DNA from: Coleofasciculaceae cyanobacterium
GTDB taxonomy: Bacteria > Cyanobacteriota > Cyanobacteriia > Cyanobacteriales > Xenococcaceae
Direction: 5' to 3'
Assembly (NCBI GenBank): GCA_036703275.1
Contig: DATNPK010000069.1
Location: 1 to 64,000, forward strand
DNA length: 64,000 bases
Part shown: piece by piece, positions 1 through 64,000 of the stretch
How the letters are laid out: each line of letters begins with the position of its first letter
Position numbering within the stretch: position 1 is the first letter of the stretch
Notes under the pieces: generated by a model
Seen by the model: only the letters and a program-made list of their open reading frames with translations
The model's database searches: none
Told to the model about the DNA's origin: nothing
Program-made: the position numbers and the translations under genes

Positions 1-128
1 TACCAACCCTCGGTATAGTGCGCAAGAGCTTTGTTGTAGACCAAACGCACGCAACCCATTGTCCGTCGCAAAAGATTTTCTTGCGCTTGTGTCGGGTAAA
101 AGCGGAACTTGTAAGCACGTTCACTCAT
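1..128 (-). CDS. tnpB: TnpB (IS605 OrfB-type nuclease), N-terminus, cut by the window edge
   Basis: Reading leftward from an ATG gives a 42-residue start beginning MSERAYKFRFYPT and continuing with RTMGCVRLVYNKAL, the characteristic N-terminal strand and helix of IS200/IS605 OrfB (TnpB) proteins. TnpB is an RNA-guided DNA nuclease carried by these elements. The rest of the gene, including the RuvC and zinc-finger parts, lies outside the window. No TnpA (Y1 transposase) gene lies upstream before the tRNA, so this looks like a TnpB-only element. Identification is firm; whether the full gene is intact cannot be seen. Confidence 0.9.
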   Translation of the reverse strand, partial: MSERAYKFRFYPTQAQENLLRRTMGCVRLVYNKALAHYTEGW

Positions 129-217
129 GCTTCACATTATAGAGTGCCTGTCGCCTGGGGAAACCCCAGATGTTCAAACGCCACGTCTCACCACCATAGC
201 CTTGGCTTGGTGGGAGT
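129..217 (-). mobile_element. Probable left end of the TnpB element: two hairpins
   Basis: Directly upstream of the TnpB start are two hairpins. One is a perfect 6-bp stem with a 3-base loop (CTGGGG AAA CCCCAG, 155-169). The other is a bulged stem of about 9 bp (187-196 with 208-216). IS200/IS605 elements end in subterminal hairpins rather than inverted repeats, so these probably mark the left end. The exact boundary is not determined. Confidence 0.5.
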
Positions 218-375
218 ATCCTGCGCGAAAATAGATGAAGAAACTAAACCAGTGCCAGTAGAGAGTCTGGCTAAAATTGAAGCCACAATAAGACAGCAAA
301 CTTTTAAATACATTATTGCTCAACAATGTAACCAATTATTAGTTACTGTACAGTTAACTTGTCTAGATTAATGAA

Positions 376-447
376 CTCCCCAGGTAGGATTTGAACCTAC
401 GACCAATCGATTAACAGTCGACCGCTCTGCCACTGAGCTACTGAGGA
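376..447 (-). tRNA. trnN: tRNA-Asn (GTT)
   Basis: The minus strand folds as a 72-base tRNA. The acceptor stem TCCTCAG pairs with CTGGGGA, the T-arm reads GGTTCGAATCC, and the anticodon loop CTGTTAA carries GTT, which decodes Asn. No CCA is encoded and no intron is seen. It sits just outside the end of the TnpB element. Confidence 0.96.
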
Positions 448-590
448 TTGCTTTGACAGCCATTAATAATAATAGCGAATGCTTACGCAATTGGCAAGGA
501 TATTAAAAAGTAATTTTAACTCTACCAATTTGCCTGATGTAAAGGATATGCTGGGAACGAAGTGAGCCTCTGCTAAAATATTCTCTCCCC

Positions 591-1085
591 ATGCTAGTTA
601 ATCGCTATCAAACTGTATATCTTTCATTTATTTCTACCGACTTGCCCGTCTGGAACGTAATTGAGGCTAAAGCGTCTCTATATCAAAAGGATCGAGAAAG
701 ATTTCATTTACTGCTAAACCAGCAAAATTTACCTCACTCTATTGTGCCAACGGTAGATCGGGGTAAATCTGAGCAAGGATTGTTTTGGTTAGAAATCTCT
801 CCTTATCGAGTAATGATGACTATGCAGAGTAACGGCAAGTTAAGTTATCGGCATTTTTGGGAGAAAGGAATATATGGAGTAAGCAGATATTGTTTGAATA
901 CCGCTCCCGATCAACCCAGTCAATCAATACGTTTTCGCAATTTTACCCGTTACTTAAAAGTAGACAACGATCCATTTCCGAAAAATGTACGAATTGAATA
1001 TGAAATATGGTCAGCCGAAGTTCATTTAGGTTCTTATATTCTTCATTTAGAGATAGAGCCAGAAGATCGACCTAGATTAAATTAA
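591..1085 (+). CDS. Conserved hypothetical protein, about 164 residues
   Basis: I do not recognise a named domain. The protein is soluble-looking, without signal peptide or membrane segment, and rich in aromatic residues and beta-type pattern (for example LFWLEISPYRVMMTMQSNG and EYEIWSAEVHLGSYILHLEIE). It ends EPEDRPRLN. It stands alone, facing the tRNA region upstream and converging with a minus-strand gene downstream. The start ATG follows a CTCTCCCC stretch with no clear ribosome binding site, which is common in cyanobacteria. Composition matches its neighbours, so it is probably real. Confidence 0.6.
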   Translation: MLVNRYQTVYLSFISTDLPVWNVIEAKASLYQKDRERFHLLLNQQNLPHSIVPTVDRGKSEQGLFWLEISPYRVMMTMQSNGKLSYRHFWEKGIYGVSRYCLNTAPDQPSQSIRFRNFTRYLKVDNDPFPKNVRIEYEIWSAEVHLGSYILHLEIEPEDRPRLN

Positions 1086-1107
1086 TTAGTAATGAATAAA
1101 AGATCTT

Positions 1108-1653
1108 CTAAATCGCTGGAGATCTTGTTAATAAAAAGAAAAATGGTTGTGGCATTCCTTTCCAATCCATTAAGCCCAAAACGGTTCTGTCATCTACCTT
1201 TCTAAAGACATCGTGAATTGGTAAATAATCATAAATCATGGTGGTGCTAACTCGATCGCGATACTCCATCATCCGAACTCTGGCTTTACTTTCCTCAGTT
1301 TTTAATAGCTTGCTCATCGTGCTGTACAGAGGATTGATTGCCTTGTTTCGAGGAATTGGTAAACGTAATCCAATATTGGTAATCACTGGATTTGGATCTA
1401 CTTTAAAAATTTCGTTATTGCTATCGGAAAATAATAAAGGATGAACGTTGTCTCGATCGACAAATTCTTTGCCGTACCAACCGATAGCCTCTAGTAAGCC
1501 ATCGAGAGAATGATTAGTGTGAAAACCAGACCCTTTCCATCTACCCATCATGAACTCTAAATCTACAGTGTCTAGCTCATCAAAAAGTCTTAATGCTTCA
1601 CTAGTACTAGTTCTTCCTTGTTGCAAAATTGTCTGAAATTCGGCACTATTCAT
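1108..1653 (-). CDS. GXWXG / DUF4334 domain protein
   Basis: This 181-residue protein contains GRWKGSGF near residue 37, the GXWXG signature, followed by a C-terminal DUF4334-like part (IYDYLPIHDVFRKVDDRTVLG ends in a DWKG motif and then a hydrophobic strand). The family is found in bacteria and plants, probably adopts a lipocalin-like barrel, and has no settled biochemical role. No signal peptide is present. It converges with the gene to its left and appears monocistronic. Family assignment is good; function is unknown. Confidence 0.8.
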   Translation of the reverse strand: MNSAEFQTILQQGRTSTSEALRLFDELDTVDLEFMMGRWKGSGFHTNHSLDGLLEAIGWYGKEFVDRDNVHPLLFSDSNNEIFKVDPNPVITNIGLRLPIPRNKAINPLYSTMSKLLKTEESKARVRMMEYRDRVSTTMIYDYLPIHDVFRKVDDRTVLGLMDWKGMPQPFFFLLTRSPAI

Positions 1654-1892
1654 CGTTTTTAGGATACGCTGGCATGGTTAGAGTTGAACTTGACCCGATC
1701 GCGGTAAGCTACTTAATTAATGCTAGCTAACTATCTGTAATCGAGAATCAAAAGCGATCGCAAGGCGACTCAATTTCTCTTGCATACTGCTTGTACTAGC
1801 GATTAAATATTTAACCTTGTATAGTTTTTGCTATGCTCACGTTAAAAAATTTACAATTTATACATTGATTACATTGATTTTAAAATATAACC

Positions 1893-2201
1893 ATGACCAA
1901 AGCTGTAGTTAAATTTTCCTCAGAAGACTGTGGGACTTGTCATAAGATGTCCTTTTATGATGCTAAAGTTGCCCAAGAATTAGATTTGGAATTTATTGAT
2001 GTCAAGATGCAGGATACTGCTACCTATCGTAAATATCGCCAGATTCTTATGGCGCAATATCCCGATAAGAAGGAGATGGGATGGCCCACTTATATAGTCT
2101 GCGAATCTCCTGAAGAAGATTTTAAAATTATGGGTGAAGTAAAAGGTGGTCATCCTAAAGGCGAATTCCGTAAACGTTTACAAGGTATATTACAAGGATA
2201 G
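1893..2201 (+). CDS. Small thioredoxin-like protein (CGTC active site)
   Basis: This 102-residue protein opens with a thioredoxin beta-strand and the redox motif CGTC at residues 13-16. The cis-proline region is recognisable at GWPTYIV near residue 65. Thioredoxin-fold proteins of this length reduce disulphides or act as specialised redox carriers in the cytosol. The segment between helix 2 and the cis-Pro strand (YRQILMAQYPDKKEM) resembles small cyanobacterial Trx-family proteins rather than the main TrxA. It is monocistronic and ends at a hairpin shared with the P450 gene opposite. The partner is unknown. Confidence 0.85.
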   Translation: MTKAVVKFSSEDCGTCHKMSFYDAKVAQELDLEFIDVKMQDTATYRKYRQILMAQYPDKKEMGWPTYIVCESPEEDFKIMGEVKGGHPKGEFRKRLQGILQG

Positions 2202-2206
2202 ACACC

Positions 2207-2249
2207 AGGGCAAAAGAGAGATTATTGCCTGTTAGTTACCTTTTGCCCT
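2207..2249. terminator. Bidirectional hairpin between converging genes
   Basis: A perfect 10-bp stem (AGGGCAAAAG with CTTTTGCCCT, 2207-2216 and 2240-2249) lies between the thioredoxin-like gene and the converging P450 gene. The A and T runs sit in the stem, so it could end transcription from both sides. The right arm overlaps the last codons of the P450 gene. Confidence 0.6.
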
Positions 2250-3579
2250 TAAAGATCATTTGTACTCCTGTTTGAGGAGCGAGAGTGACGCCTCTTCTAG
2301 CAGGTGATTCAGGGCGATCGCTCTTTAACTCTAGTTCGTAGCTAGAGATGATTGTAGCTAACACCAGCTTCATTTCTAACTTAGCTAAGGCTTCCCCAAT
2401 ACAACGGCGTTTACCACCGCCAAAGGGAAAAAATTCATAAGCTGAAAATTCTTGTGCTAAAAAGCGTTCGGGTTTAAATTGATGATGTTCGGGATAGACA
2501 TCTTCTCTTTGGTGCAGGAGATAAATACAGCCCATCAACACCTGTCCTGCCTCTAACTTGTATTCCATCAGTTCGGTGGGTTTTAAGACAGTTCGAGGGA
2601 AAGTCAGCATCGCCACAGGATAGATCCGTAAGGTTTCTTTACAGACTGCATCGAGGTAAGGTAACTGAGCGATCGCCATCGGTTCGGGATTTGCGCCTAA
2701 GCTAGCTATTTCGTTCTGTAATTTAGCTTTAATCTCAGGATAACGATGCACCCAGTATAGCGACCAAGCGATCGCCGAAGCTGTAGTTTCATGTCCTGCC
2801 AGCATTAGCGTCATTAATTCATCACGCAGTTCGGAGTCTTTCATCGCTTCTCCTGCTTCATCCCGCGCCGACATCATCAGAGAAAGAATATCCTGACGTT
2901 GGCTATTGTCTTCAGTCCTTCTAGTGGCAATTTCTTGAAAGATGGCTTCGTCAATTGCTTTTTGCTGACGGATAAAATTACCCCAAGGACTCCATGCGCC
3001 CAAGTCTTGTTGTAACCAGGGGAAAAAGAGGAAAGCCGAGGTAAGGGTAGATTCAAAGATATTAGCCAGTCTAGTAATGCGCTGCTTTAATTCTTCAGAT
3101 CTTTCGCTATCCTGTAGTCCATAGACCGCTTCTAAGATTACCTGTAATGATACTTCCTGGCTTAGCTGACGCGCGACAAAAGGCTGGTTAGGCTTTAACT
3201 TGCCGATAATATTACGAGTCAGATCGCAAATCAATTGACTATAAGCCTGCATTCTTTCCCCATGAAAAGGCGGTAACAGTAACTTGCGACGTTGTTTATG
3301 GCGATCGCCTTCAATTAGCAATAAAGAATTCTCGCCTACCAATGGCTTTAATAACTGAGTATTTTGACTAGAGGCAAAATACTTAGAGCGATCGCTAGTT
3401 GTAATTTGTCGCATCGCTTCAGGATGATTAACAAAAACATATTCATCTTGTCCCGCTATGTCGGCAACAAATAGATCGGGAGCTTGTTTAGCAGCGGAGT
3501 CCATGTATTTATCTGGCTTGGCGATCCACTGCAATTTTTGTTGTAGAGATGATTGTTTTAGCCTAGGAATTGATTTCAT
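2236..3579 (-). CDS. Cytochrome P450, CYP110-like
   Basis: A complete 447-residue P450 monooxygenase. Visible landmarks are the I-helix oxygen-activation motif AGHETT at residues 261-266, the K-helix ETLR at 315-318, and the haem-binding loop FPFGGGKRRCIG with the ligating Cys at about 393. It has no membrane anchor, so it is a soluble enzyme that needs a separate ferredoxin and reductase. The FPFGGGKRRCIG signature and length match the cyanobacterial CYP110 group; characterised CYP110 members oxidise fatty acids or terpenes. No terpene synthase lies beside it, so the substrate cannot be inferred. The next upstream gene is an FAD oxidoreductase on the same strand, separated by about 140 bp. 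Confidence 0.92.
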   Translation of the reverse strand: MKSIPRLKQSSLQQKLQWIAKPDKYMDSAAKQAPDLFVADIAGQDEYVFVNHPEAMRQITTSDRSKYFASSQNTQLLKPLVGENSLLLIEGDRHKQRRKLLLPPFHGERMQAYSQLICDLTRNIIGKLKPNQPFVARQLSQEVSLQVILEAVYGLQDSERSEELKQRITRLANIFESTLTSAFLFFPWLQQDLGAWSPWGNFIRQQKAIDEAIFQEIATRRTEDNSQRQDILSLMMSARDEAGEAMKDSELRDELMTLMLAGHETTASAIAWSLYWVHRYPEIKAKLQNEIASLGANPEPMAIAQLPYLDAVCKETLRIYPVAMLTFPRTVLKPTELMEYKLEAGQVLMGCIYLLHQREDVYPEHHQFKPERFLAQEFSAYEFFPFGGGKRRCIGEALAKLEMKLVLATIISSYELELKSDRPESPARRGVTLAPQTGVQMIFKGKR

Positions 3580-3722
3580 GACTGTAGATTAAGAAAAATT
3601 CAGATCTCTGCTATTATTTTAATAATTTTTCTCCAAGCTATTGACCAATATCCGAATAATTCATAACACTACTGCACTTTTAATTTATAGTTGTAATTTG
3701 TAGTTGCTACTGGCTACTTTTC

Positions 3723-4694
3723 CTAACTACCAACAACCGATTCGCCCGCAGCGATTCCCGAAAGTACTGCCCCCTCTATTTTAGGTGCAACAAAGGCATC
3801 CCCCGCCATTATCAGAGGTATTTCAGATACAGCTAAACAGGGTTCACTATAAAAAGTTTTTGGTAGGCTATAGCGCCAACGATGTATTTGATATTTAATG
3901 ACTGGTGAACCTAAGTAATCAGACGCAGCGGTAAATAGTCGATCGGCAATTTCTGCATCATCGCTATCCCAATTAGCATCGCTAAATTTAGGGGTAGCAT
4001 GAAGCGTTACAGCATAACCGTTGGGAGAAATGCCTTTTTGATAATTGTCAGCCAACCAAACTAAAGCTAAATCTTCTAAAGCTACACCTCCTGGTGCAGG
4101 TATCTGGCTGGGTTTTGACAACAAAGCTAAAACCGCAATGCAGCTATAATAACTAACTTGTTTCAAAGACGATCTAATTTTTGTCGGTAGAACTATTTCA
4201 GAAGCATCTAGTAAAGCTAAAGATTGAGGCACGGGAGGAGTCATAACCAAAACATCTCCCTGATACTGTTGCTTGTTTTCTGTTTCTACAAGCCAGCGAT
4301 CGCTATAACTAACTTTCACTACTCTAGTGTTGGTCTGAACATCTAAATTTTGTGCTAAATGTTTAGCAATGCCGCGAGTACCATTTACCCCACAGTAACG
4401 CGGTTGACCATCAACTTCACCAAAACCCTGACACCATTCTTTAACTACGCCCTGCTGCAACCATTCATCTACCCAAGCCTGAAACTGTGGCTGTTTAACG
4501 CTGAAATATTGAGCGCCATAGTCAAACACGCCTTCGATAGATTCTCCCTGTCTGACACGCCGAGTCGCCAAACGTCCGCCGATTCCTCTGCCTTTGTCTA
4601 ATACTGTTACCTTGATTCCGCTGCGTTGTAAAACAGTTGCGGTAATTAATCCAGTAATTCCTCCACCAACAATGATACAAGAGCTAATTTTCAT
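3723..4694 (-). CDS. FAD-dependent amine-oxidase/renalase-like oxidoreductase
   Basis: This 323-residue protein starts with the Rossmann dinucleotide motif VGGGITG (residues 8-14) and DKGRGIGGRLATRR, the early FAD-binding block of renalase-like and NAD(P)-binding amine-oxidase proteins. The C-terminal FAD motif is MAGDAFVAPKIEGAVLSG. Proteins of this type are soluble flavoenzymes oxidising small molecules or dihydronicotinamide isomers; the cyanobacterial members are mostly uncharacterised. It could share a transcript with the downstream P450, but the spacing of about 140 bp makes that uncertain. It is not a carotenoid desaturase, which would be longer. Confidence 0.82.
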   Translation of the reverse strand: MKISSCIIVGGGITGLITATVLQRSGIKVTVLDKGRGIGGRLATRRVRQGESIEGVFDYGAQYFSVKQPQFQAWVDEWLQQGVVKEWCQGFGEVDGQPRYCGVNGTRGIAKHLAQNLDVQTNTRVVKVSYSDRWLVETENKQQYQGDVLVMTPPVPQSLALLDASEIVLPTKIRSSLKQVSYYSCIAVLALLSKPSQIPAPGGVALEDLALVWLADNYQKGISPNGYAVTLHATPKFSDANWDSDDAEIADRLFTAASDYLGSPVIKYQIHRWRYSLPKTFYSEPCLAVSEIPLIMAGDAFVAPKIEGAVLSGIAAGESVVGS

Positions 4695-4944
4695 AAGGCG
4701 ATCTCGCTTGGTGCAACATCAAATTATTTATGCTTTTTATTTAGGTTTTTTAAGTGAGCTAGTTATAACTTTAGTTAGAAAGAGTAAATGGACTGTATAT
4801 CTTTATTTGATTGAGGTTAAAGACCTATTTCAGACGATTTTACTAGAATATGTTGTTTATTATTCAAATAGTTAAAGACCGTTGCCTAAGCATATTTACT
4901 TAGGAGTACCAGCGAGCAAATTATTGAATGTTTTAAATTCGCTC

Positions 4945-5607
4945 ATGTTAGCTATTTTTTGTAATTCAAGCATATTTTTAGGTTCAACCCTACTGTCGTC
5001 CAACTTAATTGTTAATCATGCTTTAGCAGATAATCAATTCGCTCTCAACCAAACTCAAATACCTCATTCCGATTCAGCAAGCCCTAACTATACTAATGAA
5101 TTTATTGAACCAGAGATCTTTATTGCATCCAACATTACTGTTGTTCCTGCAACAATAGATTTAGTTAAATAGTTTGAAGGCTTTAGTGCTAATGCCTATA
5201 TGGATACCAGCGGATTACCAGTTGTTGGCTATGGACAAACTAGAATCAATGGTAAGACCGTCAGCATGGGACAATATATTACTGAGGCGCAGGCTGATGT
5301 CGCATTGAAGCAAGAGCTTAATCGGATTCAACAGTTGGTTCAGTCTTATGTCCAGGTGAAATTGAATCCTCACCAATTAGGAGCATTAACATCGTTAGTC
5401 TACAATTCAGGAATGAGAATATTAACCGATAGTACCTTAATCAGAAAACTTAATGAAGGAGATCATGCAGGCGCAGCAAAAGAGTTTCCACGTTGGAATA
5501 AAGCTAATCAGGGCGGTCAATTAGTTGTGTTTTCTGGTTTGACTAAACGCAGACTTGCAGAGCAACAGCTATTTTTAGCTCCTTATCAGCAGATAGCAAA
5601 TAATTAA
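4945..5607 (+). pseudogene. GH24 phage-type lysozyme interrupted by an in-frame amber codon
   Basis: One reading frame encodes a secreted lysozyme but is broken by TAG at 5170-5172. The first part starts at ATG 4945 (a TTG 63 bases earlier is possible) with a hydrophobic signal peptide ending near NHALA. After the stop, the frame continues with FEGFSANAYMDTSGLP and VVGYGQT, matching the GH24 pattern in which the Glu of FEG is catalytic. The usual residue at the stop is Gln or Glu, each one base from TAG. Reinitiation at ATG 5200 would give a protein lacking the catalytic Glu and the signal peptide. So either the gene is dead or it depends on amber readthrough. The 3' part (NPHQLGALTSLVYNSG) is well preserved, suggesting recent damage. 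Confidence 0.8.
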
Positions 5608-5661
5608 GACTTTGGTGATTCAAAATATGAGCTTTTAGCTTTCCAAAAAGAGTAAATATTT

Positions 5662-6564
5662 ATGGAGCGAAATTCTCAAGTCAAACTGCTCGATTTTAAA
5701 CGGGACAAGGCATCAAATGATTTTGTTCCTAATCCTGCCATTCTTTGCAGCACTCTAGGGGATGGTATTCATCTTGAACTTCATCAACAACCTGAATTTG
5801 AAACTAGCGAACACCAACATATCATGCACGTAATTGCTTGTGGCGTTGGCGATAGATTAGCACCAGGAGAGAGATTTCTCGATGGTAAAGTCCGCTCTGA
5901 AAGACGAGAGCGAGGAGATATTGCGATTATTCCCGCTGGTATTGCTCATCGTTGTAACTGGAAGATCTCAGCCGAGTTTGGTATTTTGGCGATCGATCCT
6001 TCACTGCTGCAACAAGTTGGTCGAGGTTTGGTAGATGGCGATCGCATCGAACTCATTCCCCAGTTTATGAACCAGCAAGATCGACTGATACAAGGAATTT
6101 TTGCCACTTTAAGGGATGAATTAGAGTCAAATCAAATTGCCGGTAGTTTATTGATTGATAGTCTAAAAACTACATTAGCAATTCATTTATTACGCAAATA
6201 TTGCCTTACGAAGCCCAAGCTTTCTAGTTACGGATCTGGCTTAGGTAAATTTAAGTTTAAACAAATAACTGAATATATCAACGAACATCTAGATAGCGAT
6301 CTCAAAGTCATTGAGCTAGCGGCGATCGCCCAAATGAGTCCTTATCACTTTATCCGTTTGTTTAAAAAAGCTTCGGCTCAAACACCACACCAGTATATTT
6401 TGCAGCGTCGAATTGAGAAAGGGAAATATTTATTGCAGCATAGTCAGTTGAGTACTGAAGAAATTGCAGCTAGCTTAAGATTTTGCGATCGCAGTCACTT
6501 TGCTAAATATCTCAAACGTTTTACTGGATTGACACCAAAACAACTTCAAGCTAAATCGCAATAA
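5662..6564 (+). CDS. AraC-family transcription regulator with cupin-like sensor domain
   Basis: A 300-residue regulator. The N-terminal half is a cupin-like sensory domain (TSEHQHIMHVIACGVGD, then RGDIAIIPAGIAHRCNW). The last 100 residues form the AraC double helix-turn-helix: DLKVIELAAIAQMSPYHFIRLFKK, then STEEIAASLRFCDRSHFAKYLKR and FTGLTPKQ. It should bind DNA as a dimer and respond to a small ligand or to stress. It lies 88 bp upstream of, and on the same strand as, the dienelactone-hydrolase gene, which is the most likely target or operon partner. Confidence 0.92.
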   Translation: MERNSQVKLLDFKRDKASNDFVPNPAILCSTLGDGIHLELHQQPEFETSEHQHIMHVIACGVGDRLAPGERFLDGKVRSERRERGDIAIIPAGIAHRCNWKISAEFGILAIDPSLLQQVGRGLVDGDRIELIPQFMNQQDRLIQGIFATLRDELESNQIAGSLLIDSLKTTLAIHLLRKYCLTKPKLSSYGSGLGKFKFKQITEYINEHLDSDLKVIELAAIAQMSPYHFIRLFKKASAQTPHQYILQRRIEKGKYLLQHSQLSTEEIAASLRFCDRSHFAKYLKRFTGLTPKQLQAKSQ

Positions 6565-6652
6565 TTTACCTAAAAAAAGCAACTTTTTTCTAGAGTTTGG
6601 AGAAGCAAGACTTTTAGACTATCAGCAGTAGAGAAAAGTTAAAGAGCTAAAA

Positions 6653-7531
6653 ATGAGCGATATCGACATTAAAACCACTCATGTCCGAGTACCAAACCAA
6701 GACTTACGGACAACATATGCGGAGCGGTATCCTTTAGGACAAGCCCCGCCCTTCGAGGGCGGGGATGCGTCCTTACAAATTGATGCTTACTTAGCACAAC
6801 CAGCAAGAGAGGGAAAATTTGCTGCGGTAATCGTTTTTCAGGAAATTTTTGGCGTAAACAGCAATATTAGAGAGATTGCCGAATTAATTGCCCAACAAGG
6901 TTATGTAGCAATAGCACCAGCGATGTATCAACGGATTGCTCCTGGTTTTAGCCGTGATTTTAGTCCTCAAGATCTTGCCTATAGTCCCGAAGCCTATCAA
7001 CTTGGTTTGCAATATTATCAACAAGTTAAGTATCGAGAAATATTCAGCGATATTCGAGCTGCGATCGCCTATCTTAAAACCTTACCCAATGTCAAAGCAG
7101 ATGCGATCGGCTGTATTGGCTTCTGTTTTGGCGGTCATGTTGCCTACATGGCTGCTACCTTACCCGATATCAAAGCTACGGCTTCATTTTACGGTGGTGG
7201 CATTACCACCTCTAGCTATGGTGAAGATGTTCCCACTATCGAGCGCACTGCCAAAATTCAGGGTACTATTTATCTGTTTTTTGGCACGAGAGATACTTTA
7301 GTGTCTCAGGAAGAAAGCCAACAAATTGAAGCAGAATTAGACAAACAACAAATCGATTATCGTCTATTTCGCTACGATGCAGGACACGGTTTTTTTGCTG
7401 GATTCTTTGAAGACAAGTATCCGTTTTTAAAACAACATCCAAGTTACAATTCTGAAGCTGCACCTCATGCTTGGCAACAGGTATTAGAACTTTTTCAAAA
7501 TAATTTATCAGACTGGGAAAGGGATTATTAG
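6653..7531 (+). CDS. Dienelactone hydrolase family protein with an in-frame repeat insertion
   Basis: This alpha/beta hydrolase has the DLH catalytic set: Glu64 in QEIFG, nucleophile Cys158 in GFCFGGH, Asp214 in GTRDTL and His245 in DAGHGFF. The family hydrolyses dienelactones or related esters in the cytosol. In relatives the sequence runs directly from VPN-D-L to LQIDAYLAQP. Here about 22 extra residues (19-40) are inserted, encoded by a palindromic repeat, without breaking the frame. The catalytic domain downstream is intact, so the enzyme is probably still made. It follows the AraC regulator and precedes a metallo-beta-lactamase-fold gene on the same strand. Confidence 0.9.
   Translation: MSDIDIKTTHVRVPNQDLRTTYAERYPLGQAPPFEGGDASLQIDAYLAQPAREGKFAAVIVFQEIFGVNSNIREIAELIAQQGYVAIAPAMYQRIAPGFSRDFSPQDLAYSPEAYQLGLQYYQQVKYREIFSDIRAAIAYLKTLPNVKADAIGCIGFCFGGHVAYMAATLPDIKATASFYGGGITTSSYGEDVPTIERTAKIQGTIYLFFGTRDTLVSQEESQQIEAELDKQQIDYRLFRYDAGHGFFAGFFEDKYPFLKQHPSYNSEAAPHAWQQVLELFQNNLSDWERDY
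6707..6772. repeat. 66-bp palindromic element inserted in frame in a hydrolase gene
   Basis: This segment contains a strong hairpin (CCCCGCCC TTCGA GGGCGGGG) and the module GCGGAGCGGTATCCTTTAGG. Nearly the same module recurs near 60225 (GCGGAGCGGTATGCTTTAGC) and in part near 28305 and 12238. Its length is a multiple of three and it contains no stop codon in this frame, so the host gene stays open. The codons TTA lie at both edges, compatible with a short target duplication. Confidence 0.75.
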
Positions 7532-7640
7532 CGGTACATCTTTGGAAAGATGCAATTTCACTACCGTCTTTTTTAGGATGGCAACACAAGCAAACATTTC
7601 CAAAAGTACGAATCAATCAGGGTGAGCCAAAAAAATAATC

Positions 7641-8465
7641 ATGAAAATTCATCATCTCAATTGTGGCTGTATGTGTCCCCTTGGTGGAGCGATTTTTGAT
7701 GGCTTTAGTCGCGGACTGAGCGCTCATCTTGTCTGTCATTGTCTGCTAATTGAGACGGAGCAAGGACTCGTTCTTATCGATACAGGCTTTGGATTGCGAG
7801 ATGTTCAGTCGCCTTACTCCCGACTTAGTTCTTTTTTCATTAATTTCAATCGCATCCAGTTCGATCGCCAGTACACGGCAGTCGATCGCATCGAACAACT
7901 CGGATTTTCGGCGCGAGATGTGCGTCATATTGTGCTTACCCATCTTGATTTTGACCATGCTGGAGGTCTGGAAGATTTTCCTGAAGCGATCGTTCACGTT
8001 ATGCAAACTGAAATGGATGCTGCTCGCGATCGCCGTGGCTTGATCTCAAGTCAACGCTATCGTTCAAAACAGTGGGACGAAGTTAAACACTGGCAATACT
8101 ATTCACCAGGAGGCGAACCTTGGTTTGGCTTTGAAGCGGTACGGAATCTCAAAGGACTACCGCCAGAAATTCTGCTAATTCCCCTTGTCGGACATACCCA
8201 TGGTCATGCTGGTATTGCGATCGAGACATCTGAAGGTTGGCTTCTCCATGCAGGGGATGCTTACTTTTATCGACAGGAAATGGATGCTAAACCACACTGT
8301 ACCCCTGGCTTCCGAGCCTATCAATGGATGATGGAGGTCGATCGCCAGGCTCGATTATTTAATCAAAATCGGTTGCGAGAATTATCCCTAGATCGTCAGA
8401 AAAACGTGCAGCTATTTTGTAGCCACGATGCCGTCGAATTTAAAGCGTTTGGCGATCGCGCATAA
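7641..8465 (+). CDS. Metallo-beta-lactamase-fold hydrolase (lactonase-like)
   Basis: A 274-residue MBL-fold enzyme. The first metal motif is THLDFDHAGG (His101, Asp103, Asp105, His106), the second region is GHTHGHAG, followed by HAGDAYF and the C-terminal CSHDAVEF. This is the layout of the N-acyl-homoserine-lactonase/AttM branch and its many relatives, which bind two metal ions and hydrolyse lactones or other esters. HLDFDH rather than HLHFDH is common in the wider group. Quorum quenching is only one possible role. It sits 109 bp after the dienelactone hydrolase on the same strand. Confidence 0.88.
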   Translation: MKIHHLNCGCMCPLGGAIFDGFSRGLSAHLVCHCLLIETEQGLVLIDTGFGLRDVQSPYSRLSSFFINFNRIQFDRQYTAVDRIEQLGFSARDVRHIVLTHLDFDHAGGLEDFPEAIVHVMQTEMDAARDRRGLISSQRYRSKQWDEVKHWQYYSPGGEPWFGFEAVRNLKGLPPEILLIPLVGHTHGHAGIAIETSEGWLLHAGDAYFYRQEMDAKPHCTPGFRAYQWMMEVDRQARLFNQNRLRELSLDRQKNVQLFCSHDAVEFKAFGDRA

Positions 8466-8899
8466 TTAACCTATAACCCATAACAAAAATAAATCTTTTT
8501 TTCTTTGTTTATACTAAAATTAAAATTTTAATTTAACAAAATAATAATAATGCCCACTTATGAAGAGGTATTTATACCTAGCAAAAAGCTTAGTGTATCC
8601 GTGATAGACAACGTTTGAAATGGATGATATAGTTTGGTGCAAAAATTCATCTCATCGGTAAAGCATTGGCGGTACTCGCCAATGGCTTGATATATCCGCC
8701 TCGCTTATATCGAGAGTCTTTTTTGGCATTTGAGATAAAAATAGTACTACAAAAACTAAAAACTAGAAGCTTAATCGTCCGCTTTAAATCCATTGATCAA
8801 ATGGTAAATTGAGTAACATAGATTCAGCCGATTAAGCTTTTACGCAATCAATTGGGTTAAAGACTTTCAATTTGCTGAAAAGTTTCAACGAATAACAGC
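8466..8899. repeat. Intergenic stretch with palindromes and no gene
   Basis: No convincing coding frame is present. It holds a perfect 8-bp hairpin (CATTGGCG GTACT CGCCAATG, 8664-8684) and, at about 8595-8616, the motif TATCCGTGATAGACAACG, which recurs as TATCCGTGATAGAC and GTCCGTGATAGAC near 12315 and 12341. It therefore looks like repeat debris between two converging genes. Confidence 0.5.
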
Positions 8900-9643
8900 T
8901 TATAAAGCAGTCATTACTTTTAAAAATTCTGCTGACAAGTTTAAATTAGAATCATCTTTCTTTTTAAATAAAACACCTGCTAAGAAATAAATATTTTGAG
9001 AATAAAATGCTTGGCAATTTTTCTTTAATTCCAGGATAGTATCTTTAACTTTAGGTTCGCGACTGTAGTAACCAAATTTCAGTGGGGAAATCATGAAATC
9101 GACGACTTGATAGCCTTGAGCGATCGCATAATTAACTGTATCAACTGGATTGGAATAAGCTGAAATCATCAACAGCACATTCTCATAACCGAGTGATAAA
9201 AGCTGTTTGGTAATAGTTGCTCCATCTGTGCCACCATGCAAAGAAGGCATATATAAATTATCATCAGGCGCAGGAAGGTAAGGAGGATTAGCTATTAAAT
9301 AGCTAGCATCCGCAGGCGCATATTCAAAGAAACATTTATTATGAATAGTATATTTATCGTTGAGTCGATATTGCTCAATTCTCGAACTAGCAATTTCACA
9401 GGCAGCAGACTTTAACTCAAAACCATGAATAAAGCCATGACAATTGTTTTTTAACAAGCAGTTAATTACTGGACTACCATCTCCAGCACCAAATTCGACC
9501 AAAATATCGGCAGGGGTACATTGACTTAGCACCATTTTTTCTAAACATTGACTGTAAAATTGAGACTCTTCTGGACAGAAGAAAACTTCATTTGGTGAAG
9601 AGGATTGAACTGCTTGATTTGAGGTTAATACGACTTTTTTCAT
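8900..9643 (-). CDS. SAM-dependent methyltransferase (NPPY type)
   Basis: A 247-residue class I methyltransferase. The SAM-binding loop is VEFGAGDGSPVI near residue 50, and the catalytic motif IV is NPPYLP near residue 119. NPPY is typical of enzymes acting on a planar nitrogen, such as adenine in nucleic acid or a glutamine side chain, although small-molecule enzymes also use it. No target-recognition domain is present. It lies downstream of a haem-oxygenase-like diiron enzyme on the same strand with about 200 bp between them. The substrate is unknown. Confidence 0.78.
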   Translation of the reverse strand: MKKVVLTSNQAVQSSSPNEVFFCPEESQFYSQCLEKMVLSQCTPADILVEFGAGDGSPVINCLLKNNCHGFIHGFELKSAACEIASSRIEQYRLNDKYTIHNKCFFEYAPADASYLIANPPYLPAPDDNLYMPSLHGGTDGATITKQLLSLGYENVLLMISAYSNPVDTVNYAIAQGYQVVDFMISPLKFGYYSREPKVKDTILELKKNCQAFYSQNIYFLAGVLFKKKDDSNLNLSAEFLKVMTAL

Positions 9644-9738
9644 AGTTAAATAATGAATAATTATTGAAAAGAGGGAACAGGAAATAGAAAAAAAACTTGC
9701 TTAAGTAGTCGTGCAAAATAAATTTCCTAGTTGAAATC

Positions 9739-9774
9739 GGGGAAAGGGGAAATGGGAAAGGGAAAATGGGAAAA
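9739..9774. repeat. Purine-rich imperfect tandem repeat (GGGAAA type)
   Basis: The plus strand carries about 36 bases of GGGGAAA, GGGAAA and GGGAAAAT units in the gap between the diiron enzyme and the methyltransferase. Short purine-rich tandem tracts of this sort are common in repeat-rich cyanobacterial intergenic regions. No function is inferred. Confidence 0.55.
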
Positions 9775-9841
9775 TTAAATGTGTAATTAATGAGGACGCG
9801 ATTTCTGAGGTTGCCTCAGAAATTAAAGCCGTCCGTTTCGC

Positions 9842-10966
9842 CTAGGTACTTATCTTCTGACTTTTCTCCGCTTGTTTAACTTCTTTAATAATCGCTGCAC
9901 CAGCGCGATCGCTCATTAATTTTCCTTGATCGTAGCCAAGCACTAATTCCCAGGCATATTCTGGATATTTCTCTACTAAGGGTAATGCAGCTTGATGCAA
10001 CATCCATTGACCGTGGCGTTCATCTTCTCGAATGTGCAGTTCCCAGTAACCCATGGCATTGTCTGAAAGTCCGAGTCTTTCGGCAGCAGTCATGTAGTCT
10101 TTGTAAATGGAAGGACCGACAACTTCAAAGTAGGTAAGTCCACCGTTATAGCGTAAAAAATGACGCTTGCATTCGGTTAGCAAAAAGTTTTGGTTGATAC
10201 TAGCCAAGAGTTCCCAGGGTACGAGGCCAAAATATGATTCTGGTTCGGTATTTAGTCCCAGTTCCGCCAACATTTGCGCGAAAAAGGTAGAATGTTTGCG
10301 ATTTAGACGACCATTACCATATTCTTCTAACAATACGCGAATTAGACATGCTTGCACTTCGTTACTAGCACCGCCTAGAATCCTAGATAATTGGCTAGCT
10401 TCGACTAGTCCATCTAAAGATGCCATCGCTAGTAAATGCCGATATCCTGCCAGCGTCATTTCTTCTCGTAAATAACGCTTATTCTCGTTTAAAGGAGGAT
10501 CTAGATCGGCTTCACCTCGTTCTATCAGTGCTTGTTTGATGTCTATTTGTTGGTATTGCGCCAGATCAATTTGCGATAGTTCCCACTCTTGCCAGACTTC
10601 TTCAATGCGATCGCGCAGCCATTTTAAATAAAACGAACGCTCATTTTGATATTGTCCTAAATCGTCGTACCAAAATAGATTGAGTCGATTAATTCGATAA
10701 AGAATTCGCTGTAAAAATAAATGCGCTGCATCTAAATCTTCCTCTGGGGAGTTTTCAATATAAGCTTTGTTTAAAGCGGTGGCGATCGCTGCTTCCAGAC
10801 TGCTTACCAATTCGGGTTGAAAATTTACTTGTCGATCTAAATTCTCAAGGGTTAAAAGTCGAATTAACTGCTGTTCTGCTTCAGTGTAGTTGATAGTTTG
10901 AGAAGCAGACAATAAATCTTTCGAACTTCTGTCGATCAAGCGATTAAAATTTAGAACTGATGTCAT
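9842..10966 (-). CDS. Iron-containing redox enzyme family protein (haem-oxygenase-like diiron fold)
   Basis: This 374-residue protein matches the pattern of the iron-containing redox enzyme family: an all-helical C-terminal half with YFEVVGPSIYKDYM and WELHIREDERHGQWM, where the E/H residues are candidate iron ligands. Members of this fold (UndA, SznF, BesC type) use a diiron centre and oxygen to oxidise fatty acids, amino acids or guanidines. The first 150 residues are a helical extension without recognised domain. It lies upstream of the NPPY methyltransferase, which may form a two-step pathway with it. The start ATG is followed by TSVLNFNRLIDRS and no export signal. Confidence 0.75.
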   Translation of the reverse strand: MTSVLNFNRLIDRSSKDLLSASQTINYTEAEQQLIRLLTLENLDRQVNFQPELVSSLEAAIATALNKAYIENSPEEDLDAAHLFLQRILYRINRLNLFWYDDLGQYQNERSFYLKWLRDRIEEVWQEWELSQIDLAQYQQIDIKQALIERGEADLDPPLNENKRYLREEMTLAGYRHLLAMASLDGLVEASQLSRILGGASNEVQACLIRVLLEEYGNGRLNRKHSTFFAQMLAELGLNTEPESYFGLVPWELLASINQNFLLTECKRHFLRYNGGLTYFEVVGPSIYKDYMTAAERLGLSDNAMGYWELHIREDERHGQWMLHQAALPLVEKYPEYAWELVLGYDQGKLMSDRAGAAIIKEVKQAEKSQKIST

Positions 10967-11155
10967 TATAGATATGTTGAAAAGCTTTAACTGTATTTAT
11001 TTGTTATCGCCGACAATGAAACTAAGCCAAGTATTGTCTTCGTCAGCTCAAATAATCGTAACTAGTTATTGGCTTCACCATGTCTATCTTGAGTTAGAGT
11101 CTATCTAGTTGCCGTTCGCTAGTACCCAGCCAAGGTTGAATTGATGATTTAAAGC

Positions 11156-11208
11156 AAGTAATAGGTAATAGGGAATAAGTAATAAGAAATAAGTAATAAG
11201 TAATAGGA
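11156..11208. repeat. AGTAATA-type short tandem repeat
   Basis: About 53 bases consist of imperfect AATAAGT and AATAGG units on the plus strand. A related degenerate stretch lies at about 12061-12116. Heptameric tandem repeats of this kind are known as STRRs in cyanobacteria. They are non-coding and not CRISPR, because there are no unique spacers. Confidence 0.7.
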
Positions 11209-11314
11209 AGCAGGGGAAGATAGTTACTAAGATTTTTTGACGCTCTATCAGAGCTAATTTAAGTCGTCTAAATAATTGAGGGAGAAGTCATTATCAATTA
11301 TTAAGTTTGAATTA

Positions 11315-11667
11315 TTAATTACTTACATTAGCTAATTGTTTTTCTAGCCAGCGATCGCCTAATTTATTTAACAGTCTTTCGCCCACAACATCATCTAGTC
11401 TAGCAGGGAGATTTTTTCTAGGCGCACAATTACCCAATGAGCTTCAATTTGCCTGGAAGGTAGAAGTTGTCATGGCTGGCTGCGGTGGAGCATTTGAGTC
11501 AGAATATGATGTAGCTCTATCAATTTTACTGAATCTACTAAACCATTGTTATTAGCCTGACTGCCCAAGGAATATATCCTAGCTAATTCAGCAAAAGAAT
11601 TTTCTCTTTTTTGGAGATAATGATCTAGTTCTTTAGCTATACTTTCTATTTTAACTCTAATTATAGG
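11315..11667 (-). pseudogene. Remnant of a parvulin-type peptidyl-prolyl isomerase
   Basis: Three reading blocks on the minus strand together resemble the C-terminal part of a cyanobacterial PpiC-domain isomerase: RENSFAELARIYSLGSQANN, then QIEAHWVIVRLEKIS, then LDDVVGERLLNKLGD and RWLEKQLANVSN before a stop. The first two blocks are separated by TGA at 11470-11472 where a Gly (GGA) is expected. The third block is in another frame, entered near 11405. The N-terminal half is missing. One nonsense change plus one frameshift plus truncation make this a dead gene. Confidence 0.75.
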
Positions 11668-12212
11668 AAAAACTGTTTTTTAAAAAGGCAATTTACGATT
11701 AATAAAATAAGATTTCGTTGATGTCTCCATTGGTCTTGTTTAAATTTATTGATCTTAATTTTTCTAATAATGCAAACACTTAACTAAGCTTTGGTCATTA
11801 CCATTTTATTTATCTAAACCTGTATTTTTTGGTGGTAATTAACTAATATTATTTTCTAACGTTTTGGTAAATATCGACAATAGCAAGATTAATAATTACT
11901 TCTTGTAAAAACTGTCTTACAATTCGATATTTATCTAATGAAATAATTTACTTAGCGGTAATTATATAATCTTTTATTTGTAGAGTAGTAGTCATAAATT
12001 TGATTTCTATATATTTTAATAGTCTTAAAATCAAGAGCGATCGAGATATATACAGAGAAAGTAACAAGTAGCAAAAAAGGTAATAAGTAGTGGATAGGAG
12101 GTAGTAGATAGTAAGCAAAAACTCCAGTTTAGAAGATAATTCTTTATTAACAATTATTGCTCCAAGCTACACTTACAAGATCATTGATGATAATGCTTAT
12201 GCCCTAAAGGAC
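11668..12212. other. A/T-rich intergenic stretch, nothing recognised
   Basis: Both strands lack a convincing coding frame. Apart from the weak tandem-repeat-like segment near 12061-12116 I see no RNA gene, hairpin or promoter that stands out. Confidence 0.5.
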
Positions 12213-12353
12213 TCTATCACGGATACCGCTTCGCGACGCGGAGCGGTATGAAGTAAGCATTTGCCAATCGCGGATTCACGGATAAACCGCACTCCGCCCT
12301 TCGGTCTCGAAGCTTATCCGTGATAGACTAGCCCCGAGCCGTCCGTGATAGAC
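12213..12353. repeat. Modular palindromic element, GTGATAGA-ended version
   Basis: The block is bounded by a perfect 13-bp inverted repeat (TCTATCACGGATA at 12213-12225 and TATCCGTGATAGA at 12315-12327), with a further copy GTCCGTGATAGAC at 12341-12353. Inside are the palindrome TACCGCTTCGCGACGCGG and the module CGCACTCCGCCCTTCGGTCTC. That second module, with its left flank from AATC-CGGATTCACGGATAAA, recurs almost unchanged at about 28260. It is non-coding. Confidence 0.75.
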
Positions 12354-12548
12354 AGCGTTAGGGTATTGAAACTCTGTTTGGTATTTTTAAGATTAGTATC
12401 AAAGATTAACCTAGGGATACTTAACCAATATTGGTTCTCGTGGAGATGTCTATAAATAATTAGCATGGATGCAATAAGCTCAACTCCGAAATTCAAAATA
12501 AACGTTGATTATCTCTGATTTTACTAATCGCGATCGCCTACTTTTAAT

Positions 12549-13001
12549 TTACTTAGGTTTCCAGTAATTCTCAGAGTTGAGATTGTTATTATAATCCTCG
12601 ATAGAAACTTTCACCTCTTGAATATGTTGATACGCCCACTCTCCCATAACTGCAAGTGGTTCTACAAGAGATTTCCCCAGGGGAGTCAGGGAATACTCAA
12701 CTTTTGGTGGAACTGTTGGGTAAATTTTTCGCTCAATTAAACCGCATCGCTCTAAATTGCGGAGATTTTGAATCAGCATCTTGGGTGAGACACCAATAAT
12801 TTGCTGTTTGAGTTCGTTGTATCGTTTTGTGCCTTGTGTTAGAGCAAAAACAATCAAGATTGTCCATTTATTGGCAATATGTTCGAGTATTTGATGCGCC
12901 TCGCAATTTGTATCAAAAATATTCATTGTCGCCACGCGCTCAAGGGTAGGTTGAGGACAATATTTGGGTAGCTCGTCGTTGGAATCGTTAGAAACAGCCA
13001 T
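12549..13001 (-). CDS. HxlR-family transcription regulator
   Basis: A 150-residue winged-helix regulator. The HxlR core runs from about residue 33 (CEAHQILEHIANKWTILIV) through the recognition helix (GVSPKMLIQNLRNLERCGL) to the wing (PPKVEYSLTPLGKSL). Cys33, just before the helix that ends in KW, is in the position of the redox-sensing Cys of YodB, CatR and QorR; a second Cys lies at 15. Such proteins usually repress a divergent oxidoreductase gene until oxidised or alkylated by quinones, diamide or aldehydes. Here a divergent quinone-reductase-like gene starts about 100 bp away, with palindromes between. Confidence 0.9.
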   Translation of the reverse strand: MAVSNDSNDELPKYCPQPTLERVATMNIFDTNCEAHQILEHIANKWTILIVFALTQGTKRYNELKQQIIGVSPKMLIQNLRNLERCGLIERKIYPTVPPKVEYSLTPLGKSLVEPLAVMGEWAYQHIQEVKVSIEDYNNNLNSENYWKPK

Positions 13002-13002
13002 G

Positions 13003-13028
13003 CTTACTAAAAAGTAACTATATTACTT
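13003..13028. promoter_or_regulatory. Probable HxlR operator: overlapping palindromes
   Basis: Two overlapping inverted repeats lie immediately upstream of the regulator ATG: TTACT AAAA AGTAA (13004-13017) and AAGTAACTATATTACTT (13012-13028). The AGTAA/TTACT half-site resembles operators of the YodB/CatR group. Its position between the divergent genes suits control of both. Confidence 0.65.
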
Positions 13029-13102
13029 CTCGGTTAATCCTTCCGAGCAGCATTAGGGCAATGGTATCAAAGAAATGTCGAGCAATATAAAAGTTTTAAG
13101 CA

Positions 13103-14116
13103 ATGAAAGCATATCAACTTCAAGCATATAATTCTCTAGAGGCATTGCAATTAATCGATTTACCAGAACCTACCGTTGGTGCAAATGATGTTCTAGTCAA
13201 AATTCGCGCCAATTCCATCAACTATCGAGAGTTAATAATTCTGGGTGGAGGATACGATCGCAACAAAAAACTGCCAGTCATTCCTGCTTCTGATGGGGTT
13301 GGTCAAGTTGTCGATATCGGTAAAAATGCAACTGCATTTGAAATTGGCGATCGCGTTGCTGGAACATTCTTTCAAGATTGGCAGTCAGGATCGGCGACAG
13401 AAAAACAGATGAATACGGCTTTGGGGGGAGGAATTGACGGCACTTTAGCTGAATATGTTGTTTTTCCCGAACACGCGCTGGTTAAAATCCCCGAACATCT
13501 TGCTTACGAAGAAGCAGCAACACTTCCTTGTGCAGCCTTAACCGCCTGGAATTGCTTAAGGAGGGGTGGATTAATACCTGGACAAACAGTTTTGACTCTT
13601 GGTACGGGTGGAGTATCGATCTTTGCGCTGCAATTTGCCAAGTTATTTGGTGCCAAAGTAATTATTACTTCCAGTAGTGATGAAAAACTCGATCGCGCTA
13701 TGGCTTTAGGTGCAGACGCGACTATCAATTACCGTACTTATCCCGAATGGCAAGATCGAGTGCGCCTTTTAACTGATGGAGTTGGAGTCGATCAGGTAGT
13801 AGAAGTTGGTGGTGCAGGAACTATGAAGCGATCGCTCGATTCAGCGCGTCTTGGTGGGTATATCGGAGTCATTGGGGTTTTGAGTGGCTTTGGTGCAGCT
13901 AATTTTACACCAGCAACAGCCTTTTTCAATCAGTTACGCATTCAAGGAATTTATGTCGGTAACAGACAAATGTTTGAAGAAATGAACGCGGCAATTGCCC
14001 TACATCATTTACAACCAGTTGTTGATGAAATTGTTCCTTTTTCTGAAGCCAAGCGCGCTTACGAATTACTTGAATCTGGCAAGCACCTAGGAAAAATTGT
14101 TATTAGCCATGCTTGA
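13103..14116 (+). CDS. Zinc-type alcohol dehydrogenase / quinone reductase (MDR family)
   Basis: A 337-residue medium-chain dehydrogenase/reductase. The N-terminal GroES-like part includes PVIPASDGVGQVVDIG and GDRVAGTFF; the Rossmann part includes TLGTGGVSIFALQFAK near residue 170. The usual structural-zinc cysteine cluster is absent, and no catalytic Cys-His pair of a classic zinc enzyme stands out, which favours an NADPH quinone- or enal-reductase role. The divergent HxlR regulator and operator support induction by electrophiles. The gene is monocistronic. Confidence 0.87.
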   Translation: MKAYQLQAYNSLEALQLIDLPEPTVGANDVLVKIRANSINYRELIILGGGYDRNKKLPVIPASDGVGQVVDIGKNATAFEIGDRVAGTFFQDWQSGSATEKQMNTALGGGIDGTLAEYVVFPEHALVKIPEHLAYEEAATLPCAALTAWNCLRRGGLIPGQTVLTLGTGGVSIFALQFAKLFGAKVIITSSSDEKLDRAMALGADATINYRTYPEWQDRVRLLTDGVGVDQVVEVGGAGTMKRSLDSARLGGYIGVIGVLSGFGAANFTPATAFFNQLRIQGIYVGNRQMFEEMNAAIALHHLQPVVDEIVPFSEAKRAYELLESGKHLGKIVISHA

Positions 14117-14350
14117 GGCATAGTGATCTTGATGTGTTAGATTTTGCTCACAAATGGGGAATCAGCTAGACATACTTACACCCTGATTGGCGATCCTTCC
14201 CCAATGTGGGTAGATATCCCTAAAGTCGTTATGAGTAGGCAAATGGTAGAATTATTAAAAGTTATTAAATATTGCTTTCTAGCTAGGAGATCGTGGATTA
14301 AAAAGCAAATATTAGATCGTTAAGAATACTGATTATTCATAAAAATTACT

Positions 14351-17197
14351 ATGCTGAAAAGACTGTTGGGCGACCCCAATGCACGTAAACTAAAAAAATT
14401 TCAGCCTTTAGTGGCAGAAATCAACCTGATTGAAGAAGACATCAAGGATTTATCTGACGCAGATTTAAAAGCAAAAACGGGCGAATTCCGCGAACAGCTT
14501 GCTAAAGCAAAAAATGATGATGAAAAGAAGGAAATCCTCGAAGATATTTTGCCTGAAGCTTTTGCCGTAGTTAGAGAAGCAGCGATTCGAGTATTGGGGA
14601 TGCGTCACTATGACGTACAGTTGCTTGGAGGCATAGTTTTACACAAAGGACAAATCGCCGAAATGAAAACAGGCGAAGGTAAAACCCTAGTATGTACGCT
14701 TCCTGCATATCTCAACGGTTTGACTGGGAAAGGGGTTCATGTTGTCACAGTTAACGATTATCTTGCCCGCAGAGACGCGGAGTGGATGGGGCAGGTTCAT
14801 CGCTTTTTAGGTTTAAGCGTGGGGCTGATTCAGTCGGGCATGAGTCCGACAGAAAGAAGAAAAAATTATGCCTGTGACATTACTTACACGACTAACAGTG
14901 AATTGGGCTTTGATTATCTGCGGGACAACATGGCTGTATCCATGGAAGAAGTAGTACAGCGTCCTTTTAACTATTGTGTAATTGACGAGGTTGATTCGGT
15001 ACTAGTTGATGAAGCTAGAACTCCGCTAATTATTTCGGGACAGGTAGAACGTCCCACAGAAAAGTATCTTCAAGCATCTCAGATAGCAGCCCAGCTAGTC
15101 AAACAGGAAGAAAATTACGATGAGGAATTAAATGGCAATGAGGGCGTTGGTGATTACGAAGTAGATGAGAAAGCTCGTAATGTTTTGATGACCGACGAAG
15201 GGTTTGCTCGTGCCGAAGAAATATTAGGTGTGGGCGACCTATACGACCCTGAAAATCCTTGGGCGCACTATATTTCTAATGCGGTTAAAGCGAAAGAACT
15301 TTTTACCAAAGATGTTAACTATATGGTGCGTAACGATGAGATTGTCATCGTCGATGAGTTTACGGGGCGCGTGCTGGCTGGAAGACGCTGGAGTGATGGT
15401 TTACACCAGGCGATTGAAGCCAAAGAAGGAGTGCCAATTCAAAAAGAGACTCAAACTCTGGCAAGTATTACCTATCAAAACTTTTTCTTACTCTATCCCA
15501 CTTTAGCAGGGATGACAGGAACAGCAAAAACAGAGGAAACCGAGTTTGAGAAAGTTTATAAGCTTCAAGTAACGATAATTCCGACTAATTTGCCGTCTAG
15601 AAGAGCCGATCTTGCTGACGTAGTTTATAAAAAAGAAATTGGCAAATGGCAAGCAGTGGCAGAAGACTGCTTTAATATGCATGAAAAAGGTCGTCCTGTG
15701 TTAGTTGGTACCACAAGCGTCGAGAAATCTGAGCTAATTTCTCAGTTGCTAAAGCAAAAAGGCATTGAACATAATTTGCTTAACGCTAAACCCGAAAACG
15801 TAGAGCGAGAATCAGAGATTGTAGCTCAAGCTGGTCGTAAAACTGCCGTAACGATCGCAACTAACATGGCAGGACGAGGTACAGATATTATCTTGGGTGG
15901 TAACGCTGACTATATGGCAAGGCTCAAGGTGCGAGAGTATCTAATGCCAAAAATAGTGATGCCCGAAGATGATAATCTGATGGCTAGAGTACCAGGAATC
16001 AAGCTGGGTAAGGATTCTGCCAAAGGTTTTGGCGGGTTAGGCGATGGCAAGAAAGTCAAGACTTGGAAAGCATCGCCGCAAATTTTCCCGACTGAACTAT
16101 CAACAGAAGCTGAAAAATTACTCAAGGAAACCGTTAAGTTTGCCGTACAAAGATACGGCGAGCAAAGTTTATCTGAACTAGATGCAGAAGAAAAAATCGC
16201 TGTTGCCTCGGAAAACGCGCCCGTCACCGATCCTGTACTGCAAAAATTGCGTGAAGCTTACAAGTTGGTGCGTAAAGAGTATGAAGTATTTACCGACGCG
16301 GAACACAAGGAAGTAATTGCTAACGGTGGACTTCATGTAATCGGTACAGAGCGTCACGAATCTCGTCGAGTCGATAACCAGTTGCGAGGACGGGCAGGAA
16401 GACAGGGCGATCCTGGTTCAACTAGATTTTTCCTTAGTTTACAGGATAACCTGTTGCGGATCTTTGGTGGCGATCGCGTCGAAAAGCTAATGAATATGAT
16501 GCGTGTCGAAGACGATATGCCCATCGAGTCTAAGATGCTGACCAACTCCCTAGAAGGGGCGCAAAAGAAAGTAGAAACTTTTTATTACGATACTCGTAAG
16601 CAGGTCTTTGAATATGACGAGGTGATGAATAATCAGCGTCGCGCTATTTATGCCGAACGTCGACGTGTACTAGAAGGATTAGATCTTAAAGAACAGGTAA
16701 TTCAATATGCCGAGAAAACTATGGGGGAAATTGTCGATGCTTACATTAACCCTGAATTGCCCCCCGAAGAGTGGAAGCTAGACAAAATGGTCGATAAGGC
16801 TAAAGAGTTTATCTATCTTCTCGATGATGTAGAACCTGCACATCTCGAAGATATGACCGTCAACGAGATGAAGAACTTTCTGGGTGAAGAAGTCCGCAAA
16901 GCTTACGACATTAAGGAACATCAAATTGATAGTATGCAGCCTGGTTTGATGCGCCAAGCAGAACGATTCTTTATTCTCCAACAGATTGACACCCTATGGC
17001 GAGAACACCTACAGGCGATGGACGCGCTGCGAGAGTCAATTGGTTTGCGCGGTTATGGACAAAAAGATCCGCTGATTGAATATAAACAAGAAGGATACGA
17101 GATGTTCTTGGAAATGATGATTGATATTCGTCGTAACGTCGTTTACTCTCTCTTCCAGTTTCAACCCCAACCTCAACCCCAAGCGCAGGCAGTGTAA
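14351..17197 (+). CDS. secA: Protein translocase ATPase SecA
   Basis: A full-length 948-residue SecA, the motor that drives preproteins through SecYEG into the thylakoid lumen and periplasm. Landmarks are the Walker A MKTGEGKT near residue 108, the DEAD-type [21 protein letters not shown] region near 210, the NBD2 motif [16 protein letters not shown], and the helical scaffold [16 protein letters not shown] near the end. An insert around 525-570 ([19 protein letters not shown]) is typical of cyanobacterial and chloroplast SecA. The C-terminus is a QPQPQ tail without the zinc-binding linker of Proteobacteria. A terminator hairpin follows. Confidence 0.98.
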
Positions 17198-17237
17198 AAC
17201 CACTATTTATTGACACTCCAATAATTTCATGATCCAC

Positions 17238-17269
17238 AAGCCAGTATTTATTTGCTGGCTTTTCTATTT
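17238..17269 (+). terminator. Rho-independent terminator after secA
   Basis: A 7-bp stem (AAGCCAG with CTGGCTT) and a 10-base loop are followed by a T-rich run. It lies about 40 bases after the secA stop codon. Confidence 0.75.
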
Positions 17270-17459
17270 AATAGCAATTTTTATCTTTGTCACTTCAGAA
17301 TCTTAACTGCAAATTTAGCTTGAAATACAACTTCCTATCGTTTTCAATAATCAGCTTGCCATATCTATGTCTAGTTGTTGAGGGAGTATCTAACTTAACG
17401 TTAGTATTACCTAAAGCATTGAGCAAGGGAAAAGAGAAATTCAATCTATTGAATTAATT

Positions 17460-18152
17460 ATGAGCAATAACCAAGTCGTAAATATTCAAGAATTGAGTCA
17501 TTTTTTTGGCGAAGGAAAGTTAAAAAAGCAGATTTTGTTTGATATTAATTTAGTTTTCAATTCGGGCGAAGTAATTATCTTAAAAGGACCTTCTGGATCG
17601 GGAAAAACTACTTTATTAACGTTGATGGGTGGACTGCGATCGCCACAGTCAGGAAGCCTACGAGTATTTGGTCAAGAGTTAGTTGGGGCAAAAAAAAATA
17701 AGCTGGTGCAAACGAGGAAAAACATTGGCTATATTTTCCAGTCTCACAATCTTTTGGCATTCCTAACCGCAAAACAAAATGTGCAGATGTCGTTAGAGTT
17801 GCACGACAACATTAAAACCACAGAGGTAGAATCAAGAGCGATCGCTCTATTGGAATCAGTCGGCTTGGGAGAACATATTAACTATCATCCTCAAAACCTT
17901 TCTGGGGGACAAAAACAACGGGTAGCGATCGCTAGGGCACTAGTTTCGCATCCGAAGATAGTCCTAGCAGACGAACCCACCGCAGCATTAGACAGCAAAT
18001 CGGGTAGAGACGTAGTAGAGTTGATGCGGCAGCTAGCTAGAGAACAAGGCTGCACTATTCTGATTGTGACCCACGATAATCGCATTCTTGATGTAGCTGA
18101 TCGCATCGTGGAATTAGAAGATGGCAGAATTACTTTAGATACAGAACAATAA
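17460..18152 (+). CDS. ABC transporter ATPase, DevA-type
   Basis: A 230-residue ABC ATPase with Walker A GPSGSGKTT near residue 43, signature LSGGQKQRVAIARAL near 145, and Walker B VLADEPTAALD. The SHFFGEGKLKKQ start and overall sequence are those of the DevA family. In heterocystous species DevBCA exports glycolipids through TolC; other cyanobacteria use relatives for export of unknown molecules. No DevB or DevC gene lies next to it, so it is an orphan here and its partners must be elsewhere. It converges with the channel gene 29 bp away. Confidence 0.87.
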   Translation: MSNNQVVNIQELSHFFGEGKLKKQILFDINLVFNSGEVIILKGPSGSGKTTLLTLMGGLRSPQSGSLRVFGQELVGAKKNKLVQTRKNIGYIFQSHNLLAFLTAKQNVQMSLELHDNIKTTEVESRAIALLESVGLGEHINYHPQNLSGGQKQRVAIARALVSHPKIVLADEPTAALDSKSGRDVVELMRQLAREQGCTILIVTHDNRILDVADRIVELEDGRITLDTEQ

Positions 18153-18181
18153 GCCGTTAATAATTTTAATAATTTAATTAG

Positions 18182-19900
18182 CTAATTTCTCAAACTATCT
18201 TCTAAGCGATCGAGCATTGAGTCATCTGAGTTAGGAGTACGCCATAACTGCTCTAAACCACTAGCAGGCATGGTTAAATATAAAATATCTTGTGGTTGCA
18301 AACAAGTTTCTAGTAATTGCCAACCGTGTAAGGTGCGATTTTTTCTCTCCAGATATAAAGGAACAAAGTCGCCTGTGATTGCTGCGTCTTGAACGGTTTG
18401 ATTGCAAAAGGGATGTTTTGGGGTAATCATTGTTCCCAGAGCTACCCAAAGCAAATCTTGGGTCATACCATTGCCCAAAATTCTTCCTCCTAAGGCTGCC
18501 GCTGCAAATGAATAGGTGGCTAACTCTACAGGAGACAATACGCGATCAAACTCAAAAACCTCCTGCATCGATTGGGCAAACTGAGAATCTCCGCTACGAA
18601 CTACGGTTTTCAAATAGGGTGCTAAAGCTTTGGCAGTAAGACTGATTTCCAGGTTAGTTGTATCATGACTAGTAACAGCAATTAAACTGATCGCTCGTTT
18701 GATATTAACCGCCTTGAGGCTAGAGGACATACTGGCATCTTCAATAATTACGGGAATGCCTTGAGAACGAGCAGAATGAATAAAACGGTTATTAGAATCG
18801 GATTCAATCACCACTACCTCATGACCTTGAGCATGGAGTTGGCTAGCAACATGAATTCCTACCCCACCCAAACCACAGACTATATGATGGTTATGTCTGG
18901 GAATTCTGGCAGCATCTATAGTTTGCCTAAAACGACTACCTAAAACAAAATCATTAATTAGAGCATAACAAATACCGATCACCCCAGCACCAACAATCAT
19001 CATGATCGCAGTAAAAACTTTGATATAATCGGAGCCAGCTTCGGCAACTTCTTCTTTTCCTCCCGCACCTGTAATCATGCCGACCGAAAAATATAGAGCA
19101 TCAGCGATGGAAGTTTGTAGATTAACGCTGACATAAATTAAGGTGGCGACACAGATTACTCCTAATAAAGCCAGACTGACTAAAGTGACAGGACGAGCGT
19201 AACGCTGATAACGAGGAATATTTAAAATTGCTTTAAATAGCTTTTTTTGCCAGGAGCGACGTTTAGTCAAAACCTTGGGTTTAGTACCGACAATTAAGCG
19301 ATCGCCAATTCCTAGACATTTATCCTGTTTAATCGCGGAAATTAAATCTATTTCTCCTCTTGCCGGTAAATAATAGATTAGCATTCGGTTGGGATCGACC
19401 CACAGTTCTTTTAGTTCTTTTCCCAGCCAGGGATGGTCAAGATCGATAATTTCTTCCTGTATTGGCCAAGTACGGTTAAACAACTGTAGTTGACCGATCG
19501 CTTTGTTACCCAAGGCGGCGAAAGTAAATAAGGGAGAAGAAAGAGCCGCCACGCTCATCGTAAAATGATTGGGTAGAGTCAGATCAAGGCGATCGCCCAA
19601 AGTGTGGTTGAGTAGACGATTAATAATTCTAATTTGCGGATTAAGCACCCTAGCTTGAGTCAAAATTGCCAAATTAAGCGCATCATCATCATGAACTAAA
19701 ACTAAAGTCTTTGCCTGCCTGATGCCTGCCTTAATTAAAGTGACGTTATCTCGCGGATCGCCAACTATAATTTGCTTGCTTGCCTGGGTATTTATCGAAC
19801 TATCGCTAATTGCTACTACTTTTGCCCCCTGCTGCTTTAATAGGCTGTAGATTTGAGTGCCTGTGCGTCCTAAGCCACAAATAATTATTTTGGGTTGCAT
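18182..19900 (-). CDS. Ion channel with two RCK/TrkA NAD-binding domains
   Basis: This 572-residue membrane protein has an unusual order: an N-terminal Rossmann/RCK domain (IICGLGRTGTQIYSLL from residue 5), a two-helix channel module around 235-325, then a second RCK domain (HIVCGLGGVGIHVAS near 340) and a TrkA-C-like tail. The pore loop reads SVGMITGAGGKE, not the canonical TVGYG filter. The family belongs to the KefB/Kch-like potassium channels; strict potassium selectivity is not assured by this filter. It is transcribed divergently from the repeat-protein locus. Confidence 0.83.
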   Translation of the reverse strand: MQPKIIICGLGRTGTQIYSLLKQQGAKVVAISDSSINTQASKQIIVGDPRDNVTLIKAGIRQAKTLVLVHDDDALNLAILTQARVLNPQIRIINRLLNHTLGDRLDLTLPNHFTMSVAALSSPLFTFAALGNKAIGQLQLFNRTWPIQEEIIDLDHPWLGKELKELWVDPNRMLIYYLPARGEIDLISAIKQDKCLGIGDRLIVGTKPKVLTKRRSWQKKLFKAILNIPRYQRYARPVTLVSLALLGVICVATLIYVSVNLQTSIADALYFSVGMITGAGGKEEVAEAGSDYIKVFTAIMMIVGAGVIGICYALINDFVLGSRFRQTIDAARIPRHNHHIVCGLGGVGIHVASQLHAQGHEVVVIESDSNNRFIHSARSQGIPVIIEDASMSSSLKAVNIKRAISLIAVTSHDTTNLEISLTAKALAPYLKTVVRSGDSQFAQSMQEVFEFDRVLSPVELATYSFAAAALGGRILGNGMTQDLLWVALGTMITPKHPFCNQTVQDAAITGDFVPLYLERKNRTLHGWQLLETCLQPQDILYLTMPASGLEQLWRTPNSDDSMLDRLEDSLRN

Positions 19901-19915
19901 AAATTCTGATTGGGG

Positions 19916-19990
19916 TGCAAAGAGACACCGATCGCACCTAAATAATTTTGCGTAATCGATATCTTATTTACTGTATACGTAAACACCTTT
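19916..19990. repeat. First copy of a duplicated upstream region
   Basis: This block upstream of the first repeat-protein gene shares TGCAAAGAGACACCGATCGC and CGTAATCGATATCTTATTTA with a second copy at 21934-22014. The pair lies in front of the two tandem repeat-protein genes, so the duplication included a probable promoter region. It also forms the divergent upstream region of the ion-channel gene. Confidence 0.85.
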
Positions 19991-20097
19991 AAGTTTTAGT
20001 TTTACTACCATATCATCCTTCCGACTTTAGTCTGGTTGAATTACGAGCTACAGAACGTAATATATTAAAATAACCGTTTAAATTAGTAGCATATTTA

Positions 20098-21718
20098 ATG
20101 ATTGATTTTAATGAAGGTAATCTAACTGCGGGAACTATTGTTACAGACCAGTTCGAGGGTCTTAATATCTCTACCCCTTCCGAGTTTGGAGTTATGGTCT
20201 TTGATACGAATAATCCTACTGGAGAAGATTACGATCTTTCCGCTGAAAATCTGGAAAATGCCCTGATTATTTCTGAAGACGGAGACGCTTCTGATCCTGA
20301 TGATAATGCAGCAGGAGGAACGATCGATATTGAGTTTGATGAACTAACTACAGTTACGGAGATCGGACTGTTGGATATTGAAGAGTTAGGAAGTTCTGTC
20401 AGCTTGTTTGATGGCGACTCGAATTTAATTGAAGTCATAGAAATTGAACCTTTTGGCGATGGACGTAGTTTTGAGCTAGATATTTCCGATGTTTCAGGAG
20501 TAGCTCGCTTGGAACTCGATCTAGCAGGAAGTGGTGCATTGACCTCACTCAACTTCTTGCCAGAAGGTACAGATACTTCTAGCGGAGCAACCCAACTGAC
20601 TAACCTAGGCTGGGAGAAAAACGGACAACCGCTCGGTATCTGGACTAATAACAGTGATGTTGTTAAAGACTTAGTTTCAGGAATTGAAGTTGTCGATGCC
20701 GTAACAGCTAACACTTTGGCGGGAAATGACCTAATTGAAGGTTTAGTTAGCAGTGGGACAGGTTTATCTAAACGATGGAGCAATCATCACTGGCAGCGGT
20801 AACGACTCTCTTCAAGGGAGCGTAATCGGAGCTGGAAATGAGAATGTCGGCATCTTTAATTTTGGTGATTTTGGTGATGATCAAACCAGTATCAATACAG
20901 GAACAGGCGCTGATAAAATTGTTGGTACTGTCAAAATCCAAGGTGATGGAAATAACAACTTTGGTGTCATCAATGAATTATTTGGCTTAATTAACACCGA
21001 AGCAGGTGACGACCAAATTACTGGTACGGTTGAGGTCGCAGGAAACGGTGATTTTAATATAGGTTTTGACAATAGCATATTCGCTCTTACCGATACTGGC
21101 GCAGGTAGGGATCGAATTACTAGTACGGTTAAAGTTGACGGAGATGGGAATAATAACTTTGGTATTATCAACGGTGAAGCAAGTATCTCTGCTGGAAATG
21201 GCAACGATCAAATCATCAGTACTGTAGTGGTGGAAGGAGATGGCAGCGGTAACATTGGCATCACTAGTGGTCTTGGCGGCATCGATCTGGGTGCTGGCGA
21301 TGACTATCTTTACGGTGCTGTTGAAGTCGCAGGAGATGGGAATAATAACTTTGGTATCGAGAATACTGCTGTTAACTACATCCGTATGGGGTCTGGTAAT
21401 GACAGTATTGTTGGAAAAGGAGTAGATGCTTTTACTGGTTTTGGTGGTAGTCCTACTGGAGGATCTGGCTTTATTGACTTGGGCGAAGGCAATGATAAAA
21501 TCTCTGGTTTTGGTGTTAACCAAATCGTCGATGGTGGTACTGGCATAGATCTAGCTCAATTTCAATTTAGCCTAGATAAATCAATTACTTTCGGCAGCAG
21601 CGATGCAAACTCGATCGATATCACCGCAAATGAAGTAACCATGTCATTTACCAACGTGGAGGAATTTGCCTTTGCTAATGATTCCTTTACCCTCGATGAG
21701 CTGATTGATTTTGTTTAG
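20098..21718 (+). pseudogene. Acidic glycine-rich repeat protein, copy 1, frameshifted
   Basis: Two overlapping frames together encode a protein of about 540 residues. The first part is a domain beginning IDFNEGNLTAGTIVTDQFEG and containing SEDGDASDPDDNAAGGT, a type seen in secreted bacterial surface proteins. The second part has six units of about 33 residues with the core TGxGxDxIxGTVxVxGDGNxNxGI, reminiscent of RTX-type calcium-binding repeats. No N-terminal signal peptide is seen; type I secretion is possible. Comparison with copy 2 shows one extra base near 20765 (GGTTTATCTAAAC against GGTTTGCTAAAC) that moves the frame. It is therefore a pseudogene or a phase-variable gene, unless the base is a sequencing error. 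Confidence 0.8.
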
Positions 21719-21828
21719 TTAAGTTAATTCGAGCTATACCCTCGAAACTTATTGCCGCAGTTAGAATCGTGCTGTTGTGGATACACGAATCATTCTTACC
21801 GCGATCGCCGGGATGACTGTTTATGCTT

Positions 21829-21925
21829 CATCCCTTTTTTTAATTGCGTATTCTTTGAATCGCTCTAGATCCGCCATTACGGTAGACTCTAGCACTTCCC
21901 CGATTAAGCTATCTATTAGCTTTCT
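21829..21925 (-). pseudogene. Detached 3' fragment of the SRPBCC gene
   Basis: About 97 bases match the 3' end of the SRPBCC gene near 28620, with a single mismatch over the first roughly 85 bases before similarity fades. It encodes the last 30 or so codons but no start. It lies between the two repeat-protein copies. Its near identity implies a recent copying event over almost 7 kb. Confidence 0.85.
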
Positions 21926-21933
21926 AATTGGAA

Positions 21934-22014
21934 TGCAAAGAGACACCGATCGCACCTACACAAATTAAATTGTGCGTAATCGATATCTTATTTACTGTAT
22001 ACGTAAATATCTTT
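21934..22014. repeat. Second copy of the duplicated upstream region
   Basis: It matches 19916-19990 with a small insertion (AAATTAAATTGTG against AATAATTTTG). It marks the left edge of the second unit of the tandem duplication, about 2.02 kb from the first. Confidence 0.85.
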
Positions 22015-22195
22015 AAAGGAGAAGAATTAATTATTGGGACAGAGGAAAAGTTATTCTCAAATTACCAAATTAGGGGGCGAGCGCCACGTTCGAGTGTTAC
22101 TATAATATTTCATTTTTATCTTTAATTTAATTAAGTTACAAACTATACTACATTAATCAGATTATTACCAGAAACATTTAAATTTAGATACAACT

Positions 22196-23584
22196 GTGAT
22201 GATTAATTTTAATGAAGGTAATCTAACCGCGGAAACTATGATTACAGAACAGTTCGAGGATCTTAATATTTCTACTCCTTCCGAGTTTGGAGTTATGGTA
22301 TTTGATACTAACAATTCTACTGGAGAAGATCTTGACCCCTTGCCAGAAGATACAGATACTTCTGTCGGGGCAACCCAACTTACTAACATAGGCTGGGAGA
22401 GAGATGGTCAACCGCTAGGTACATGGACTAATGACAGTAATGTAGTTCGAGTCTTAGTTTCGGGAATTGAAGTTGCTGATGCCGTAACAGCTAATACTCT
22501 GGGCGGAAATGACCTAATTTATAGTGTAGTTAGTAGCGGGATAGGTTTGCTAAACGATGGCATACTCAACACTGGCAATGGTAACGACTCACTTAAAGGG
22601 AGAGTATTAGGAGATGGAAATGACAATATCGGCATCCTTAATGTTAATGATTTTGAAGGCAGTATCAATACTGGAACAGGTGCCGACCAAATTATTGGTA
22701 CTGTTGAAATCAATGGACGGGGAGACTCCAACACTGGAATCGTTAATGGCCTCATCGGCAATATCGACACGGAGAACAACAATGATCGAATAATCGGTAC
22801 TGTCAAAGTCAAAGGAGACGGAAGTTTTAACATCGGCATCTTCAGTGAAGGGTTAAACTCGATCGATACAGGAAGAGGTAAGGACCAAATTACTGGTATT
22901 GTTGAAATTCAAGGAAATGGAGACTCCAGTACAGGTTTCTTAAATAACAATTTCACTGATACCAATACAGGAAAAGGTGATGACCAAATTACTGGCATTG
23001 TTGAAATCGAAGGAAATGGGAATGATAACAATGGTATTATCAATGGCGAAGCAGGTATTAGCGCAGCAGCTGGCAATGATTATATTTACGGTTCGGTAGT
23101 AGTCGCAAAAGACGGCAGCGGCAACAGTGGCATTTCTAGTGGTATGGGTAGCATCGATATGGGTTCTGGCGATGACTATATTTATGGTGCTGTTGAAGTT
23201 AAAGGAAACGGGGATAACAACTTTGGCATCGATAATACTGCTGCTAACGTCATCCGTATGGGGTCTGGTGACGACAGAATTATTGGAGAAGGAGTAGATG
23301 CTTTTACTGGTTTTGGTGGTTCTGTTAATGGACCTGGCTTTATTAACTTGGACGAAGGCAATGATAAAATCTCTGGGTTTGGTCAGCAAATCGTCGATGG
23401 TGGTACTGGTACAGATCTAGCTGAATTTGAATTTAGCCTAGACGAATCAATAATTTTAGGCAGCAGCGATGCAAGCTCTATTGATATCACCGCAAATGAA
23501 GTAACCATGTCATTTACTAACGTAGAGGAATTTGCATTTGCTAACGGCTCTTTCACCTTCGATGAGTTGATTGCGTCTATTTGA
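22196..23584 (+). CDS. Acidic glycine-rich repeat protein, copy 2, intact frame
   Basis: A 462-residue paralogue of the preceding broken gene. The start INFNEGNLTAETMITEQFE is kept, but about 105-110 residues of the N-terminal domain are deleted, so NSTGEDLD runs straight into LPEDTDTS. It carries seven repeat units of about 33 residues, one more than copy 1, then the shared tail DGGTGTDLAEFEFSLDES and MSFTNVEEFAFANGSFT. The aspartate and glycine pattern suggests calcium binding and a beta-roll fold. No signal peptide is visible, so export by a type I system would be needed. The role is unknown; an extracellular surface or matrix protein is a reasonable guess. Confidence 0.75.
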   Translation: MMINFNEGNLTAETMITEQFEDLNISTPSEFGVMVFDTNNSTGEDLDPLPEDTDTSVGATQLTNIGWERDGQPLGTWTNDSNVVRVLVSGIEVADAVTANTLGGNDLIYSVVSSGIGLLNDGILNTGNGNDSLKGRVLGDGNDNIGILNVNDFEGSINTGTGADQIIGTVEINGRGDSNTGIVNGLIGNIDTENNNDRIIGTVKVKGDGSFNIGIFSEGLNSIDTGRGKDQITGIVEIQGNGDSSTGFLNNNFTDTNTGKGDDQITGIVEIEGNGNDNNGIINGEAGISAAAGNDYIYGSVVVAKDGSGNSGISSGMGSIDMGSGDDYIYGAVEVKGNGDNNFGIDNTAANVIRMGSGDDRIIGEGVDAFTGFGGSVNGPGFINLDEGNDKISGFGQQIVDGGTGTDLAEFEFSLDESIILGSSDASSIDITANEVTMSFTNVEEFAFANGSFTFDELIASI

Positions 23585-24248
23585 TTTAATTTGCTCTAAT
23601 ACAGCCTGAAATTTATTGCTGCATTTAGAATCGCGCTGTGGGATACGCCCTGTCCTCATGGCAATCAAAGGATGACTGCTTATAAAGCAAGTGATCTATA
23701 GATTAGGACGTTAGTTATAAAACGAGCTATTAGCTGCGCAAAGCAAGGCAATGCTGCGTCGTCGTCTTACGACGCGCTGCGCTATTATTCTATTCGTCTA
23801 CTGTTACATTATTTGAGATTTGATACCGTGCAATTTTCTGTTTAATAGCATTATGCACTCACCAACGCCAATCAAAAATCAAAACATAGGACATTGCCAC
23901 TGGGGCTTCTTAGATTAATACGAAGCTAAAGTTAAAAAGGATTTACGGTCAGCGATAATCAAAAAGTTCCAGGTGATATGACTGTGATAAATATTTATGC
24001 TGCGGTTGAAGAATTTTGGCGATCGCTACACGCCTTGGCGTAGCCAAGATCGCATTTGAAAAAAAGCCGATTGTAACCAGCGATTGCTAACTGAAACAAG
24101 CGATTACTGTTCCGCTTGCTGTCCTTAATCTAAACTCCAGTTACGTTTATTTCTTTGGTGTTTGATGTTGTTGATGTATGGAAATACTTCACAATTAGAA
24201 ACATTATCTAACTGAGAAAATCAACCGCGATTGCTCTATCTTTGCAGA
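23585..24248. repeat. Intergenic stretch with repeat hairpins, no gene
   Basis: The first 100 bases still resemble the region after copy 1 (TTATTGC-GCA-TTAGAATCG), supporting a tandem duplication. A 7-bp hairpin GCGTCGT/ACGACGC lies at 23756-23775. A palindromic CTACACGCCTTGGCGTAG lies near 24027. I found no convincing coding frame. The segment TACGAAGCTAAA-AAAAAGGATTTA near 23921 is similar to one near 27995. Confidence 0.5.
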
Positions 24249-25055
24249 CTATCCCCGAATACCATTGACATAAGCACCGGTCAAATCATGCTGTGGTGCA
24301 GTGAAAATTTGTTCTACCGTACCATATTCGATTAATCTTCCTACTTCTGCCTGTACCCAAAACAGGGCAGCGTAATCGGCAATTCGTCTTGCTTGTGCGA
24401 GATTGTGAGTGACAATTACTACTGTGTAACGTCCCCGCAGACTGGCAATTAAATCCTCCACTACTCCACTAGAAATCGGATCGAGTGCGCTACAGGGTTC
24501 GTCGAATAGTAAAACTTCGGGTTGCAGCACTAAAGCACGGGCAATACATAATCGCTGCTTTTGTCCGCCAGATAGAGATAGGGCTGAGGTATGGAGTCGA
24601 TCCTTGACTTCTTGCCACAGTCCGACATCTTGCAGGGTAGTTTCAATTAAGCGATGAAGTCGATCGCGTTTTTTAATTCCGTGTTCTTGTAGGGGAAATG
24701 CCAGATTCTTCCAAATAGAGAAGGGGAAAGGATTAGGCTTTTGAAAGATCGTACCTACTCGCCGACGTAGAGCGATCGCATCAATGGGATGATGGAGAAT
24801 TTCCACCCCATCTAAGCTAATGCTACCCGTAACTTTGGTATGGGGAATTAAATCCGTCAAGCGGTTGAGACAACCTAAAAAACTGGTTTTGCCACAGCCA
24901 GAAGGACCTACCAAAGCGGTAATTTTACCTGCCTCGATGGGCATGGTTACGTCTGTAAAAGCGGTTTTTTTCCCGTAAGCTAAACTCAGTCCCTGAGTCT
25001 GAATTGCAGGCAGAGATAATTGATTATTAGGTAAAAGTTGTGATTTATTTCTCAA
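24249..25055 (-). CDS. pstB: Phosphate ABC transporter ATPase PstB
   Basis: The ATPase of the high-affinity phosphate importer. Walker A is GPSGCGKTSF, the signature is LSGGQKQRLCIARAL, and Walker B is LLFDEPCSALDP. I place the start at a TTG (25055) because GGAGG lies 8 bases upstream and the TTG overlaps the pstA stop as TTGA, the form of translational coupling expected here. A longer frame to TTG 25079 exists but lacks such a site. It is the last gene of arsR-pstSCAB. No phoU follows. Confidence 0.93.
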   Translation of the reverse strand: MRNKSQLLPNNQLSLPAIQTQGLSLAYGKKTAFTDVTMPIEAGKITALVGPSGCGKTSFLGCLNRLTDLIPHTKVTGSISLDGVEILHHPIDAIALRRRVGTIFQKPNPFPFSIWKNLAFPLQEHGIKKRDRLHRLIETTLQDVGLWQEVKDRLHTSALSLSGGQKQRLCIARALVLQPEVLLFDEPCSALDPISSGVVEDLIASLRGRYTVVIVTHNLAQARRIADYAALFWVQAEVGRLIEYGTVEQIFTAPQHDLTGAYVNGIRG

Positions 25056-25945
25056 GATACAATCCTCCGAGCTAACCAAAACTGCGCTATCCCAGTTGCC
25101 ATGGCATTAATCAGTAACAATAAAATTAACAACACCAAGGCAGAAGCATAGGCGTTAGCATCTCCACCCGCTACATTCATCGAGAGATCGAAAATATGAA
25201 CCGAGAGCGATCGCCCAGAATCTAGTAATGACTCTGGCATCCGATCTACATAACCACTGGTAAAAATTAGGGCTGCGGTTTCGGCGATCGCCCGACCAAT
25301 GCCCAGAACTAAACCTACAATTAGTCCAGGTGTAGCTGCGGGTAAAAGCAGTTTCCATAAGGTAGCGGTGCGAGATATGCCCAAAGCAGCAGCCCCCAAG
25401 CGATATTCGGCTGGCACGGCGCGGAATCCCGCTTCTGTAGAGCGAATCAGGATCGGTAACACCATACAAGCTAGGGTTAAGCCACCAGACAAGATGGAAA
25501 AACCCAACCCCAAGGTAATGGAGAAAAAGGCATTACCAAACAAGCCAAAGACGATCGACGGTACTCCTGCCAAAATATCCAAGCTGCGACGTATCAAACG
25601 TCCAAAGAGACTTTCAGTGCTGGTAAACTCTGCTAATAGTACAGAAGTTCCCAAGCCAAGGGGCAGAGAAACCCCCAGACAAACTGCCAAAATCAGACCA
25701 GTAGATACCAGAATCGGTGCAATTCCTCCTTCTCGTCCTGCATTTTGGGGTGTGGTGGTCAGAAATTCCCAAGATAGTTGCCCCAGTCCATGCCAAAGAA
25801 TATCCCCTAAAATCCAGCAAAAACCTGCCGTTACACCTAGAGCGATCGCCCAAAAAATAAGAGTGGGTAGTAGTACGGAATTTTGTTTGGATACAACATT
25901 TAAGAGTGAAGTTAAGGCAGAGGGTTTGGAAGTCATATTACTCAT
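25052..25945 (-). CDS. pstA: Phosphate ABC transporter permease PstA
   Basis: A 297-residue inner-membrane permease with about six hydrophobic helices. The coupling region is recognisable in EYRLGAAALGISRTATLWKLLLPAATPGL, followed by GIGRAIAETAAL, typical of PstA. With PstC it forms the membrane channel for phosphate. Its start overlaps the end of pstC by 8 bases, so translation is coupled. Confidence 0.94.
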   Translation of the reverse strand: MSNMTSKPSALTSLLNVVSKQNSVLLPTLIFWAIALGVTAGFCWILGDILWHGLGQLSWEFLTTTPQNAGREGGIAPILVSTGLILAVCLGVSLPLGLGTSVLLAEFTSTESLFGRLIRRSLDILAGVPSIVFGLFGNAFFSITLGLGFSILSGGLTLACMVLPILIRSTEAGFRAVPAEYRLGAAALGISRTATLWKLLLPAATPGLIVGLVLGIGRAIAETAALIFTSGYVDRMPESLLDSGRSLSVHIFDLSMNVAGGDANAYASALVLLILLLLINAMATGIAQFWLARRIVS

Positions 25946-26816
25946 AGAGATGACTCCTACTCATAGCTTCAGCTAAGGCTACCAATAGAGCGATCGCAAT
26001 CATTAATAACAAACCACTGACAAATAATGCCGAACGGTGATTTCCCGTAGCGTAAGCCATTTCTAAAGCGATGTTGGCAGTCAGGGTACGAACGGGGTCG
26101 AATAAGCTGGTGGGGGTCTGAACTACGTTGCCACAAACCATTAATACCGCCATTGTCTCCCCAATTGCCCGTCCCGTACCTAAAATCAAACCAGTGAATA
26201 AACCAGATTTGGCAGCAGGGATAATCACACTGCGAATTGTTGCCCAGGGAGAAATACCTAAAGCTGCTGCACCTTGAAAATATTCTGGGGGAACTTCGGT
26301 AAAACTTGCCTCTGCGGTTAAAGCAATGGTGGGCAAGATCATCAGAGTTAAAATGGCGATTCCCGCTAACAAGCTAGTTCCTGGTGCTTGAAGTTGATTA
26401 ATCAGTGGTACGAGAACCACTAAACCCCAAAAGCCATAAACCACCGAAGGAATACCTGCGAGTAACTCGATTAACTGCCGATACAATCTGGCAATTATAA
26501 GAGGGGCATAATACTGACAAAATATTGCCGAACCAATTCCCAAAGGTGCAGCCAACAGTACCGAACCAAAAGTTACCAACAGACTTGCCCACAGCATCGG
26601 CATCAGGTTATACAAGCCTTCAACGGGATGCCAAGACGGATCGCTAACAAAACTCCACCAGCCCACTTGTTGCAATACTGGTAGTGCTTCGAGTAATAGG
26701 AATACGGTAATTAAGATAACGATAATCCCCGTAATTAAAGCTAATAGCCGTAAACTCCACAGGAGCAAGATATCACTTTGAGATGGGGACAAAATCTTGG
26801 TTTTTAATAATGTCAT
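25938..26816 (-). CDS. pstC: Phosphate ABC transporter permease PstC
   Basis: A permease of about 292 residues with six membrane helices. The coupling loop is EYFQGAAALGISPWATIRSVIIPAAKSGL, followed by GTGRAIGETMAVLM. I chose the ATG giving MTLLKTK over a TTG nine codons earlier. Even so it overlaps the 3' end of pstS by 44 bases in another frame, which is longer than usual for this operon. Confidence 0.92.
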   Translation of the reverse strand: MTLLKTKILSPSQSDILLLWSLRLLALITGIIVILITVFLLLEALPVLQQVGWWSFVSDPSWHPVEGLYNLMPMLWASLLVTFGSVLLAAPLGIGSAIFCQYYAPLIIARLYRQLIELLAGIPSVVYGFWGLVVLVPLINQLQAPGTSLLAGIAILTLMILPTIALTAEASFTEVPPEYFQGAAALGISPWATIRSVIIPAAKSGLFTGLILGTGRAIGETMAVLMVCGNVVQTPTSLFDPVRTLTANIALEMAYATGNHRSALFVSGLLLMIAIALLVALAEAMSRSHLYE

Positions 26817-27615
26817 GGACTTGTGGCGACTGGGCAAATTCAATAAATTCCTGATCTAACCCTTGGGGTTGGGTTTTAGTAACCAAATTTAAAGGACGGG
26901 AAAGGGGAAAGGTTTCATTTTGAATATTCCCTGTGGTAGCAGCAATCTCATTGAGGGGTAATAACTTGATGGGAACGCCGTTATTAATACTAAATTCAGC
27001 CGTACCAATGGATACATAACCGATCGCGTTGGGATTACCTGTTACTGTCTTAATCCCCTGTTGATTGTCCCCAATAACCACCGATGCTTTAACCTGGCTA
27101 TTTTCTAGTTCAAAATAATCTAAAAATAATTCCAGAGTAGAACGTCCTTCTGCTTTATTCACTACAGTAATCGGTGCATTGTTGCCTCCAACCTGTTGCC
27201 AGTTGTCAATCTTACCCGTGTAGATCTCAACAATTTGTTCATCTGACAGAGATTGAGCGGGATTATCTTGGTGCAGAATTACCCCAATTCCGTCACGGGC
27301 GATCGCAAAACTTTGTAAGTCTTTTTCTTCTTCTTTGAGACTGCGAGACACCATACCGATATCCGCTACTCCATTACGGGCATCGGCAATCCCGCGAGAA
27401 GAACCCCCTGTCTGTACGTCCACTCGCACATCGGGATGTTCCGCTTCAAATTGTTTGCCAATTTCTGCTGCTAGGGGTGCTACCGTACTAGAACCCGTTA
27501 AGACTAATTTTCCCTGTAACTTATCTGCTGTAGGAGAAGATTGAGTACAGGCTGGTAATCCCAAACCAATAGTTAAAGCGATCGCCATGAAGGCTGATTT
27601 TTTGAGTTTTTTCAT
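26773..27615 (-). CDS. pstS: Phosphate-binding lipoprotein PstS
   Basis: A phosphate-binding protein of about 280 residues. The N-terminus MKKLKKSAFMAIALTIGL leads to a lipobox ending in Cys (LPAC), so it is probably anchored to the membrane. Phosphate-contacting loops are TGSSTVAP, GGSSRGIADARNG and the KAEGRSTLELF region. The ATG at 27615 is chosen because the signal sequence begins there; the frame stays open upstream without such features. It lies 19 bases after the arsR stop. Confidence 0.93.
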   Translation of the reverse strand: MKKLKKSAFMAIALTIGLGLPACTQSSPTADKLQGKLVLTGSSTVAPLAAEIGKQFEAEHPDVRVDVQTGGSSRGIADARNGVADIGMVSRSLKEEEKDLQSFAIARDGIGVILHQDNPAQSLSDEQIVEIYTGKIDNWQQVGGNNAPITVVNKAEGRSTLELFLDYFELENSQVKASVVIGDNQQGIKTVTGNPNAIGYVSIGTAEFSINNGVPIKLLPLNEIAATTGNIQNETFPLSRPLNLVTKTQPQGLDQEFIEFAQSPQVHDIIKNQDFVPISK

Positions 27616-27634
27616 CGAGAAATTTCTTGATTTG

Positions 27635-27946
27635 TTATTCAAAAGACAGGAGACAACAACCCAAATCGATCGCTCGACCAACGTTTTTCTGTCTAGTGGT
27701 CGCTACAAAATGATAGAGTACCGCCTTACCATCTCTGGTTGCCTTTACCAAACCTGAGTCCCGTAAAATTTTTAAGTGATGGGATAACAAACTCTGCTCT
27801 AACCCCAAAACAGCATTAATTTCCCCAACGTGCTTGGGTTCTTGCATCAGAATTTGCAGGACAGATAAACGGGTTGAATCTGCTAGAACTTTAAGTTTGT
27901 CCGCGCAGTTAGCATTGATATTGTCCATTTGAGCCAAACTAGACAT
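27635..27946 (-). CDS. ArsR-family repressor heading the pst operon
   Basis: A 103-residue ArsR/SmtB winged-helix repressor: LKVLADSTRLSVLQIL, recognition helix EQSLLSHHLKILRDSGLV, wing TRDGKAVLYHF. The classic ELCVCDL arsenic site of the recognition region is absent. Cysteines lie at 14 and at 97-98 near the C-terminus, a possible alternative metal(loid) site. It is the first gene before pstSCAB, with only 19 bases to pstS, and has a palindromic operator just upstream. This suggests that it represses itself and the pst genes. The inducer could be arsenite, another thiophilic metal or a redox signal. Confidence 0.88.
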   Translation of the reverse strand: MSSLAQMDNINANCADKLKVLADSTRLSVLQILMQEPKHVGEINAVLGLEQSLLSHHLKILRDSGLVKATRDGKAVLYHFVATTRQKNVGRAIDLGCCLLSFE

Positions 27947-27958
27947 GAATTAGAATTG

Positions 27959-27978
27959 ATATGAATAAATATTCATAT
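27959..27978. promoter_or_regulatory. Probable ArsR operator upstream of arsR-pstSCAB
   Basis: The 20-bp sequence ATATGAATAAATATTCATAT is a perfect inverted repeat with 9-bp arms and a 2-base spacer. It contains TGAA-N6-TTCA, the core of ArsR/SmtB operators. It ends about 12 bases before the arsR ATG, where a bound repressor would block transcription. I saw no clear tandem Pho-box octamers next to it. Confidence 0.72.
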
Positions 27979-28021
27979 TTTGGCAATTTAACACAGATAC
28001 GAAGCTAAACAGAAAAAGGAT

Positions 28022-28503
28022 TTAAGTTTTGTAGTAAAAGTTGAATGAAGTTGAAGCTATTATCCTTAACCCTTTAGAAATTGTCCGAGGGCTAATAGGC
28101 TCTCCCCACAACACAGCCATTTGACACTGTGTTTTTTCACCATTCCGTTCGGCAAATTTCTCGAATGCTTGCCAATCAGTTATTTTCGCTTTTGTACGCT
28201 TAGGGCGGTTCGATAATGGATGATAATCCCCTGTTTCTTGCCTTCGCTTAAGCCATATGCCAATCACGGATTCACGGATAAACCGCACTCCGCCCTTCGG
28301 TCTCGGAGCGGTATGCTTTAGCATTTGCGAAGCTTATCCTTTAGGACTAACTTCGGGTCGCGCTTCGCGTCGTCCTTTAGGACAAATCAATTGTATTTCG
28401 GCAAAGAATGAAATATTTCGGCTGCTTGGCTTTTCTTCCATCCATCTAACTCGAGCGCTCGAATTACTTTTTGGCGTAAATCATAACTGTAGGCTTTTGC
28501 CAT
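28022..28503 (-). pseudogene. IS630-family transposase remnant, split by a palindromic element
   Basis: From ATG 28503 the minus strand reads MAKAYSYDLRQKVIRALELD then GWKKSQAAEIFH, the IS630 helix-turn-helix start. Coding resumes after an insertion with LKRRQETGDYHPLSNRPKR, TKAKITDWQAFEKFAERNG and SPRTISKGLRII, and then loses similarity. Removing the inserted element rejoins IDL and WLKRRQ. The catalytic DDE part is absent. It is a dead, truncated transposase. Confidence 0.85.
28254..28381. repeat. Palindromic element of about 128 bp inside the IS630 remnant
   Basis: The insert contains AATCACGGATTCACGGATAA, the module CGCACTCCGCCCTTCGGTCTC, GGAGCGGTATGCTTTAGCAT and two copies of TCCTTTAGGAC. 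The first two modules are also in the element at 12213-12353, and GGAGCGGTATGCTTTAGCA is also at about 60229. The join points are deduced from the transposase reading frame on each side and are accurate to a few bases. Confidence 0.75.
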
Positions 28504-28611
28504 TTCTTCTGCTTAGTTTTGTTTACTTTATCTTACCTTTTGTCCTAACACTCACGACTTTACTATAGCTTTTGATCGACGTGTCTTAACCTTTGTTTCG
28601 AGTGCTATACC

Positions 28612-29055
28612 TCACGCCTCATCCCTTTTTTTAATTGCGTATTCTTTGAATCGCTCTAGATCCGCCATTACGGTAGACTCTACCACTTCCCCGATTAAGC
28701 GATCCATTAGTTTACCAATAATACCTGGTACAGCATAAGCAAAAGTCATTTTTACAATACTGTAGTCTTTGCGATCGTAAAAGCGAATCGCTCCCTTGTT
28801 GGGTAAACCATCCACAGAGCGCCATTCAATTATCTGCTCTGGCACAACCTGGACAATACGAGATAACCACGTAAAGTTAAAACCGCCACTAGCCAATTTC
28901 CAACGTGATAGTTCAGGATTATCTTCTAAAATTTTGACAGACTCAATCCATTTCATCCAAATAGTCATCTGTTCGAGATCCGACCAGAGACTCCATACCA
29001 ATTCAATTGGTACAGGGACTTCAATTTGTACTGAATGTTCTAGCCAGTCTGTCAT
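28612..29055 (-). CDS. SRPBCC (START-like / cyclase-type) protein linked to zds
   Basis: A 147-residue START-like ligand-binding protein: VQIEVPVPIELVWSLWSDLEQ, WRSVDGLPNKGAIRFYDR, and a C-terminal helix VESTVMADLERFKEYA. The fold has a deep hydrophobic pocket, and members bind or convert lipids or polyketides. It follows zeta-carotene desaturase by 110 bp on the same strand, a neighbourhood I recall from other cyanobacteria, so a role in carotenoid handling is possible but unproven. A fragment of its 3' end was copied to 21829-21925. Confidence 0.85.
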   Translation of the reverse strand: MTDWLEHSVQIEVPVPIELVWSLWSDLEQMTIWMKWIESVKILEDNPELSRWKLASGGFNFTWLSRIVQVVPEQIIEWRSVDGLPNKGAIRFYDRKDYSIVKMTFAYAVPGIIGKLMDRLIGEVVESTVMADLERFKEYAIKKRDEA

Positions 29056-29165
29056 CTTTCAAAAAAATATATTTTTCAAATTATCCCATAAATAACGATA
29101 CAGGAGGTTGCGGTTCAACAGTTGTGTTGCTTGTCAAGTTGTTGAATTCCCAGGGTTTGCGATCG

Positions 29166-30623
29166 CTATACCGCTACAGCCTTAAGCTGCTCGGCATTGA
29201 CTAAGATAGCTTTAGCTGCTTGTTTGCCAGACAAGGTTGCCCCTTCCATACTATCGATATAGTCCTGTTGAGTATAGCTACCTGCTAAAAAGAAATTACT
29301 TACGGGAGTTTGCTGAGGTGGACGATAAGGATCCATCCCTGGTGCTTCACGATATAGCGATTGAGCCAGTTTTACTACGCTATACCAAGTCATATTCAAT
29401 TCCCGTGAGGAAGGAAATAACTTATGTACCTGTTCTAAAACATGGTTAGCAATATCTTCATTTTTTTCTTTGATAAAGGGATCGCCTGGAGTTAAAACTA
29501 GCTGGAGTAATGAACCTTCTCCTGGCTTATAATAATTTCCTGGACTAGCTAAGGCTAGATCGGCAAAGCAAGAAAAATCTGCATCAGGAGTATAAAGTAG
29601 GTTATCAATACCAGCAGCCTGTTCTAATTGTTGGCGGCTATTGGCATCATTTAGCTCAGTCACCCAACCGTCAAAACGTAGCTGTACCGTAGCCACAGGA
29701 ACTGTATCTAACTTATATATATTGTCAAATTCAGACCATTTACGCCACTGTTGAGGAATTACTTTCTTAATCCCTGGAACATCACAAGCACAGACATAGG
29801 CATCGGCTCTAATAGTTGTTTCTGTTTCTCCGTTAGCCACCACAATTCCTGTAACTTTAGTGGTGTCTTCAAAGTCCTCGAATAAAATTTCTCTCACACT
29901 GCGACGGGTATGAATTTTAGTTCCCCGCGCTGTTAAATAATCAACAATCGGCTTATGTAGATATTCACTAGGCGAGCCTTCTAACATTCGCAAAACGGAA
30001 GCTTCAGTTTTAGTTGCGAAAAACTGAAAAATAGTTAACATACAGCGCGCAGAAATATTTTCTGTATCAATAAAACCCAAAGCATAAGCAATAGGATCCC
30101 ACATTTTTCTCAGGCTGCCGTTGTTTCCTCCGTGACTACGAAACCAATCGGCAAAGCTAATAGAATCTAAACCACGAATGGTTTTCATTGCTCCTTCGGA
30201 GTCGATTAAAGCTCTGACAATAGGACTCGTCCCCAAAGCCAAAGAGTTTGCGGCTTTGTCAACTGCTGAAAGCTGAGACGTGGTAAAAAAAGCCTTTAAA
30301 CCATTAAACGGAGCCCCAGTAAGAAAGCGAAAATCTAGCTCCCCAACTCGACCACCTTCGTTGATAAAAGTATGGGTATGCTGTTTTAGACGCAGATGAT
30401 CGATCGCTCCTACCTTTGTCATTAACTCAAACAAATTATAGTAGCAGCCAAAAAAAACGTGCAGCCCCATTTCTAAGTGATTACCGTCTTTATCGAGCCA
30501 ACTACCTACTTTCCCACCCACAAAAGGACGAGATTCAAATATTTCTACTTCAGCACCTGCATCAACTAAATCAATAGCTGTTGCCATGCCTGCTAATCCT
30601 GCACCAACAATTGCTACACGCAT
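29166..30623 (-). CDS. zds: Zeta-carotene desaturase
   Basis: A 485-residue plant-type desaturase (also called CrtQ) that converts zeta-carotene to lycopene through neurosporene in the membrane, passing electrons to plastoquinone. The FAD motif is [17 protein letters not shown], followed by [14 protein letters not shown] and [17 protein letters not shown], diagnostic for ZDS versus phytoene desaturase. The C-terminal FAD block is [20 protein letters not shown]. It lies 64 bp after a conserved cyanobacterial gene and before the SRPBCC gene, all on one strand. Confidence 0.96.
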
Positions 30624-30687
30624 TAAATTTATAATTCCCGAAAAGCAGTATCTTTACAGATTGTAATATATATCCCTGCTCTTCTGG

Positions 30688-31320
30688 CTATTCTTCGCCA
30701 AATGTTTTGAGCTTATTAAAAAAGGATGATACGTCTGGTAGAGGAATAAACTGGTCAATCCTCTTACTCCCCCCAGTAAATTCTGACTTAGATTTATCAG
30801 ATAGTCCTAAAGCTGAAATCAAGGACATATTATTTTCTGCGGAATGATTAGTGTTTTTAAAGGCTTTTTCTAAGTTGAGTATATTTTTGTCGGCTATGAC
30901 AAAAGTTTGTTTCGCTGGAGTTTTTACTCGTGTTGGCTTTACCAAAGTTGCAAATTCAGCTTCTGGCAGTTCTGCCTGCTCTAAGGCTACTGTTGCTTGA
31001 GTTGCGTCTGCTGTTAAATCTGATAAATCGTTCAGATGCTTGGGCAATTTGCGACAGATTAACCGTTCAAACTCATAGGTAAAATGAGGGTTAGGATTGC
31101 CAATACGCAGCCAGACGCTGAGAATATGCTCGATCGAAATAGCTTTATAGCGTCCTAGATACAGGGCTTCAATAGTTGCTAACCTAATCCAGCTAGCGTG
31201 ATATAGGTCTAGCCAATACTTTAAAAGTTTTTCGGCATCATCACGCCCTAAATCGAAAGCATAACTATCAATCAAAGAACGAGCTTGAGCCAAGGATAAA
31301 TCTTGAGTTAGTTCAGTCAT
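30688..31320 (-). CDS. Conserved cyanobacterial protein upstream of zds
   Basis: A 210-residue protein without signal peptide or membrane helix. The first 110 residues are conserved-looking and helical (SLIDSYAFDLGRDDAEKLL, SWIRLATIEALYLGRYKAIS, HFTYEFERLICRKLP), a pattern I recall from conserved cyanobacterial hypotheticals with a DnaD-like flavour. The C-terminal half is low-complexity and Thr/Ala/Lys-rich before a short DQFIPLPDVSSFFNKL tail. Sequence alone does not give a function. The 64-bp spacing suggests co-transcription with zds. Confidence 0.65.
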   Translation of the reverse strand: MTELTQDLSLAQARSLIDSYAFDLGRDDAEKLLKYWLDLYHASWIRLATIEALYLGRYKAISIEHILSVWLRIGNPNPHFTYEFERLICRKLPKHLNDLSDLTADATQATVALEQAELPEAEFATLVKPTRVKTPAKQTFVIADKNILNLEKAFKNTNHSAENNMSLISALGLSDKSKSEFTGGSKRIDQFIPLPDVSSFFNKLKTFGEE

Positions 31321-31756
31321 TGACTTTAGTTAGTAAATATCGCTTAAAAAAATACAAGTGTTTTTGGTTTGGTTAAATATTGAATTGATCTGATGAACCT
31401 TAAAGTTATCGAATTACGATAAACTACTAGTGTAACGTTCAGCAAAAATCAGATATTCAGTTTATTCTAGCGATTAAATTCGGATGAATTTATAACTTTG
31501 TCATAGCATTACATCCAGGTAAAAATTCCCAATCGCCGTATTGTCGATTAAATATAGTGAAAAATTTGCTTTTGATGAAGCAAACTTGTCCTAATCTTTG
31601 ACCGTTGGTTAAGACAGTTAGTATTTAACTTAAACGATTTATTTCAGCCTTAGCGTACCCAAAAACTTTAAGAAAATTAGCATGGCTATTAATTTTTTAG
31701 AGCAGTTATTTCAGATTAAAATTATGGATTCCAACTTTTGTAGTGTATATGTTCTA
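31321..31756. other. Intergenic stretch between trpE and the zds gene group
   Basis: It must contain the trpE 3' end signals and the promoter of the downstream minus-strand genes, but I see no clear terminator stem, riboswitch or regulator site and no convincing coding frame. Confidence 0.45.
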
Positions 31757-33292
31757 TTAATTAACGCTTCTAATAGCTTCCAGCAATCCTCTAGCTTTAT
31801 TGAGAGTTTCTTGGTACTCTGATTCGGGAACAGAATCTGCCACCATTCCTGCCCCAGCCTGAACCGAAACCATACGTTGATTTTCTTTAAACGGACGAAC
31901 AATCATTGTCCGAATCGTAATTGCACTGTTGAGCTGTCCTTCAAAGTCATAGTAACCATACACTCCAGAATAAGGACCTCGTCTTTCTGGTTCAAGCTCA
32001 TTAATGATTTCCATTGCTCTAATTTTGGGCGCGCCACTAACTGTTCCCGCTGGAAAACAAGCTTTTAATAAGTCCCAGGCAGTTTTATCAGGCTCTAATT
32101 CCCCAACAACGTTACTAACAATGTGCATAACGTGAGAATAGCGTTCAATTACCATCAATTCGTCTACGGTGACGCTACCCTTGACGCAGACGCGACCAAG
32201 ATCGTTACGTCCTAAGTCTACCAACATAATGTGTTCGGCAACTTCTTTAGGATCTCCTAATAAATCTGCTGCATAAGCTTCATCTTCAATGCTGGTGCTG
32301 CCACGAGTACGAGTTCCTGCAATGGGTCTGAGGGTAGCCTTGAGCTTGCCATCATTTTGAATATCAGCCTTGACCATCACTTCTGGAGATGAACCAATTA
32401 GCTGCCAGTCACCAAACTGGTAATAGCTCATATAAGGAGAAGGATTGATCGAACGTAGGGAACGATATAGATTAAAGGGATGACCTTTATAAACGGTAGA
32501 AAGTTTTTGAGATAATACTACCTGAAAAATATCTCCAGCGCGAATATAGTCTTTTGCCTTGTTTACGTTATCGCAAAACATTTGCTGGTCAGTATTGCTA
32601 CAGTAAACTAACCCAGAATCATCAAAAGACCTACTTTTACCAAAAGTTTTCCATTCTAATGATTTAGCTTCTATCGGTAAAGGTAATTGCAGCTTAAGCA
32701 TTAATTTAGTGACACGATCGCTAGCTAATTGGTAAGCCTGTTCTATTGTCTGATGCTCATCGCGCAAGTCAGCATAAGAAATTGCCCAAATCTTGCGTTT
32801 AACCTGGTCAAAAATAATTAAATTATCAATCTGCATCCACACTCCATCAGGTAAGTCTTCTGATTGGGGTTCATTAACAGGCACGCGCGGTTCAATCCAG
32901 CGAATCAATTCGTATCCCCAAACGCCAAATAGTCCACCAATACCAGGAGGAAGTTGCGCTAGCTTAACTGGCTTGATTGACGCTAAACAGCGATCGCAAA
33001 TATCAAAGGGATTCCCTTTAAATTCGTTGACTGAGCCATCTCGATGAGTTTGGGTCGTAGTTTCTCCCCTAGCTTCTAATACCCACATCGGATCGCAACC
33101 TAAAAAGCTATAGCGACCTATTTTTTCTTCCCCTTCGACAGATTCCAAAAGAAAACTGTAAGGTTGACCGGCACAAACTTTATACCAAGCCGATACGGGA
33201 GTCTCTAAATCGGCAACTAATTCTTGATATACGGGGACAAAATTACCTTGTTGGGCTAATTCGGTAAACTGTTCAAAATTGGGAAAGATCAT
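31757..33292 (-). CDS. trpE: Anthranilate synthase component I
   Basis: A 511-residue enzyme making anthranilate from chorismate and ammonia or glutamine, the first step of tryptophan synthesis. The N-terminal LLES motif (SFLLESVEGEEKIGRYSF) is the tryptophan feedback site. The chorismate-binding half includes PIAGTRTRG, HIMLVDLGRNDLGRV, CFPAGTVSGAPKIRAMEII and QAGAGMVADSVPESEYQET. No trpG lies next to it. It is downstream of psaD on the same strand with about 200 bp between, an order I also recall from Synechocystis. Confidence 0.96.
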   Translation of the reverse strand: MIFPNFEQFTELAQQGNFVPVYQELVADLETPVSAWYKVCAGQPYSFLLESVEGEEKIGRYSFLGCDPMWVLEARGETTTQTHRDGSVNEFKGNPFDICDRCLASIKPVKLAQLPPGIGGLFGVWGYELIRWIEPRVPVNEPQSEDLPDGVWMQIDNLIIFDQVKRKIWAISYADLRDEHQTIEQAYQLASDRVTKLMLKLQLPLPIEAKSLEWKTFGKSRSFDDSGLVYCSNTDQQMFCDNVNKAKDYIRAGDIFQVVLSQKLSTVYKGHPFNLYRSLRSINPSPYMSYYQFGDWQLIGSSPEVMVKADIQNDGKLKATLRPIAGTRTRGSTSIEDEAYAADLLGDPKEVAEHIMLVDLGRNDLGRVCVKGSVTVDELMVIERYSHVMHIVSNVVGELEPDKTAWDLLKACFPAGTVSGAPKIRAMEIINELEPERRGPYSGVYGYYDFEGQLNSAITIRTMIVRPFKENQRMVSVQAGAGMVADSVPESEYQETLNKARGLLEAIRSVN

Positions 33293-33496
33293 GATTGGGG
33301 ATTAAAAAAAGTAGCAAGTAGCCAGTAAGATTCTTAGCGATTTGATTTAAACCAGTAGTTCGACGTTTTATAGTTTAAAGCTTCAAATAGTATTATCTAA
33401 AGATTTGGATGTTGAATTAACCACGCCCACAAAAAAAGAAGGACAAGTCAGAAACGCAATTCATTCTTCATCCTTCCCAATTTTATCTACTTACTT

Positions 33497-33931
33497 TTAT
33501 ACTTCGTAAGCAGCTTTCCCAGAGAATTTAATCGTAGCAGGTTGAGCATTTTGACCGATTCTACGGTCTTTTACGCCATTGTATTCACGACCCTCGTTTA
33601 CCTTCTCAGGAAATACACCATCGGCAGGGTGCAAATATCGAATTTCTCCACTGGGGAAAATGCGATAAACTTTATAATCTTGAATTCTTGGCTTAAACTT
33701 GGTTCGCAACTGTGCGCCTAGTGCCAAACACTGTTCTTTGCGAGCTAAATACAGCAGGTTTTCACCCTCATTCATGATCGCAGCGCCACCAGTAGGCATT
33801 TCAAACACCTGCTCTTTGCTACTTGTCCAAGTAATCGCGTATTTTTCTTCAATTTCTGCCTTAGTTAGTAAACCACCTGTGCTACCGCCAAACAGGGGCG
33901 TTTTACCAGAAAGCTTCATTTCTTCTGCCAT
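33497..33931 (-). CDS. psaD: Photosystem I subunit II (PsaD)
   Basis: A stromal photosystem I subunit of about 144 residues that docks ferredoxin and stabilises PsaC. The start ATG is set at 33931, giving [20 protein letters not shown], the known PsaD N-terminus; an upstream in-frame codon gives six extra residues not seen in PsaD. Conserved blocks include [20 protein letters not shown] and [20 protein letters not shown], then [15 protein letters not shown]. It lies 91 bp downstream of a histidine kinase. I could not define its promoter elements with confidence. Confidence 0.98.
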
Positions 33932-34022
33932 GTTAATTAAAATCCTCAATTAAAGGTATTTACGGCATCCTATCATTCACTTTGTGACAATATTGTTAGT
34001 GTGTCAAAAACTGTTACAGTTT

Positions 34023-36074
34023 TTAGTTGTGTTGCTTTTTGTTACTTTTTTGGCGACTTGCCTTATATTTGCCAGCTTTGGAAGCGGATGGCTGAGATTT
34101 ATTTTTGGTTGCCTTAATCGGAACAGTAAAGTGAAATATGCTGCCTTGGTCTTTACCAGGTGATTCTGCCCAAATTTTGCCTCCCCAATTTTTGACTACC
34201 TGTCGGCAAATAGCTAAACCCAAGCCCGTACCTCCTGCACTCCGCTGTAACGCTCCTTCTTCCTGATAGAAGCGATCGAAGACAGTTTCTAAACTACTAT
34301 TTTCGATGCCTCTACCTGTGTCTGAAACCGTTACCTCTAGGGTTTTGCCACCATTGGTTTTAACGGCGATCGCAATTTCTCCATCAGCCTGAGTAAATTT
34401 ACAGGCATTATCTAATAGCTTTGCCAACACCTCCACCAACCATTCACCGTCTATCTGGACTAAAGGTAAATCTTCTGGGATGGTTAGGTTTTTGATTTCG
34501 GGCATTGATTGCCCCTGATTACGCGCCTTGACATTGCTAACTGCAAGATCGATACACTCTGTAATCGATAAGGTTTCTAAATTCCACTCTACGCCACCTC
34601 CTTCTAAACGAGAAAGAGTAAGAAAGTCCTGAACTAGATGACGCATTCTCTCAGCATCACTCAGGGCAGTATCCAACATAATTTGGCTCAACTCAGGTGC
34701 CATGTCAGGCTCACTTGCCAAACTCTCTAAACACACCTGAATTGTCGAAAGAGGCGTACGGAGTTCGTGACCGACAATGGCAACCAAATTAGAACGGGTG
34801 CGGTCTAGAGCTTCTAACTGTTCGTTGAGATCTTCCAAATCAGCATAGGCCTCGGCTTGAATAAGAGCCACCCCTACCTGTGTAGCGATCGCATCTACCA
34901 AGGCAATATCATCAGGTTTCCAGGCAATAGGTTCAGCTTCGCAATGATGCAGTTCCATCACTCCTAATAACTTTCCGTGATAAAAAATTGGCACTAAAAG
35001 CCAAGAAAAAATAGAATAATTTTGGATTAAGTTTTGAAAAAATTCTCCAGTCCCTTGCTCCCAAGCTAACTGATTCAGACGTTCATCTTCGAGAGTATTA
35101 TCCACGCTAATAGTTTCAGTAGAGGCGATCGCTTCTTCAAATAAGGGATTATTTGCCAATTGCCATTTTTGACCCTTAACCGATTTAATTCCAGGACCGA
35201 TAAATTCGCGATCGACCGTGGACACGGTATCGTTCTCATGGCAACGATAAATAATACAGCGACAGACTCCTAGCCCCTCACCCAATTTTTGGACGGCTAC
35301 CTGTAAAATTTGTTTGGTATTGAGCGATCGCCTTACCGCATCGGTAACCGAATTTAAAAGCTGTTCTTTTTGTTGTTTAGCTGCTAAAGATTTATTAGCT
35401 TTCAATAATTTATATTGACCAGCCTGAAGATATGTAACAAGTCTTTGCACAAAAGGATCGGGATTGGTCAAAGGAGACTCGATTTGGACTGGAATATCGT
35501 TAGCTTTTGGTTTGGAAGTTAAATATAGATGATGAGCCTGGTTAGTTTTGGTAGTTAATTCTGGACGATAAAGCGCAATCCGCTCCAGCATAATTTTGGC
35601 TACTTCCATGGTTACGGCGCGATCGAACGTCCAAATTCCTTCAAAACGGCGATTGGTATCCATTGCCGCGCCATATTTGCTGTCTGGAAAAGGAACATTT
35701 CTTTCGCGACAAATTAAACAACTAGCATAATGTTTGGCAATAATAACTAAATGCCATTCTTGAGCTAACGGATCGTCAGGTTCAAAGGCAACAGTTTCGT
35801 AATCTGAGGAACTGTTACTAAAATTGCTTTCAGGAGCAGCCAAAACATATACTTGGTTAGATTTATTGGCAATACGTTTATAGCGATGAGCTTCTTGGCG
35901 ATAATAACGTTCCCGCTGAAAACTAGCGATCACCAGAGGCGTATCAGAATCGTTTAATACCAAATCTTCCATAGCGTGGGATAACGCCGTCAAAGAAGAT
36001 TTAAAGTACATTTGTGGTCGCCAATCCGTGCAAGTGTCTAACAATTGTTGCACCACAGATTTAGAAATGCTCAT
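34023..36074 (-). CDS. Hybrid-input histidine kinase: DICT-GAF-HisKA-HATPase
   Basis: A 683-residue soluble sensor kinase. The N-terminal 190 residues look like a DICT sensory domain (TDWRPQMYFKSSLTALSHAM, then AQEWHLVIIAKHYASCLICR with a CxxC). A GAF domain follows (RSLNTKQILQVAVQKLGEGL). The phosphoacceptor His is in VGHELRTPLSTIQ near residue 440, and the ATPase has LLDNACKFTQ, VSDTGRGIE and GGTGLGLAICRQVV. DICT domains are linked to light or second-messenger signalling in cyanobacteria. No response regulator is adjacent. It lies upstream of psaD on the same strand. Confidence 0.92.
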   Translation of the reverse strand: MSISKSVVQQLLDTCTDWRPQMYFKSSLTALSHAMEDLVLNDSDTPLVIASFQRERYYRQEAHRYKRIANKSNQVYVLAAPESNFSNSSSDYETVAFEPDDPLAQEWHLVIIAKHYASCLICRERNVPFPDSKYGAAMDTNRRFEGIWTFDRAVTMEVAKIMLERIALYRPELTTKTNQAHHLYLTSKPKANDIPVQIESPLTNPDPFVQRLVTYLQAGQYKLLKANKSLAAKQQKEQLLNSVTDAVRRSLNTKQILQVAVQKLGEGLGVCRCIIYRCHENDTVSTVDREFIGPGIKSVKGQKWQLANNPLFEEAIASTETISVDNTLEDERLNQLAWEQGTGEFFQNLIQNYSIFSWLLVPIFYHGKLLGVMELHHCEAEPIAWKPDDIALVDAIATQVGVALIQAEAYADLEDLNEQLEALDRTRSNLVAIVGHELRTPLSTIQVCLESLASEPDMAPELSQIMLDTALSDAERMRHLVQDFLTLSRLEGGGVEWNLETLSITECIDLAVSNVKARNQGQSMPEIKNLTIPEDLPLVQIDGEWLVEVLAKLLDNACKFTQADGEIAIAVKTNGGKTLEVTVSDTGRGIENSSLETVFDRFYQEEGALQRSAGGTGLGLAICRQVVKNWGGKIWAESPGKDQGSIFHFTVPIKATKNKSQPSASKAGKYKASRQKSNKKQHN

Positions 36075-36429
36075 CTATAAAGTTTTTTGATTAAGAACCG
36101 ACCCCATAAGGGTTATGGTAACCTTGCCAACCTCGAAAGGCGAAGATACTGATTTTCCAACTGCCATCTATCAATATCCTACAAAAAACTTGTAACCTTT
36201 CTACGCGCAATAATTATAATTCGCAACAATCACGATAATTTGGTTGACCAACGGTTACAGATTACACTGTCGTATATATGTGTAGTAATTAGACAGAGGA
36301 GTATGTCAAATCACCTTAACGTAATATAATCTACCCGAAGTCTATTAGTCTGACCGCTGCATTGACCGTATTTTGTGGCTAGAATACACTCTAAATTAAT
36401 ATCCACCGGTAAATGTCTGCAAAATTAAT
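36075..36429. promoter_or_regulatory. Divergent promoter region, kinase / M23 peptidase
   Basis: This gap separates two divergent genes and must hold both promoters. The only marked structure is the palindrome GGTTATGGTAACC at 36111-36123, 37 bases from the kinase start. I assign no regulator. Confidence 0.4.
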
Positions 36430-37284
36430 ATGCTCGAGCGTTTTCGACCAACCTTAACAGGAATCACTACGACTATGCTTTTAGCGATCGCTATTCCTGC
36501 TAAAGCTTTAGAAGTTCAAATTCTACCCCAAACTCCTCAGTTGGGGGATACTATTTCGGTGGTGGTTACTACCGATGATCCAAATACCCCTCCAAGTATC
36601 ACCATGGATCAAAAAAACTATCCTGTATTTGAAAACAATGGCAAATATCGCGCCCTTATTCCCACTTCTCCTTTAAATGTTCCAGGAAAGATGACTTTAA
36701 AAGTTCAAGGTGACAACCAAACTAGCAATATTGGTGTCTGGTTAAAAAATCGCGTTTTTCCCGTACAGCGAATTTGGCTTAGTGGCAGTGCTTCTCGTCC
36801 AGCAACCCAGCTAGAGTTAGACCAGGTATCGGCTTTTAAAGAACTAGTTACTCCTCAAAAATTTTGGCAAGGTTCTTTTCTAAAACCTAATGCCGCTAGA
36901 ATTTCCACGGGATTCGGTGTACGTCGTTATTACAACAACGTATTTGCTCAAGATTACTATCATAAAGGAGTTGACTATGCTGGTGGCTATGGTTCGCCTG
37001 TAGTTGCCCCCGCAGCAGGTAAAGTTCGCCTAGTGGGTAGAGAAGATGCTGGGTTTCATGTTCACGGTAATGTTGTTGGTATTGACCACGGACAAGGAGT
37101 GTTAAGTATCTTTATGCACCTGCAAGATATTGATGTTGTTGAAGGAGCTATGGTCAAAGCAGGTCAACGCATTGGGACAATCGGGTCTACAGGAGCTTCG
37201 ACTGGACCTCATCTGCATTGGGGTTTATATGTTAATCAGGTGGCGGTAGATCCAGTTCCTTGGAGATTTGATGTTATAGACTAA
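36430..37284 (+). CDS. M23 family peptidoglycan endopeptidase
   Basis: A 284-residue exported protein. The first 26 residues form a signal peptide (TTMLLAIAIPAKA). A beta-rich domain of about 130 residues follows, then the LytM/M23 zinc peptidase core: HKGVDYAGGYGSPVVAPAAGKV (zinc His and Asp) and GPHLHWGLYV (HxH). The active-site motifs are complete, so it should cut peptidoglycan cross-bridges in the periplasm. The gene is monocistronic, ending before a strong hairpin. Confidence 0.92.
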   Translation: MLERFRPTLTGITTTMLLAIAIPAKALEVQILPQTPQLGDTISVVVTTDDPNTPPSITMDQKNYPVFENNGKYRALIPTSPLNVPGKMTLKVQGDNQTSNIGVWLKNRVFPVQRIWLSGSASRPATQLELDQVSAFKELVTPQKFWQGSFLKPNAARISTGFGVRRYYNNVFAQDYYHKGVDYAGGYGSPVVAPAAGKVRLVGREDAGFHVHGNVVGIDHGQGVLSIFMHLQDIDVVEGAMVKAGQRIGTIGSTGASTGPHLHWGLYVNQVAVDPVPWRFDVID

Positions 37285-37314
37285 TCTTACAAACATATTA
37301 CAAATTAGTTAAGA

Positions 37315-37344
37315 GTAGGAGGTAAAGCAGTGCTTTGCTCCTAC
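37315..37344 (+). terminator. Hairpin after the M23 peptidase gene
   Basis: A long imperfect stem joins GTAGGAG to CTCCTAC (7 bp) and AAAGC to GCTTT inside it. There is no T-run after it, so it may be a processing or stabilising structure rather than a strict terminator. Confidence 0.5.
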
Positions 37345-37476
37345 CAGATTAAATAGCCAATTTAGTAGAATATAGGACAATTAGCCAAATATCTTTCCGA
37401 TTCTAGACAATAGAGATTAAGATAGTGCGGAGGATTAGCTCAATTTGAATTTATTTATTACTATCTGGTCTTAACT

Positions 37477-38019
37477 ATGGGAATTAATTCAATCGTCGAA
37501 CAAGCTCTACAGGACGGCTACCTTACCCCTAGCATGGAAGCGGAAGTAGGAAGGATTTGTGATATGGCAGCAGAACTATCGGTAGAAGAATATATAGCTT
37601 TAGACAAGCTCATGGGTTCTTTACTCACGGGAGAAGTGGTAGCTGTTCCCCGCAAACAGTTTATCAACGTAATGGAAGAGTTAATTTTAAGTGAAGCAAT
37701 TACCCGCATTGCCGAGATTGAACAAACTAGCGATTCGTCTTTAGATGTGGGAGATATTGCCGCCTATGCCTTAAATCGTCTTCCGCCCCTATATGCAACG
37801 ACAGAAGAAGGCGCAAACTATCAACGTCAACGAGCAAGAGAAGAGTTACAAGGCTTAATTCAAAAGCAGGTAGCAGAGGCGATCGCTCGCTATCTAGATC
37901 GACCAGAATTTTTCCCCGAAAGACAAGCAATTGGCAACAAAAATGATTTTAATATGGCAAGTCAACTTAGCAATTTGCTAAAAGATTACGCTCCTAACTA
38001 CGAACAAGATTTTAATTAA
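37477..38019 (+). CDS. ComFB-family protein (late competence development family)
   Basis: A 180-residue soluble protein. The central block NVMEELILSEAITRIAEIEQ plus DVGDIAAYALNRLPPLYATT and EEGANYQRQRA is the ComFB signature. Recent work on cyanobacterial ComFB/CdgR proteins identifies them as receptors for cyclic dinucleotides that affect cell size and competence; I infer the same type of ligand here. It precedes the sigma-factor gene by about 100 bp on the same strand. Confidence 0.85.
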   Translation: MGINSIVEQALQDGYLTPSMEAEVGRICDMAAELSVEEYIALDKLMGSLLTGEVVAVPRKQFINVMEELILSEAITRIAEIEQTSDSSLDVGDIAAYALNRLPPLYATTEEGANYQRQRAREELQGLIQKQVAEAIARYLDRPEFFPERQAIGNKNDFNMASQLSNLLKDYAPNYEQDFN

Positions 38020-38121
38020 GCGTAATTTTGCCACAGAGCTAGAAACTACTCCAGGAACTTTGTAATTATTTATTAGTCTAAGAAAATATACAGAAAGTCT
38101 ATACTGAGGTTAATTAAGTAC

Positions 38122-38778
38122 ATGAGTTTATCTCTTTCTGCATCCTGGTCAAAAGCCGAGATGAGCAATCATAGCTTAGTGTCTCCTGAAAAACTCTCTA
38201 ATTACGAGCTTATTGTTTTTTGTCAAGCAGATGTCCAGCCAGATAAAGCGGCTTTTGCTGAATTGTTACGGAGATACCAGTCTCATTTAAATCGGCTTTT
38301 TTATCATCTAGCTCCAGATTGGCAAGAAAGAGCCGATTTAGCTCAAGAAGTATGGATTCGGGTCTATCGTAATATTCATCGTCTGCAAGAACCTGCTAAA
38401 TTTCGTGGTTGGTTGAGTCGGATTGCTACTAATCTTTTTTATGATGAATTACGTAAGCGTAAGCGCGTTAGTCCTCCTCTATCTTTAGATTCAACCCGTT
38501 ATGTTGAAGATGGCGAGATGAGTTGGGAACTTCCTGACGATGCCCCAAGCCCAGATGATGACTTGGCGACGCAAGAATTTTATGAGCATTTACGAATGGC
38601 AATATCTCAGCTTCCTGAAACTTTTCGTACCACGATCATTTTAAGAGAAATCGAGGGACTAGCTTACGAAGAAATCGCCGAGATGACGGGAGTAAGCTTG
38701 GGAACTGTAAAATCTCGGATTGCTAGAGCCAGATTAAAACTTCAATCGGTATTGCAAAACTATCTTAATGAAGAGTAA
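38122..38778 (+). CDS. sigG: ECF-type RNA polymerase sigma factor, SigG-like
   Basis: A 218-residue sigma factor with region 2 (HLAPDWQERADLAQEVWIRV and FRGWLSRIATNLFYDELRK) and region 4 (LPETFRTTIILREIEGLAYE, GVSLGTVKSRIARARLKL). It lacks regions 1 and 3, as ECF sigmas do. The context, with an anti-sigma gene 119 bp downstream, and the sequence resemble the SigG/SapG pair of Synechocystis; the symbol is given on that basis. Expected targets are envelope or membrane stress genes. The start could also be ATG 38161 (MSNHSLVSPEK), 14 codons in. Confidence 0.88.
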   Translation: MSLSLSASWSKAEMSNHSLVSPEKLSNYELIVFCQADVQPDKAAFAELLRRYQSHLNRLFYHLAPDWQERADLAQEVWIRVYRNIHRLQEPAKFRGWLSRIATNLFYDELRKRKRVSPPLSLDSTRYVEDGEMSWELPDDAPSPDDDLATQEFYEHLRMAISQLPETFRTTIILREIEGLAYEEIAEMTGVSLGTVKSRIARARLKLQSVLQNYLNEE

Positions 38779-38897
38779 ATTAGTAATTTAGGTCAAAAAT
38801 AGCAAATTTAGACTGGCTATTTAGCCTTGAGTGGTTAGGGCTAGCTTTATCTTACCTATTATTTATATATATTTTAAAACTAAGTGGTGATGCTAGA

Positions 38898-39422
38898 ATG
38901 ACTCGCAAATTCGACAGTTTTGAGCAGGAGCGCTCTGCTAAAACTTTTAACCAAGAAACAGAAAAAACAACGGATCGTTTTGAATTGCTTAGTGCCTTTA
39001 TTGATGGCGAACTATCTCCTCCAGAAAGAAATCAAGTCCAAGCTTGGTTAGACCAAGATCCTGAAATTAAACAGCTTTATACTCAGCTATTAGCTTTACA
39101 GTGTCAAATGCAGCATTCTGTGGCACCACCTAGCCAAAAATCAGTAGCTGAAATTACGGCAGGAGTTTTTAATTCAATAGATCGTCGTCGTCGTCGTCGA
39201 AAATTAGTTTGGGGGGGTAGCGCGATCGCAGCTTCGGTTTTCGCTGCAATCAGTCTTATTCCAGGAGCTGCTCCTCCTGCACTCAAGTTAGCCGATCAAC
39301 AATCCCCTGGCGCTCTTGGCGACTCACCAGTTATGCTGGCTGTTGCCATCGATAAACCCACCGTTAATATTCCCAAAGCGATTAATAATCATAATAAAGC
39401 TCAACAGCCGAGAAAAAATTAA
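38898..39422 (+). CDS. Membrane anti-sigma factor
   Basis: A 174-residue protein with a cytoplasmic anti-sigma domain (RFELLSAFIDGELSPPERNQ and VQAWLDQDPEIKQLYTQLLA), a basic RRRRRRK stretch and one transmembrane helix near residues 102-122 (LVWGGSAIAASVFAAISLI). The HxxxCxxC zinc motif of ZAS proteins is missing, so it is a non-zinc variant. The extracytoplasmic tail is short and Pro/Asn-rich. It should hold the upstream sigma factor at the membrane until a signal arrives. Confidence 0.87.
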   Translation: MTRKFDSFEQERSAKTFNQETEKTTDRFELLSAFIDGELSPPERNQVQAWLDQDPEIKQLYTQLLALQCQMQHSVAPPSQKSVAEITAGVFNSIDRRRRRRKLVWGGSAIAASVFAAISLIPGAAPPALKLADQQSPGALGDSPVMLAVAIDKPTVNIPKAINNHNKAQQPRKN

Positions 39423-39597
39423 TTTTCCGCCTCACGGTCGATTAATTCTCAACTACGGATTCAATACAGACTCGCTCGATAGTTTCACTAACAGTAGCAA
39501 TATTCAAATTAATAACTGTCACCTGACTGGTGGTAATTAGAGCTTGCTCGGGAGTTTAATTGTCATAAGCAAAGCTATGTCCGTTATTAGTAGCGTA

Positions 39598-40272
39598 CTA
39601 ATTAGCTGTGGCAGTCGACTTACCAATTAGTTTTTGCCAACTATCTAAACGAGGATGAAAAGCAGATTTTTCCCCAAGACAAGTTAATGCTGGCTTGGAT
39701 TGCGGGGAATTTTTGCCATGATTGTCCAGCTCTAAACTAGCTTGATTAGCTCGATTAGCTGGCAAATTGTCCGTCGGCAAATCAGAGTTAGCTTCAGCAT
39801 CTTGAGACAAATCAGAAGATGGTGGCTGTAACTCTGGTTCAAACACAATTTCGTTGCTATTTGGCATTACCGATGAATAATGGCGATCTCCATCTTTGCC
39901 GACAAAATAGGTTGCTTTTCCATTGGTAGCCTGAAAAACATTGCCCCCAAAGACAGCTTGAGCAGGAACTAATAGGCTATTACTAGGATTGAACTTAGAC
40001 TGACGACTATAATAAAAACTGCTGCCTAACTGACAAACATTAATGTAGTAATTTTTGATCTCAAAACTATACACCTGCTGATATGCAGGATTAATTGCTG
40101 CACAACTAATAACTTGACGAGCCAACCACCCATTAGCTTTTTGTTCTTGGTTAACCAAAACACTATTTGAAGCAAATTGACCAACGGTCACAGCAACACT
40201 AACCGATTGTTTGTCCAAAAAAGAGCAAATTAAAATAAAAAAACAGACTTTTTGTCTATACCAATTGACCAT
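39598..40272 (-). CDS. Putative secreted hypothetical protein
   Basis: A 224-residue protein of unknown function. The N-terminus (VCFFILICSFL, then VAVTVG) looks like a signal sequence. The middle part, with two cysteines (VISCAAIN and INVCQLGSS), resembles small exported cyanobacterial proteins and is followed by YFVGKDGDRHYSSVMPNSNE. The last 80 residues are Ser/Asn/Pro-rich and probably unstructured. It is transcribed toward the anti-sigma gene and away from the BlaI gene. Confidence 0.55.
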   Translation of the reverse strand: MVNWYRQKVCFFILICSFLDKQSVSVAVTVGQFASNSVLVNQEQKANGWLARQVISCAAINPAYQQVYSFEIKNYYINVCQLGSSFYYSRQSKFNPSNSLLVPAQAVFGGNVFQATNGKATYFVGKDGDRHYSSVMPNSNEIVFEPELQPPSSDLSQDAEANSDLPTDNLPANRANQASLELDNHGKNSPQSKPALTCLGEKSAFHPRLDSWQKLIGKSTATAN

Positions 40273-40621
40273 GGCAAAGCAGATCTTTAAACTAAAACTT
40301 AATCTTGAGATTAATTAAATAATTGAATTAGCGGCATAGGCATATTTTGTAACTTTCAACAAGCAGTAAGTACTCAACCTATGTATTGTTATTCAGTTTA
40401 AACTTAAAGAGTAAAGAGTTAGAGAACGCTGTAATTTACTAATTTTAGGAATTTTTCAAGTTTGAAGAGTTAGTAAATTTTAAAAAATTAAAGGTAGTTA
40501 AAATTGCTACCTAGAGTTGAGAAGATCATCAGTAATTTATTATTTAGACACAAAATAGCAGCAAACTTAAATTAAAGCGGTAAGATTTGAAAATAAATAT
40601 TGGGATTGACAATCTGAATTA
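40273..40621. promoter_or_regulatory. Divergent region upstream of blaI-like gene with small palindrome
   Basis: This gap separates divergent genes. The 11-bp palindrome GATTGACAATC (40604-40614) lies just before the BlaI-like start and could be an operator or part of a -35 element. It is short, so the call is tentative. Nothing else stands out. Confidence 0.35.
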
Positions 40622-41044
40622 ATGGCACCATTACCTCAACATAGACCAAAAAAGCTATCCCTCGGACCCCTAGAAGCTGAAATATTAGAAATAGTCTGGA
40701 ATTCGAGGGTGGTGACGGTGAAAAAAGTCCATGACCAGATTTTGCAAGATCCCGAACGGGAATTAGCCTACACTTCGGTCACTACGGTGTTGCAACGTTT
40801 AACTCAAAAGGGCTGGTTGAAATGTAGCAAGAAAGGTAGGGCTTTCTCTTGGCAAGCATTAATTTCTCGCGAACAAGCCCAAGCACTTCAATCTTTTGAG
40901 AAACTAAACGGTTTTTTAGCGATCAGCAATCCAGACGTAGTGGCTTCTTTTGCAGACAGCTTAGATACTGCTAGTCTGGAACAAATTGAAGCGATCGCAT
41001 CTCGCCTGAATAATATTCGTTGTCAAAGAGAGGAACAGAGCTAA
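40622..41044 (+). CDS. BlaI/MecI/CopY-family repressor
   Basis: A 140-residue winged-helix repressor: LGPLEAEILEIVWNSRVVTV, then YTSVTTVLQRLTQKGWL and a C-terminal dimerisation helix. In Firmicutes, BlaI/MecI repressors are cleaved or released when the membrane peptidase BlaR1 senses beta-lactams. The next gene here encodes an M56 membrane peptidase, and the two overlap by one base (TAATG), so the pair is translationally coupled. Confidence 0.92.
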   Translation: MAPLPQHRPKKLSLGPLEAEILEIVWNSRVVTVKKVHDQILQDPERELAYTSVTTVLQRLTQKGWLKCSKKGRAFSWQALISREQAQALQSFEKLNGFLAISNPDVVASFADSLDTASLEQIEAIASRLNNIRCQREEQS

Positions 41045-41886
41045 TGCACTTACTGACAATTGTTACCGTTATCGTTCTTGCCTGGACTATACGCCATCTG
41101 CCATTGTCTTTCAACCAAAAATGGTCGGATCGTTGGTACAGAACTCTATTTTTGTTTTTATTTCCCTCATTGTTACTGTTAACTACGGCGATCGCCATAC
41201 TTTATATGGGTTGTCATGGGGAAATGCTAGGAGTTAAAGCTGGCTCTATTGGCTGCATTATTTCAGCTAGTCTGATCTTGTTTTCTGGTTGTTGCTTACT
41301 AAAATTAGCCACTCAAGGCAATCGCTCTATTCGCCAGCTTGCAATCTATCAGCAGCAAACAGTTAGTGGAACAACTGCTAAAATTTTGGATACGCAGTTA
41401 CCCTATAGCGCGCAAATCGGTTTTTGGCAGTCCAAATTGGTGGTCAGCCAGGGTTTATTAACTGCTTTAGACGAAGAACATCTAGCAGCAGTAATCGCTC
41501 ACGAACAAGCTCATCTGCACTACCGCGATACCTTTTGGTTTTTCTGGTTGGGCTGGATACGCTCTTTTAGCTTTTGGCTGCCTAATACAAAAATATTATG
41601 GCAAGAACTTTTATTATTAAGAGAGTTAAGAGCAGATCGTAAAGCTGCCGAATCAGTTGATTTCTTATTGCTAGCCGAATCTCTCTTAACCGTAGCTAAA
41701 GCCCCTTTAGAGTCTTCTCCTGTTTGCCGTGCCAATCTTAATCACTCGGAAATTGGCGATCGCCTGAATGAAAGAATTGATTTTTTGTTAGCAGAAACTG
41801 AATTTATCTCGGTTAATCGCTGGCACAGCTGGAGTTGGATCTGGCTACTATTTTTGCCTCTGCTGACTATTCCTCTGCATTCCTAA
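41044..41886 (+). CDS. M56 family membrane metallopeptidase (BlaR1-like, no sensor domain)
   Basis: A 280-residue membrane protein. The zinc motif HEQAH is at residues 153-157, flanked by hydrophobic helices at the N-terminus (two, near 5-20 and 35-57), near 70-90, and near the C-terminus. A penicillin-binding sensor domain like that of BlaR1 is missing, so the signal is unlikely to be a beta-lactam bound in that way. It probably controls cleavage of the upstream BlaI-type repressor. I place the start at the ATG that overlaps the repressor stop rather than at an upstream in-frame codon. Confidence 0.9.
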   Translation: MHLLTIVTVIVLAWTIRHLPLSFNQKWSDRWYRTLFLFLFPSLLLLTTAIAILYMGCHGEMLGVKAGSIGCIISASLILFSGCCLLKLATQGNRSIRQLAIYQQQTVSGTTAKILDTQLPYSAQIGFWQSKLVVSQGLLTALDEEHLAAVIAHEQAHLHYRDTFWFFWLGWIRSFSFWLPNTKILWQELLLLRELRADRKAAESVDFLLLAESLLTVAKAPLESSPVCRANLNHSEIGDRLNERIDFLLAETEFISVNRWHSWSWIWLLFLPLLTIPLHS

Positions 41887-41933
41887 AGCTCGCTCTTTCT
41901 GGCTACAGGTTTGTTGAACCATAATTTAATTAA

Positions 41934-42956
41934 TTAAAGAAAAGATAAAGTACCATCTCCTACAATCACTTGACCAATTTGGGAGGCGGTAATGTCCTGA
42001 GATTTAAACCAATCCAGAGAAAAACTTACTTGGTCGGGCGGCACAACCACCACAAAGCCCACACCCATATTAAAGGTGTTAAACATTGTTTCTGACTGTA
42101 TTTGGCCAGCTTGGGCTAACCAATTGAAAATAGGGGAGATTGTCCAGCTACCATGTTTGATTTCTATTGATTGACCTTGATTGAGACAACGGGGCAGGTT
42201 CTCTGGTAAACCACCACCAGTAATATGCGCCATGCTGTGAACTTCTACGCCCGTAGCCAGAAAGTCTAAAATTGGCTTGACGTAGATTTGAGTAGGGGTA
42301 ATCAATTGTGCTCCTAAACTATTACCGTTAAGCATTTCTGGAGTATCTGACCAAGAATAACCGCCTGTCTCAATAATCTTCCGCACTAAGCTGAAGCCAT
42401 TGCTGTGAACTCCTGCACTAGCTAAGGCGATCGCTACATCCCCTACCTGCACTTTAGAACCGTTTAACAGTTTACTTTTTTCTACCACTCCCACACAAAA
42501 TCCAGCCAGATCGTATTCTCCTAGCTGATAAAATCCAGGCATTTCTGCCGTTTCTCCTCCTAAAAGAGCGCAACCACTCAGACGGCATCCTTGGGCAATT
42601 CCTTTAACCACTTCGGCTAGCTGTTGAGAGTTGAGTTTTCCTGTAGCTAGATAGTCTAAAAAGAAAAGTGGTTCTGCACCAGAAGTTAAAATATCGTTGA
42701 CACACATTGCCACTAGGTCGATACCCACCGTATCATGACGCTTCATTTCCTGAGCAATTTTTAGCTTAGTGCCAACTCCATCTGTTCCAGAAACTAGAAC
42801 AGGTTCCAGGTAGCCTGATGGCATCTGGAAACAGCCACCAAATCCCCCCAACCCGCCTAAAACTTCTGGTCGGTTTGTACTTTCAACATCTTGGCGTATT
42901 TGAGTAACAAAAGAGCGTCCCGCTTCGACATCAACCCCAGCGTCTTTGTAATCCAT
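41934..42956 (-). CDS. purM: Phosphoribosylformylglycinamidine cyclo-ligase
   Basis: A 340-residue AIR synthetase of purine biosynthesis, closing the imidazole ring with ATP. It shows the family start [16 protein letters not shown], the ATP/Mg region [17 protein letters not shown], and [46 protein letters not shown] and [13 protein letters not shown]. Length is normal. It stands alone, converging with the M56 gene. Confidence 0.97.
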
Positions 42957-43054
42957 AAGTATTTTTTTTCAATAGAAGTAACTACCGAATGTAGTCTTGG
43001 CAAGATTAGCGAAAAGGTCTAGTTAAGCAAGCTCAATCTGATCTATGCGGCGAT

Positions 43055-43108
43055 TACCCTTCGGGTACCCTAAAGGACTCGCTTCGCGTCGCGCTTCGCG
43101 ATCGCGAC
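43055..43108. repeat. Palindromic element between purM and rlpA-like gene
   Basis: Two hairpins lie together: TACCC TTC GGGTA (43055-43067) and GTCGCG/CGCGAC (43088-43108). They are joined by CCTAAAGGACTCGCTTCGCG, whose CTAAAGGAC and GCTTCGCG words also occur in the elements near 12206, 28360 and 60213. Confidence 0.65.
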
Positions 43109-43377
43109 AATCTTTTGATACTTTAAGCCCAGTAACTATTAACTATTTAGAGTTTAATTAAGCTCATTTTTCCAACTAAACTTAGCCTAATCAGTTTTTT
43201 AACGTTTTCAGTACTAAAATTTGCATTGAATTTTATTCGGGTTATCAAAACTTTACATTGAGATTGGGTAATAACACAATTTACGAGTGACTTTTTTCTC
43301 ATCTAAAGTAAAATACGAACGAAATAAACTATATTACCAAGTATTTTAATTGAACATCTAGTAAGTACAGCAAAATT

Positions 43378-43968
43378 ATGATGATCTTAAACAAGCAAAC
43401 ATTTTATAAAGTATGCGCCACACTAAGCTTCGCGACAGCATCAGTCATTACTATGCTAATTTCCCCAACAGCAGCAAAATCCGAACTTCAGGCTCCCAAA
43501 ACTCGAGGTAAATTAGCCTCAATTGTGACTGCCAAAAATAAACAGGTTAAATTTAAGCTTCCTGTAACCAATAATTTTCCGCAAAAAATCGAGTCCACGT
43601 TAGCAGCTTCCTCATCCAACCCTTTATTACAAAATCGCCAAAGCATACCCGTAAAAAGTTCGACTCTAATTGCCAATGCGGTCAACGGTATGGCATCGTG
43701 GTATGGACCAGGATTTGATGGTCGTTTAACTGCTAATGGCGAAGTATATAACCAAGAAGCTTTGACGGCAGCACATCCTAGTCTAGAATTTGGGACACAA
43801 GTACAGGTAACTAACCTGAACAATGGTCGTTCAGTTGTCGTGACAATCAACGATCGTGGTCCTTATGCTGAAGGTAGGGTAATCGATCTTTCAGCAGCAG
43901 CAGCGCGTACTTTAAATATGATCAGTTCAGGAGTAGCACCAGTAGAATTGACAATTTTAAGTCAATAG
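43378..43968 (+). CDS. RlpA-like septal ring lytic transglycosylase family protein
   Basis: A 196-residue exported protein. The signal peptide occupies about 36 residues, followed by a low-complexity linker. The double-psi beta-barrel domain covers the last 90 residues: [37 protein letters not shown] and [18 protein letters not shown], where the Asp and Glu of the family are kept. RlpA proteins cut naked glycan strands or bind them at the septum. No SPOR domain is present. The upstream region has the palindromic element described separately. Confidence 0.87.
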
Positions 43969-44117
43969 GCAAAATTAGATTTTAATGTTGAGTTTTGAGC
44001 GCGAGATACACGGAGGAAATCTTCGCTTGTATAATCACGGTGTTGAGTTGGCAAGCTCATTTAAAATAAAAACCGAACAACTTTAAACTGAACATTAATT
44101 AAAGATACTGATTGATT

Positions 44118-45659
44118 ATGGTGCTTTTGTTGAAAACCATCGCCGAATTACGCTCTCAAGCGATATTTCATCGCCATAGTCATCAGGATCGACTTGGTCT
44201 AGTTCCTACGATGGGAGCGTTACATCAGGGGCATTTGAGCTTGATTAAACGAGCGATCGCCGAAAATAAGTTAGTAGTGGTTAGTATTTTTGTTAATCCT
44301 CTACAGTTTGCTCCCACAGAAGATTTAAACAGTTATCCTCGTCAGCTAGAACAAGACCTGAAACAATGTCAAGAGTTAGGCGTTGATTTAGTTTTTGTTC
44401 CTGAAGCTGGAGAAATGAACAGTAGTGGAGATACTCAAGCTTTAACTAGCACTACGGCGATCGTTCCACCCCAAAACATGACTGAGGTACTGTGCGGTAA
44501 ATATCGCCCCGATCACTTTACGGGAGTTGCCACTATTGTTACTAAGCTATTTAATATTATTCAGCCAAATCGAGCTTATTTTGGTCAAAAAGACGCTCAA
44601 CAGCTAGCAATTATCCGCCGTTTAGTTGCTGACTTGAATATCCCCGTAGAGATTGTAGCCTGTCCAATTGTCAGAGAGAAATCAGGACTAGCATTCAGCT
44701 CTCGCAATCAATATTTGACAGCTAGGGAAAAAGAACAGGCTGCTGAGATCTATCGCGCTTTGCAACAGGTAAAATTGGCTTTTACTCAGGGAGAATCTAG
44801 AGCTAGAGCTTTAATTAACTTAGTTAAACAGAAATTAAACCTCGTAGAAGAGGTTAAAATTCAATACGTTGAGTTAGTCGATCCAGTCAGTCTGCAACCA
44901 ATTGAACAAATTAAGCAGACTGGATTACTGGCGATCGCTGTTTATGTCGGTTCTACTCGTTTAATTGATAATATTTTGTTGCAAAAACGTCAGCCTATTG
45001 TTGCCATTGATGGCCCTGCGGGGGCAGGAAAATCCACTGTCACCCGTCGTCTAGCGCATCAGTTAGGCTTACTTTATTTAGATACGGGGGCAATGTATCG
45101 AGCTGTTACTTGGTTAGCGATGGAGTCAGGAATTGCGTTTGATGATCGCGATGCGATCGCCGACTTACTCCAAAATCTTGACTTAAAACTAACTGCCCCG
45201 AATGGTGCAGAATTGCCTACAGTAGTTCAGGTAAATGAGCAAGAAGTAACCAACGCCATTCGTACCCCAGAAGTTACGGCAAACGTCTCGGCGATCGCTG
45301 CTTTGGCTACAGTACGGGAAAAATTAGTTGAAATACAGCAGCAATGGGGCGAACACGGAGGTTTAATTGCCGAAGGTCGAGATATTGGCACCAATGTGTT
45401 TCCTAATGCAGAATTAAAGATTTTTTTGACTGCTTCGGTTCAAGAAAGAGCCAGAAGACGCTGGCAAGATTTCCAAAATCAAGGAGATGATCTTGACTTG
45501 AAACAACTAGAGCAGGACATTCAACAACGAGACGAACAAGATAGCAATAGAGCGATCGCACCTTTGAAAAAAGCCGATGATGCTATTGAATTAATCACTG
45601 ATAATCTTACTATCGACGAAGTAATCGATACAATTATCGATTTGTACCAGCAAATTTAA
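44118..45659 (+). CDS. panC-cmk: Bifunctional pantoate-beta-alanine ligase / cytidylate kinase
   Basis: A natural fusion found in cyanobacteria. Residues 1-285 are PanC, joining pantoate and beta-alanine with ATP; HQGH in PTMGALHQGHLSLIK corresponds to the HIGH motif, and SGLAFSSRNQYL is the conserved loop. From about residue 293 the Cmk domain starts with AIDGPAGAGKSTVTRRLAHQ and LDTGAMYRAV, phosphorylating CMP and dCMP. Both domains look complete. I chose ATG 44118 over a TTG two codons earlier. Confidence 0.96.
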   Translation: MVLLLKTIAELRSQAIFHRHSHQDRLGLVPTMGALHQGHLSLIKRAIAENKLVVVSIFVNPLQFAPTEDLNSYPRQLEQDLKQCQELGVDLVFVPEAGEMNSSGDTQALTSTTAIVPPQNMTEVLCGKYRPDHFTGVATIVTKLFNIIQPNRAYFGQKDAQQLAIIRRLVADLNIPVEIVACPIVREKSGLAFSSRNQYLTAREKEQAAEIYRALQQVKLAFTQGESRARALINLVKQKLNLVEEVKIQYVELVDPVSLQPIEQIKQTGLLAIAVYVGSTRLIDNILLQKRQPIVAIDGPAGAGKSTVTRRLAHQLGLLYLDTGAMYRAVTWLAMESGIAFDDRDAIADLLQNLDLKLTAPNGAELPTVVQVNEQEVTNAIRTPEVTANVSAIAALATVREKLVEIQQQWGEHGGLIAEGRDIGTNVFPNAELKIFLTASVQERARRRWQDFQNQGDDLDLKQLEQDIQQRDEQDSNRAIAPLKKADDAIELITDNLTIDEVIDTIIDLYQQI

Positions 45660-45824
45660 CTAGCGCGTAGACGCTTTACGCCCCATGTCCTCTGATTCAT
45701 AGATTTTTTCTCGATTAATATATTCGTCTTTGATTTCTAATTCAAAGGTAGGAAAAGGGTAGTCTTCCTTTGGTACTGGGATAATTGAAATATTTACCTC
45801 ATCTTTCAGATTTTCGGGTATGTT
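45660..45824 (-). pseudogene. C-terminal fragment of an unrecognised protein
   Basis: A 54-codon open stretch without a start reads NISIIPVPKEDYPFPTFELE and IKDEYINREKIYESEDMGRK before a TAG that abuts the end of panC-cmk. The amino-acid composition is protein-like, and a TAA lies directly in front of it. I do not recognise the family. It may be the tail of a deleted gene. Confidence 0.35.
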
Positions 45825-46048
45825 TTATAACAAAATAATATTTTTTCCTTTGATATACCCTTTTATGATCGAATTAATTATTAAAGAAAGATTATTTGGT
45901 AAAGCTCTACCTTAATATTAATTGTCTTTTTAATTGTCTTTGAGTATTCTTGCTTTTAGCTTTAACTTTGCTACATATAAAACTGGTCTTTTACCTAAAG
46001 CAAGAAGCGATCGCATTTTGATTTTACTTTACCAGTTCCCTGTATTAT
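45825..46048. other. A/T-rich gap downstream of ruvA
   Basis: No coding frame, hairpin with T-run or RNA gene is evident apart from one HIP1-like GCGATCGC octamer near 46007. Confidence 0.4.
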
Positions 46049-46690
46049 TTATTCTCCACTCAGCCAGGCGATCGCGCTTCTAATCCATTCTTCCACATTA
46101 GGGTTTTTGAGTAATAAATTATCTTGACTTAGGACAGTTAAAACCTGCTCTATCTCTTCGTTGGTATAGCCTAAAGCTAACAAAGTCATTTCTAAATCTT
46201 CTTTGATTTCGGGTTTGGGGGCAAATACGGCTTCTGGTTGCTCAATTTCCATACCCGATATTTTGCGCCACTGGGCTAGTTTGGTTTTCAATTCTAAGGC
46301 GATTCTTTCGGCGGTTTTTTTGCCTACCCCAGGAGTTTTGGTTAAAGCGGGTATATTACTAGTAACAATTGCCCCAACTAGTTCGGAAATACCTAAAGTA
46401 TCGATTAGGGCAATGCCTAACTGCATACCAATACCGCTAACGGCGGTTAACTGACGAAATAAATCCCTTTCCGCCGCGGTAGGAAACCCATAAAGGATTT
46501 GTTTATCTTCCTGTACCTGTAGATGGGTAAATACTTGAATTGGCTCGTCTGCTGACTCATCTAGTTTCTGGGCAAAGCGCGTCGAGATCTGCATTTCATA
46601 ACCAATGTTGTTCACATCCAAAATCAAAAATAGGCGATTTTGAGTTGTTTTAGTAATTTCTACTTTTGTACCCTTGAGGTAACTAATCAT
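46049..46690 (-). CDS. ruvA: Holliday junction branch-migration protein RuvA
   Basis: A 213-residue RuvA, which forms a tetramer on Holliday junctions and loads the RuvB motor. Domain I has MISYLKGTKVEI and DVNNIGYEMQIS; domain II has the helix-hairpin-helix pairs AVSGIGMQLGIALIDTLG and TKTPGVGKKTAERIALELK; domain III near the C-terminus (LLALGYTNEEIEQVL) contacts RuvB. Length is normal. ruvB is not in the window. Confidence 0.96.
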   Translation of the reverse strand: MISYLKGTKVEITKTTQNRLFLILDVNNIGYEMQISTRFAQKLDESADEPIQVFTHLQVQEDKQILYGFPTAAERDLFRQLTAVSGIGMQLGIALIDTLGISELVGAIVTSNIPALTKTPGVGKKTAERIALELKTKLAQWRKISGMEIEQPEAVFAPKPEIKEDLEMTLLALGYTNEEIEQVLTVLSQDNLLLKNPNVEEWIRSAIAWLSGE

Positions 46691-46780
46691 TTAAGGTGAC
46701 TCAATATAAATAAAATTAACTGACTGATTCTTACATCTTGCAGATTATTGCTTATTATTAAAATATCTGGTGTATTTAAC

Positions 46781-47671
46781 ATGAGATTTGCTTCAGAAGA
46801 ATTAAACATAGCGCGTCAACAATTATTTAACAAAGTTGTCGAGTATTTTGTAGAGCGAACAGGAGTGGAAGCTTTATACATCCAAGGTTCTGTTGCAGAA
46901 GATTCAGCAGACGAATTTTCAGATATTGATTTTCGGGTTGTAATTAAACCAAAATTTTATCAACAATATATTTCGGAGCGTTTTTCTGCCCCCAAACAAT
47001 GGGGAAAATGGATCTACAATGAATGGGCTGACAGATCTTGGGTCTGTGTTTCCCATTTCAAGCCGTTTAATAAAATAGATATGCTTTATTTCAAACCAGA
47101 AGAATTAAAGCCTTCACCCTGGTTTGCACTGCCCACTCAAGTTATTTACGATCCAAAAAAGCTGGTACAACAGGTTATTGATGATTCTCGAAATTTAGAG
47201 CAAGCCTTGTTGAGTATAGAAGAAATAGATCGTTTAATCAGCAAAGGTCTAGCTTATGCAGAAGAGATATGCCGAAGAGTTATACGCGGGGAACTTTTTT
47301 ATGCTCAATCTCAATTAGATAGTTTTCGGTGGGTGTTGATTCAACTGGATGATTACTTGCATCAAAGTATTTTATCATCTGGTTTTGGCTCACCATCTCA
47401 TTTTGAACAACGTGGAAGTCAAATGTTGGTTGAAAAGATGCAGCTTTCATACACTACTTTAGAAAAGCAGTCTATACTTCAAGCTTTGAAAATATTATTG
47501 AAGGCGTATCAGACTCAAGTTGCTGAACTTCACGAAGTGTTGCCCTTAAAACGCGATCGCCAAAAAGATTTAGACTGTATCGATGATATTACTGGATTCA
47601 GTTATAGATTTCAGATTATTAAGAATATTTTAAAGGTACAGTTCAATTTAATCAAAGCATTAATTGACTAA
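46781..47671 (+). CDS. Nucleotidyltransferase-domain protein
   Basis: About 296 residues. The start is set at ATG 46781 because the 11 codons upstream (from a TTG) have no conserved character. The nucleotidyltransferase motif GSVAEDSADEFSDIDF has the GS and DxD metal ligands of the polymerase-beta superfamily; the C-terminal half is helical, as in aminoglycoside and streptomycin adenylyltransferases. The substrate is unknown; an antibiotic-modifying role or a MenT-like toxin role cannot be chosen from sequence. No partner antitoxin gene is adjacent. Confidence 0.78.
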   Translation: MRFASEELNIARQQLFNKVVEYFVERTGVEALYIQGSVAEDSADEFSDIDFRVVIKPKFYQQYISERFSAPKQWGKWIYNEWADRSWVCVSHFKPFNKIDMLYFKPEELKPSPWFALPTQVIYDPKKLVQQVIDDSRNLEQALLSIEEIDRLISKGLAYAEEICRRVIRGELFYAQSQLDSFRWVLIQLDDYLHQSILSSGFGSPSHFEQRGSQMLVEKMQLSYTTLEKQSILQALKILLKAYQTQVAELHEVLPLKRDRQKDLDCIDDITGFSYRFQIIKNILKVQFNLIKALID

Positions 47672-47747
47672 ATATTATCTGATGAACGTTTAAAAACAGA
47701 TAAATCTGATTGTAAATTACTGTAAATTAATCTACATTAAACACAAT

Positions 47748-49802
47748 ATGGCTAATCATCTGCAATCAACCCAAAGTCTTTATCTACAGAAGCACGTTAA
47801 TAATCCAATTAACTGGTGGTATTGGTGTGAATCAGCCTTAGATCAAGCTAAGCGAGAAAATAAACCAATTTTCCTCTCGATTGGTTACTCTAGCTGCCAC
47901 TGGTGTACCGTAATGGAAGGTGAAGCATTTTCCAATCAGGCGATCGCCGATTATCTCAACGCTAACTTTCTCCCAATCAAAGTAGATCGTGAAGAAAGGC
48001 CTGACATCGACAGCATTTATATGCAGGCTCTTCAGATGATGACTGGACAAGGAGGTTGGCCGTTAAATATCTTTTTAAACCCTGAAGATTTAGTTCCTTT
48101 TTACGGCGGTACTTATTTCCCCATTGAACCAAAATATGGTCGTCCTGGGTTTTTGGAAATTCTCCAGGCAATACGCCGTTTTTACGATTATGAACCAGAA
48201 AAGTTAATGGCTTTTAAAGCCGAAATATTGGGTAATCTCCAACAGTCAGCTTTATTACCTAACGACAAGACAAATAATTTGACCCAAGATCTACTGGATC
48301 GGGGAATCAATGCTAATACCGCAGCCATACAGCCTAATGATTTTGGTCGTCCTAGCTTTCCGATGATTCCCTACTCTACTGTCGCTTTACAGGGTAGTCG
48401 AACAGACCGAAAATACGATTATGACACTAAACAATTATCGCAACAGCGCGGACTAGATTTAGTCAATGGCGGCATCTATGACCATGTAGGAGGAGGATTC
48501 CATCGCTATACCGTAGATAATAGCTGGACAGTCCCTCATTTTGAAAAAATGCTCTACGATAATGGGCAAATTGTCGAGTATTTGGCTAATCTATGGAGTA
48601 GCGGGTTACAGCAACCTGCAATTAAAAGAGCGATCGCGCTTACGGTGAAGTGGTTACAGCGAGAAATGACTCATCCGCAGGGTTATTTTTATGCTGCTCA
48701 AGACGCGGATAACTTTACCACTCCAGAAGAAGCTGAACCAGAAGAAGGAGATTTTTATGTCTGGAGTTACCAGGAATTAGAATCTTTATTGAGCGCAACA
48801 GAATTAGCCGAATTACAGCGCGAATTCACCGTTACGACTCAGGGAAACTTTGAAGGCAAGAATGTCTTGCAACGTTTGTCGAGTGGAGTATTATCAGATA
48901 ACGTCAATCATGCTTTGGCAAAACTGTTTGCCGCGCGTTATGGACAACCTGCAACAGAAATAAACATTTTTCCTCCTGCAAAAAATAACCAGGAAGCTAA
49001 GACAAAAAACTGGCTGGGACGTATTCCGCCTGTTACGGATACTAAAGCGATCGCAGCTTGGAATAGTTTGATGATTTCAGGATTAGCTAGAGCTTATGCT
49101 GTATTCAAGGAAAAGTCTTATCTGGATTTAGCGGTTAACGCAGTTCAGTTCATGCTCAAAAATCAATGGCTAGACGGCAGATTTCAGCGGCTTAATTATG
49201 ATGGTGTGGCAACAGTTTCTGCTCAGTCAGAAGACTATGCTTTATTAATCAAAGCCTTGTTAGATCTTCAGGCTGCTTGTCCTCACGATCGACAGTGGTT
49301 AGAACAGGCTACTAGAATCCAAAGTGAATTTGACGAACTACTCTGGAGTATTGAACTAGGAGGCTATTACAATAATTCTACCGATGCAGGACAAGAATTA
49401 TTAGTCAGAGAACGTAGCTATATGGATAATGCTACCCCATCTGCTAATGGAGTGGCGATCGCTAATTTAGTCCGTCTGTCTTTATTAACTGATAATTTAG
49501 AATATCGCGATCGGGCGCAACAAGGGCTTCAGGCGTTTAGCGTGGTGATGGAAAAGTCTTCTACCGCTTGTCCCAGTCTATTTACGGCATTAGATTGGTT
49601 TTTGCATGGTACAAGTGTCAAAACCAGTGTGTCACAAATAGAGTCATTAAGTTCTAATTATTTACCTACCACCGTCTTTAGAGTTGAAACAGATTTGCCT
49701 GAAGGTGCGCTTGCTTTGGTGTGTCAGGGTTTATCTTGTCTTGAACCTGCAACCAGTATGGAACAGGTATTGCAACAAATTAGACAAGTGAATAACAATT
49801 AG
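47748..49802 (+). CDS. DUF255 thioredoxin-domain protein, YyaL/SPATA20 family
   Basis: A 684-residue cytosolic protein. The N-terminal thioredoxin-like domain carries SIGYSSCHWCTVMEGEAF, with a CxxC motif, and VDREERPDIDSIYM. The rest is an (alpha/alpha)6-barrel-like region resembling cellobiose epimerases (GGGFHRYTVDNSW, HFEKMLYDN, AQDADN, KAIAAWNSLMISGL, YMDNATPSANGVA). The family is widespread from bacteria to man with unclear function. Length is normal and no breaks are seen. Confidence 0.92.
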   Translation: MANHLQSTQSLYLQKHVNNPINWWYWCESALDQAKRENKPIFLSIGYSSCHWCTVMEGEAFSNQAIADYLNANFLPIKVDREERPDIDSIYMQALQMMTGQGGWPLNIFLNPEDLVPFYGGTYFPIEPKYGRPGFLEILQAIRRFYDYEPEKLMAFKAEILGNLQQSALLPNDKTNNLTQDLLDRGINANTAAIQPNDFGRPSFPMIPYSTVALQGSRTDRKYDYDTKQLSQQRGLDLVNGGIYDHVGGGFHRYTVDNSWTVPHFEKMLYDNGQIVEYLANLWSSGLQQPAIKRAIALTVKWLQREMTHPQGYFYAAQDADNFTTPEEAEPEEGDFYVWSYQELESLLSATELAELQREFTVTTQGNFEGKNVLQRLSSGVLSDNVNHALAKLFAARYGQPATEINIFPPAKNNQEAKTKNWLGRIPPVTDTKAIAAWNSLMISGLARAYAVFKEKSYLDLAVNAVQFMLKNQWLDGRFQRLNYDGVATVSAQSEDYALLIKALLDLQAACPHDRQWLEQATRIQSEFDELLWSIELGGYYNNSTDAGQELLVRERSYMDNATPSANGVAIANLVRLSLLTDNLEYRDRAQQGLQAFSVVMEKSSTACPSLFTALDWFLHGTSVKTSVSQIESLSSNYLPTTVFRVETDLPEGALALVCQGLSCLEPATSMEQVLQQIRQVNNN

Positions 49803-49845
49803 TACTGGCAAACACGATCACAACCAAATAAATTCCGTAGAGGTG

Positions 49846-50205
49846 TTAAAAACCGTAAATTTTTATCTTGACCAATTCTCGATCTCTGAATGAGGCTTTG
49901 ACTTGACGCTGACAATTTTCGCGATCGATCCAAATTCGGTCTTCGATTCTGCCATTACTTGCGGTTTTAGTTTGTTCTCCTGAAAATCCGAGAATTCCTT
50001 GTACATCATAAAGATAGACTGGAACTGCAAATTTAAGCGATCTTTGTACACTCAAAAACTTTTCTTTCAAACGATCAAGATCGCTTTTTTCCAGACTGCC
50101 AAACGCAGCACTAGTAAATTTGTCTTCACAAGCCTGAGCAACTTGAGAATATCCGCAGCATAACAATACTGAAATAGATACGGTTAATATTTTTTTTGAT
50201 AGCAT
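49846..50205 (-). CDS. Small secreted protein of unknown function
   Basis: A 119-residue protein with a clear signal peptide (KKILTVSISVLLCCGYSQVAQA). The mature part has two cysteines (ACEDKF at the start and RENCQRQVK near the end) that could form a disulphide, and a beta-rich centre (AVPVYLYDVQGILGFSG). I do not recognise a family. It converges with the YyaL-type gene. Confidence 0.6.
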   Translation of the reverse strand: MLSKKILTVSISVLLCCGYSQVAQACEDKFTSAAFGSLEKSDLDRLKEKFLSVQRSLKFAVPVYLYDVQGILGFSGEQTKTASNGRIEDRIWIDRENCQRQVKASFRDRELVKIKIYGF

Positions 50206-50426
50206 CAGTTTAAACTCTTAAAAACTATTTTAAGAGTCGCATCGATGTTAGAAATGAACTGCGATCGCGTCACGTGCTTATTCTGTGATCCCAATCATTT
50301 ACAGCAATCGCCTATAAACATATTTGGTAAGATTTAGTCTGTTTATTAAATACTTTTAATCGAGAATCAATATAAGACAATTAGCACGATTGATCTTTTA
50401 AAAGAAGCGATAAAACCCAGAAAGTT

Positions 50427-50765
50427 ATGACTAAAAATAGAGATCCTCTTAATTCAGGCGTTGTATCGCAATGCGAAGCTAATGATTGCACCTACAATCA
50501 GGAACGACAATGTAATGCAGGAGCGGTCTACGTGAACTTTTTGGCGGGAAAAGCTAACTGTTCTACTTATACAACTGACGTTGACAACCAACAACAGACT
50601 GCTTCAGGGAGAAAAGAAGCAGGTCAGGTCGCTCAATGTAGCGTAATGGATTGTTTTTATAACGAAGGAGAGGCTTGTGTTATTGATTCAATAACAGTTT
50701 CTTTTTTAGATGGTGTGGCAAAATGCGATCGCTATGTTGTCTCAGACAGCGATCGAGCAATATGA
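50427..50765 (+). CDS. DUF1540-type cysteine-rich protein, two repeats
   Basis: A 112-residue protein with two copies of a Cys motif: CEANDCTYNQERQCNAGAVY followed by CSTY, and CSVMDCFYNEGEACVIDSIT followed by CDRY. The four-Cys spacing is the DUF1540 pattern and suggests a small metal-binding (probably zinc) module. It is followed 57 bp later by a peroxiredoxin gene on the same strand, hinting at a metal or redox stress context, but that is inference. Confidence 0.82.
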   Translation: MTKNRDPLNSGVVSQCEANDCTYNQERQCNAGAVYVNFLAGKANCSTYTTDVDNQQQTASGRKEAGQVAQCSVMDCFYNEGEACVIDSITVSFLDGVAKCDRYVVSDSDRAI

Positions 50766-50822
50766 TGATGCTTTAATAGTCTTGAAGCGATCGCAGATTA
50801 AACAATACAATATCAAAAAGCA

Positions 50823-51383
50823 ATGATTATAGGCTTTAATGAATTACCACCAAACTTACCTATACCTTTGGACGATGGAGCAACTTCTCATTTATTAGGA
50901 AAAAACCTGCCTAATGTTGTTCTTGATTCTACTTCTGGTAAACCTGTAAACATTTCCAGCATTCAAAGCAATGTAGTATTTTATTGTTATCCCATGACGG
51001 GACAACCAGGTGTCAAATTACCTACTGGTTGGGACTCAATTCCTGGTGCAAGAGGATGTACTCCACAATCATGTAGTTTTCGAGATCATCATCAGGAGCT
51101 TCAAGAACTTAATACTCAGGTTTATGGTGTAAGTACACAAAAAGCTTCGGCTCAAATCGAAGCAGTAGAAAGACTTCATCTGCCATTTGAACTTTTGAGC
51201 GATGCAGATTTTAAATTAACGACAGCATTACATCTGCCAACTTTTGAAGTGGAAAAGCGATTGATTAAACGCTTAACTTTGATCGCTCAAAAAGGAAAAA
51301 TAGTAAAGGTATTTTACCCAGTCTTCCCTCCCGATCGAAATGCTCAGGATGTTGTGGAGTGGTTAAAGCAACAAAAAGCTTAA
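50823..51383 (+). CDS. Peroxiredoxin, PrxQ/BCP-like
   Basis: A 186-residue thioredoxin-fold peroxidase. The active-site stretch GARGCTPQSCSFRDH places the peroxidatic Cys at 79 and a resolving Cys at 84, as in PrxQ/BCP enzymes that reduce peroxides with thioredoxin. Compared with canonical PrxQ there is an extra loop before the active site (MTGQPGVKLPTGWDSIPGA), a feature of a cyanobacterial/plant-like subgroup. It is probably co-transcribed with the DUF1540 gene. Confidence 0.88.
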   Translation: MIIGFNELPPNLPIPLDDGATSHLLGKNLPNVVLDSTSGKPVNISSIQSNVVFYCYPMTGQPGVKLPTGWDSIPGARGCTPQSCSFRDHHQELQELNTQVYGVSTQKASAQIEAVERLHLPFELLSDADFKLTTALHLPTFEVEKRLIKRLTLIAQKGKIVKVFYPVFPPDRNAQDVVEWLKQQKA

Positions 51384-51394
51384 CTAAATATTTT

Positions 51395-51706
51395 TTACTC
51401 GTAATGAAACCTGCAAGCAAGGAAGTCTATTTGATTTTTATTAATCTGATAAATGAATCGGTGTTCCAAATCGATTCTCCTTGACCAAATGTTTGAGTCT
51501 ATGTATTTTAGTGGTTCTGGTTTGCCTATACCTTGAAAAGGATCTTGCATTACCGCTGTCACCATGTCTAAAATCTTGGCAGCTTTTCTTGGTTCTTGCT
51601 TGAACCACCAACCTAAATCTTCCTTAAACTGTGAACTAAAGCCAGGAACGCGATTAACTATCGGCTGTAATGATTCGCTTTTATTCCTCTTGCTCTTTTT
51701 CGCCAT
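51395..51706 (-). CDS. YoeB-family toxin (RelE superfamily mRNA interferase)
   Basis: A toxin of about 103 residues that cuts mRNA on the ribosome. The conserved C-terminal block is WSRRIDLEHRFIYQI followed by LACRFHYE, with the catalytic Arg and His of YoeB; KPEPLKY in the middle is also typical. The N-terminus carries about 20 extra basic residues (KKSKRNKSES) compared with E. coli YoeB. I choose ATG 51706 over a TTG one codon earlier. It overlaps the antitoxin gene by 26 bases, a standard layout for co-regulated pairs. Confidence 0.9.
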   Translation of the reverse strand: MAKKSKRNKSESLQPIVNRVPGFSSQFKEDLGWWFKQEPRKAAKILDMVTAVMQDPFQGIGKPEPLKYIDSNIWSRRIDLEHRFIYQINKNQIDFLACRFHYE

Positions 51707-51986
51707 CAATTCCTAACTCCTGCTTTAATTCTGCTAAAGTCTGAGGCTGGATTTTGCCCGATCTAGATTCAGCGATCGCATTTAATAAACGACTACCATT
51801 TGCAGGAGAACGAAGGAGGTACACGGTTTCTACCAAACTGGTTAAATCTGATTCGGAGATTAAAGCAACATTTTCTCCATCACGACGGTTGACGATAAAT
51901 ACTTGATTATTTTCAGCTACTTCTTCTAGTAGTTTGAAAAAACCATTTCTGGCATCGGTAGGAGTAGTAATTTCATATGAGAACAT
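51681..51986 (-). CDS. YefM/Phd-family antitoxin
   Basis: About 101 residues, starting at the ATG that gives MFSYEITTPTDARNGFFKLL; the frame is open 23 codons further upstream without conserved character. The N-terminal half binds DNA and autorepresses (QVFIVNRRDGENVALISESD is diagnostic of YefM). The C-terminal acidic tail wraps the toxin. The pair is immediately downstream of lptC on the same strand. Confidence 0.9.
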   Translation of the reverse strand: MFSYEITTPTDARNGFFKLLEEVAENNQVFIVNRRDGENVALISESDLTSLVETVYLLRSPANGSRLLNAIAESRSGKIQPQTLAELKQELGIDGEKEQEE

Positions 51987-52044
51987 AGATTGATGTCCGT
52001 ATTTCTGTACATTAAATTTTAGCAACAAAAGCTCTGATGATATA

Positions 52045-53178
52045 TTAATTATCAATTACAGTAGTAACCTGTTGCTTTCCGTCGCTGGTAACTACGATGT
52101 TGTTGTCGCCTAAAGTCCCTACAGCTTTTTCTCCCGTTAAACGAGCTTTGGGATCGGCTTGTTGATAAATTACATCACCTATAGCTTCCACTTCTTCAGT
52201 ATCAATTTTCCAAGTTAATTGACGAGCATATATTTCAGAGGCTTTTTGTTGATTGATTCCCTTGACCCCATCTTGCAATTTAGCTATTTGTTGCTGTAAA
52301 TTTATTTCGCCTTTATTACCTGTCAGGCTAATTTGGCGATCGCGATCTATAATTTGAATTGGTCGATCTGTATTGCCAATACGCTCTTGATAATTCCAGC
52401 TAAGAAAGTCCGTCGCCACCTGTAGCGGAGGATCTAAAGTAATTAACTCAATATTTTTCTGCAAGATCGCCTTATTTTCAGCCAGATTTACCTGAACGCG
52501 ATCGCTGACTAATTTATCTGTAATGGTTTGATTTTCACTGTAGCGGACTAGCTCAACTGCACCAGGACTAGTAATCTCATCTTTGGGTATATTCCATACC
52601 AAGCGATCGCTTTTTAGCTGTAGAGACGGCTGGTTAGTGGTTGCGACTACATTCCCTTGTATTTCTAAACTTTCAACATCAGTATAATATTTTCCCGACT
52701 CAGCGGTAACTTCTAAATTAGGATGAACACCGTTGAGCTTCTCTTTAATTAGCAACAGATTTTCTTGAGGTCGCCATTCTACAGCACTACTATTGATCGT
52801 GCTGCCGTTACGAGGATCGCTAGCGATTATTTGCTTATTTAACAGAATTATGTTGCCGTTATCTTTAATTTCTCCTGTTTCGGCACTAATTTGGAAAATG
52901 ATCGTATTGTCTAGTAACAAATTGCCGACTACATTATTTAAAGTCGCGGTTTTTTTATCTTCGCTATAAATAATCTTATCTGCCTTGATTTTCCAAACAG
53001 TATTTTCTAACTCATTAGACTGCTCTAAAATGGCATTATTTAACTTTAACTGAGTATCTAACCTATTTTCTCCCGAAGCCTGTGACTCGGAGTTGCCAGA
53101 ATTAGGAGTCGATGGCTGACAAGCAACCATACTCACTGTAAGTAATAAAAATAATATATTTAACTGATTTAATCTCAA
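52045..53178 (-). CDS. lptC: LPS export periplasmic protein LptC, long cyanobacterial form
   Basis: A 377-residue protein with a signal/anchor segment (NILFLLLTVSMVAC, lipobox-like Cys20), then a run of beta-strand repeats of the LptC/LptA type: LENTVWKIKADKIIYSEDKK, GNLLLDNTIIFQISAETGEI, NLEVTAESGKYYTDVESLEI and RLTGEKAVGTLGDNN. In the Lpt bridge, LptC receives lipopolysaccharide from LptBFG. The form is about twice the length of the E. coli protein, as is usual in cyanobacteria. No other lpt gene is in the window. Confidence 0.85.
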   Translation of the reverse strand: MRLNQLNILFLLLTVSMVACQPSTPNSGNSESQASGENRLDTQLKLNNAILEQSNELENTVWKIKADKIIYSEDKKTATLNNVVGNLLLDNTIIFQISAETGEIKDNGNIILLNKQIIASDPRNGSTINSSAVEWRPQENLLLIKEKLNGVHPNLEVTAESGKYYTDVESLEIQGNVVATTNQPSLQLKSDRLVWNIPKDEITSPGAVELVRYSENQTITDKLVSDRVQVNLAENKAILQKNIELITLDPPLQVATDFLSWNYQERIGNTDRPIQIIDRDRQISLTGNKGEINLQQQIAKLQDGVKGINQQKASEIYARQLTWKIDTEEVEAIGDVIYQQADPKARLTGEKAVGTLGDNNIVVTSDGKQQVTTVIDN

Positions 53179-53450
53179 TTTAGCTATGTTTAAGTTCAGT
53201 CAGCAAAAGGACATAGTTGTAAATCTACTCTATCTCTTTCACCTACTAATTTAAGAAATTAGATAATTGAACTACAGAAACTAGCTGTTGTTTTTGCCTA
53301 AAAAAAAGTGGCTTAACTAATTTGATCCCCAAAATATGAAGCTCAAATAGATAAATAATATTTGTCAAATTTGACGAATTTTTAGTCTCAAGTCCTGAAC
53401 GAGCGATCGCAATTAGGTCATTGAAACTAAAAATCTTAAGCCAAGATTAT

Positions 53451-54059
53451 TTAATCATCTAAAATGCCAAATCCAGTAAAACTGCGGTAGGGATCGCTGT
53501 GCTTATTGCTTTTTTGAATATCGTCTTTGATCTGATCTAAATCGATATAGCGATCGGCTACATTAATCAGACTGTCACTAGTCATCGAACGCAAGCTAAC
53601 TACCTCTACCCTTGCTCCTCGATAACTAACCGCATCTACTGCATAAGCTAGATCGCCATCCCCACTGACCAAAACTGCCGTGTCGTAAGCAGCGACAAGA
53701 GCCATCATGTCTACCGCAATTTCGACATCGAGATTGGCTTTTTTAGAGCCATCGGGTAACTGTACGAGGTCTTTAGCGATTACGCGATATCCATTGCGAC
53801 GCATCCAGAGTAAAAAGCCCTGTTGTTTCTCGTTGGTGCGGTCTACTCCAGTATAGAAAAATGATCTCAACAATCTTGAACCACCAGTTAAGCGATATAA
53901 AAGCTTACTGTAATCAATTTCAATTCCTAGTTGCAGTGCAGCGTAAAATAAATTTGAGCCATCGATAAAAATGGCGACGCGCCCCCTATTTTCTAGAATT
54001 TGTTCAGGTGTAAAAATAGGATCGCTTCCGAAATTATCCAACATTGTATTAAGCCTCAT
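53451..54059 (-). CDS. NYN-domain protein, LabA/DUF88 family
   Basis: A 202-residue PIN-like nuclease-fold protein. Acidic residues typical of the metal site are in FIDGSNLFYA (Asp33), KKANLDVEIAVDMM and VSGDGDLAYAVDAV. In Synechococcus, LabA acts in the circadian output pathway downstream of KaiC; other family members are RNases. Whether this is the LabA orthologue or a paralogue cannot be decided here, so no symbol is given. The gene is monocistronic. Confidence 0.88.
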   Translation of the reverse strand: MRLNTMLDNFGSDPIFTPEQILENRGRVAIFIDGSNLFYAALQLGIEIDYSKLLYRLTGGSRLLRSFFYTGVDRTNEKQQGFLLWMRRNGYRVIAKDLVQLPDGSKKANLDVEIAVDMMALVAAYDTAVLVSGDGDLAYAVDAVSYRGARVEVVSLRSMTSDSLINVADRYIDLDQIKDDIQKSNKHSDPYRSFTGFGILDD

Positions 54060-54315
54060 TTTTTATGAAAAAAAGTATTTATTTGGGTGGATTAACCCGA
54101 TGATTACTGGCCACAAAGGCAGCCAAACCGAGTATTCTTGTTTTATAGGCGACGAAGCTTCTAAAATTTTTCCTGTTAAGGTAAATAAACAGCTAGCTTT
54201 GAACTAGGTATTTTTTTTGGCTCAACTGTTAAATAGCAGTGTAGCTACGACTTTTTTTTACTTAGTAACTTTATATCAGTTAAAAAATATACTGAGCTAA
54301 ATTACTTGCCATAAT

Positions 54316-55911
54316 TTAATCTTCTAGCGGTAATTCTAATTTAGAAAAGACGGGACTAGCCTTGCCCAAAGTTTTATTAGTAGACAGTTTGCCCCACTTT
54401 GAGTGAAGGTGAAAGTCTTTAATCTGCGCCAGTCGATCGCTATTAAAATCCCAGTCAAACCCCAACTGCTGATAAATTTTGCTGCTGGTAATGGGAATGA
54501 CAGGAGATAAAAGATAGGCAGATAGACGTATAGACTCTAAAACAGCATATAAAATTTGTTCTACTTCAGCCTGTTGTTTTTGCTTGAAAAGCTTCCAGGG
54601 CGCGCTATCGTCAATATATTTATTAACAGCCCGCACCAGGGTCAAAACTGCTTCACAAGCTTGACTAACTTGAAGATTTTCATAAGCTTGGTTGACGCGA
54701 TCGCCCAAATCCAGACCAATACTTTTTAGGGGATGGTCTGAACTATAGTCAGCACTGCTTAATTGCGGAACAGTACTCTGGCAATATTTTTTTAACATTC
54801 CCAAGGTACGATTAAGCGAATTACCCAGAACGTCAGCCAAATCGTTATTAAGCACATTTATAAAACGAGTCTCGTTAAAATCGCCGTCTTTACCTAGTTC
54901 AATTTCCTTGAGAAAGTAATAGCGTACAGCGTCTGCACCATATCTATCGACCAACTTAAAAGGATCGATGGTATTACCCAAAGTTTTGCCCATTTTTAGC
55001 CCATCTTTGGTTAGAAAACCATGACCAAACACCCTTTTTGGGAAAGGCAAACCAGCAGAGGCTAACATAGCAGGCCAGTAAACTGCATGAAATCTTAATA
55101 TATCTTTACCAATTAAATGTAAATTTATCGGCCACCATTGCGATAGAGCATTGTCTAAGGTAGGCTCTTGGTCGGGTTCTAATAAGGCCGTTACGTAGCC
55201 TAGAAGCGCATCAAACCAAACATAAATAGTATGCTTTTGGTCTACAGGAACAGGGAAACCCCAGTCTAAATTGACGCGAGAAATCGAAAAATCCTTTAAC
55301 CCTTGCTTGACAAAGTTAAGCACCTCATTACGTCGGCTAGCTGGCTGAATAAAGTCTGGTTGAGACTGATAAAGTTCTTCTAGCTGCTGTTGATATTTAG
55401 AGAGACGAAAAAAATAATTTTCCTCATCACGCCATTCTGCTGGTTTATTAGTATGAATCGCGCAGTGATGGTTTTCAATTAAATCTCGTTCTTCTTTAAA
55501 CTCTTCGCAAGATACACAGTACCAACCTTGCTGGCGATCGAGGTAGATATCGCCTTGCTCCCAAACCCGCTCAAAAAACTCATTGACAATTTTTTGGTGA
55601 TTGGGTGCGGTGGTACGATTAAAGCGATCGTATTTAATGTCTAATTTGTCCCACAGAGATTTAAAACTATCGACAATGCGATCGCAATGAACCTGGGGAT
55701 CTAAGTTTTGTTCGACAGCAGTACGCTGAATTTTTTGTCCGTGTTCATCTGTTCCTGTAATCAACAGGACTGATTTGCCTTGTAATCGCTGAAATCTGGC
55801 TAACGCATCTGCCACAATGGTAGTGTAGGCACTGCCGATGTGAGGGACACCGTTGACATAATAAAGGGGAGTAGTTAAGGAGAATTTATGGTTATGGTCG
55901 TGATTATTCAT
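54316..55911 (-). CDS. metG: Methionyl-tRNA synthetase
   Basis: A 531-residue class I synthetase. The HIGH motif is in TPLYYVNGVPHIGSAYTT. The zinc knuckle WYCVSCEEF plus HHCAIH shows one CxxC and one CxxH pair. The KMSKS loop reads KMGKTLGN, a Ser-to-Gly and Ser-to-Thr variant. The anticodon-binding helices follow (NRTLGMLKKYC, YIDDSAPWKL). The C-terminal tRNA-binding (EMAP) domain is missing, which is a normal short form. It is divergent from the acyltransferase gene. Confidence 0.97.
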   Translation of the reverse strand: MNNHDHNHKFSLTTPLYYVNGVPHIGSAYTTIVADALARFQRLQGKSVLLITGTDEHGQKIQRTAVEQNLDPQVHCDRIVDSFKSLWDKLDIKYDRFNRTTAPNHQKIVNEFFERVWEQGDIYLDRQQGWYCVSCEEFKEERDLIENHHCAIHTNKPAEWRDEENYFFRLSKYQQQLEELYQSQPDFIQPASRRNEVLNFVKQGLKDFSISRVNLDWGFPVPVDQKHTIYVWFDALLGYVTALLEPDQEPTLDNALSQWWPINLHLIGKDILRFHAVYWPAMLASAGLPFPKRVFGHGFLTKDGLKMGKTLGNTIDPFKLVDRYGADAVRYYFLKEIELGKDGDFNETRFINVLNNDLADVLGNSLNRTLGMLKKYCQSTVPQLSSADYSSDHPLKSIGLDLGDRVNQAYENLQVSQACEAVLTLVRAVNKYIDDSAPWKLFKQKQQAEVEQILYAVLESIRLSAYLLSPVIPITSSKIYQQLGFDWDFNSDRLAQIKDFHLHSKWGKLSTNKTLGKASPVFSKLELPLED

Positions 55912-56419
55912 TTAAGTTATTGATAAATTGCTCAAACCAAAAGGTTATCAGCTTAATAGCCTTTTGTATTCAATAGCAATTTTTTATAAATAGACGTTTA
56001 TTGCGCCGTGATTTATTTTATTTTTAGTTCTCCAGAGAATAATCTTGATTGATTAAAAATTTTAGATTTTATTATCAAAATTCAAAAACTTTATCTACAC
56101 AGTATCAATTACAACAGGGCTTTAAATTAACGTTAAGGAAAATACTTAATAAATTTTCGATTTCGTTAACATAGCTGACTATCAATCGTTAGTAATTTTG
56201 CCAAGCAGATGGGACAAAAAATATCGGCTTTTTGGTTATGACCAGAAAATTTGCCAACTTTGAATTATTTATTTCTGCTTCAATATAGCTCTAGACCGAA
56301 GCAGAAGTCGGAAACTTTTGTTAATTATTAAACATTGCTCCATACTAGAATAATCTCGGTTTGGCAGTAAAACCAAGGTATGACGCACTTTGATCCAAAT
56401 ATGCGAATAATCTAATTGA
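55912..56419. promoter_or_regulatory. Divergent region metG / acyltransferase
   Basis: A 508-bp A/T-rich stretch between two divergent genes must contain both promoters. I found no distinct operator, riboswitch, T-box-like structure or coding frame. Confidence 0.4.
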
Positions 56420-57142
56420 ATGCTATCTTTTACATCTCGTTTAATCGCTCAATCGATAATATCGACTGTTAATCTCAATTTAACTCAGTCTTATACCGAT
56501 CGTATTCCGACTGACATTCCGACTATTGTGATCAGTAATCACCGTAGCTTTCTAGATGCGCCAATTTTAATCAAGTCAATTCCTAATACTTTACGAATCG
56601 CCTGTCATCACTACATGGGTCAAACTCCAGGTGTGCGAGAAATAATAAATTCTCTTGGCTGTTTCCCTTTAGCAGAAGCCGATCGCCGCCAAAAACAGTT
56701 TTTTGAGCAAGCAAATTATCTTTTAACTTCTAGACAGTGGGTGGGATTATTTCCTGAAGGCACTAAACCGATGATCGAACCTACAGCACCCGATGAAATT
56801 AATGAGTTTCATCGCGGTTTTGCTCATTTGGCTTGGAAAACACCTGTGGCAAATTTAGCTGTTTTACCAGTGGCGATCGCGTCTTTGTCCGAAACAAATT
56901 ATCCTAGTATTCCAATTCGTTGGCTGAAGCAATTTGATCGAGATGAACCCTTTTTTGAGCGACAGGGTTTACATCCAATGTTAGTTTATCACCGTGCCCA
57001 AGTATTAATCGGTAGCCCCTACTTGATTAATCAGACTCAAAAACAGGAATATAAAGGAAAACAGGCCAAAGAACTGGCTTTAGATTTAACGCACTATTGC
57101 CAGGATCAAATCACTGAGTTACTACGGGAAGGGTGTTATTAA
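56420..57142 (+). CDS. PlsC-type 1-acylglycerol-3-phosphate acyltransferase family protein
   Basis: A 240-residue acyltransferase. The catalytic HxxxxD is in NHRSFLDA (His41, Asp46), and the phosphate-binding motif is LFPEGTKP (111-116). These define the LPLAT superfamily that acylates lysophosphatidate or related acceptors at the membrane. No transmembrane helix is obvious. A hydrolase gene follows 117 bp later on the same strand; the pair may act on one lipid pathway. Confidence 0.87.
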   Translation: MLSFTSRLIAQSIISTVNLNLTQSYTDRIPTDIPTIVISNHRSFLDAPILIKSIPNTLRIACHHYMGQTPGVREIINSLGCFPLAEADRRQKQFFEQANYLLTSRQWVGLFPEGTKPMIEPTAPDEINEFHRGFAHLAWKTPVANLAVLPVAIASLSETNYPSIPIRWLKQFDRDEPFFERQGLHPMLVYHRAQVLIGSPYLINQTQKQEYKGKQAKELALDLTHYCQDQITELLREGCY

Positions 57143-57259
57143 ATTAGATAGCTATTGAGGGGAAATGTAAAGAAAAAAGTGGGGAAATCTATCTTGATCA
57201 ATAAATGTTAGAAAATAAATATTAATAAATTTTAAGTTTTATTTCTATAATATAGATAT

Positions 57260-58057
57260 ATGAATTTTAAATCCAGCGTAAATTTTATCGATCCCAGAGA
57301 GATTAATCGGGATGCTCCTCTGTTTGTCTATCTTCCTGGTATGGACGGTACTGGCAAGCTACTGCAAAGGCAGTCTAATAATCTGGCAGCAAATTTTGAC
57401 TTGCGATGTTTATCAATTCGTATCGACAATCATAGCAGTTGGTCAGATTTAGCTAGAGATACGGTACAGCTAATCAAATCAGAATTAACTCACAAAACCA
57501 ATTCAGAAGTTTACCTTTGTGGCGAATCTTTTGGTGGCTGTTTAGCCTTAAAAACAGCTTTGGCTGAGCCATGTATAATTAAAAAGCTAATATTAGTTAA
57601 TCCTGCTTCTTGCTTAAATCAGTTACCTATTTTGAGCTGGGGAGTAAATCTTACTTCTTTGCTGCCATCTTGGGTACACCGCTATTCGGCTGCGGGACTA
57701 TTACCTTTTTTAGTCCGCTTAAATCGAATTAATGATTGCGATCGCATTTGTCTAATTGAAAGTATGAAATCTATACCGCCTCACGTGGTTAGCTGGCGAT
57801 TATCTCTGCTGAGAGATTTTAAAGTTACCGATGAGGAATTGCGCAACTTAAATATTCCTAGCTTAATTGTTGCAGGGGCAGCAGATGACTTGTTGCCTTC
57901 AGTTGAGGAAGCCCAAAAATTAACCCATCTTTTACCCCAAGCACAAATGACCGTATTGCCTCAAAGTGGTCATGCTTGTCTGTTAGAGACCGAAATCAAC
58001 CTATATCAGATCTTGGTAAAGCAAAATTTTATCCCAGCTAAGTATGCTCTTTGTTAG
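57260..58057 (+). CDS. Alpha/beta hydrolase resembling the N-terminal domain of plant phytyl ester synthases
   Basis: A 265-residue hydrolase. The start of the domain, FVYLPGMDGTGKLLQRQ, the DLRCLSI strand and YLCGESFGGCLALKTAL (nucleophile Ser90) closely follow the pattern I recall from the hydrolase half of PES/ELT proteins of chloroplasts. The acid is probably in VAGAADDLLPS and the His in SGHACLLE. In plants this domain is fused to a DGAT-like acyltransferase; here a PlsC-type acyltransferase is encoded separately just upstream. Likely substrates are acyl lipids or phytyl/acyl esters, by inference. Confidence 0.8.
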   Translation: MNFKSSVNFIDPREINRDAPLFVYLPGMDGTGKLLQRQSNNLAANFDLRCLSIRIDNHSSWSDLARDTVQLIKSELTHKTNSEVYLCGESFGGCLALKTALAEPCIIKKLILVNPASCLNQLPILSWGVNLTSLLPSWVHRYSAAGLLPFLVRLNRINDCDRICLIESMKSIPPHVVSWRLSLLRDFKVTDEELRNLNIPSLIVAGAADDLLPSVEEAQKLTHLLPQAQMTVLPQSGHACLLETEINLYQILVKQNFIPAKYALC

Positions 58058-58144
58058 AACACTTAGTTAATTAATAAACTTTAGGCATTCAATAACCTGC
58101 TGAGATTAATTGAAGGTTAAAAAATTGTCAGTATGATTTTTGCT

Positions 58145-58672
58145 TCAAAGAGTTACCTTCGCTTCAAGAGACTTAAGATATTCTGTGTTGACTTTAGATT
58201 CTCTGATTAAAGCAATTTTCCCGGTGCGAGCAATTTCACGAATCCCAAACTTATTCAACATTTGAATAATCGCGACGATTTTGCCAGGATCGCCTACAAC
58301 CTCAAGAGTTAAGGCTTCTTCAGAAAGATCGACCACCCTGGCGCGAAAAATTTGCGCTAGCTGAATTACTTCAGCCCGATTAGAAGCGGTGGCGTTAACT
58401 TTAATTAGCATTAACTCTCTTTCCACACAAGGCTGCTGGCTGATATCCTGTACCTTCAGTACGCTAATCAATTTATATAGCTGTTTAATTAGCTGCTCAA
58501 CAACTTTTTCATCTCCAGGTACAACCATTGTAATCCGCGAGACACCTACTTGTTCGGCAGGACCTACCGCCAGACTTTCAATGTTAAAACCACGGCGAGC
58601 AAATAATCCTGCAATGCGCGTTAAAACTCCTGCTTCGTCTTCTACTAAGACAGAAATAGTTTGCTTGATCAT
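58145..58672 (-). CDS. ilvH: Acetolactate synthase regulatory (small) subunit
   Basis: A 175-residue regulatory subunit of branched-chain amino acid synthesis. The N-terminal ACT domain has [20 protein letters not shown] and [11 protein letters not shown], where valine binds for feedback inhibition. The C-terminal domain has [28 protein letters not shown] and [15 protein letters not shown]. Length is normal. The catalytic subunit gene is not nearby, as is common in cyanobacteria. Confidence 0.96.
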
Positions 58673-58963
58673 AGCTAAAAAAATGAGTAAGTTTTGATGA
58701 GGTTAGTCTCTTATGATAAATGAAATTGGCAGGGTTAATAAACCGCATCTAGTCTGAAGGTGAAGGATCTTGAACTTTCGCGACTCTTATCTAATTGCCT
58801 TGTTAAAACCCGCCCTTCTTTTAACAACTGTTCCGACGATTGGAAATTAAGAATCAAGGACGGGAAAATCCATTCTAAATTCTCAACCTTGTTCTTGAAA
58901 GCCAAGTCTTTGGTAAAACCATTATAATTGCCGAAGCAAAACTGTGTTCTCTCTAGTTATTAG

Positions 58964-59596
58964 ATGCCAAAATATCGCAAAATCAGCCGAAAAAACTTTT
59001 ATTTCCTGTTGTTGCTACTATTTCCTTTTTTACAGCTTTGCTATCAAACGATCATTAAAAACTATTATCAGTTCGATATTCAGATTTATGAATTCTTAGA
59101 GGCTCAACGAAACACCTTACTAGATTTTATTTTCACTAATGTTTATCGTATTACTGGTACTTACTTCACTGGTTTAGTGGTGTTGATTGCTTTAATAACT
59201 TTAATTCGTCAACGCTCTTGGCAAGAAGTTAAAGCCTTAGTTTTTGCTACTTTGGGAATTTTGCTGCTGGTAGACGAAGTACTTAAACCTTTGTTCGATC
59301 GCTCTCGCCCTTTTAAACCTCGGTTAGTCAATGATTTAAGCCCTGACAGTTTTCCCAGCGGCCATGCAGCAGGAAATTTGGTTTTTTACTTTTATATGTC
59401 TTTTATTATTGTGGCGCGATATCCGCATTTAGCTAAATATATTTATGGTTTGTCTTCTACGTTGGTACTGCTGATTGGCTTTAGTAGTGTATATGTCAAG
59501 GCTCATTGGGCAACGGATATTTTCGCTGGCTATATTTTCGGCTATTTTTGGTTACTGATTAGCCTAGTATTATTAAATTTTTTGACTCGCAAATAA
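58964..59596 (+). CDS. PAP2-family membrane phosphatase with altered motif 3
   Basis: A 210-residue integral membrane protein with about six helices. Motif 1 is KPLFDRSRP (KX6RP) and motif 2 is PSGHAAGN. Motif 3 should read SRX5HX3D but here is SSVYVKAHWATD, so the phosphate-binding Arg is replaced by Ser while the His and Asp remain. Such enzymes remove phosphate from undecaprenyl diphosphate, phosphatidate or similar lipids. The altered Arg may reduce activity or mark a subgroup. The gene is monocistronic. Confidence 0.85.
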   Translation: MPKYRKISRKNFYFLLLLLFPFLQLCYQTIIKNYYQFDIQIYEFLEAQRNTLLDFIFTNVYRITGTYFTGLVVLIALITLIRQRSWQEVKALVFATLGILLLVDEVLKPLFDRSRPFKPRLVNDLSPDSFPSGHAAGNLVFYFYMSFIIVARYPHLAKYIYGLSSTLVLLIGFSSVYVKAHWATDIFAGYIFGYFWLLISLVLLNFLTRK

Positions 59597-59704
59597 GGCC
59601 TACAGAAAAATTACTTAAATACTGCCAATAGAGCAAAGGACCGAGCGTTCAAAGCGATCGCTTTTTTAGTCCGATTAACTCATAGTTTAAAATCAACCGT
59701 GCAT

Positions 59705-59971
59705 TTACTCAACAACGATGCACCATTCGTGCAGTTCATAATCGACACAGTTATAAATAACCAGAGGATCTTGAGCCACTATTTTCTGAGCTTCTTGTAA
59801 AGAATCTGCGTCAAAGACTAGCATTCCTCCTCCTAATTCTCCCCAATAGCCAGTTTTAGCTTTATGTCCTCTGACAATTAGTTGGCGAACATAGCTTTTA
59901 TGAGCCGATACGTATCGATCAAAAATTACTTTGTTAACTATTCCCTTTTCTATTTTTACAAATGTTGGCAT
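59705..59971 (-). CDS. YciI-like protein
   Basis: An 88-residue protein of the YciI ferredoxin-like fold: a central KSYVRQLIVRGHKAKTGYWG segment, then GGMLVFDADSLQEAQKIVAQ and DPLVIYNCVDYELHEWCIV. The family is small, dimeric and of uncertain function; some members act on catechols or signal. No partner gene is adjacent. Confidence 0.82.
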   Translation of the reverse strand: MPTFVKIEKGIVNKVIFDRYVSAHKSYVRQLIVRGHKAKTGYWGELGGGMLVFDADSLQEAQKIVAQDPLVIYNCVDYELHEWCIVVE

Positions 59972-60406
59972 AAATAACAGCTAATTTCTCTAAAAAGCAA
60001 ATGTAAGATAAATATTATAATAATGTTATGTTAATAAAATAATACTTTAAAATGACGGTGTTGCTGATTAGGTAATGATATAAACTAGTCAACCTCCTTC
60101 GGGGGAATTCAAAATTCAACCAGCGAGTCCCTGAACGGATTCCGTGCATGATTAGCCCTAAAGGATTAGAAGTTCGCGTCACACGAAGTTAGTCCGTGCA
60201 TGATAAGCTTCGCCCTAAAGGATATGCGGAGCGGTATGCTTTAGCACTAGCTTCGCGTCGCAAATCATGCACGGGCATATCGCGTCACCGCTTCGCGACG
60301 CGAAGCTAGTCGAAGACTCAGCTTATACTAAAGCCCTGCATTAGTGTAGCAACCAAGAAATATAAATCAATAGTTACACTAAAACCGAAAATGTTTATAC
60401 CAGAGG
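59972..60406. repeat. Cluster of palindromic elements (CCGTGCATGAT-ended version)
   Basis: The core at about 60140-60310 has TCCGTGCATGAT twice in direct orientation (60141 and 60193) and ATCATGCACGG once inverted (60264). Inside are CCCTAAAGGAT twice, GCGGAGCGGTATGCTTTAGC, CTAGCTTCGCGTCGC and ACCGCTTCGCGACGCGAAGC. The internal words recur in the elements near 6715, 12228, 28305 and 43070, but the terminal repeat is a different one. It is non-coding. Confidence 0.8.
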
Positions 60407-60825
60407 ATGTCAAAAAAAGGGGGACTATATCAGTACAGGATATGCTGAAGAGCAACTAAAAAACTGCTTACAAGAGTTTACCGCGCCCATATTTGCTAAA
60501 TTATCCTAACGATCCTGACGGCTCAAATTGTCAGAAATATAATCAGCTAGTCGATCAATATAACGAGCTGATTCAATGCTCCGCAGTACAACAGCTTGCA
60601 AATGTAGGTCGATTATTGACTTATTCGTTAGTCATCGAAGATTATTACATAATGAAAACACACTATCATTGCACTCTGAAATATCATCCTAAGATTTGGG
60701 AAATGTTTCAAGAAGTAATCGAGAAGACAATCAAAAAATACCCAACAACTAAACAGAATATACTAGATAATATTGTTAGATATTCTCAAGAACTTGCGCA
60801 ACAAATCATCGTCAAAAATTGTTAA
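60407..60825 (+). pseudogene. Hypothetical gene, possibly frameshifted at its start
   Basis: The main open frame (from a TTG at 60493) gives 110 residues of unknown family, helical, with NQLVDQYNELIQCSAVQQLA and YHPKIWEMFQEVIEKTIKKY. Upstream, an ATG at 60407 followed by A7 and G5 runs reads MSKKG, and after a one-base shift GDYISTGYAEEQLKNCLQEF and TAPIFAKLS, ending at TAA 60507-60509. That second peptide also looks protein-like and leads into the main frame by overlap. One or two frameshifts in a single gene would explain both; two small overlapping genes is the alternative. Confidence 0.4.
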
Positions 60826-60950
60826 TCCAAGCTAATAATAATCTAACCAACCTATCGGTAAGCTCAGCAAGAAAACCTCACAGAGATTTGATGTTTTTTT
60901 AATTCGACCTTTTAAATTGGTATTGATCAGAGTAATTTTTTAGATAACTG

Positions 60951-61687
60951 TTAGGCGGATTGAGGATTAGGCTGATTTTTCAACGAAGTTTCTTGATAGC
61001 TAACTGCTCTCATAGCTACTTTCCAAGTAAAAGTAAAAGATTGAAATGACTCTGGAGAAACTCGGTCTTCATCTAAATCTACAATTACTTTGGCTAAAAT
61101 TTCAAAGAGGTGACGACGCACGAGAGTTAGTTGCTCTAAATCTTCCATGGAATTGATGCGATCGATTAATTCTAGAATTTCGAGATTGTACAGATCGGCA
61201 CGGTTTTTTTGTTTCCCTTGCAACCACATTTTAAAGACCAAAACAGTTGGTAAGAACCACTTCCTTTTGGCATTAAAGCAATTCTTTTTCCTTTGAGTTC
61301 GCTGAAACTATTGATATTAGATTCTTCGCTAACAATTAAATGTAATATTTCTGGAAACAAAGAAGCGATCGCTTTGGTAGAGGGAGAGACCGTGGTATCG
61401 TTTTGAATTAGTGCTAATTGCACCCGATCAAACTCCAATAATTGCAAATTTTCTAGAGAGCCTTTTTCAACAACTTCAATCTGGATTTGAGGTTGAGATC
61501 GGGCAACGACTTTAGCTAAAGCTTGAGCAAAAGCATAATATTCTCCTTGACTTCCTCCAGTGGCGATCGCTAAGTTATAAACGCGGTTATGGGAGTTATA
61601 CCATTGCCAGCCAAAGACACTAACAGCGATCTTGCTGAGAAAAATAATCGGCAAGATAAGTTTATTTTGCATTGACAATTGTGTCAT
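60951..61687 (-). pseudogene. TAXI-family TRAP transporter receptor, central part deleted
   Basis: The N-terminal piece has an anchor segment, then NLAIATGGSQGEYYAFAQAL, VEKGSLENLQLLEFDRVQLA and LIQNDTTVSPSTKAIASLFP, and reaches GKRIALMPKGSGSYQLFWSL. This is the TAXI (TRAP-associated extracytoplasmic immunogenic) solute-receptor start. The C-terminal piece, in another frame, is WLQGKQKNRADLYNLEILEL, a tail I recall from cyanobacterial TAXI proteins, and runs to RAVSYQETSL. About 200 middle residues of a normal protein of some 430 are missing, with the junction near 61225-61245. No TRAP permease gene is adjacent. Confidence 0.82.
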
Positions 61688-61935
61688 TGTCTTCAGCGTT
61701 GGTTAGCTAAAAATACTTTAGTAACTAATGATTATTCTACTCTACTTGAGGCGTGAGGCAGTATTTACACTTCATTTACACTTCAATAGCCTATGTAATT
61801 ATTAAAAGCGATCGCTTTTGCCAAACCGACAAAAAATGACATAAACAGTATCTAAAGAGTCATAAGTAGACAAGATAGTAACTAAATACACATTTTGTGA
61901 AATTAAGGTTTTTCTATATTGATGATTGTCGAACG

Positions 61936-61977
61936 GTAATAAACTTTACTGCCGATTAATTAGTGTTCTATTAATAT
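61936..61977 (+). promoter_or_regulatory. NtcA-activated promoter of the nitrate permease gene
   Basis: GTA-N8-TAC (GTAATAAACTTTAC, 61936-61949) is followed after exactly 22 bases by TAATAT (61972-61977), a TAN3T -10 box. This is the canonical arrangement of NtcA class II promoters: the NtcA site replaces the -35 box. It sits about 80 bases before the gene start. Confidence 0.88.
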
Positions 61978-62055
61978 CTTGCTAATGTTTTTAAAAGATC
62001 AGAATAAAAAAGACATTATCGGCATTCAAATTTGTCAATCGCCAAAAAATAAATT

Positions 62056-63555
62056 ATGTCTGGAATTTTTTCCTTTAGTGGTCGCTACCGCATCTTGCAC
62101 CTTACTTGGTTTGCTTTTTTCTTAAGCTTTGTCGTCTGGTTTAACTTTGCTCCTTTTGCCACAGCAGTGCAAACAGAATTAGGTTTAGAGCCAGCTCAAA
62201 TTAGAACTCTGGCGATTTGTAATGTCGCCCTTACAGTTCCAGCGCGGATTATTGTTGGGATGATTCTCGATCGCCTTGGTCCAAGAATTACTTACTCTTG
62301 TTTATTAATTTATGCAGCTATCCCTTCAATTGCCTTTGCACTCTCGCAAAACTTTACTCAGCTGGTGATTAGCCGTTTAGCCTTGAGTATTGTCGGCTGT
62401 GGTTTTGTGATTGGAATTCGCATGGTGGCAGAGTGGTTTAATTCTCAGGAAATCGGTTTAGCAGAGGGCATATACGGGGGCTGGGGTAACTTTGGCTCGG
62501 CAGCAGCAGCATTTACTCTGCCAACTATTGCTGCGCTAACGGCTGGTTTGACCGCTAGCCAACTTAACTGGAGATTGGCGATCGCTCTAACGGGAATTAT
62601 TGCTGCACTCTATGGAATATTTTATTTCTTTAACGTTCAAGATACGCCTCCTGGCAAAGTCTACCAGCGACCAGAAAGTAGTGCTGGATTGGAAGTAACT
62701 AGCAAAAAAGACCTTTGGTTTTTGCTCTTGATGAATATTCCTCTGGTGGGAATTTTAGGCGTAATTACTTGGCGTTTGCAAAAGGCGCAATTATTTGGTT
62801 CAAGTACGATGTATTTAATCTGGGTTGGTCTAGTCGCTCTATATTTATTCCAAGCTTTTAATATTTACAAGGTCAATCAAAAACTCATCACTGGAGCAAA
62901 ACGCTACCCAGCAGCAGATCGCTATCAGTTTTCTCAAGTGGCACTTCTAGAACTTGCTTACGTTGCTAGCTTTGGCTCAGAATTAGCGGTTGTTTCAATG
63001 CTCCCAGCCTTTTTTGAAAATACTTTTGGCTTAACAGCAGCACTGGCGGGAGGAATTGCGGGAACTTATGCCTTTATGAATCTAGCCGCTCGTCCTGGAG
63101 GCGGGTTTATTTCTGACAAAATTGGTAGCCGTAAATGGACGTTAGCTGTAACCCTGGCTGGTACGGGAATTGGTTATTTAATTTTTAGCAGTCTTGGCGA
63201 AATAGCTCTACCCCTAATCATAATCATGACAATGTGTGCTTCTTTCTTTGTCATGGCTACCGAAGGTGCTACTTATGCCATTGTTCCTTTGGTCAAGCCT
63301 CGGGTTACTGGACAGATAGCTGGTAATGTGGGGGCTTACGGCAATGTGGGCGCAGTCGCCTATCTAACTACCTATAGCTTGCTTCCAGAAGGTGGTGGCG
63401 GAGATAAATTCTTTTTTCAGATGTTAGGAGTTGTAGCTTTGATTGTCGCTAGTCTTTGTGCCTTTTTCCTCAGAGAACCAACTGGAGGGCATGGTGAAGG
63501 GCAAGAAGTTCACGCTTCTCCAGAAAAAGCGATCGCCTATAAAAAAGCAAATTGA
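62056..63555 (+). CDS. nrtP: NrtP-type nitrate/nitrite permease (MFS)
   Basis: A 499-residue membrane protein with about 12 helices of the nitrate-nitrite porter group. The start SFSGRYRILHLTWFAFFLSF VVWFNFAP is typical; the nitrate-signature-like segments are GIRMVAEWFNSQEIGLAEGI with GGWGNFGSAAAAF and, in the second half, GGIAGTYAFMNLAARPGGGF. The NtcA promoter in front fits induction when ammonium is lacking. A second, similar gene begins about 300 bp downstream. No narB or nirA is in the window. Confidence 0.93.
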   Translation: MSGIFSFSGRYRILHLTWFAFFLSFVVWFNFAPFATAVQTELGLEPAQIRTLAICNVALTVPARIIVGMILDRLGPRITYSCLLIYAAIPSIAFALSQNFTQLVISRLALSIVGCGFVIGIRMVAEWFNSQEIGLAEGIYGGWGNFGSAAAAFTLPTIAALTAGLTASQLNWRLAIALTGIIAALYGIFYFFNVQDTPPGKVYQRPESSAGLEVTSKKDLWFLLLMNIPLVGILGVITWRLQKAQLFGSSTMYLIWVGLVALYLFQAFNIYKVNQKLITGAKRYPAADRYQFSQVALLELAYVASFGSELAVVSMLPAFFENTFGLTAALAGGIAGTYAFMNLAARPGGGFISDKIGSRKWTLAVTLAGTGIGYLIFSSLGEIALPLIIIMTMCASFFVMATEGATYAIVPLVKPRVTGQIAGNVGAYGNVGAVAYLTTYSLLPEGGGGDKFFFQMLGVVALIVASLCAFFLREPTGGHGEGQEVHASPEKAIAYKKAN

Positions 63556-63859
63556 CAGTGATTTACAAGTAATAAGTTTTCCACTGCAATCTAACTCTTA
63601 AATGTGTAACAAGGCTGACAGAATCAACTCGTCAGGTTGTATAGCTTAAGAGACAAAGCAGTATATTTTGAAGTGCCTAATTAAGAGTTATTCTGGCTCA
63701 CACCTAAGCTTGTTGCGGAAAAAGTAAGTAAGCAGGGACTCTGCCAAAATTGGTTATTTTTCGCCCTCATCCGCTATTCAACGTTCAAGTTATGCATTGA
63801 TGCAGTTAGCCTGTGTCTTCATTTGTTCTACCTAGACTCATTAGTTAGGAAATTTCAAT
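63556..63859. promoter_or_regulatory. Gap between the two nitrate permease genes
   Basis: I searched this 304-bp gap for GTA-N8-TAC and found no full match, so the second gene may depend on read-through from the first or on a different promoter. No coding frame or clear terminator is present. Confidence 0.4.
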
Positions 63860-64000
63860 ATGCTTAAAAGATTATTGTCATTTAGTGGTCGATACCGCAT
63901 CCTACACCTAACGTGGTTTGCCTTCTTGTTATCCTTCGTAGTCATATTTAACGCTGCCCCTCTAGCTGAATCGATTATAGAAGAGTTTCAACTGAACGAG
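63860..64000 (+). CDS. Second NrtP-like permease, cut by the window edge
   Basis: The 47 visible residues (MLKRLLSFSGRYRILHLTWF, then AFLLSFVVIFNAAPLAESII) match the N-terminus of the preceding permease. They differ at the WFNFAP position (IFNAAP), so this is a diverged paralogue, not a recent identical copy. The rest lies outside the window. Confidence 0.88.
   Translation, partial: MLKRLLSFSGRYRILHLTWFAFLLSFVVIFNAAPLAESIIEEFQLNE

Follow-up and report, generated by a model that had tools for sequence, protein, structure and literature searches.

Introduction

Lone in-frame stop codons in bacterial genes with a dN/dS below 1 are, in the account given by Belinky et al. (2021; PMC7918605), widespread and short-lived. 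The gene described here resembles those cases in having a lone nonsense codon in a frame that is still constrained. It differs in that the focus of that account is on stops common to at least two species, whereas this gene carries a second lesion at its start and its stop recurs in none of the copies read. Its family, GH24 (PF00959), includes T4-lysozyme-like endolysins and bacterial autolysins. The T4-lysozyme-like triad Glu-x8-(Asp/Cys)-x5-Thr is described in PMC8228626 as occurring in all published structures of the endolysin family. The gene matches the family profile, has Glu and Asp spaced E-x8-D, and is 47 to 51% identical to the 12 best-listed of the 2054 phage records (out of 50,697) that its domain matches. 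Unlike the described members, the gene and its orthologs have Val in place of the triad Thr, and the gene combines a signal peptide-like N-terminal stretch (judged by eye) with an interrupting TAG.

An in-frame TAG ahead of a conserved GH24 domain

The window is the whole stretch of 64,000 nucleotides that we analyzed, from a draft genome of a Coleofasciculaceae cyanobacterium. Positions 4945 to 5607 translate into 221 positions with one internal stop and a terminal TAA at 5605 to 5607. The internal TAG shares its frame with ATG 4945 and the lysozyme domain at 5173 to 5604 (Table 1). As the sequence-only reading had it, the frame is open on either side of the stop, from 4876 to 5169 and again from 5173 to 5604. 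The Pfam Phage_lysozyme model spans the TAG uninterrupted (5167 to 5562; 134.2 bits; E = 1.3e-38), and this is therefore no chance frame. The part after the TAG scores 132.6 bits by itself (E = 1.3e-38; curated cutoff, 22.3), in agreement with the earlier description of a conserved sequence beyond the stop. The stretch before the TAG (4876 to 5169) is 43% identical to the intact ortholog in genome G012 over 79 amino acids. The codon order at the stop is TAG-Phe-Glu, so the earlier statement that the stop lies two codons before the Glu of FEG holds, whereas the wording "directly before" in its title does not. Judged by its sequence, the frame is interrupted relative to intact orthologs and would on that definition count as a pseudogene.

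Table 1. Features of the lysozyme locus and its neighbors (window coordinates)
Feature	Position	Strand	Basis or remark
FAD amine oxidase family neighbor, divergent, uninterrupted	3723..4694	-	PF01593; marks the conserved locus
Open part of the frame before the stop	4876..5169	+	Resembles a signal peptide (by eye) followed by a linker; TTG 4924 and ATG 4945 may survive as starts
Remnant of the ancestral start	4928..4936	+	Seven-locus DNA alignment and ATG phase count
In-frame TAG, codon 76 counted from ATG 4945	5170..5172	+	Frame reading, Pfam match, sense codons of relatives
GH24/Phage_lysozyme domain with its own TAA	5173..5607	+	PF00959 match; 81 and 83% identity to the nearest orthologs
FEG Glu codon, corresponding to T4 lysozyme Glu11	5176..5178	+	Motif E-x8-D; T4 numbering as given in PMC8228626
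Asp codon, corresponding to T4 lysozyme Asp20	5203..5205	+	Motif E-x8-D
Val codon where the GH24 triad has Thr (T4 lysozyme Thr26)	5221..5223	+	Motif; aligned PDB relatives
AraC-type regulator, downstream neighbor, uninterrupted	5662..6564	+	PF12833/PF00165

Elsewhere in the window, we noted a 475-amino-acid protein of degenerate repeats with no Pfam match at E = 0.001 (22157 to 23584) and a single gene with pantoate-beta-alanine ligase and cytidylate kinase domains (44112 to 45659). Two short overlapping genes on the minus strand (51395 to 52055) resemble a toxin-antitoxin pair of the YefM/YoeB type.

The stop is private to this copy

We searched for the family in 40 genomes, including the window's own, and found matches to the lysozyme domain in 29 of them. 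The closest relatives over the whole domain were in G004 (83% identical) and G012 (81%). Codons were read at 30 loci, which are part of all matches and include the window's own locus and a paralogue on contig C98 of the same genome. L030 has no alignment at the TAG codon and hence falls outside the count that follows. All 28 other copies readable at this position (27 relatives and the same-genome paralogue) have a sense codon there; in the six closest aligned copies, it encodes Gln (four copies), Glu (one), or Asn (one). Programmed readthrough would be expected to leave the stop in place among relatives, and in these 28 sequences it appears nowhere. A recurrent internal stop in relatives was considered and rejected, as the TAA, TAG, and TGA codons flagged in the loci read (L010, L011, L013 to L016, L027, and L029) are the genes' own terminal stops, reached by alignment overrun; flags in two further copies, G024:C238 and G022:C196, lie outside this set.

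The amine oxidase gene adjoins the lysozyme gene in G012, G011, and G001 (71 to 84% identical), three of the four related loci examined, and was not seen in the stretch from the fourth, G004. The common neighbor therefore identifies the window gene as an ortholog at a conserved place. In G004, two copies of this GH24 gene type lie side by side (L005 and L032; G004:C123:42428-43956), and their identities to the window domain are 83 and 72%.

A phage origin of the gene is disfavored, because the copies closest to it (81 and 83%) are in cyanobacterial genomes. The domain also matches six viral contigs, at 41 to 46% identity. The neighbors submitted to Pfam (P450, amine oxidase, and AraC-type regulator) are nonphage genes, and a plasmid collection contained no DNA match.

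A second lesion at the start

In an alignment of the upstream DNA of seven loci, including the window's, ATG 4928 aligns with the start ATG of all six close orthologs. After this ATG, 5 nucleotides rather than 6 lead up to the next aligned codon, and it now reads ATG TTT TAA, with a stop as its third codon. A count of ATG phases agrees: relative to the FEG codon, the aligned start is in phase 0 in six of six orthologs and in phase 2 in the window. The ortholog L004 has an in-frame stop just 5' of the aligned ATG, which supports this ATG as the true start. The sequence-only reading had overlooked the start lesion. Its presence counts against schemes that treat the TAG as the sole obstacle to expression. 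By itself, this lesion need not kill the gene, because TTG 4924 and ATG 4945 are still left in frame. Judging from the sequence, entry at either of them could alter the start of the signal peptide, itself assigned by eye.

We consider the gene very probably a young pseudogene, the remains of a dispensable copy encoding a probably secreted GH24-family (Phage_lysozyme) protein. The damage would consist of a one-nucleotide loss immediately 3' of the ancestral start codon and, separately, a nonsense change that produced the TAG two codons ahead of the Glu of FEG. Translation begun in frame would end past the signal peptide-like stretch and the linker, and no product bearing the Glu would be expected. 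With an intact GH24 paralogue of another clade remaining in the genome, the loss would presumably be tolerated since this lysozyme copy is not needed. Both lesions are probably real in the organism, and probably no functional protein is made. A counterpoint to the pseudogene is that decay is hardly visible: nothing interrupts the frame beyond the TAG, and the residues of the domain are well preserved.

Past constraint and dispensability

We fitted our own codon model to 11 sequences and 134 codons, comparing one ratio with a separate ratio on one branch. Omega was 0.186 on the window branch and 0.083 elsewhere, a nonsignificant rise (P = 0.058), and an omega of 1 over the whole window branch was rejected (P = 0.00095). 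The branch of the intact sister L004 had a similar omega (0.190), and the raised value on the window branch is therefore by itself no evidence of decay; pairwise dN/dS between the window gene and L004 was 0.153. The rejection of omega 1 over the whole branch implies that the damage is recent: purifying selection acted on the gene for most of the time since its split from L004.

Of the 13 genomes of the genus, 8 (the window's own included) yielded the window's gene type; in the other five, only more distant GH24 matches were found. Gene types were assigned by identity, with the tree as a second basis for those copies that it includes. The intact paralogue in the same genome (L002/L155; G000:C98:100394-100801) has the same domain, the E-x8-D-x5-V motif, and a signal-like N terminus (by eye). 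It differs from the window gene in being intact and in its placement in another clade, together with second copies from G012 (G012:C11), G001 (G001:C2), and others. The private stop, second lesion, intact paralogue, patchy presence in the genus, and long constraint all support the earlier suggestion of a very young pseudogene.

The constraint on the domain also bears on a different possibility: the TAG could be of recent origin, perhaps still polymorphic, and lower expression, with a little full-length protein made by ordinary misreading from ATG 4945 or TTG 4924. Such a state would fit with the widespread, short-lived in-frame stops with a dN/dS below 1 described in PMC7918605, and the window domain is still constrained. 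It leaves the damaged ancestral start unexplained, though, and all 28 other copies read lack the stop. The intact paralogue would also make dosage tuning by the window copy less needed, and we regard low-level readthrough as very unlikely. We rate as extremely unlikely that the amber codon is a kept functional off-switch, with full-length protein made from the new start only when amber misreading rises. If it were, the cell would be shielded from its own wall-cutting enzyme.

Decoding of TAG and further interrupted genes of the genome

The sequence-only reading had also proposed that expression depends on readthrough or suppression and had suggested a search for an amber suppressor tRNA. Of 417 first-look candidates, 150 were scored with the Rfam tRNA model, which gave 38 places; ARAGORN named 37 of them, none with the anticodon CUA, and the last reads CAT by eye. 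This last place (L073; G000:C89:192087-192157) is tRNA-like, with 42.5 bits, above the Rfam cutoff, and has no ARAGORN call. A pattern for CUA loops occurred at 42 places, compared with 71 in a backward control. ARAGORN, run on 40 of the 42, returned only tRNA-Leu(CAG) and no CUA tRNA; the other two are the tRNA-Arg of L052 and one place on C112, outside the ARAGORN set. The anticodons CCT and CGT were absent among the tRNAs found, and the tRNA list may therefore be incomplete. RF1 is present in the genome (522 bits), whereas PylS was not found in it, and TAG ends 12 of the 41 open frames of at least 200 codons in the window. Within the scope of these searches, neither an amber-reading tRNA nor a pyrrolysine system was found.

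Reading of the TAG as an amino acid, whether genome-wide or in the lysozyme gene only, would account for the open frame after the stop, and a suppressor could have escaped an incomplete tRNA list. Against this stand the anticodons, the CUA-loop counts, the release factor, the lack of a PylS match, and the regular use of TAG as a terminator, and we give amber suppression practically no credence. Together with the lack of conservation of the stop and the presence of all three stop codons in broken genes of this genome (see below), these results speak against dependence on readthrough or suppression in general.

We also looked for interruptions in other gene families of the genome. Among 115 matches to the response-regulator domain, 5 had a flagged stop, 4 of them clearly internal (two TAA and two TAG) and the fifth at residue 104 of 107, possibly a true end. 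In the control genome, G012, none of 107 matches was flagged (4 versus 0; P = 0.12 by Fisher's test), and a three-genome comparison showed no flagged stop among the response-regulator matches listed. As this excess is not significant, we make no claim that broken genes or assembly errors are unusually frequent in this genome. Among ABC domains (95 matches, with 150 of 193 first-look candidates scored), 2 were flagged, one with an internal TGA and the other belonging to one of three frame-split genes. The genes with a single internal stop are L143 (G000:C57), L145 (C98), L146 (C28), L147 (C76), and L148 (C82), that is, the four response-regulator domains and one ABC domain. The ABC-transporter domains L140 (G000:C60), L141 (C28), and L142 (C20) are split between two frames, as after a small indel. 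Since the broken genes carry TAA, TAG, and TGA, breakage in this genome is no amber matter.

These genes with single lesions raise the possibility that the organism's lysozyme gene is intact and that the draft is wrong at the TAG, at the missing nucleotide, or at both. The assembly consists of 116 contigs, the missing nucleotide sits in an A/T-rich stretch beside a T run, and the fully open frame after the TAG would also be expected. Such an explanation requires two separate errors of different kinds in one gene, although no interruption is seen in the neighboring P450, amine oxidase, and AraC-type regulator genes or in secA, which is longer. An error rate that produced lone stops in two families would, by our reasoning rather than by computation, far exceed that of usual assemblies. 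Assembly or sequencing error is thus unlikely, and a young pseudogene is the reading we prefer.

A GH24-type group without the catalytic Thr

The sequence-only reading had called the product a GH24 lysozyme and the Glu after the TAG catalytic. The family assignment and the presence of Glu and Asp stand; the triad Thr does not, being Val in the window gene and its orthologs, so that the full motif Glu-x8-(Asp/Cys)-x5-Thr is not found in the window gene. Three PDB relatives shown aligned have Thr at this place. Over 42 loci (each counted once, the window's own included), the residue was Val in 31, Ile in 2, and Thr in 5 (L028, L029, L031, L065, and L094), and the pattern did not fit in 4. Val or Ile with Glu and Asp kept was observed in the window gene, L002, L004 to L027, L032, L089, L091 to L093, L096, and L099. 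The Val/Ile copies placed in the tree form one group (local support, 0.88) that holds both the window gene and the paralogue. The six relatives on viral contigs include four with Thr at the same spacing (by eye) and two, L153 and L154, with an insertion before the Thr. To judge from these residues, the Val/Ile proteins may use a variant mechanism or may have a noncatalytic role.

The broken lysozyme gene is in itself an ordinary finding, one freshly broken gene copy among others in the genome. Where a lone stop interrupts a conserved frame, the start codon is worth checking, as a second lesion there can help to decide between readings. Should the proteins of the cyanobacterial GH24-type clade without the catalytic Thr turn out to be active, that observation would be of greater weight.

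Follow-up and report, generated by a model that had tools for sequence, protein, structure and literature searches.

A composite insertion in a dienelactone hydrolase gene

The dienelactone hydrolase (DLH) gene of this coccoid, Xenococcaceae-type cyanobacterium carries a lineage-specific insertion of 69 bp, in which a 24-bp repeat is nested within a 45-bp hairpin element, an identification of the two repeats that we make with great confidence. The overall account, in which two repeats of the family were inserted one within the other, moved precisely beside an AC and were tolerated in frame, appears very probable. The main features of the window, by which we mean the whole 64,000-nucleotide stretch that was analysed, are collected with their coordinates in Table 1.

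The N-terminus of the source DLH reads VPNQDL-RTTYAERYPLGQAPPFEGGDASL-QIDAYLAQPA. At the same position three congeners that share 87-90% DNA identity with the source (G002, G003 and G006) have the unbroken sequence VPNQDLQIDAYLAQP, and a fourth at 78% identity (G009) has the unbroken sequence IPNQDIQIDAYLAQP. An earlier, sequence-only reading of the window had noticed the extra residues, which are real, but had sized them at 66 bp and 22 codons with boundaries at 6707-6772; alignment to the clean empty sites of the four congeners corrects the size to 69 bp and 23 codons and the boundaries to those in Table 1. The unbroken VPNxDLQIDAYLA turn is present in 29 of 29 DLH homologues with a parsable N-terminus, whose range runs from members of the genus to further families of the order, and none of them carries the inserted residues, which the sequence-only reading had said would mark an ancestral loop. 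That the 23 residues are such a loop, lost in the congeners, has next to no probability given the short turn in every one of these homologues and the make-up of the inserted DNA, which consists of repeats with many copies elsewhere in the genome. The assembly is a draft of 116 contigs, which leaves some room for an artefact or a local misassembly induced by repeats, but the reading frame is kept, the flanks are colinear with those of the congeners and many genomes that were assembled independently carry the same element types at precise sites, making this explanation highly improbable.

The Pfam DLH match, covering residues 43-283 with 183 bits, begins downstream of the insert. Cys158 (in GFCFGG), Asp214 (GTRDT) and His245 (AGHGF), which we assign by motif as the catalytic residues, are all present, as had been claimed before. 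Pairwise dN/dS between the source and its congeners was 0.12-0.16, and 0.11-0.14 among the empty-site congeners, which shows no marked relaxation, although the measure is of limited power where an event is recent and mostly reflects history before the insertion. The source genome encodes a second member of the DLH family at 55% identity, so tolerance of the insert may in part reflect redundancy. A hairpin is predicted in the inserted segment (fold z = -3.0), and an Rfam scan of positions 6000-8000 returned no matches. A single-sequence structure prediction of the DLH had a pLDDT of 38 and was discarded.

Table 1 Coordinates of the DLH gene, its composite insertion and related repeat clusters in the window
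Feature	Position	Strand	Basis or remark
Dienelactone hydrolase (DLH) gene	6653..7531	+	292 aa, intact despite insertion; Cys158, Asp214, His245 by motif
Net 69-bp insertion, 23 codons	6708..6776 (equivalently 6703-6771)	+	Filled/empty alignment against four congeners
CTTAC at insertion point, pre-existing site	6703..6707	+	Congener alignment
Left piece of 45-bp element, GGACAAC	6708..6714	+	Alignment to other copies
24-bp small dispersed repeat ATATGCGGAGCGGTATCCTTTAGG, nested	6715..6738	+	Unit length from filled/empty pairs elsewhere; hairpin covariation
Right piece of 45-bp element, ACAAGCCCCGCCCTTCGAGGGCGGGGATGCGTCCTTAC	6739..6776	+	With 6708-6714 exactly 45 nt; gap-free against ten copies; covarying stems
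Second CTTAC, taken as right end of 45-bp element (CTYAC)	6772..6776	+	CTYAC kept in copies whose left flank differs from CTTAC
Cluster of related modules including variant CGGAGCGGTATGCTTTAGCA	28304..28382	+	Repeat search of window
Clustered related modules, among them ATATGCGGAGCGGTATGCTTTAGCA (60222-60246)	60160..60310	+	Repeat search of window

The 45-bp hairpin element

Removal of the 24-bp repeat from the DLH insert leaves a sequence of 45 bp, GGACAACACAAGCCCCGCCCTTCGAGGGCGGGGATGCGTCCTTAC. Ten further copies from the family align to it gap-free (consensus GGGGCGTACAAGCCCCGCCCTTCGAGGGCGGGGACAGCCCCTTAC). The sequence-only reading had described a hairpin-bearing segment with a recurring module; both are present, but they belong to different elements, one nested in the other. 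Several genomes of the family carry the 45-bp element, whose stems covary. Complementary change on both sides was found at 5 of 14 pairs, against 1.9 in shuffled alignments, a value that none of 500 shuffles reached; the signal vanished when the pairing partners were slid. The DLH copy departs from the consensus in the outer stem.

The insert is flanked on both sides by CTTAC. The first of these corresponds to CTTAC in G002 and G006, TTTAC in G003 and TATAC in G009, and is single in the empty site. For this one copy two readings of the second CTTAC would fit, a 5-bp target duplication or the right end of the element itself. Other copies of the 45-bp element end in CTYAC next to left flanks of GTCAC, TTGAC, GGTAC and GTGAC, and since this ending is kept with any left flank we prefer to read the second CTTAC as the element's own end, placed behind a resident TTAC. 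A MITE or IS remnant moved by a DDE transposase would explain the paired CTTAC as its target duplication and could also draw on the complementary ends of the insert, GGAC/GTCC. It is nevertheless an unlikely origin, as the ending that is independent of the left flank makes CTTAC look like a part of the element and the clean 24-bp pairs described below show no duplication; assignment to the DDE-type MITEs fails on these two points.

A second copy of the 45-bp element in the source genome lies in frame in the circadian input gene ldpA (C96:82672). Around the site this gene is exactly 45 bp longer than its closest homologue (G012), with flanks of GTCAC and CTTAC, and the element is translated as QAPPFEGGDSSL, the same reading as in DLH. 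With the insert in place LdpA scores 547.6 bits against an equivalog cut-off of 450. Tolerance here is unsurprising, because the site sits in a linker of variable length, and the alignment carries less certainty than that at DLH.

The two repeats might also have entered DLH in a single step, as a preformed 69-bp composite copied from elsewhere. They are found together, these genomes hold many nested and composite repeats, and a composite found once does not force two steps. On the other hand, the source genome holds no second copy of the composite, the 24-bp and 45-bp repeats each occur alone, and what is left without the 24 bp is a gap-free 45-bp element; we consider one-step insertion improbable. 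Under the preferred reading of two insertions, the anatomy suggests that the 45-bp element probably preceded the 24-bp repeat. The 45-bp element would have inserted just 3' of TTAC, where the first strand of DLH turns into the second, and the 24-bp element would then have entered the left loop of its hairpin, just 5' of ACAAG. Since 24 and 45 are both divisible by three, the reading frame of the gene stays open; each step, 15 residues and then eight, would have been added without a frameshift because of these lengths and of phases free of stops. The 24-bp repeat is read in DLH as (T)YAERYPLG(Q), and the inserted residues may sit in a tolerated surface turn of the protein.

Unit, distribution and fold of the 24-bp repeat

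To define the boundaries of the 24-bp repeat, we set copies from the source genome and from its relatives in the family against empty sites, orthologous or paralogous, in a flank search that left out L028 and the first L138 copy. Twelve of 13 such copies gave clean pairs, each with exactly 24 additional bp, ATATGCGNAGCGGTATCCTTTAGG; the remaining comparison (L019) is a compound change without a clean alignment. The ileS gene of G009 provides a further clean case. A target duplication was looked for in the clean pairs and none was found. In most of them AC follows directly on the 3' side of the repeat and is present in the empty site as well, and AC directly follows the repeat in 29 of 33 copies of the source genome.

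The repeat is abundant and restricted in its distribution. The module TATGCGGAGCGGTATCCTTTAGGA is found at 145 places in the 5.6-Mb genome within three mismatches of its 21-bp core, compared with 0 places for the reversed 21-mer in the same genome. An exact 26-bp string, the repeat followed by AC, was found in 69 DNA stretches among 84,980 species, all of Xenococcaceae/Pleurocapsales type, and a looser pattern matched 24 of the 27 genomes of the source's family, the source included, and 0 of 33 genomes from other families of the order. The recurrence of the module at 28305 and 60225, reported by the sequence-only reading, was confirmed, near 28304 and 60226, in the form of the variant CGGAGCGGTATGCTTTAGCA.

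Several other repeat arrangements were observed. A compact cluster of related modules (for example ACGGATACCGCTTCGCGACGCGGAGCGGTATGAAG and CCGCACTCCGCCCTTCGGTCTCG) occupies window positions 12190-12330, and part of it recurs at 28254-28309 with 95% identity. Window positions 20000-23600, which are likely to be repetitive coding sequence, hold tandem, diverged repeats of 43-300 nt with spacings of about 96-99 and 1870 bp. L007, L004 and L017, with matches in G001, G004, G009 and G012, carry a further palindromic repeat, GGTCAGAGCAGGCTCCGTCGTTTTA...CGGCGGAGTAATCTCTGAC; it has the 24-bp repeat in its loop at some places and apparently lacks it at others, a second case of nesting.

To examine the fold of the 24-bp repeat we used 42 distinct variants, chosen by similarity. 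Strong two-sided complementary change was confined to column pairs 17-24, in 12 variants (for example TCCTTTAGGA to TGCTTTAGCA), and 5-11, in seven (GCGNAGC to CCGAAGG), counts that differ from numbers of independent events in variants that share ancestry. Of the loop bases, G7 and A9 stay constant in 41 of the 42 variants, and all four bases occur at N8. The covariation, for which an independent count was also made, supports two tiny hairpins in tandem, one of them of the d(GCGNAGC) type. Extraordinarily stable mini-hairpins of single-stranded DNA follow a rule of a GNA loop with at least two G-C pairs, and the GCGAAGC hairpin melts at 78 °C (PMC4686876). We infer that the d(GCGNAGC) fold may be what matters to the repeat. 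Energy programs predict little stability for it.

Copies within genes

Four of the six phases of the 24-bp repeat are open (YAERYPLG, ICGAVSFR, PKGYRSAY and VLKDTAPH) and two contain a stop. Among 97 copies evaluated, 22 lie within long reading frames, which we defined after joining the flanks, to keep stops in the repeat from biasing the choice. All but one of the 22 use an open phase (P = 0.0016, with one third expected in the stop phases), and between them the copies in genes use four different open phases. The hosts include DLH, IleS, NRPS-type synthetases, several transposases, TnpB proteins and a large protein that matches TamB weakly. The proposal that a small mobile repeat had entered the DLH gene and been tolerated as protein, which the sequence-only reading had suggested following up with an alignment for the empty site and a search of other coding genes and their phases, is thus borne out by the empty sites and by the many copies in genes, except that the insert is a composite of 24 within 45 bp.

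Three of the in-frame copies (L117, L135 and L138) are in TnpB (OrfB_IS605) genes, near or inside conserved domains. In ileS, the 24-bp unit interrupts one and the same codon junction in the source (G000:C94:35742-36324, L258) and G009 (L255), a junction that is empty in seven congeners. The source IleS is 88-93% identical to the empty-site forms and 85% to that of G009, and the shared junction is for this reason read as two independent hits or as repeated precise loss. The same insertion with identical flanks is present in two genomes of the genus, at L188 (G012:C96) and L189 (G009:C4), which suggests recent horizontal transfer of the host gene.

Comparison with known repeats

Elhai et al. 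2008 (Genome Res 18:1484) reportedly described small dispersed repeats of 21-27 nt in Nostoc punctiforme, SDR1-SDR8, with many dispersed copies. These are said to nest in other small repeats, to be confined to one cyanobacterial subgroup and to have predicted hairpins with compensatory changes. The 24-bp unit falls within this size range, is dispersed and has precise boundaries, and it shares the predicted hairpins with compensatory changes (pairs 5-11 and 17-24), the nesting and the restriction to a subgroup. It differs in its lineage, the Xenococcaceae, and in its target, which contains AC and is not HIP1, the site into which a precise insertion of SDR5 is cited (PMC4390886). In behaviour the repeat is closest to the Nostoc SDRs.

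Insertion elements of the IS200/IS605 group have hairpin ends and place themselves 3' of short targets, TTAC for example, which they do not duplicate. On our reading the repeats described here resemble them in insertion at a short target such as TTAC, in the lack of target duplication and in the hairpins, and differ in being far shorter, in lacking coding capacity and in having no demonstrated dependence on a Y1 enzyme. REP and REPIN sequences, of about 20-65 nt, are likewise short hairpins at short target motifs and are mobilised by TnpA_REP (RAYT) (PMC3116915, PMC6006769). The repeats share the short hairpins at short targets, and the reverse strand of the 45-bp element begins with GTRA, near to the REP foot GT[AG]G that lies 5' of the hairpin. 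By the criterion of PMC6006769, however, its foot is GTAA/GTGA and not GTAG/GTGG, and its basal stem is 5 bp; the 24-bp repeat is preceded only by a GT that the target supplies, and in two genomes (G000 and G014) no Y1 gene has paired flanking copies. Membership of the REP/REPIN class was rejected on the GT[AG]G foot and, for these two genomes, on the cognate gene. Rickettsia palindromic elements are palindromes found in frame in the genes of otherwise functional proteins (PMC10969869, PMC3733652). The in-frame palindromic insertion is common to both, here in DLH, ldpA and ileS; by description the Rickettsia elements are set apart by their length of about 100-150 bp, against 24 and 45 bp in nested form, and by belonging to another phylum. 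The repeats described here appear to be a new family of SDR/REP-like kind, with a clean nested example in frame.

A possible mechanism of movement

The evidence for movement consists of presence and absence between species, and from it we propose the following. Folded into a tandem pair of mini-hairpins, of which one has the highly stable GCGNAGC form, the 24-bp element would be recognised as single-stranded DNA (or RNA) by a mobilising enzyme supplied in trans, and would insert precisely beside a short AC-containing target without duplicating it. Copies that break genes would then be removed by selection. Our best guess for the mobilisation is a process like that of Y1/HUH enzymes or of the small dispersed repeats. 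A Y1/HUH enzyme would be a plausible choice, since IS200/IS605 enzymes, like TnpA_REP, work on hairpins beside short target motifs, and since in-frame REP insertions have been described in tnpA_REP genes of Y1 subclass 2.4, a subclass common in cyanobacteria, and REP insertions have been reported from unrelated genes too (PMC6006769). Y1 genes are present in all genomes of the family. Across 27 genomes the copy number of the 24-bp repeat showed no correlation with the number of Y1 transposase genes (rho -0.09) or of reverse transcriptase genes (rho -0.02). The 28 Y1 loci of G000 and G014 were scanned and had no paired flanking copies; one 24-bp repeat and one weak 45-bp element lie near them. 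We put forward movement through single-stranded DNA as a tentative mechanism, with a probability well short of even.

A fuller and still more speculative proposal, which we think somewhat unlikely as a whole, is that an element of 24 nt moves as a folded single strand and ranks among the smallest mobile units known. Its defining feature would be a d(GCGNAGC) mini-hairpin in which only N is free, and it would insert precisely beside AC without target duplication; its codon-neutral length would let it invade essential genes, where it would be read as a peptide cassette of eight residues, and nest in other codon-neutral repeats.

How the smallest mobile repeats, of 20-50 nt, move is an old question that has stayed open because their boundaries and targets are hard to define. 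The filled and empty pairs fix the units at 24 and 45 bp, suggest a target and point to selection on the folded structure. The copies in IleS, LdpA, DLH and the NRPS proteins are test cases for how proteins absorb short peptides, for which the sister species offer exact pre-insertion controls.
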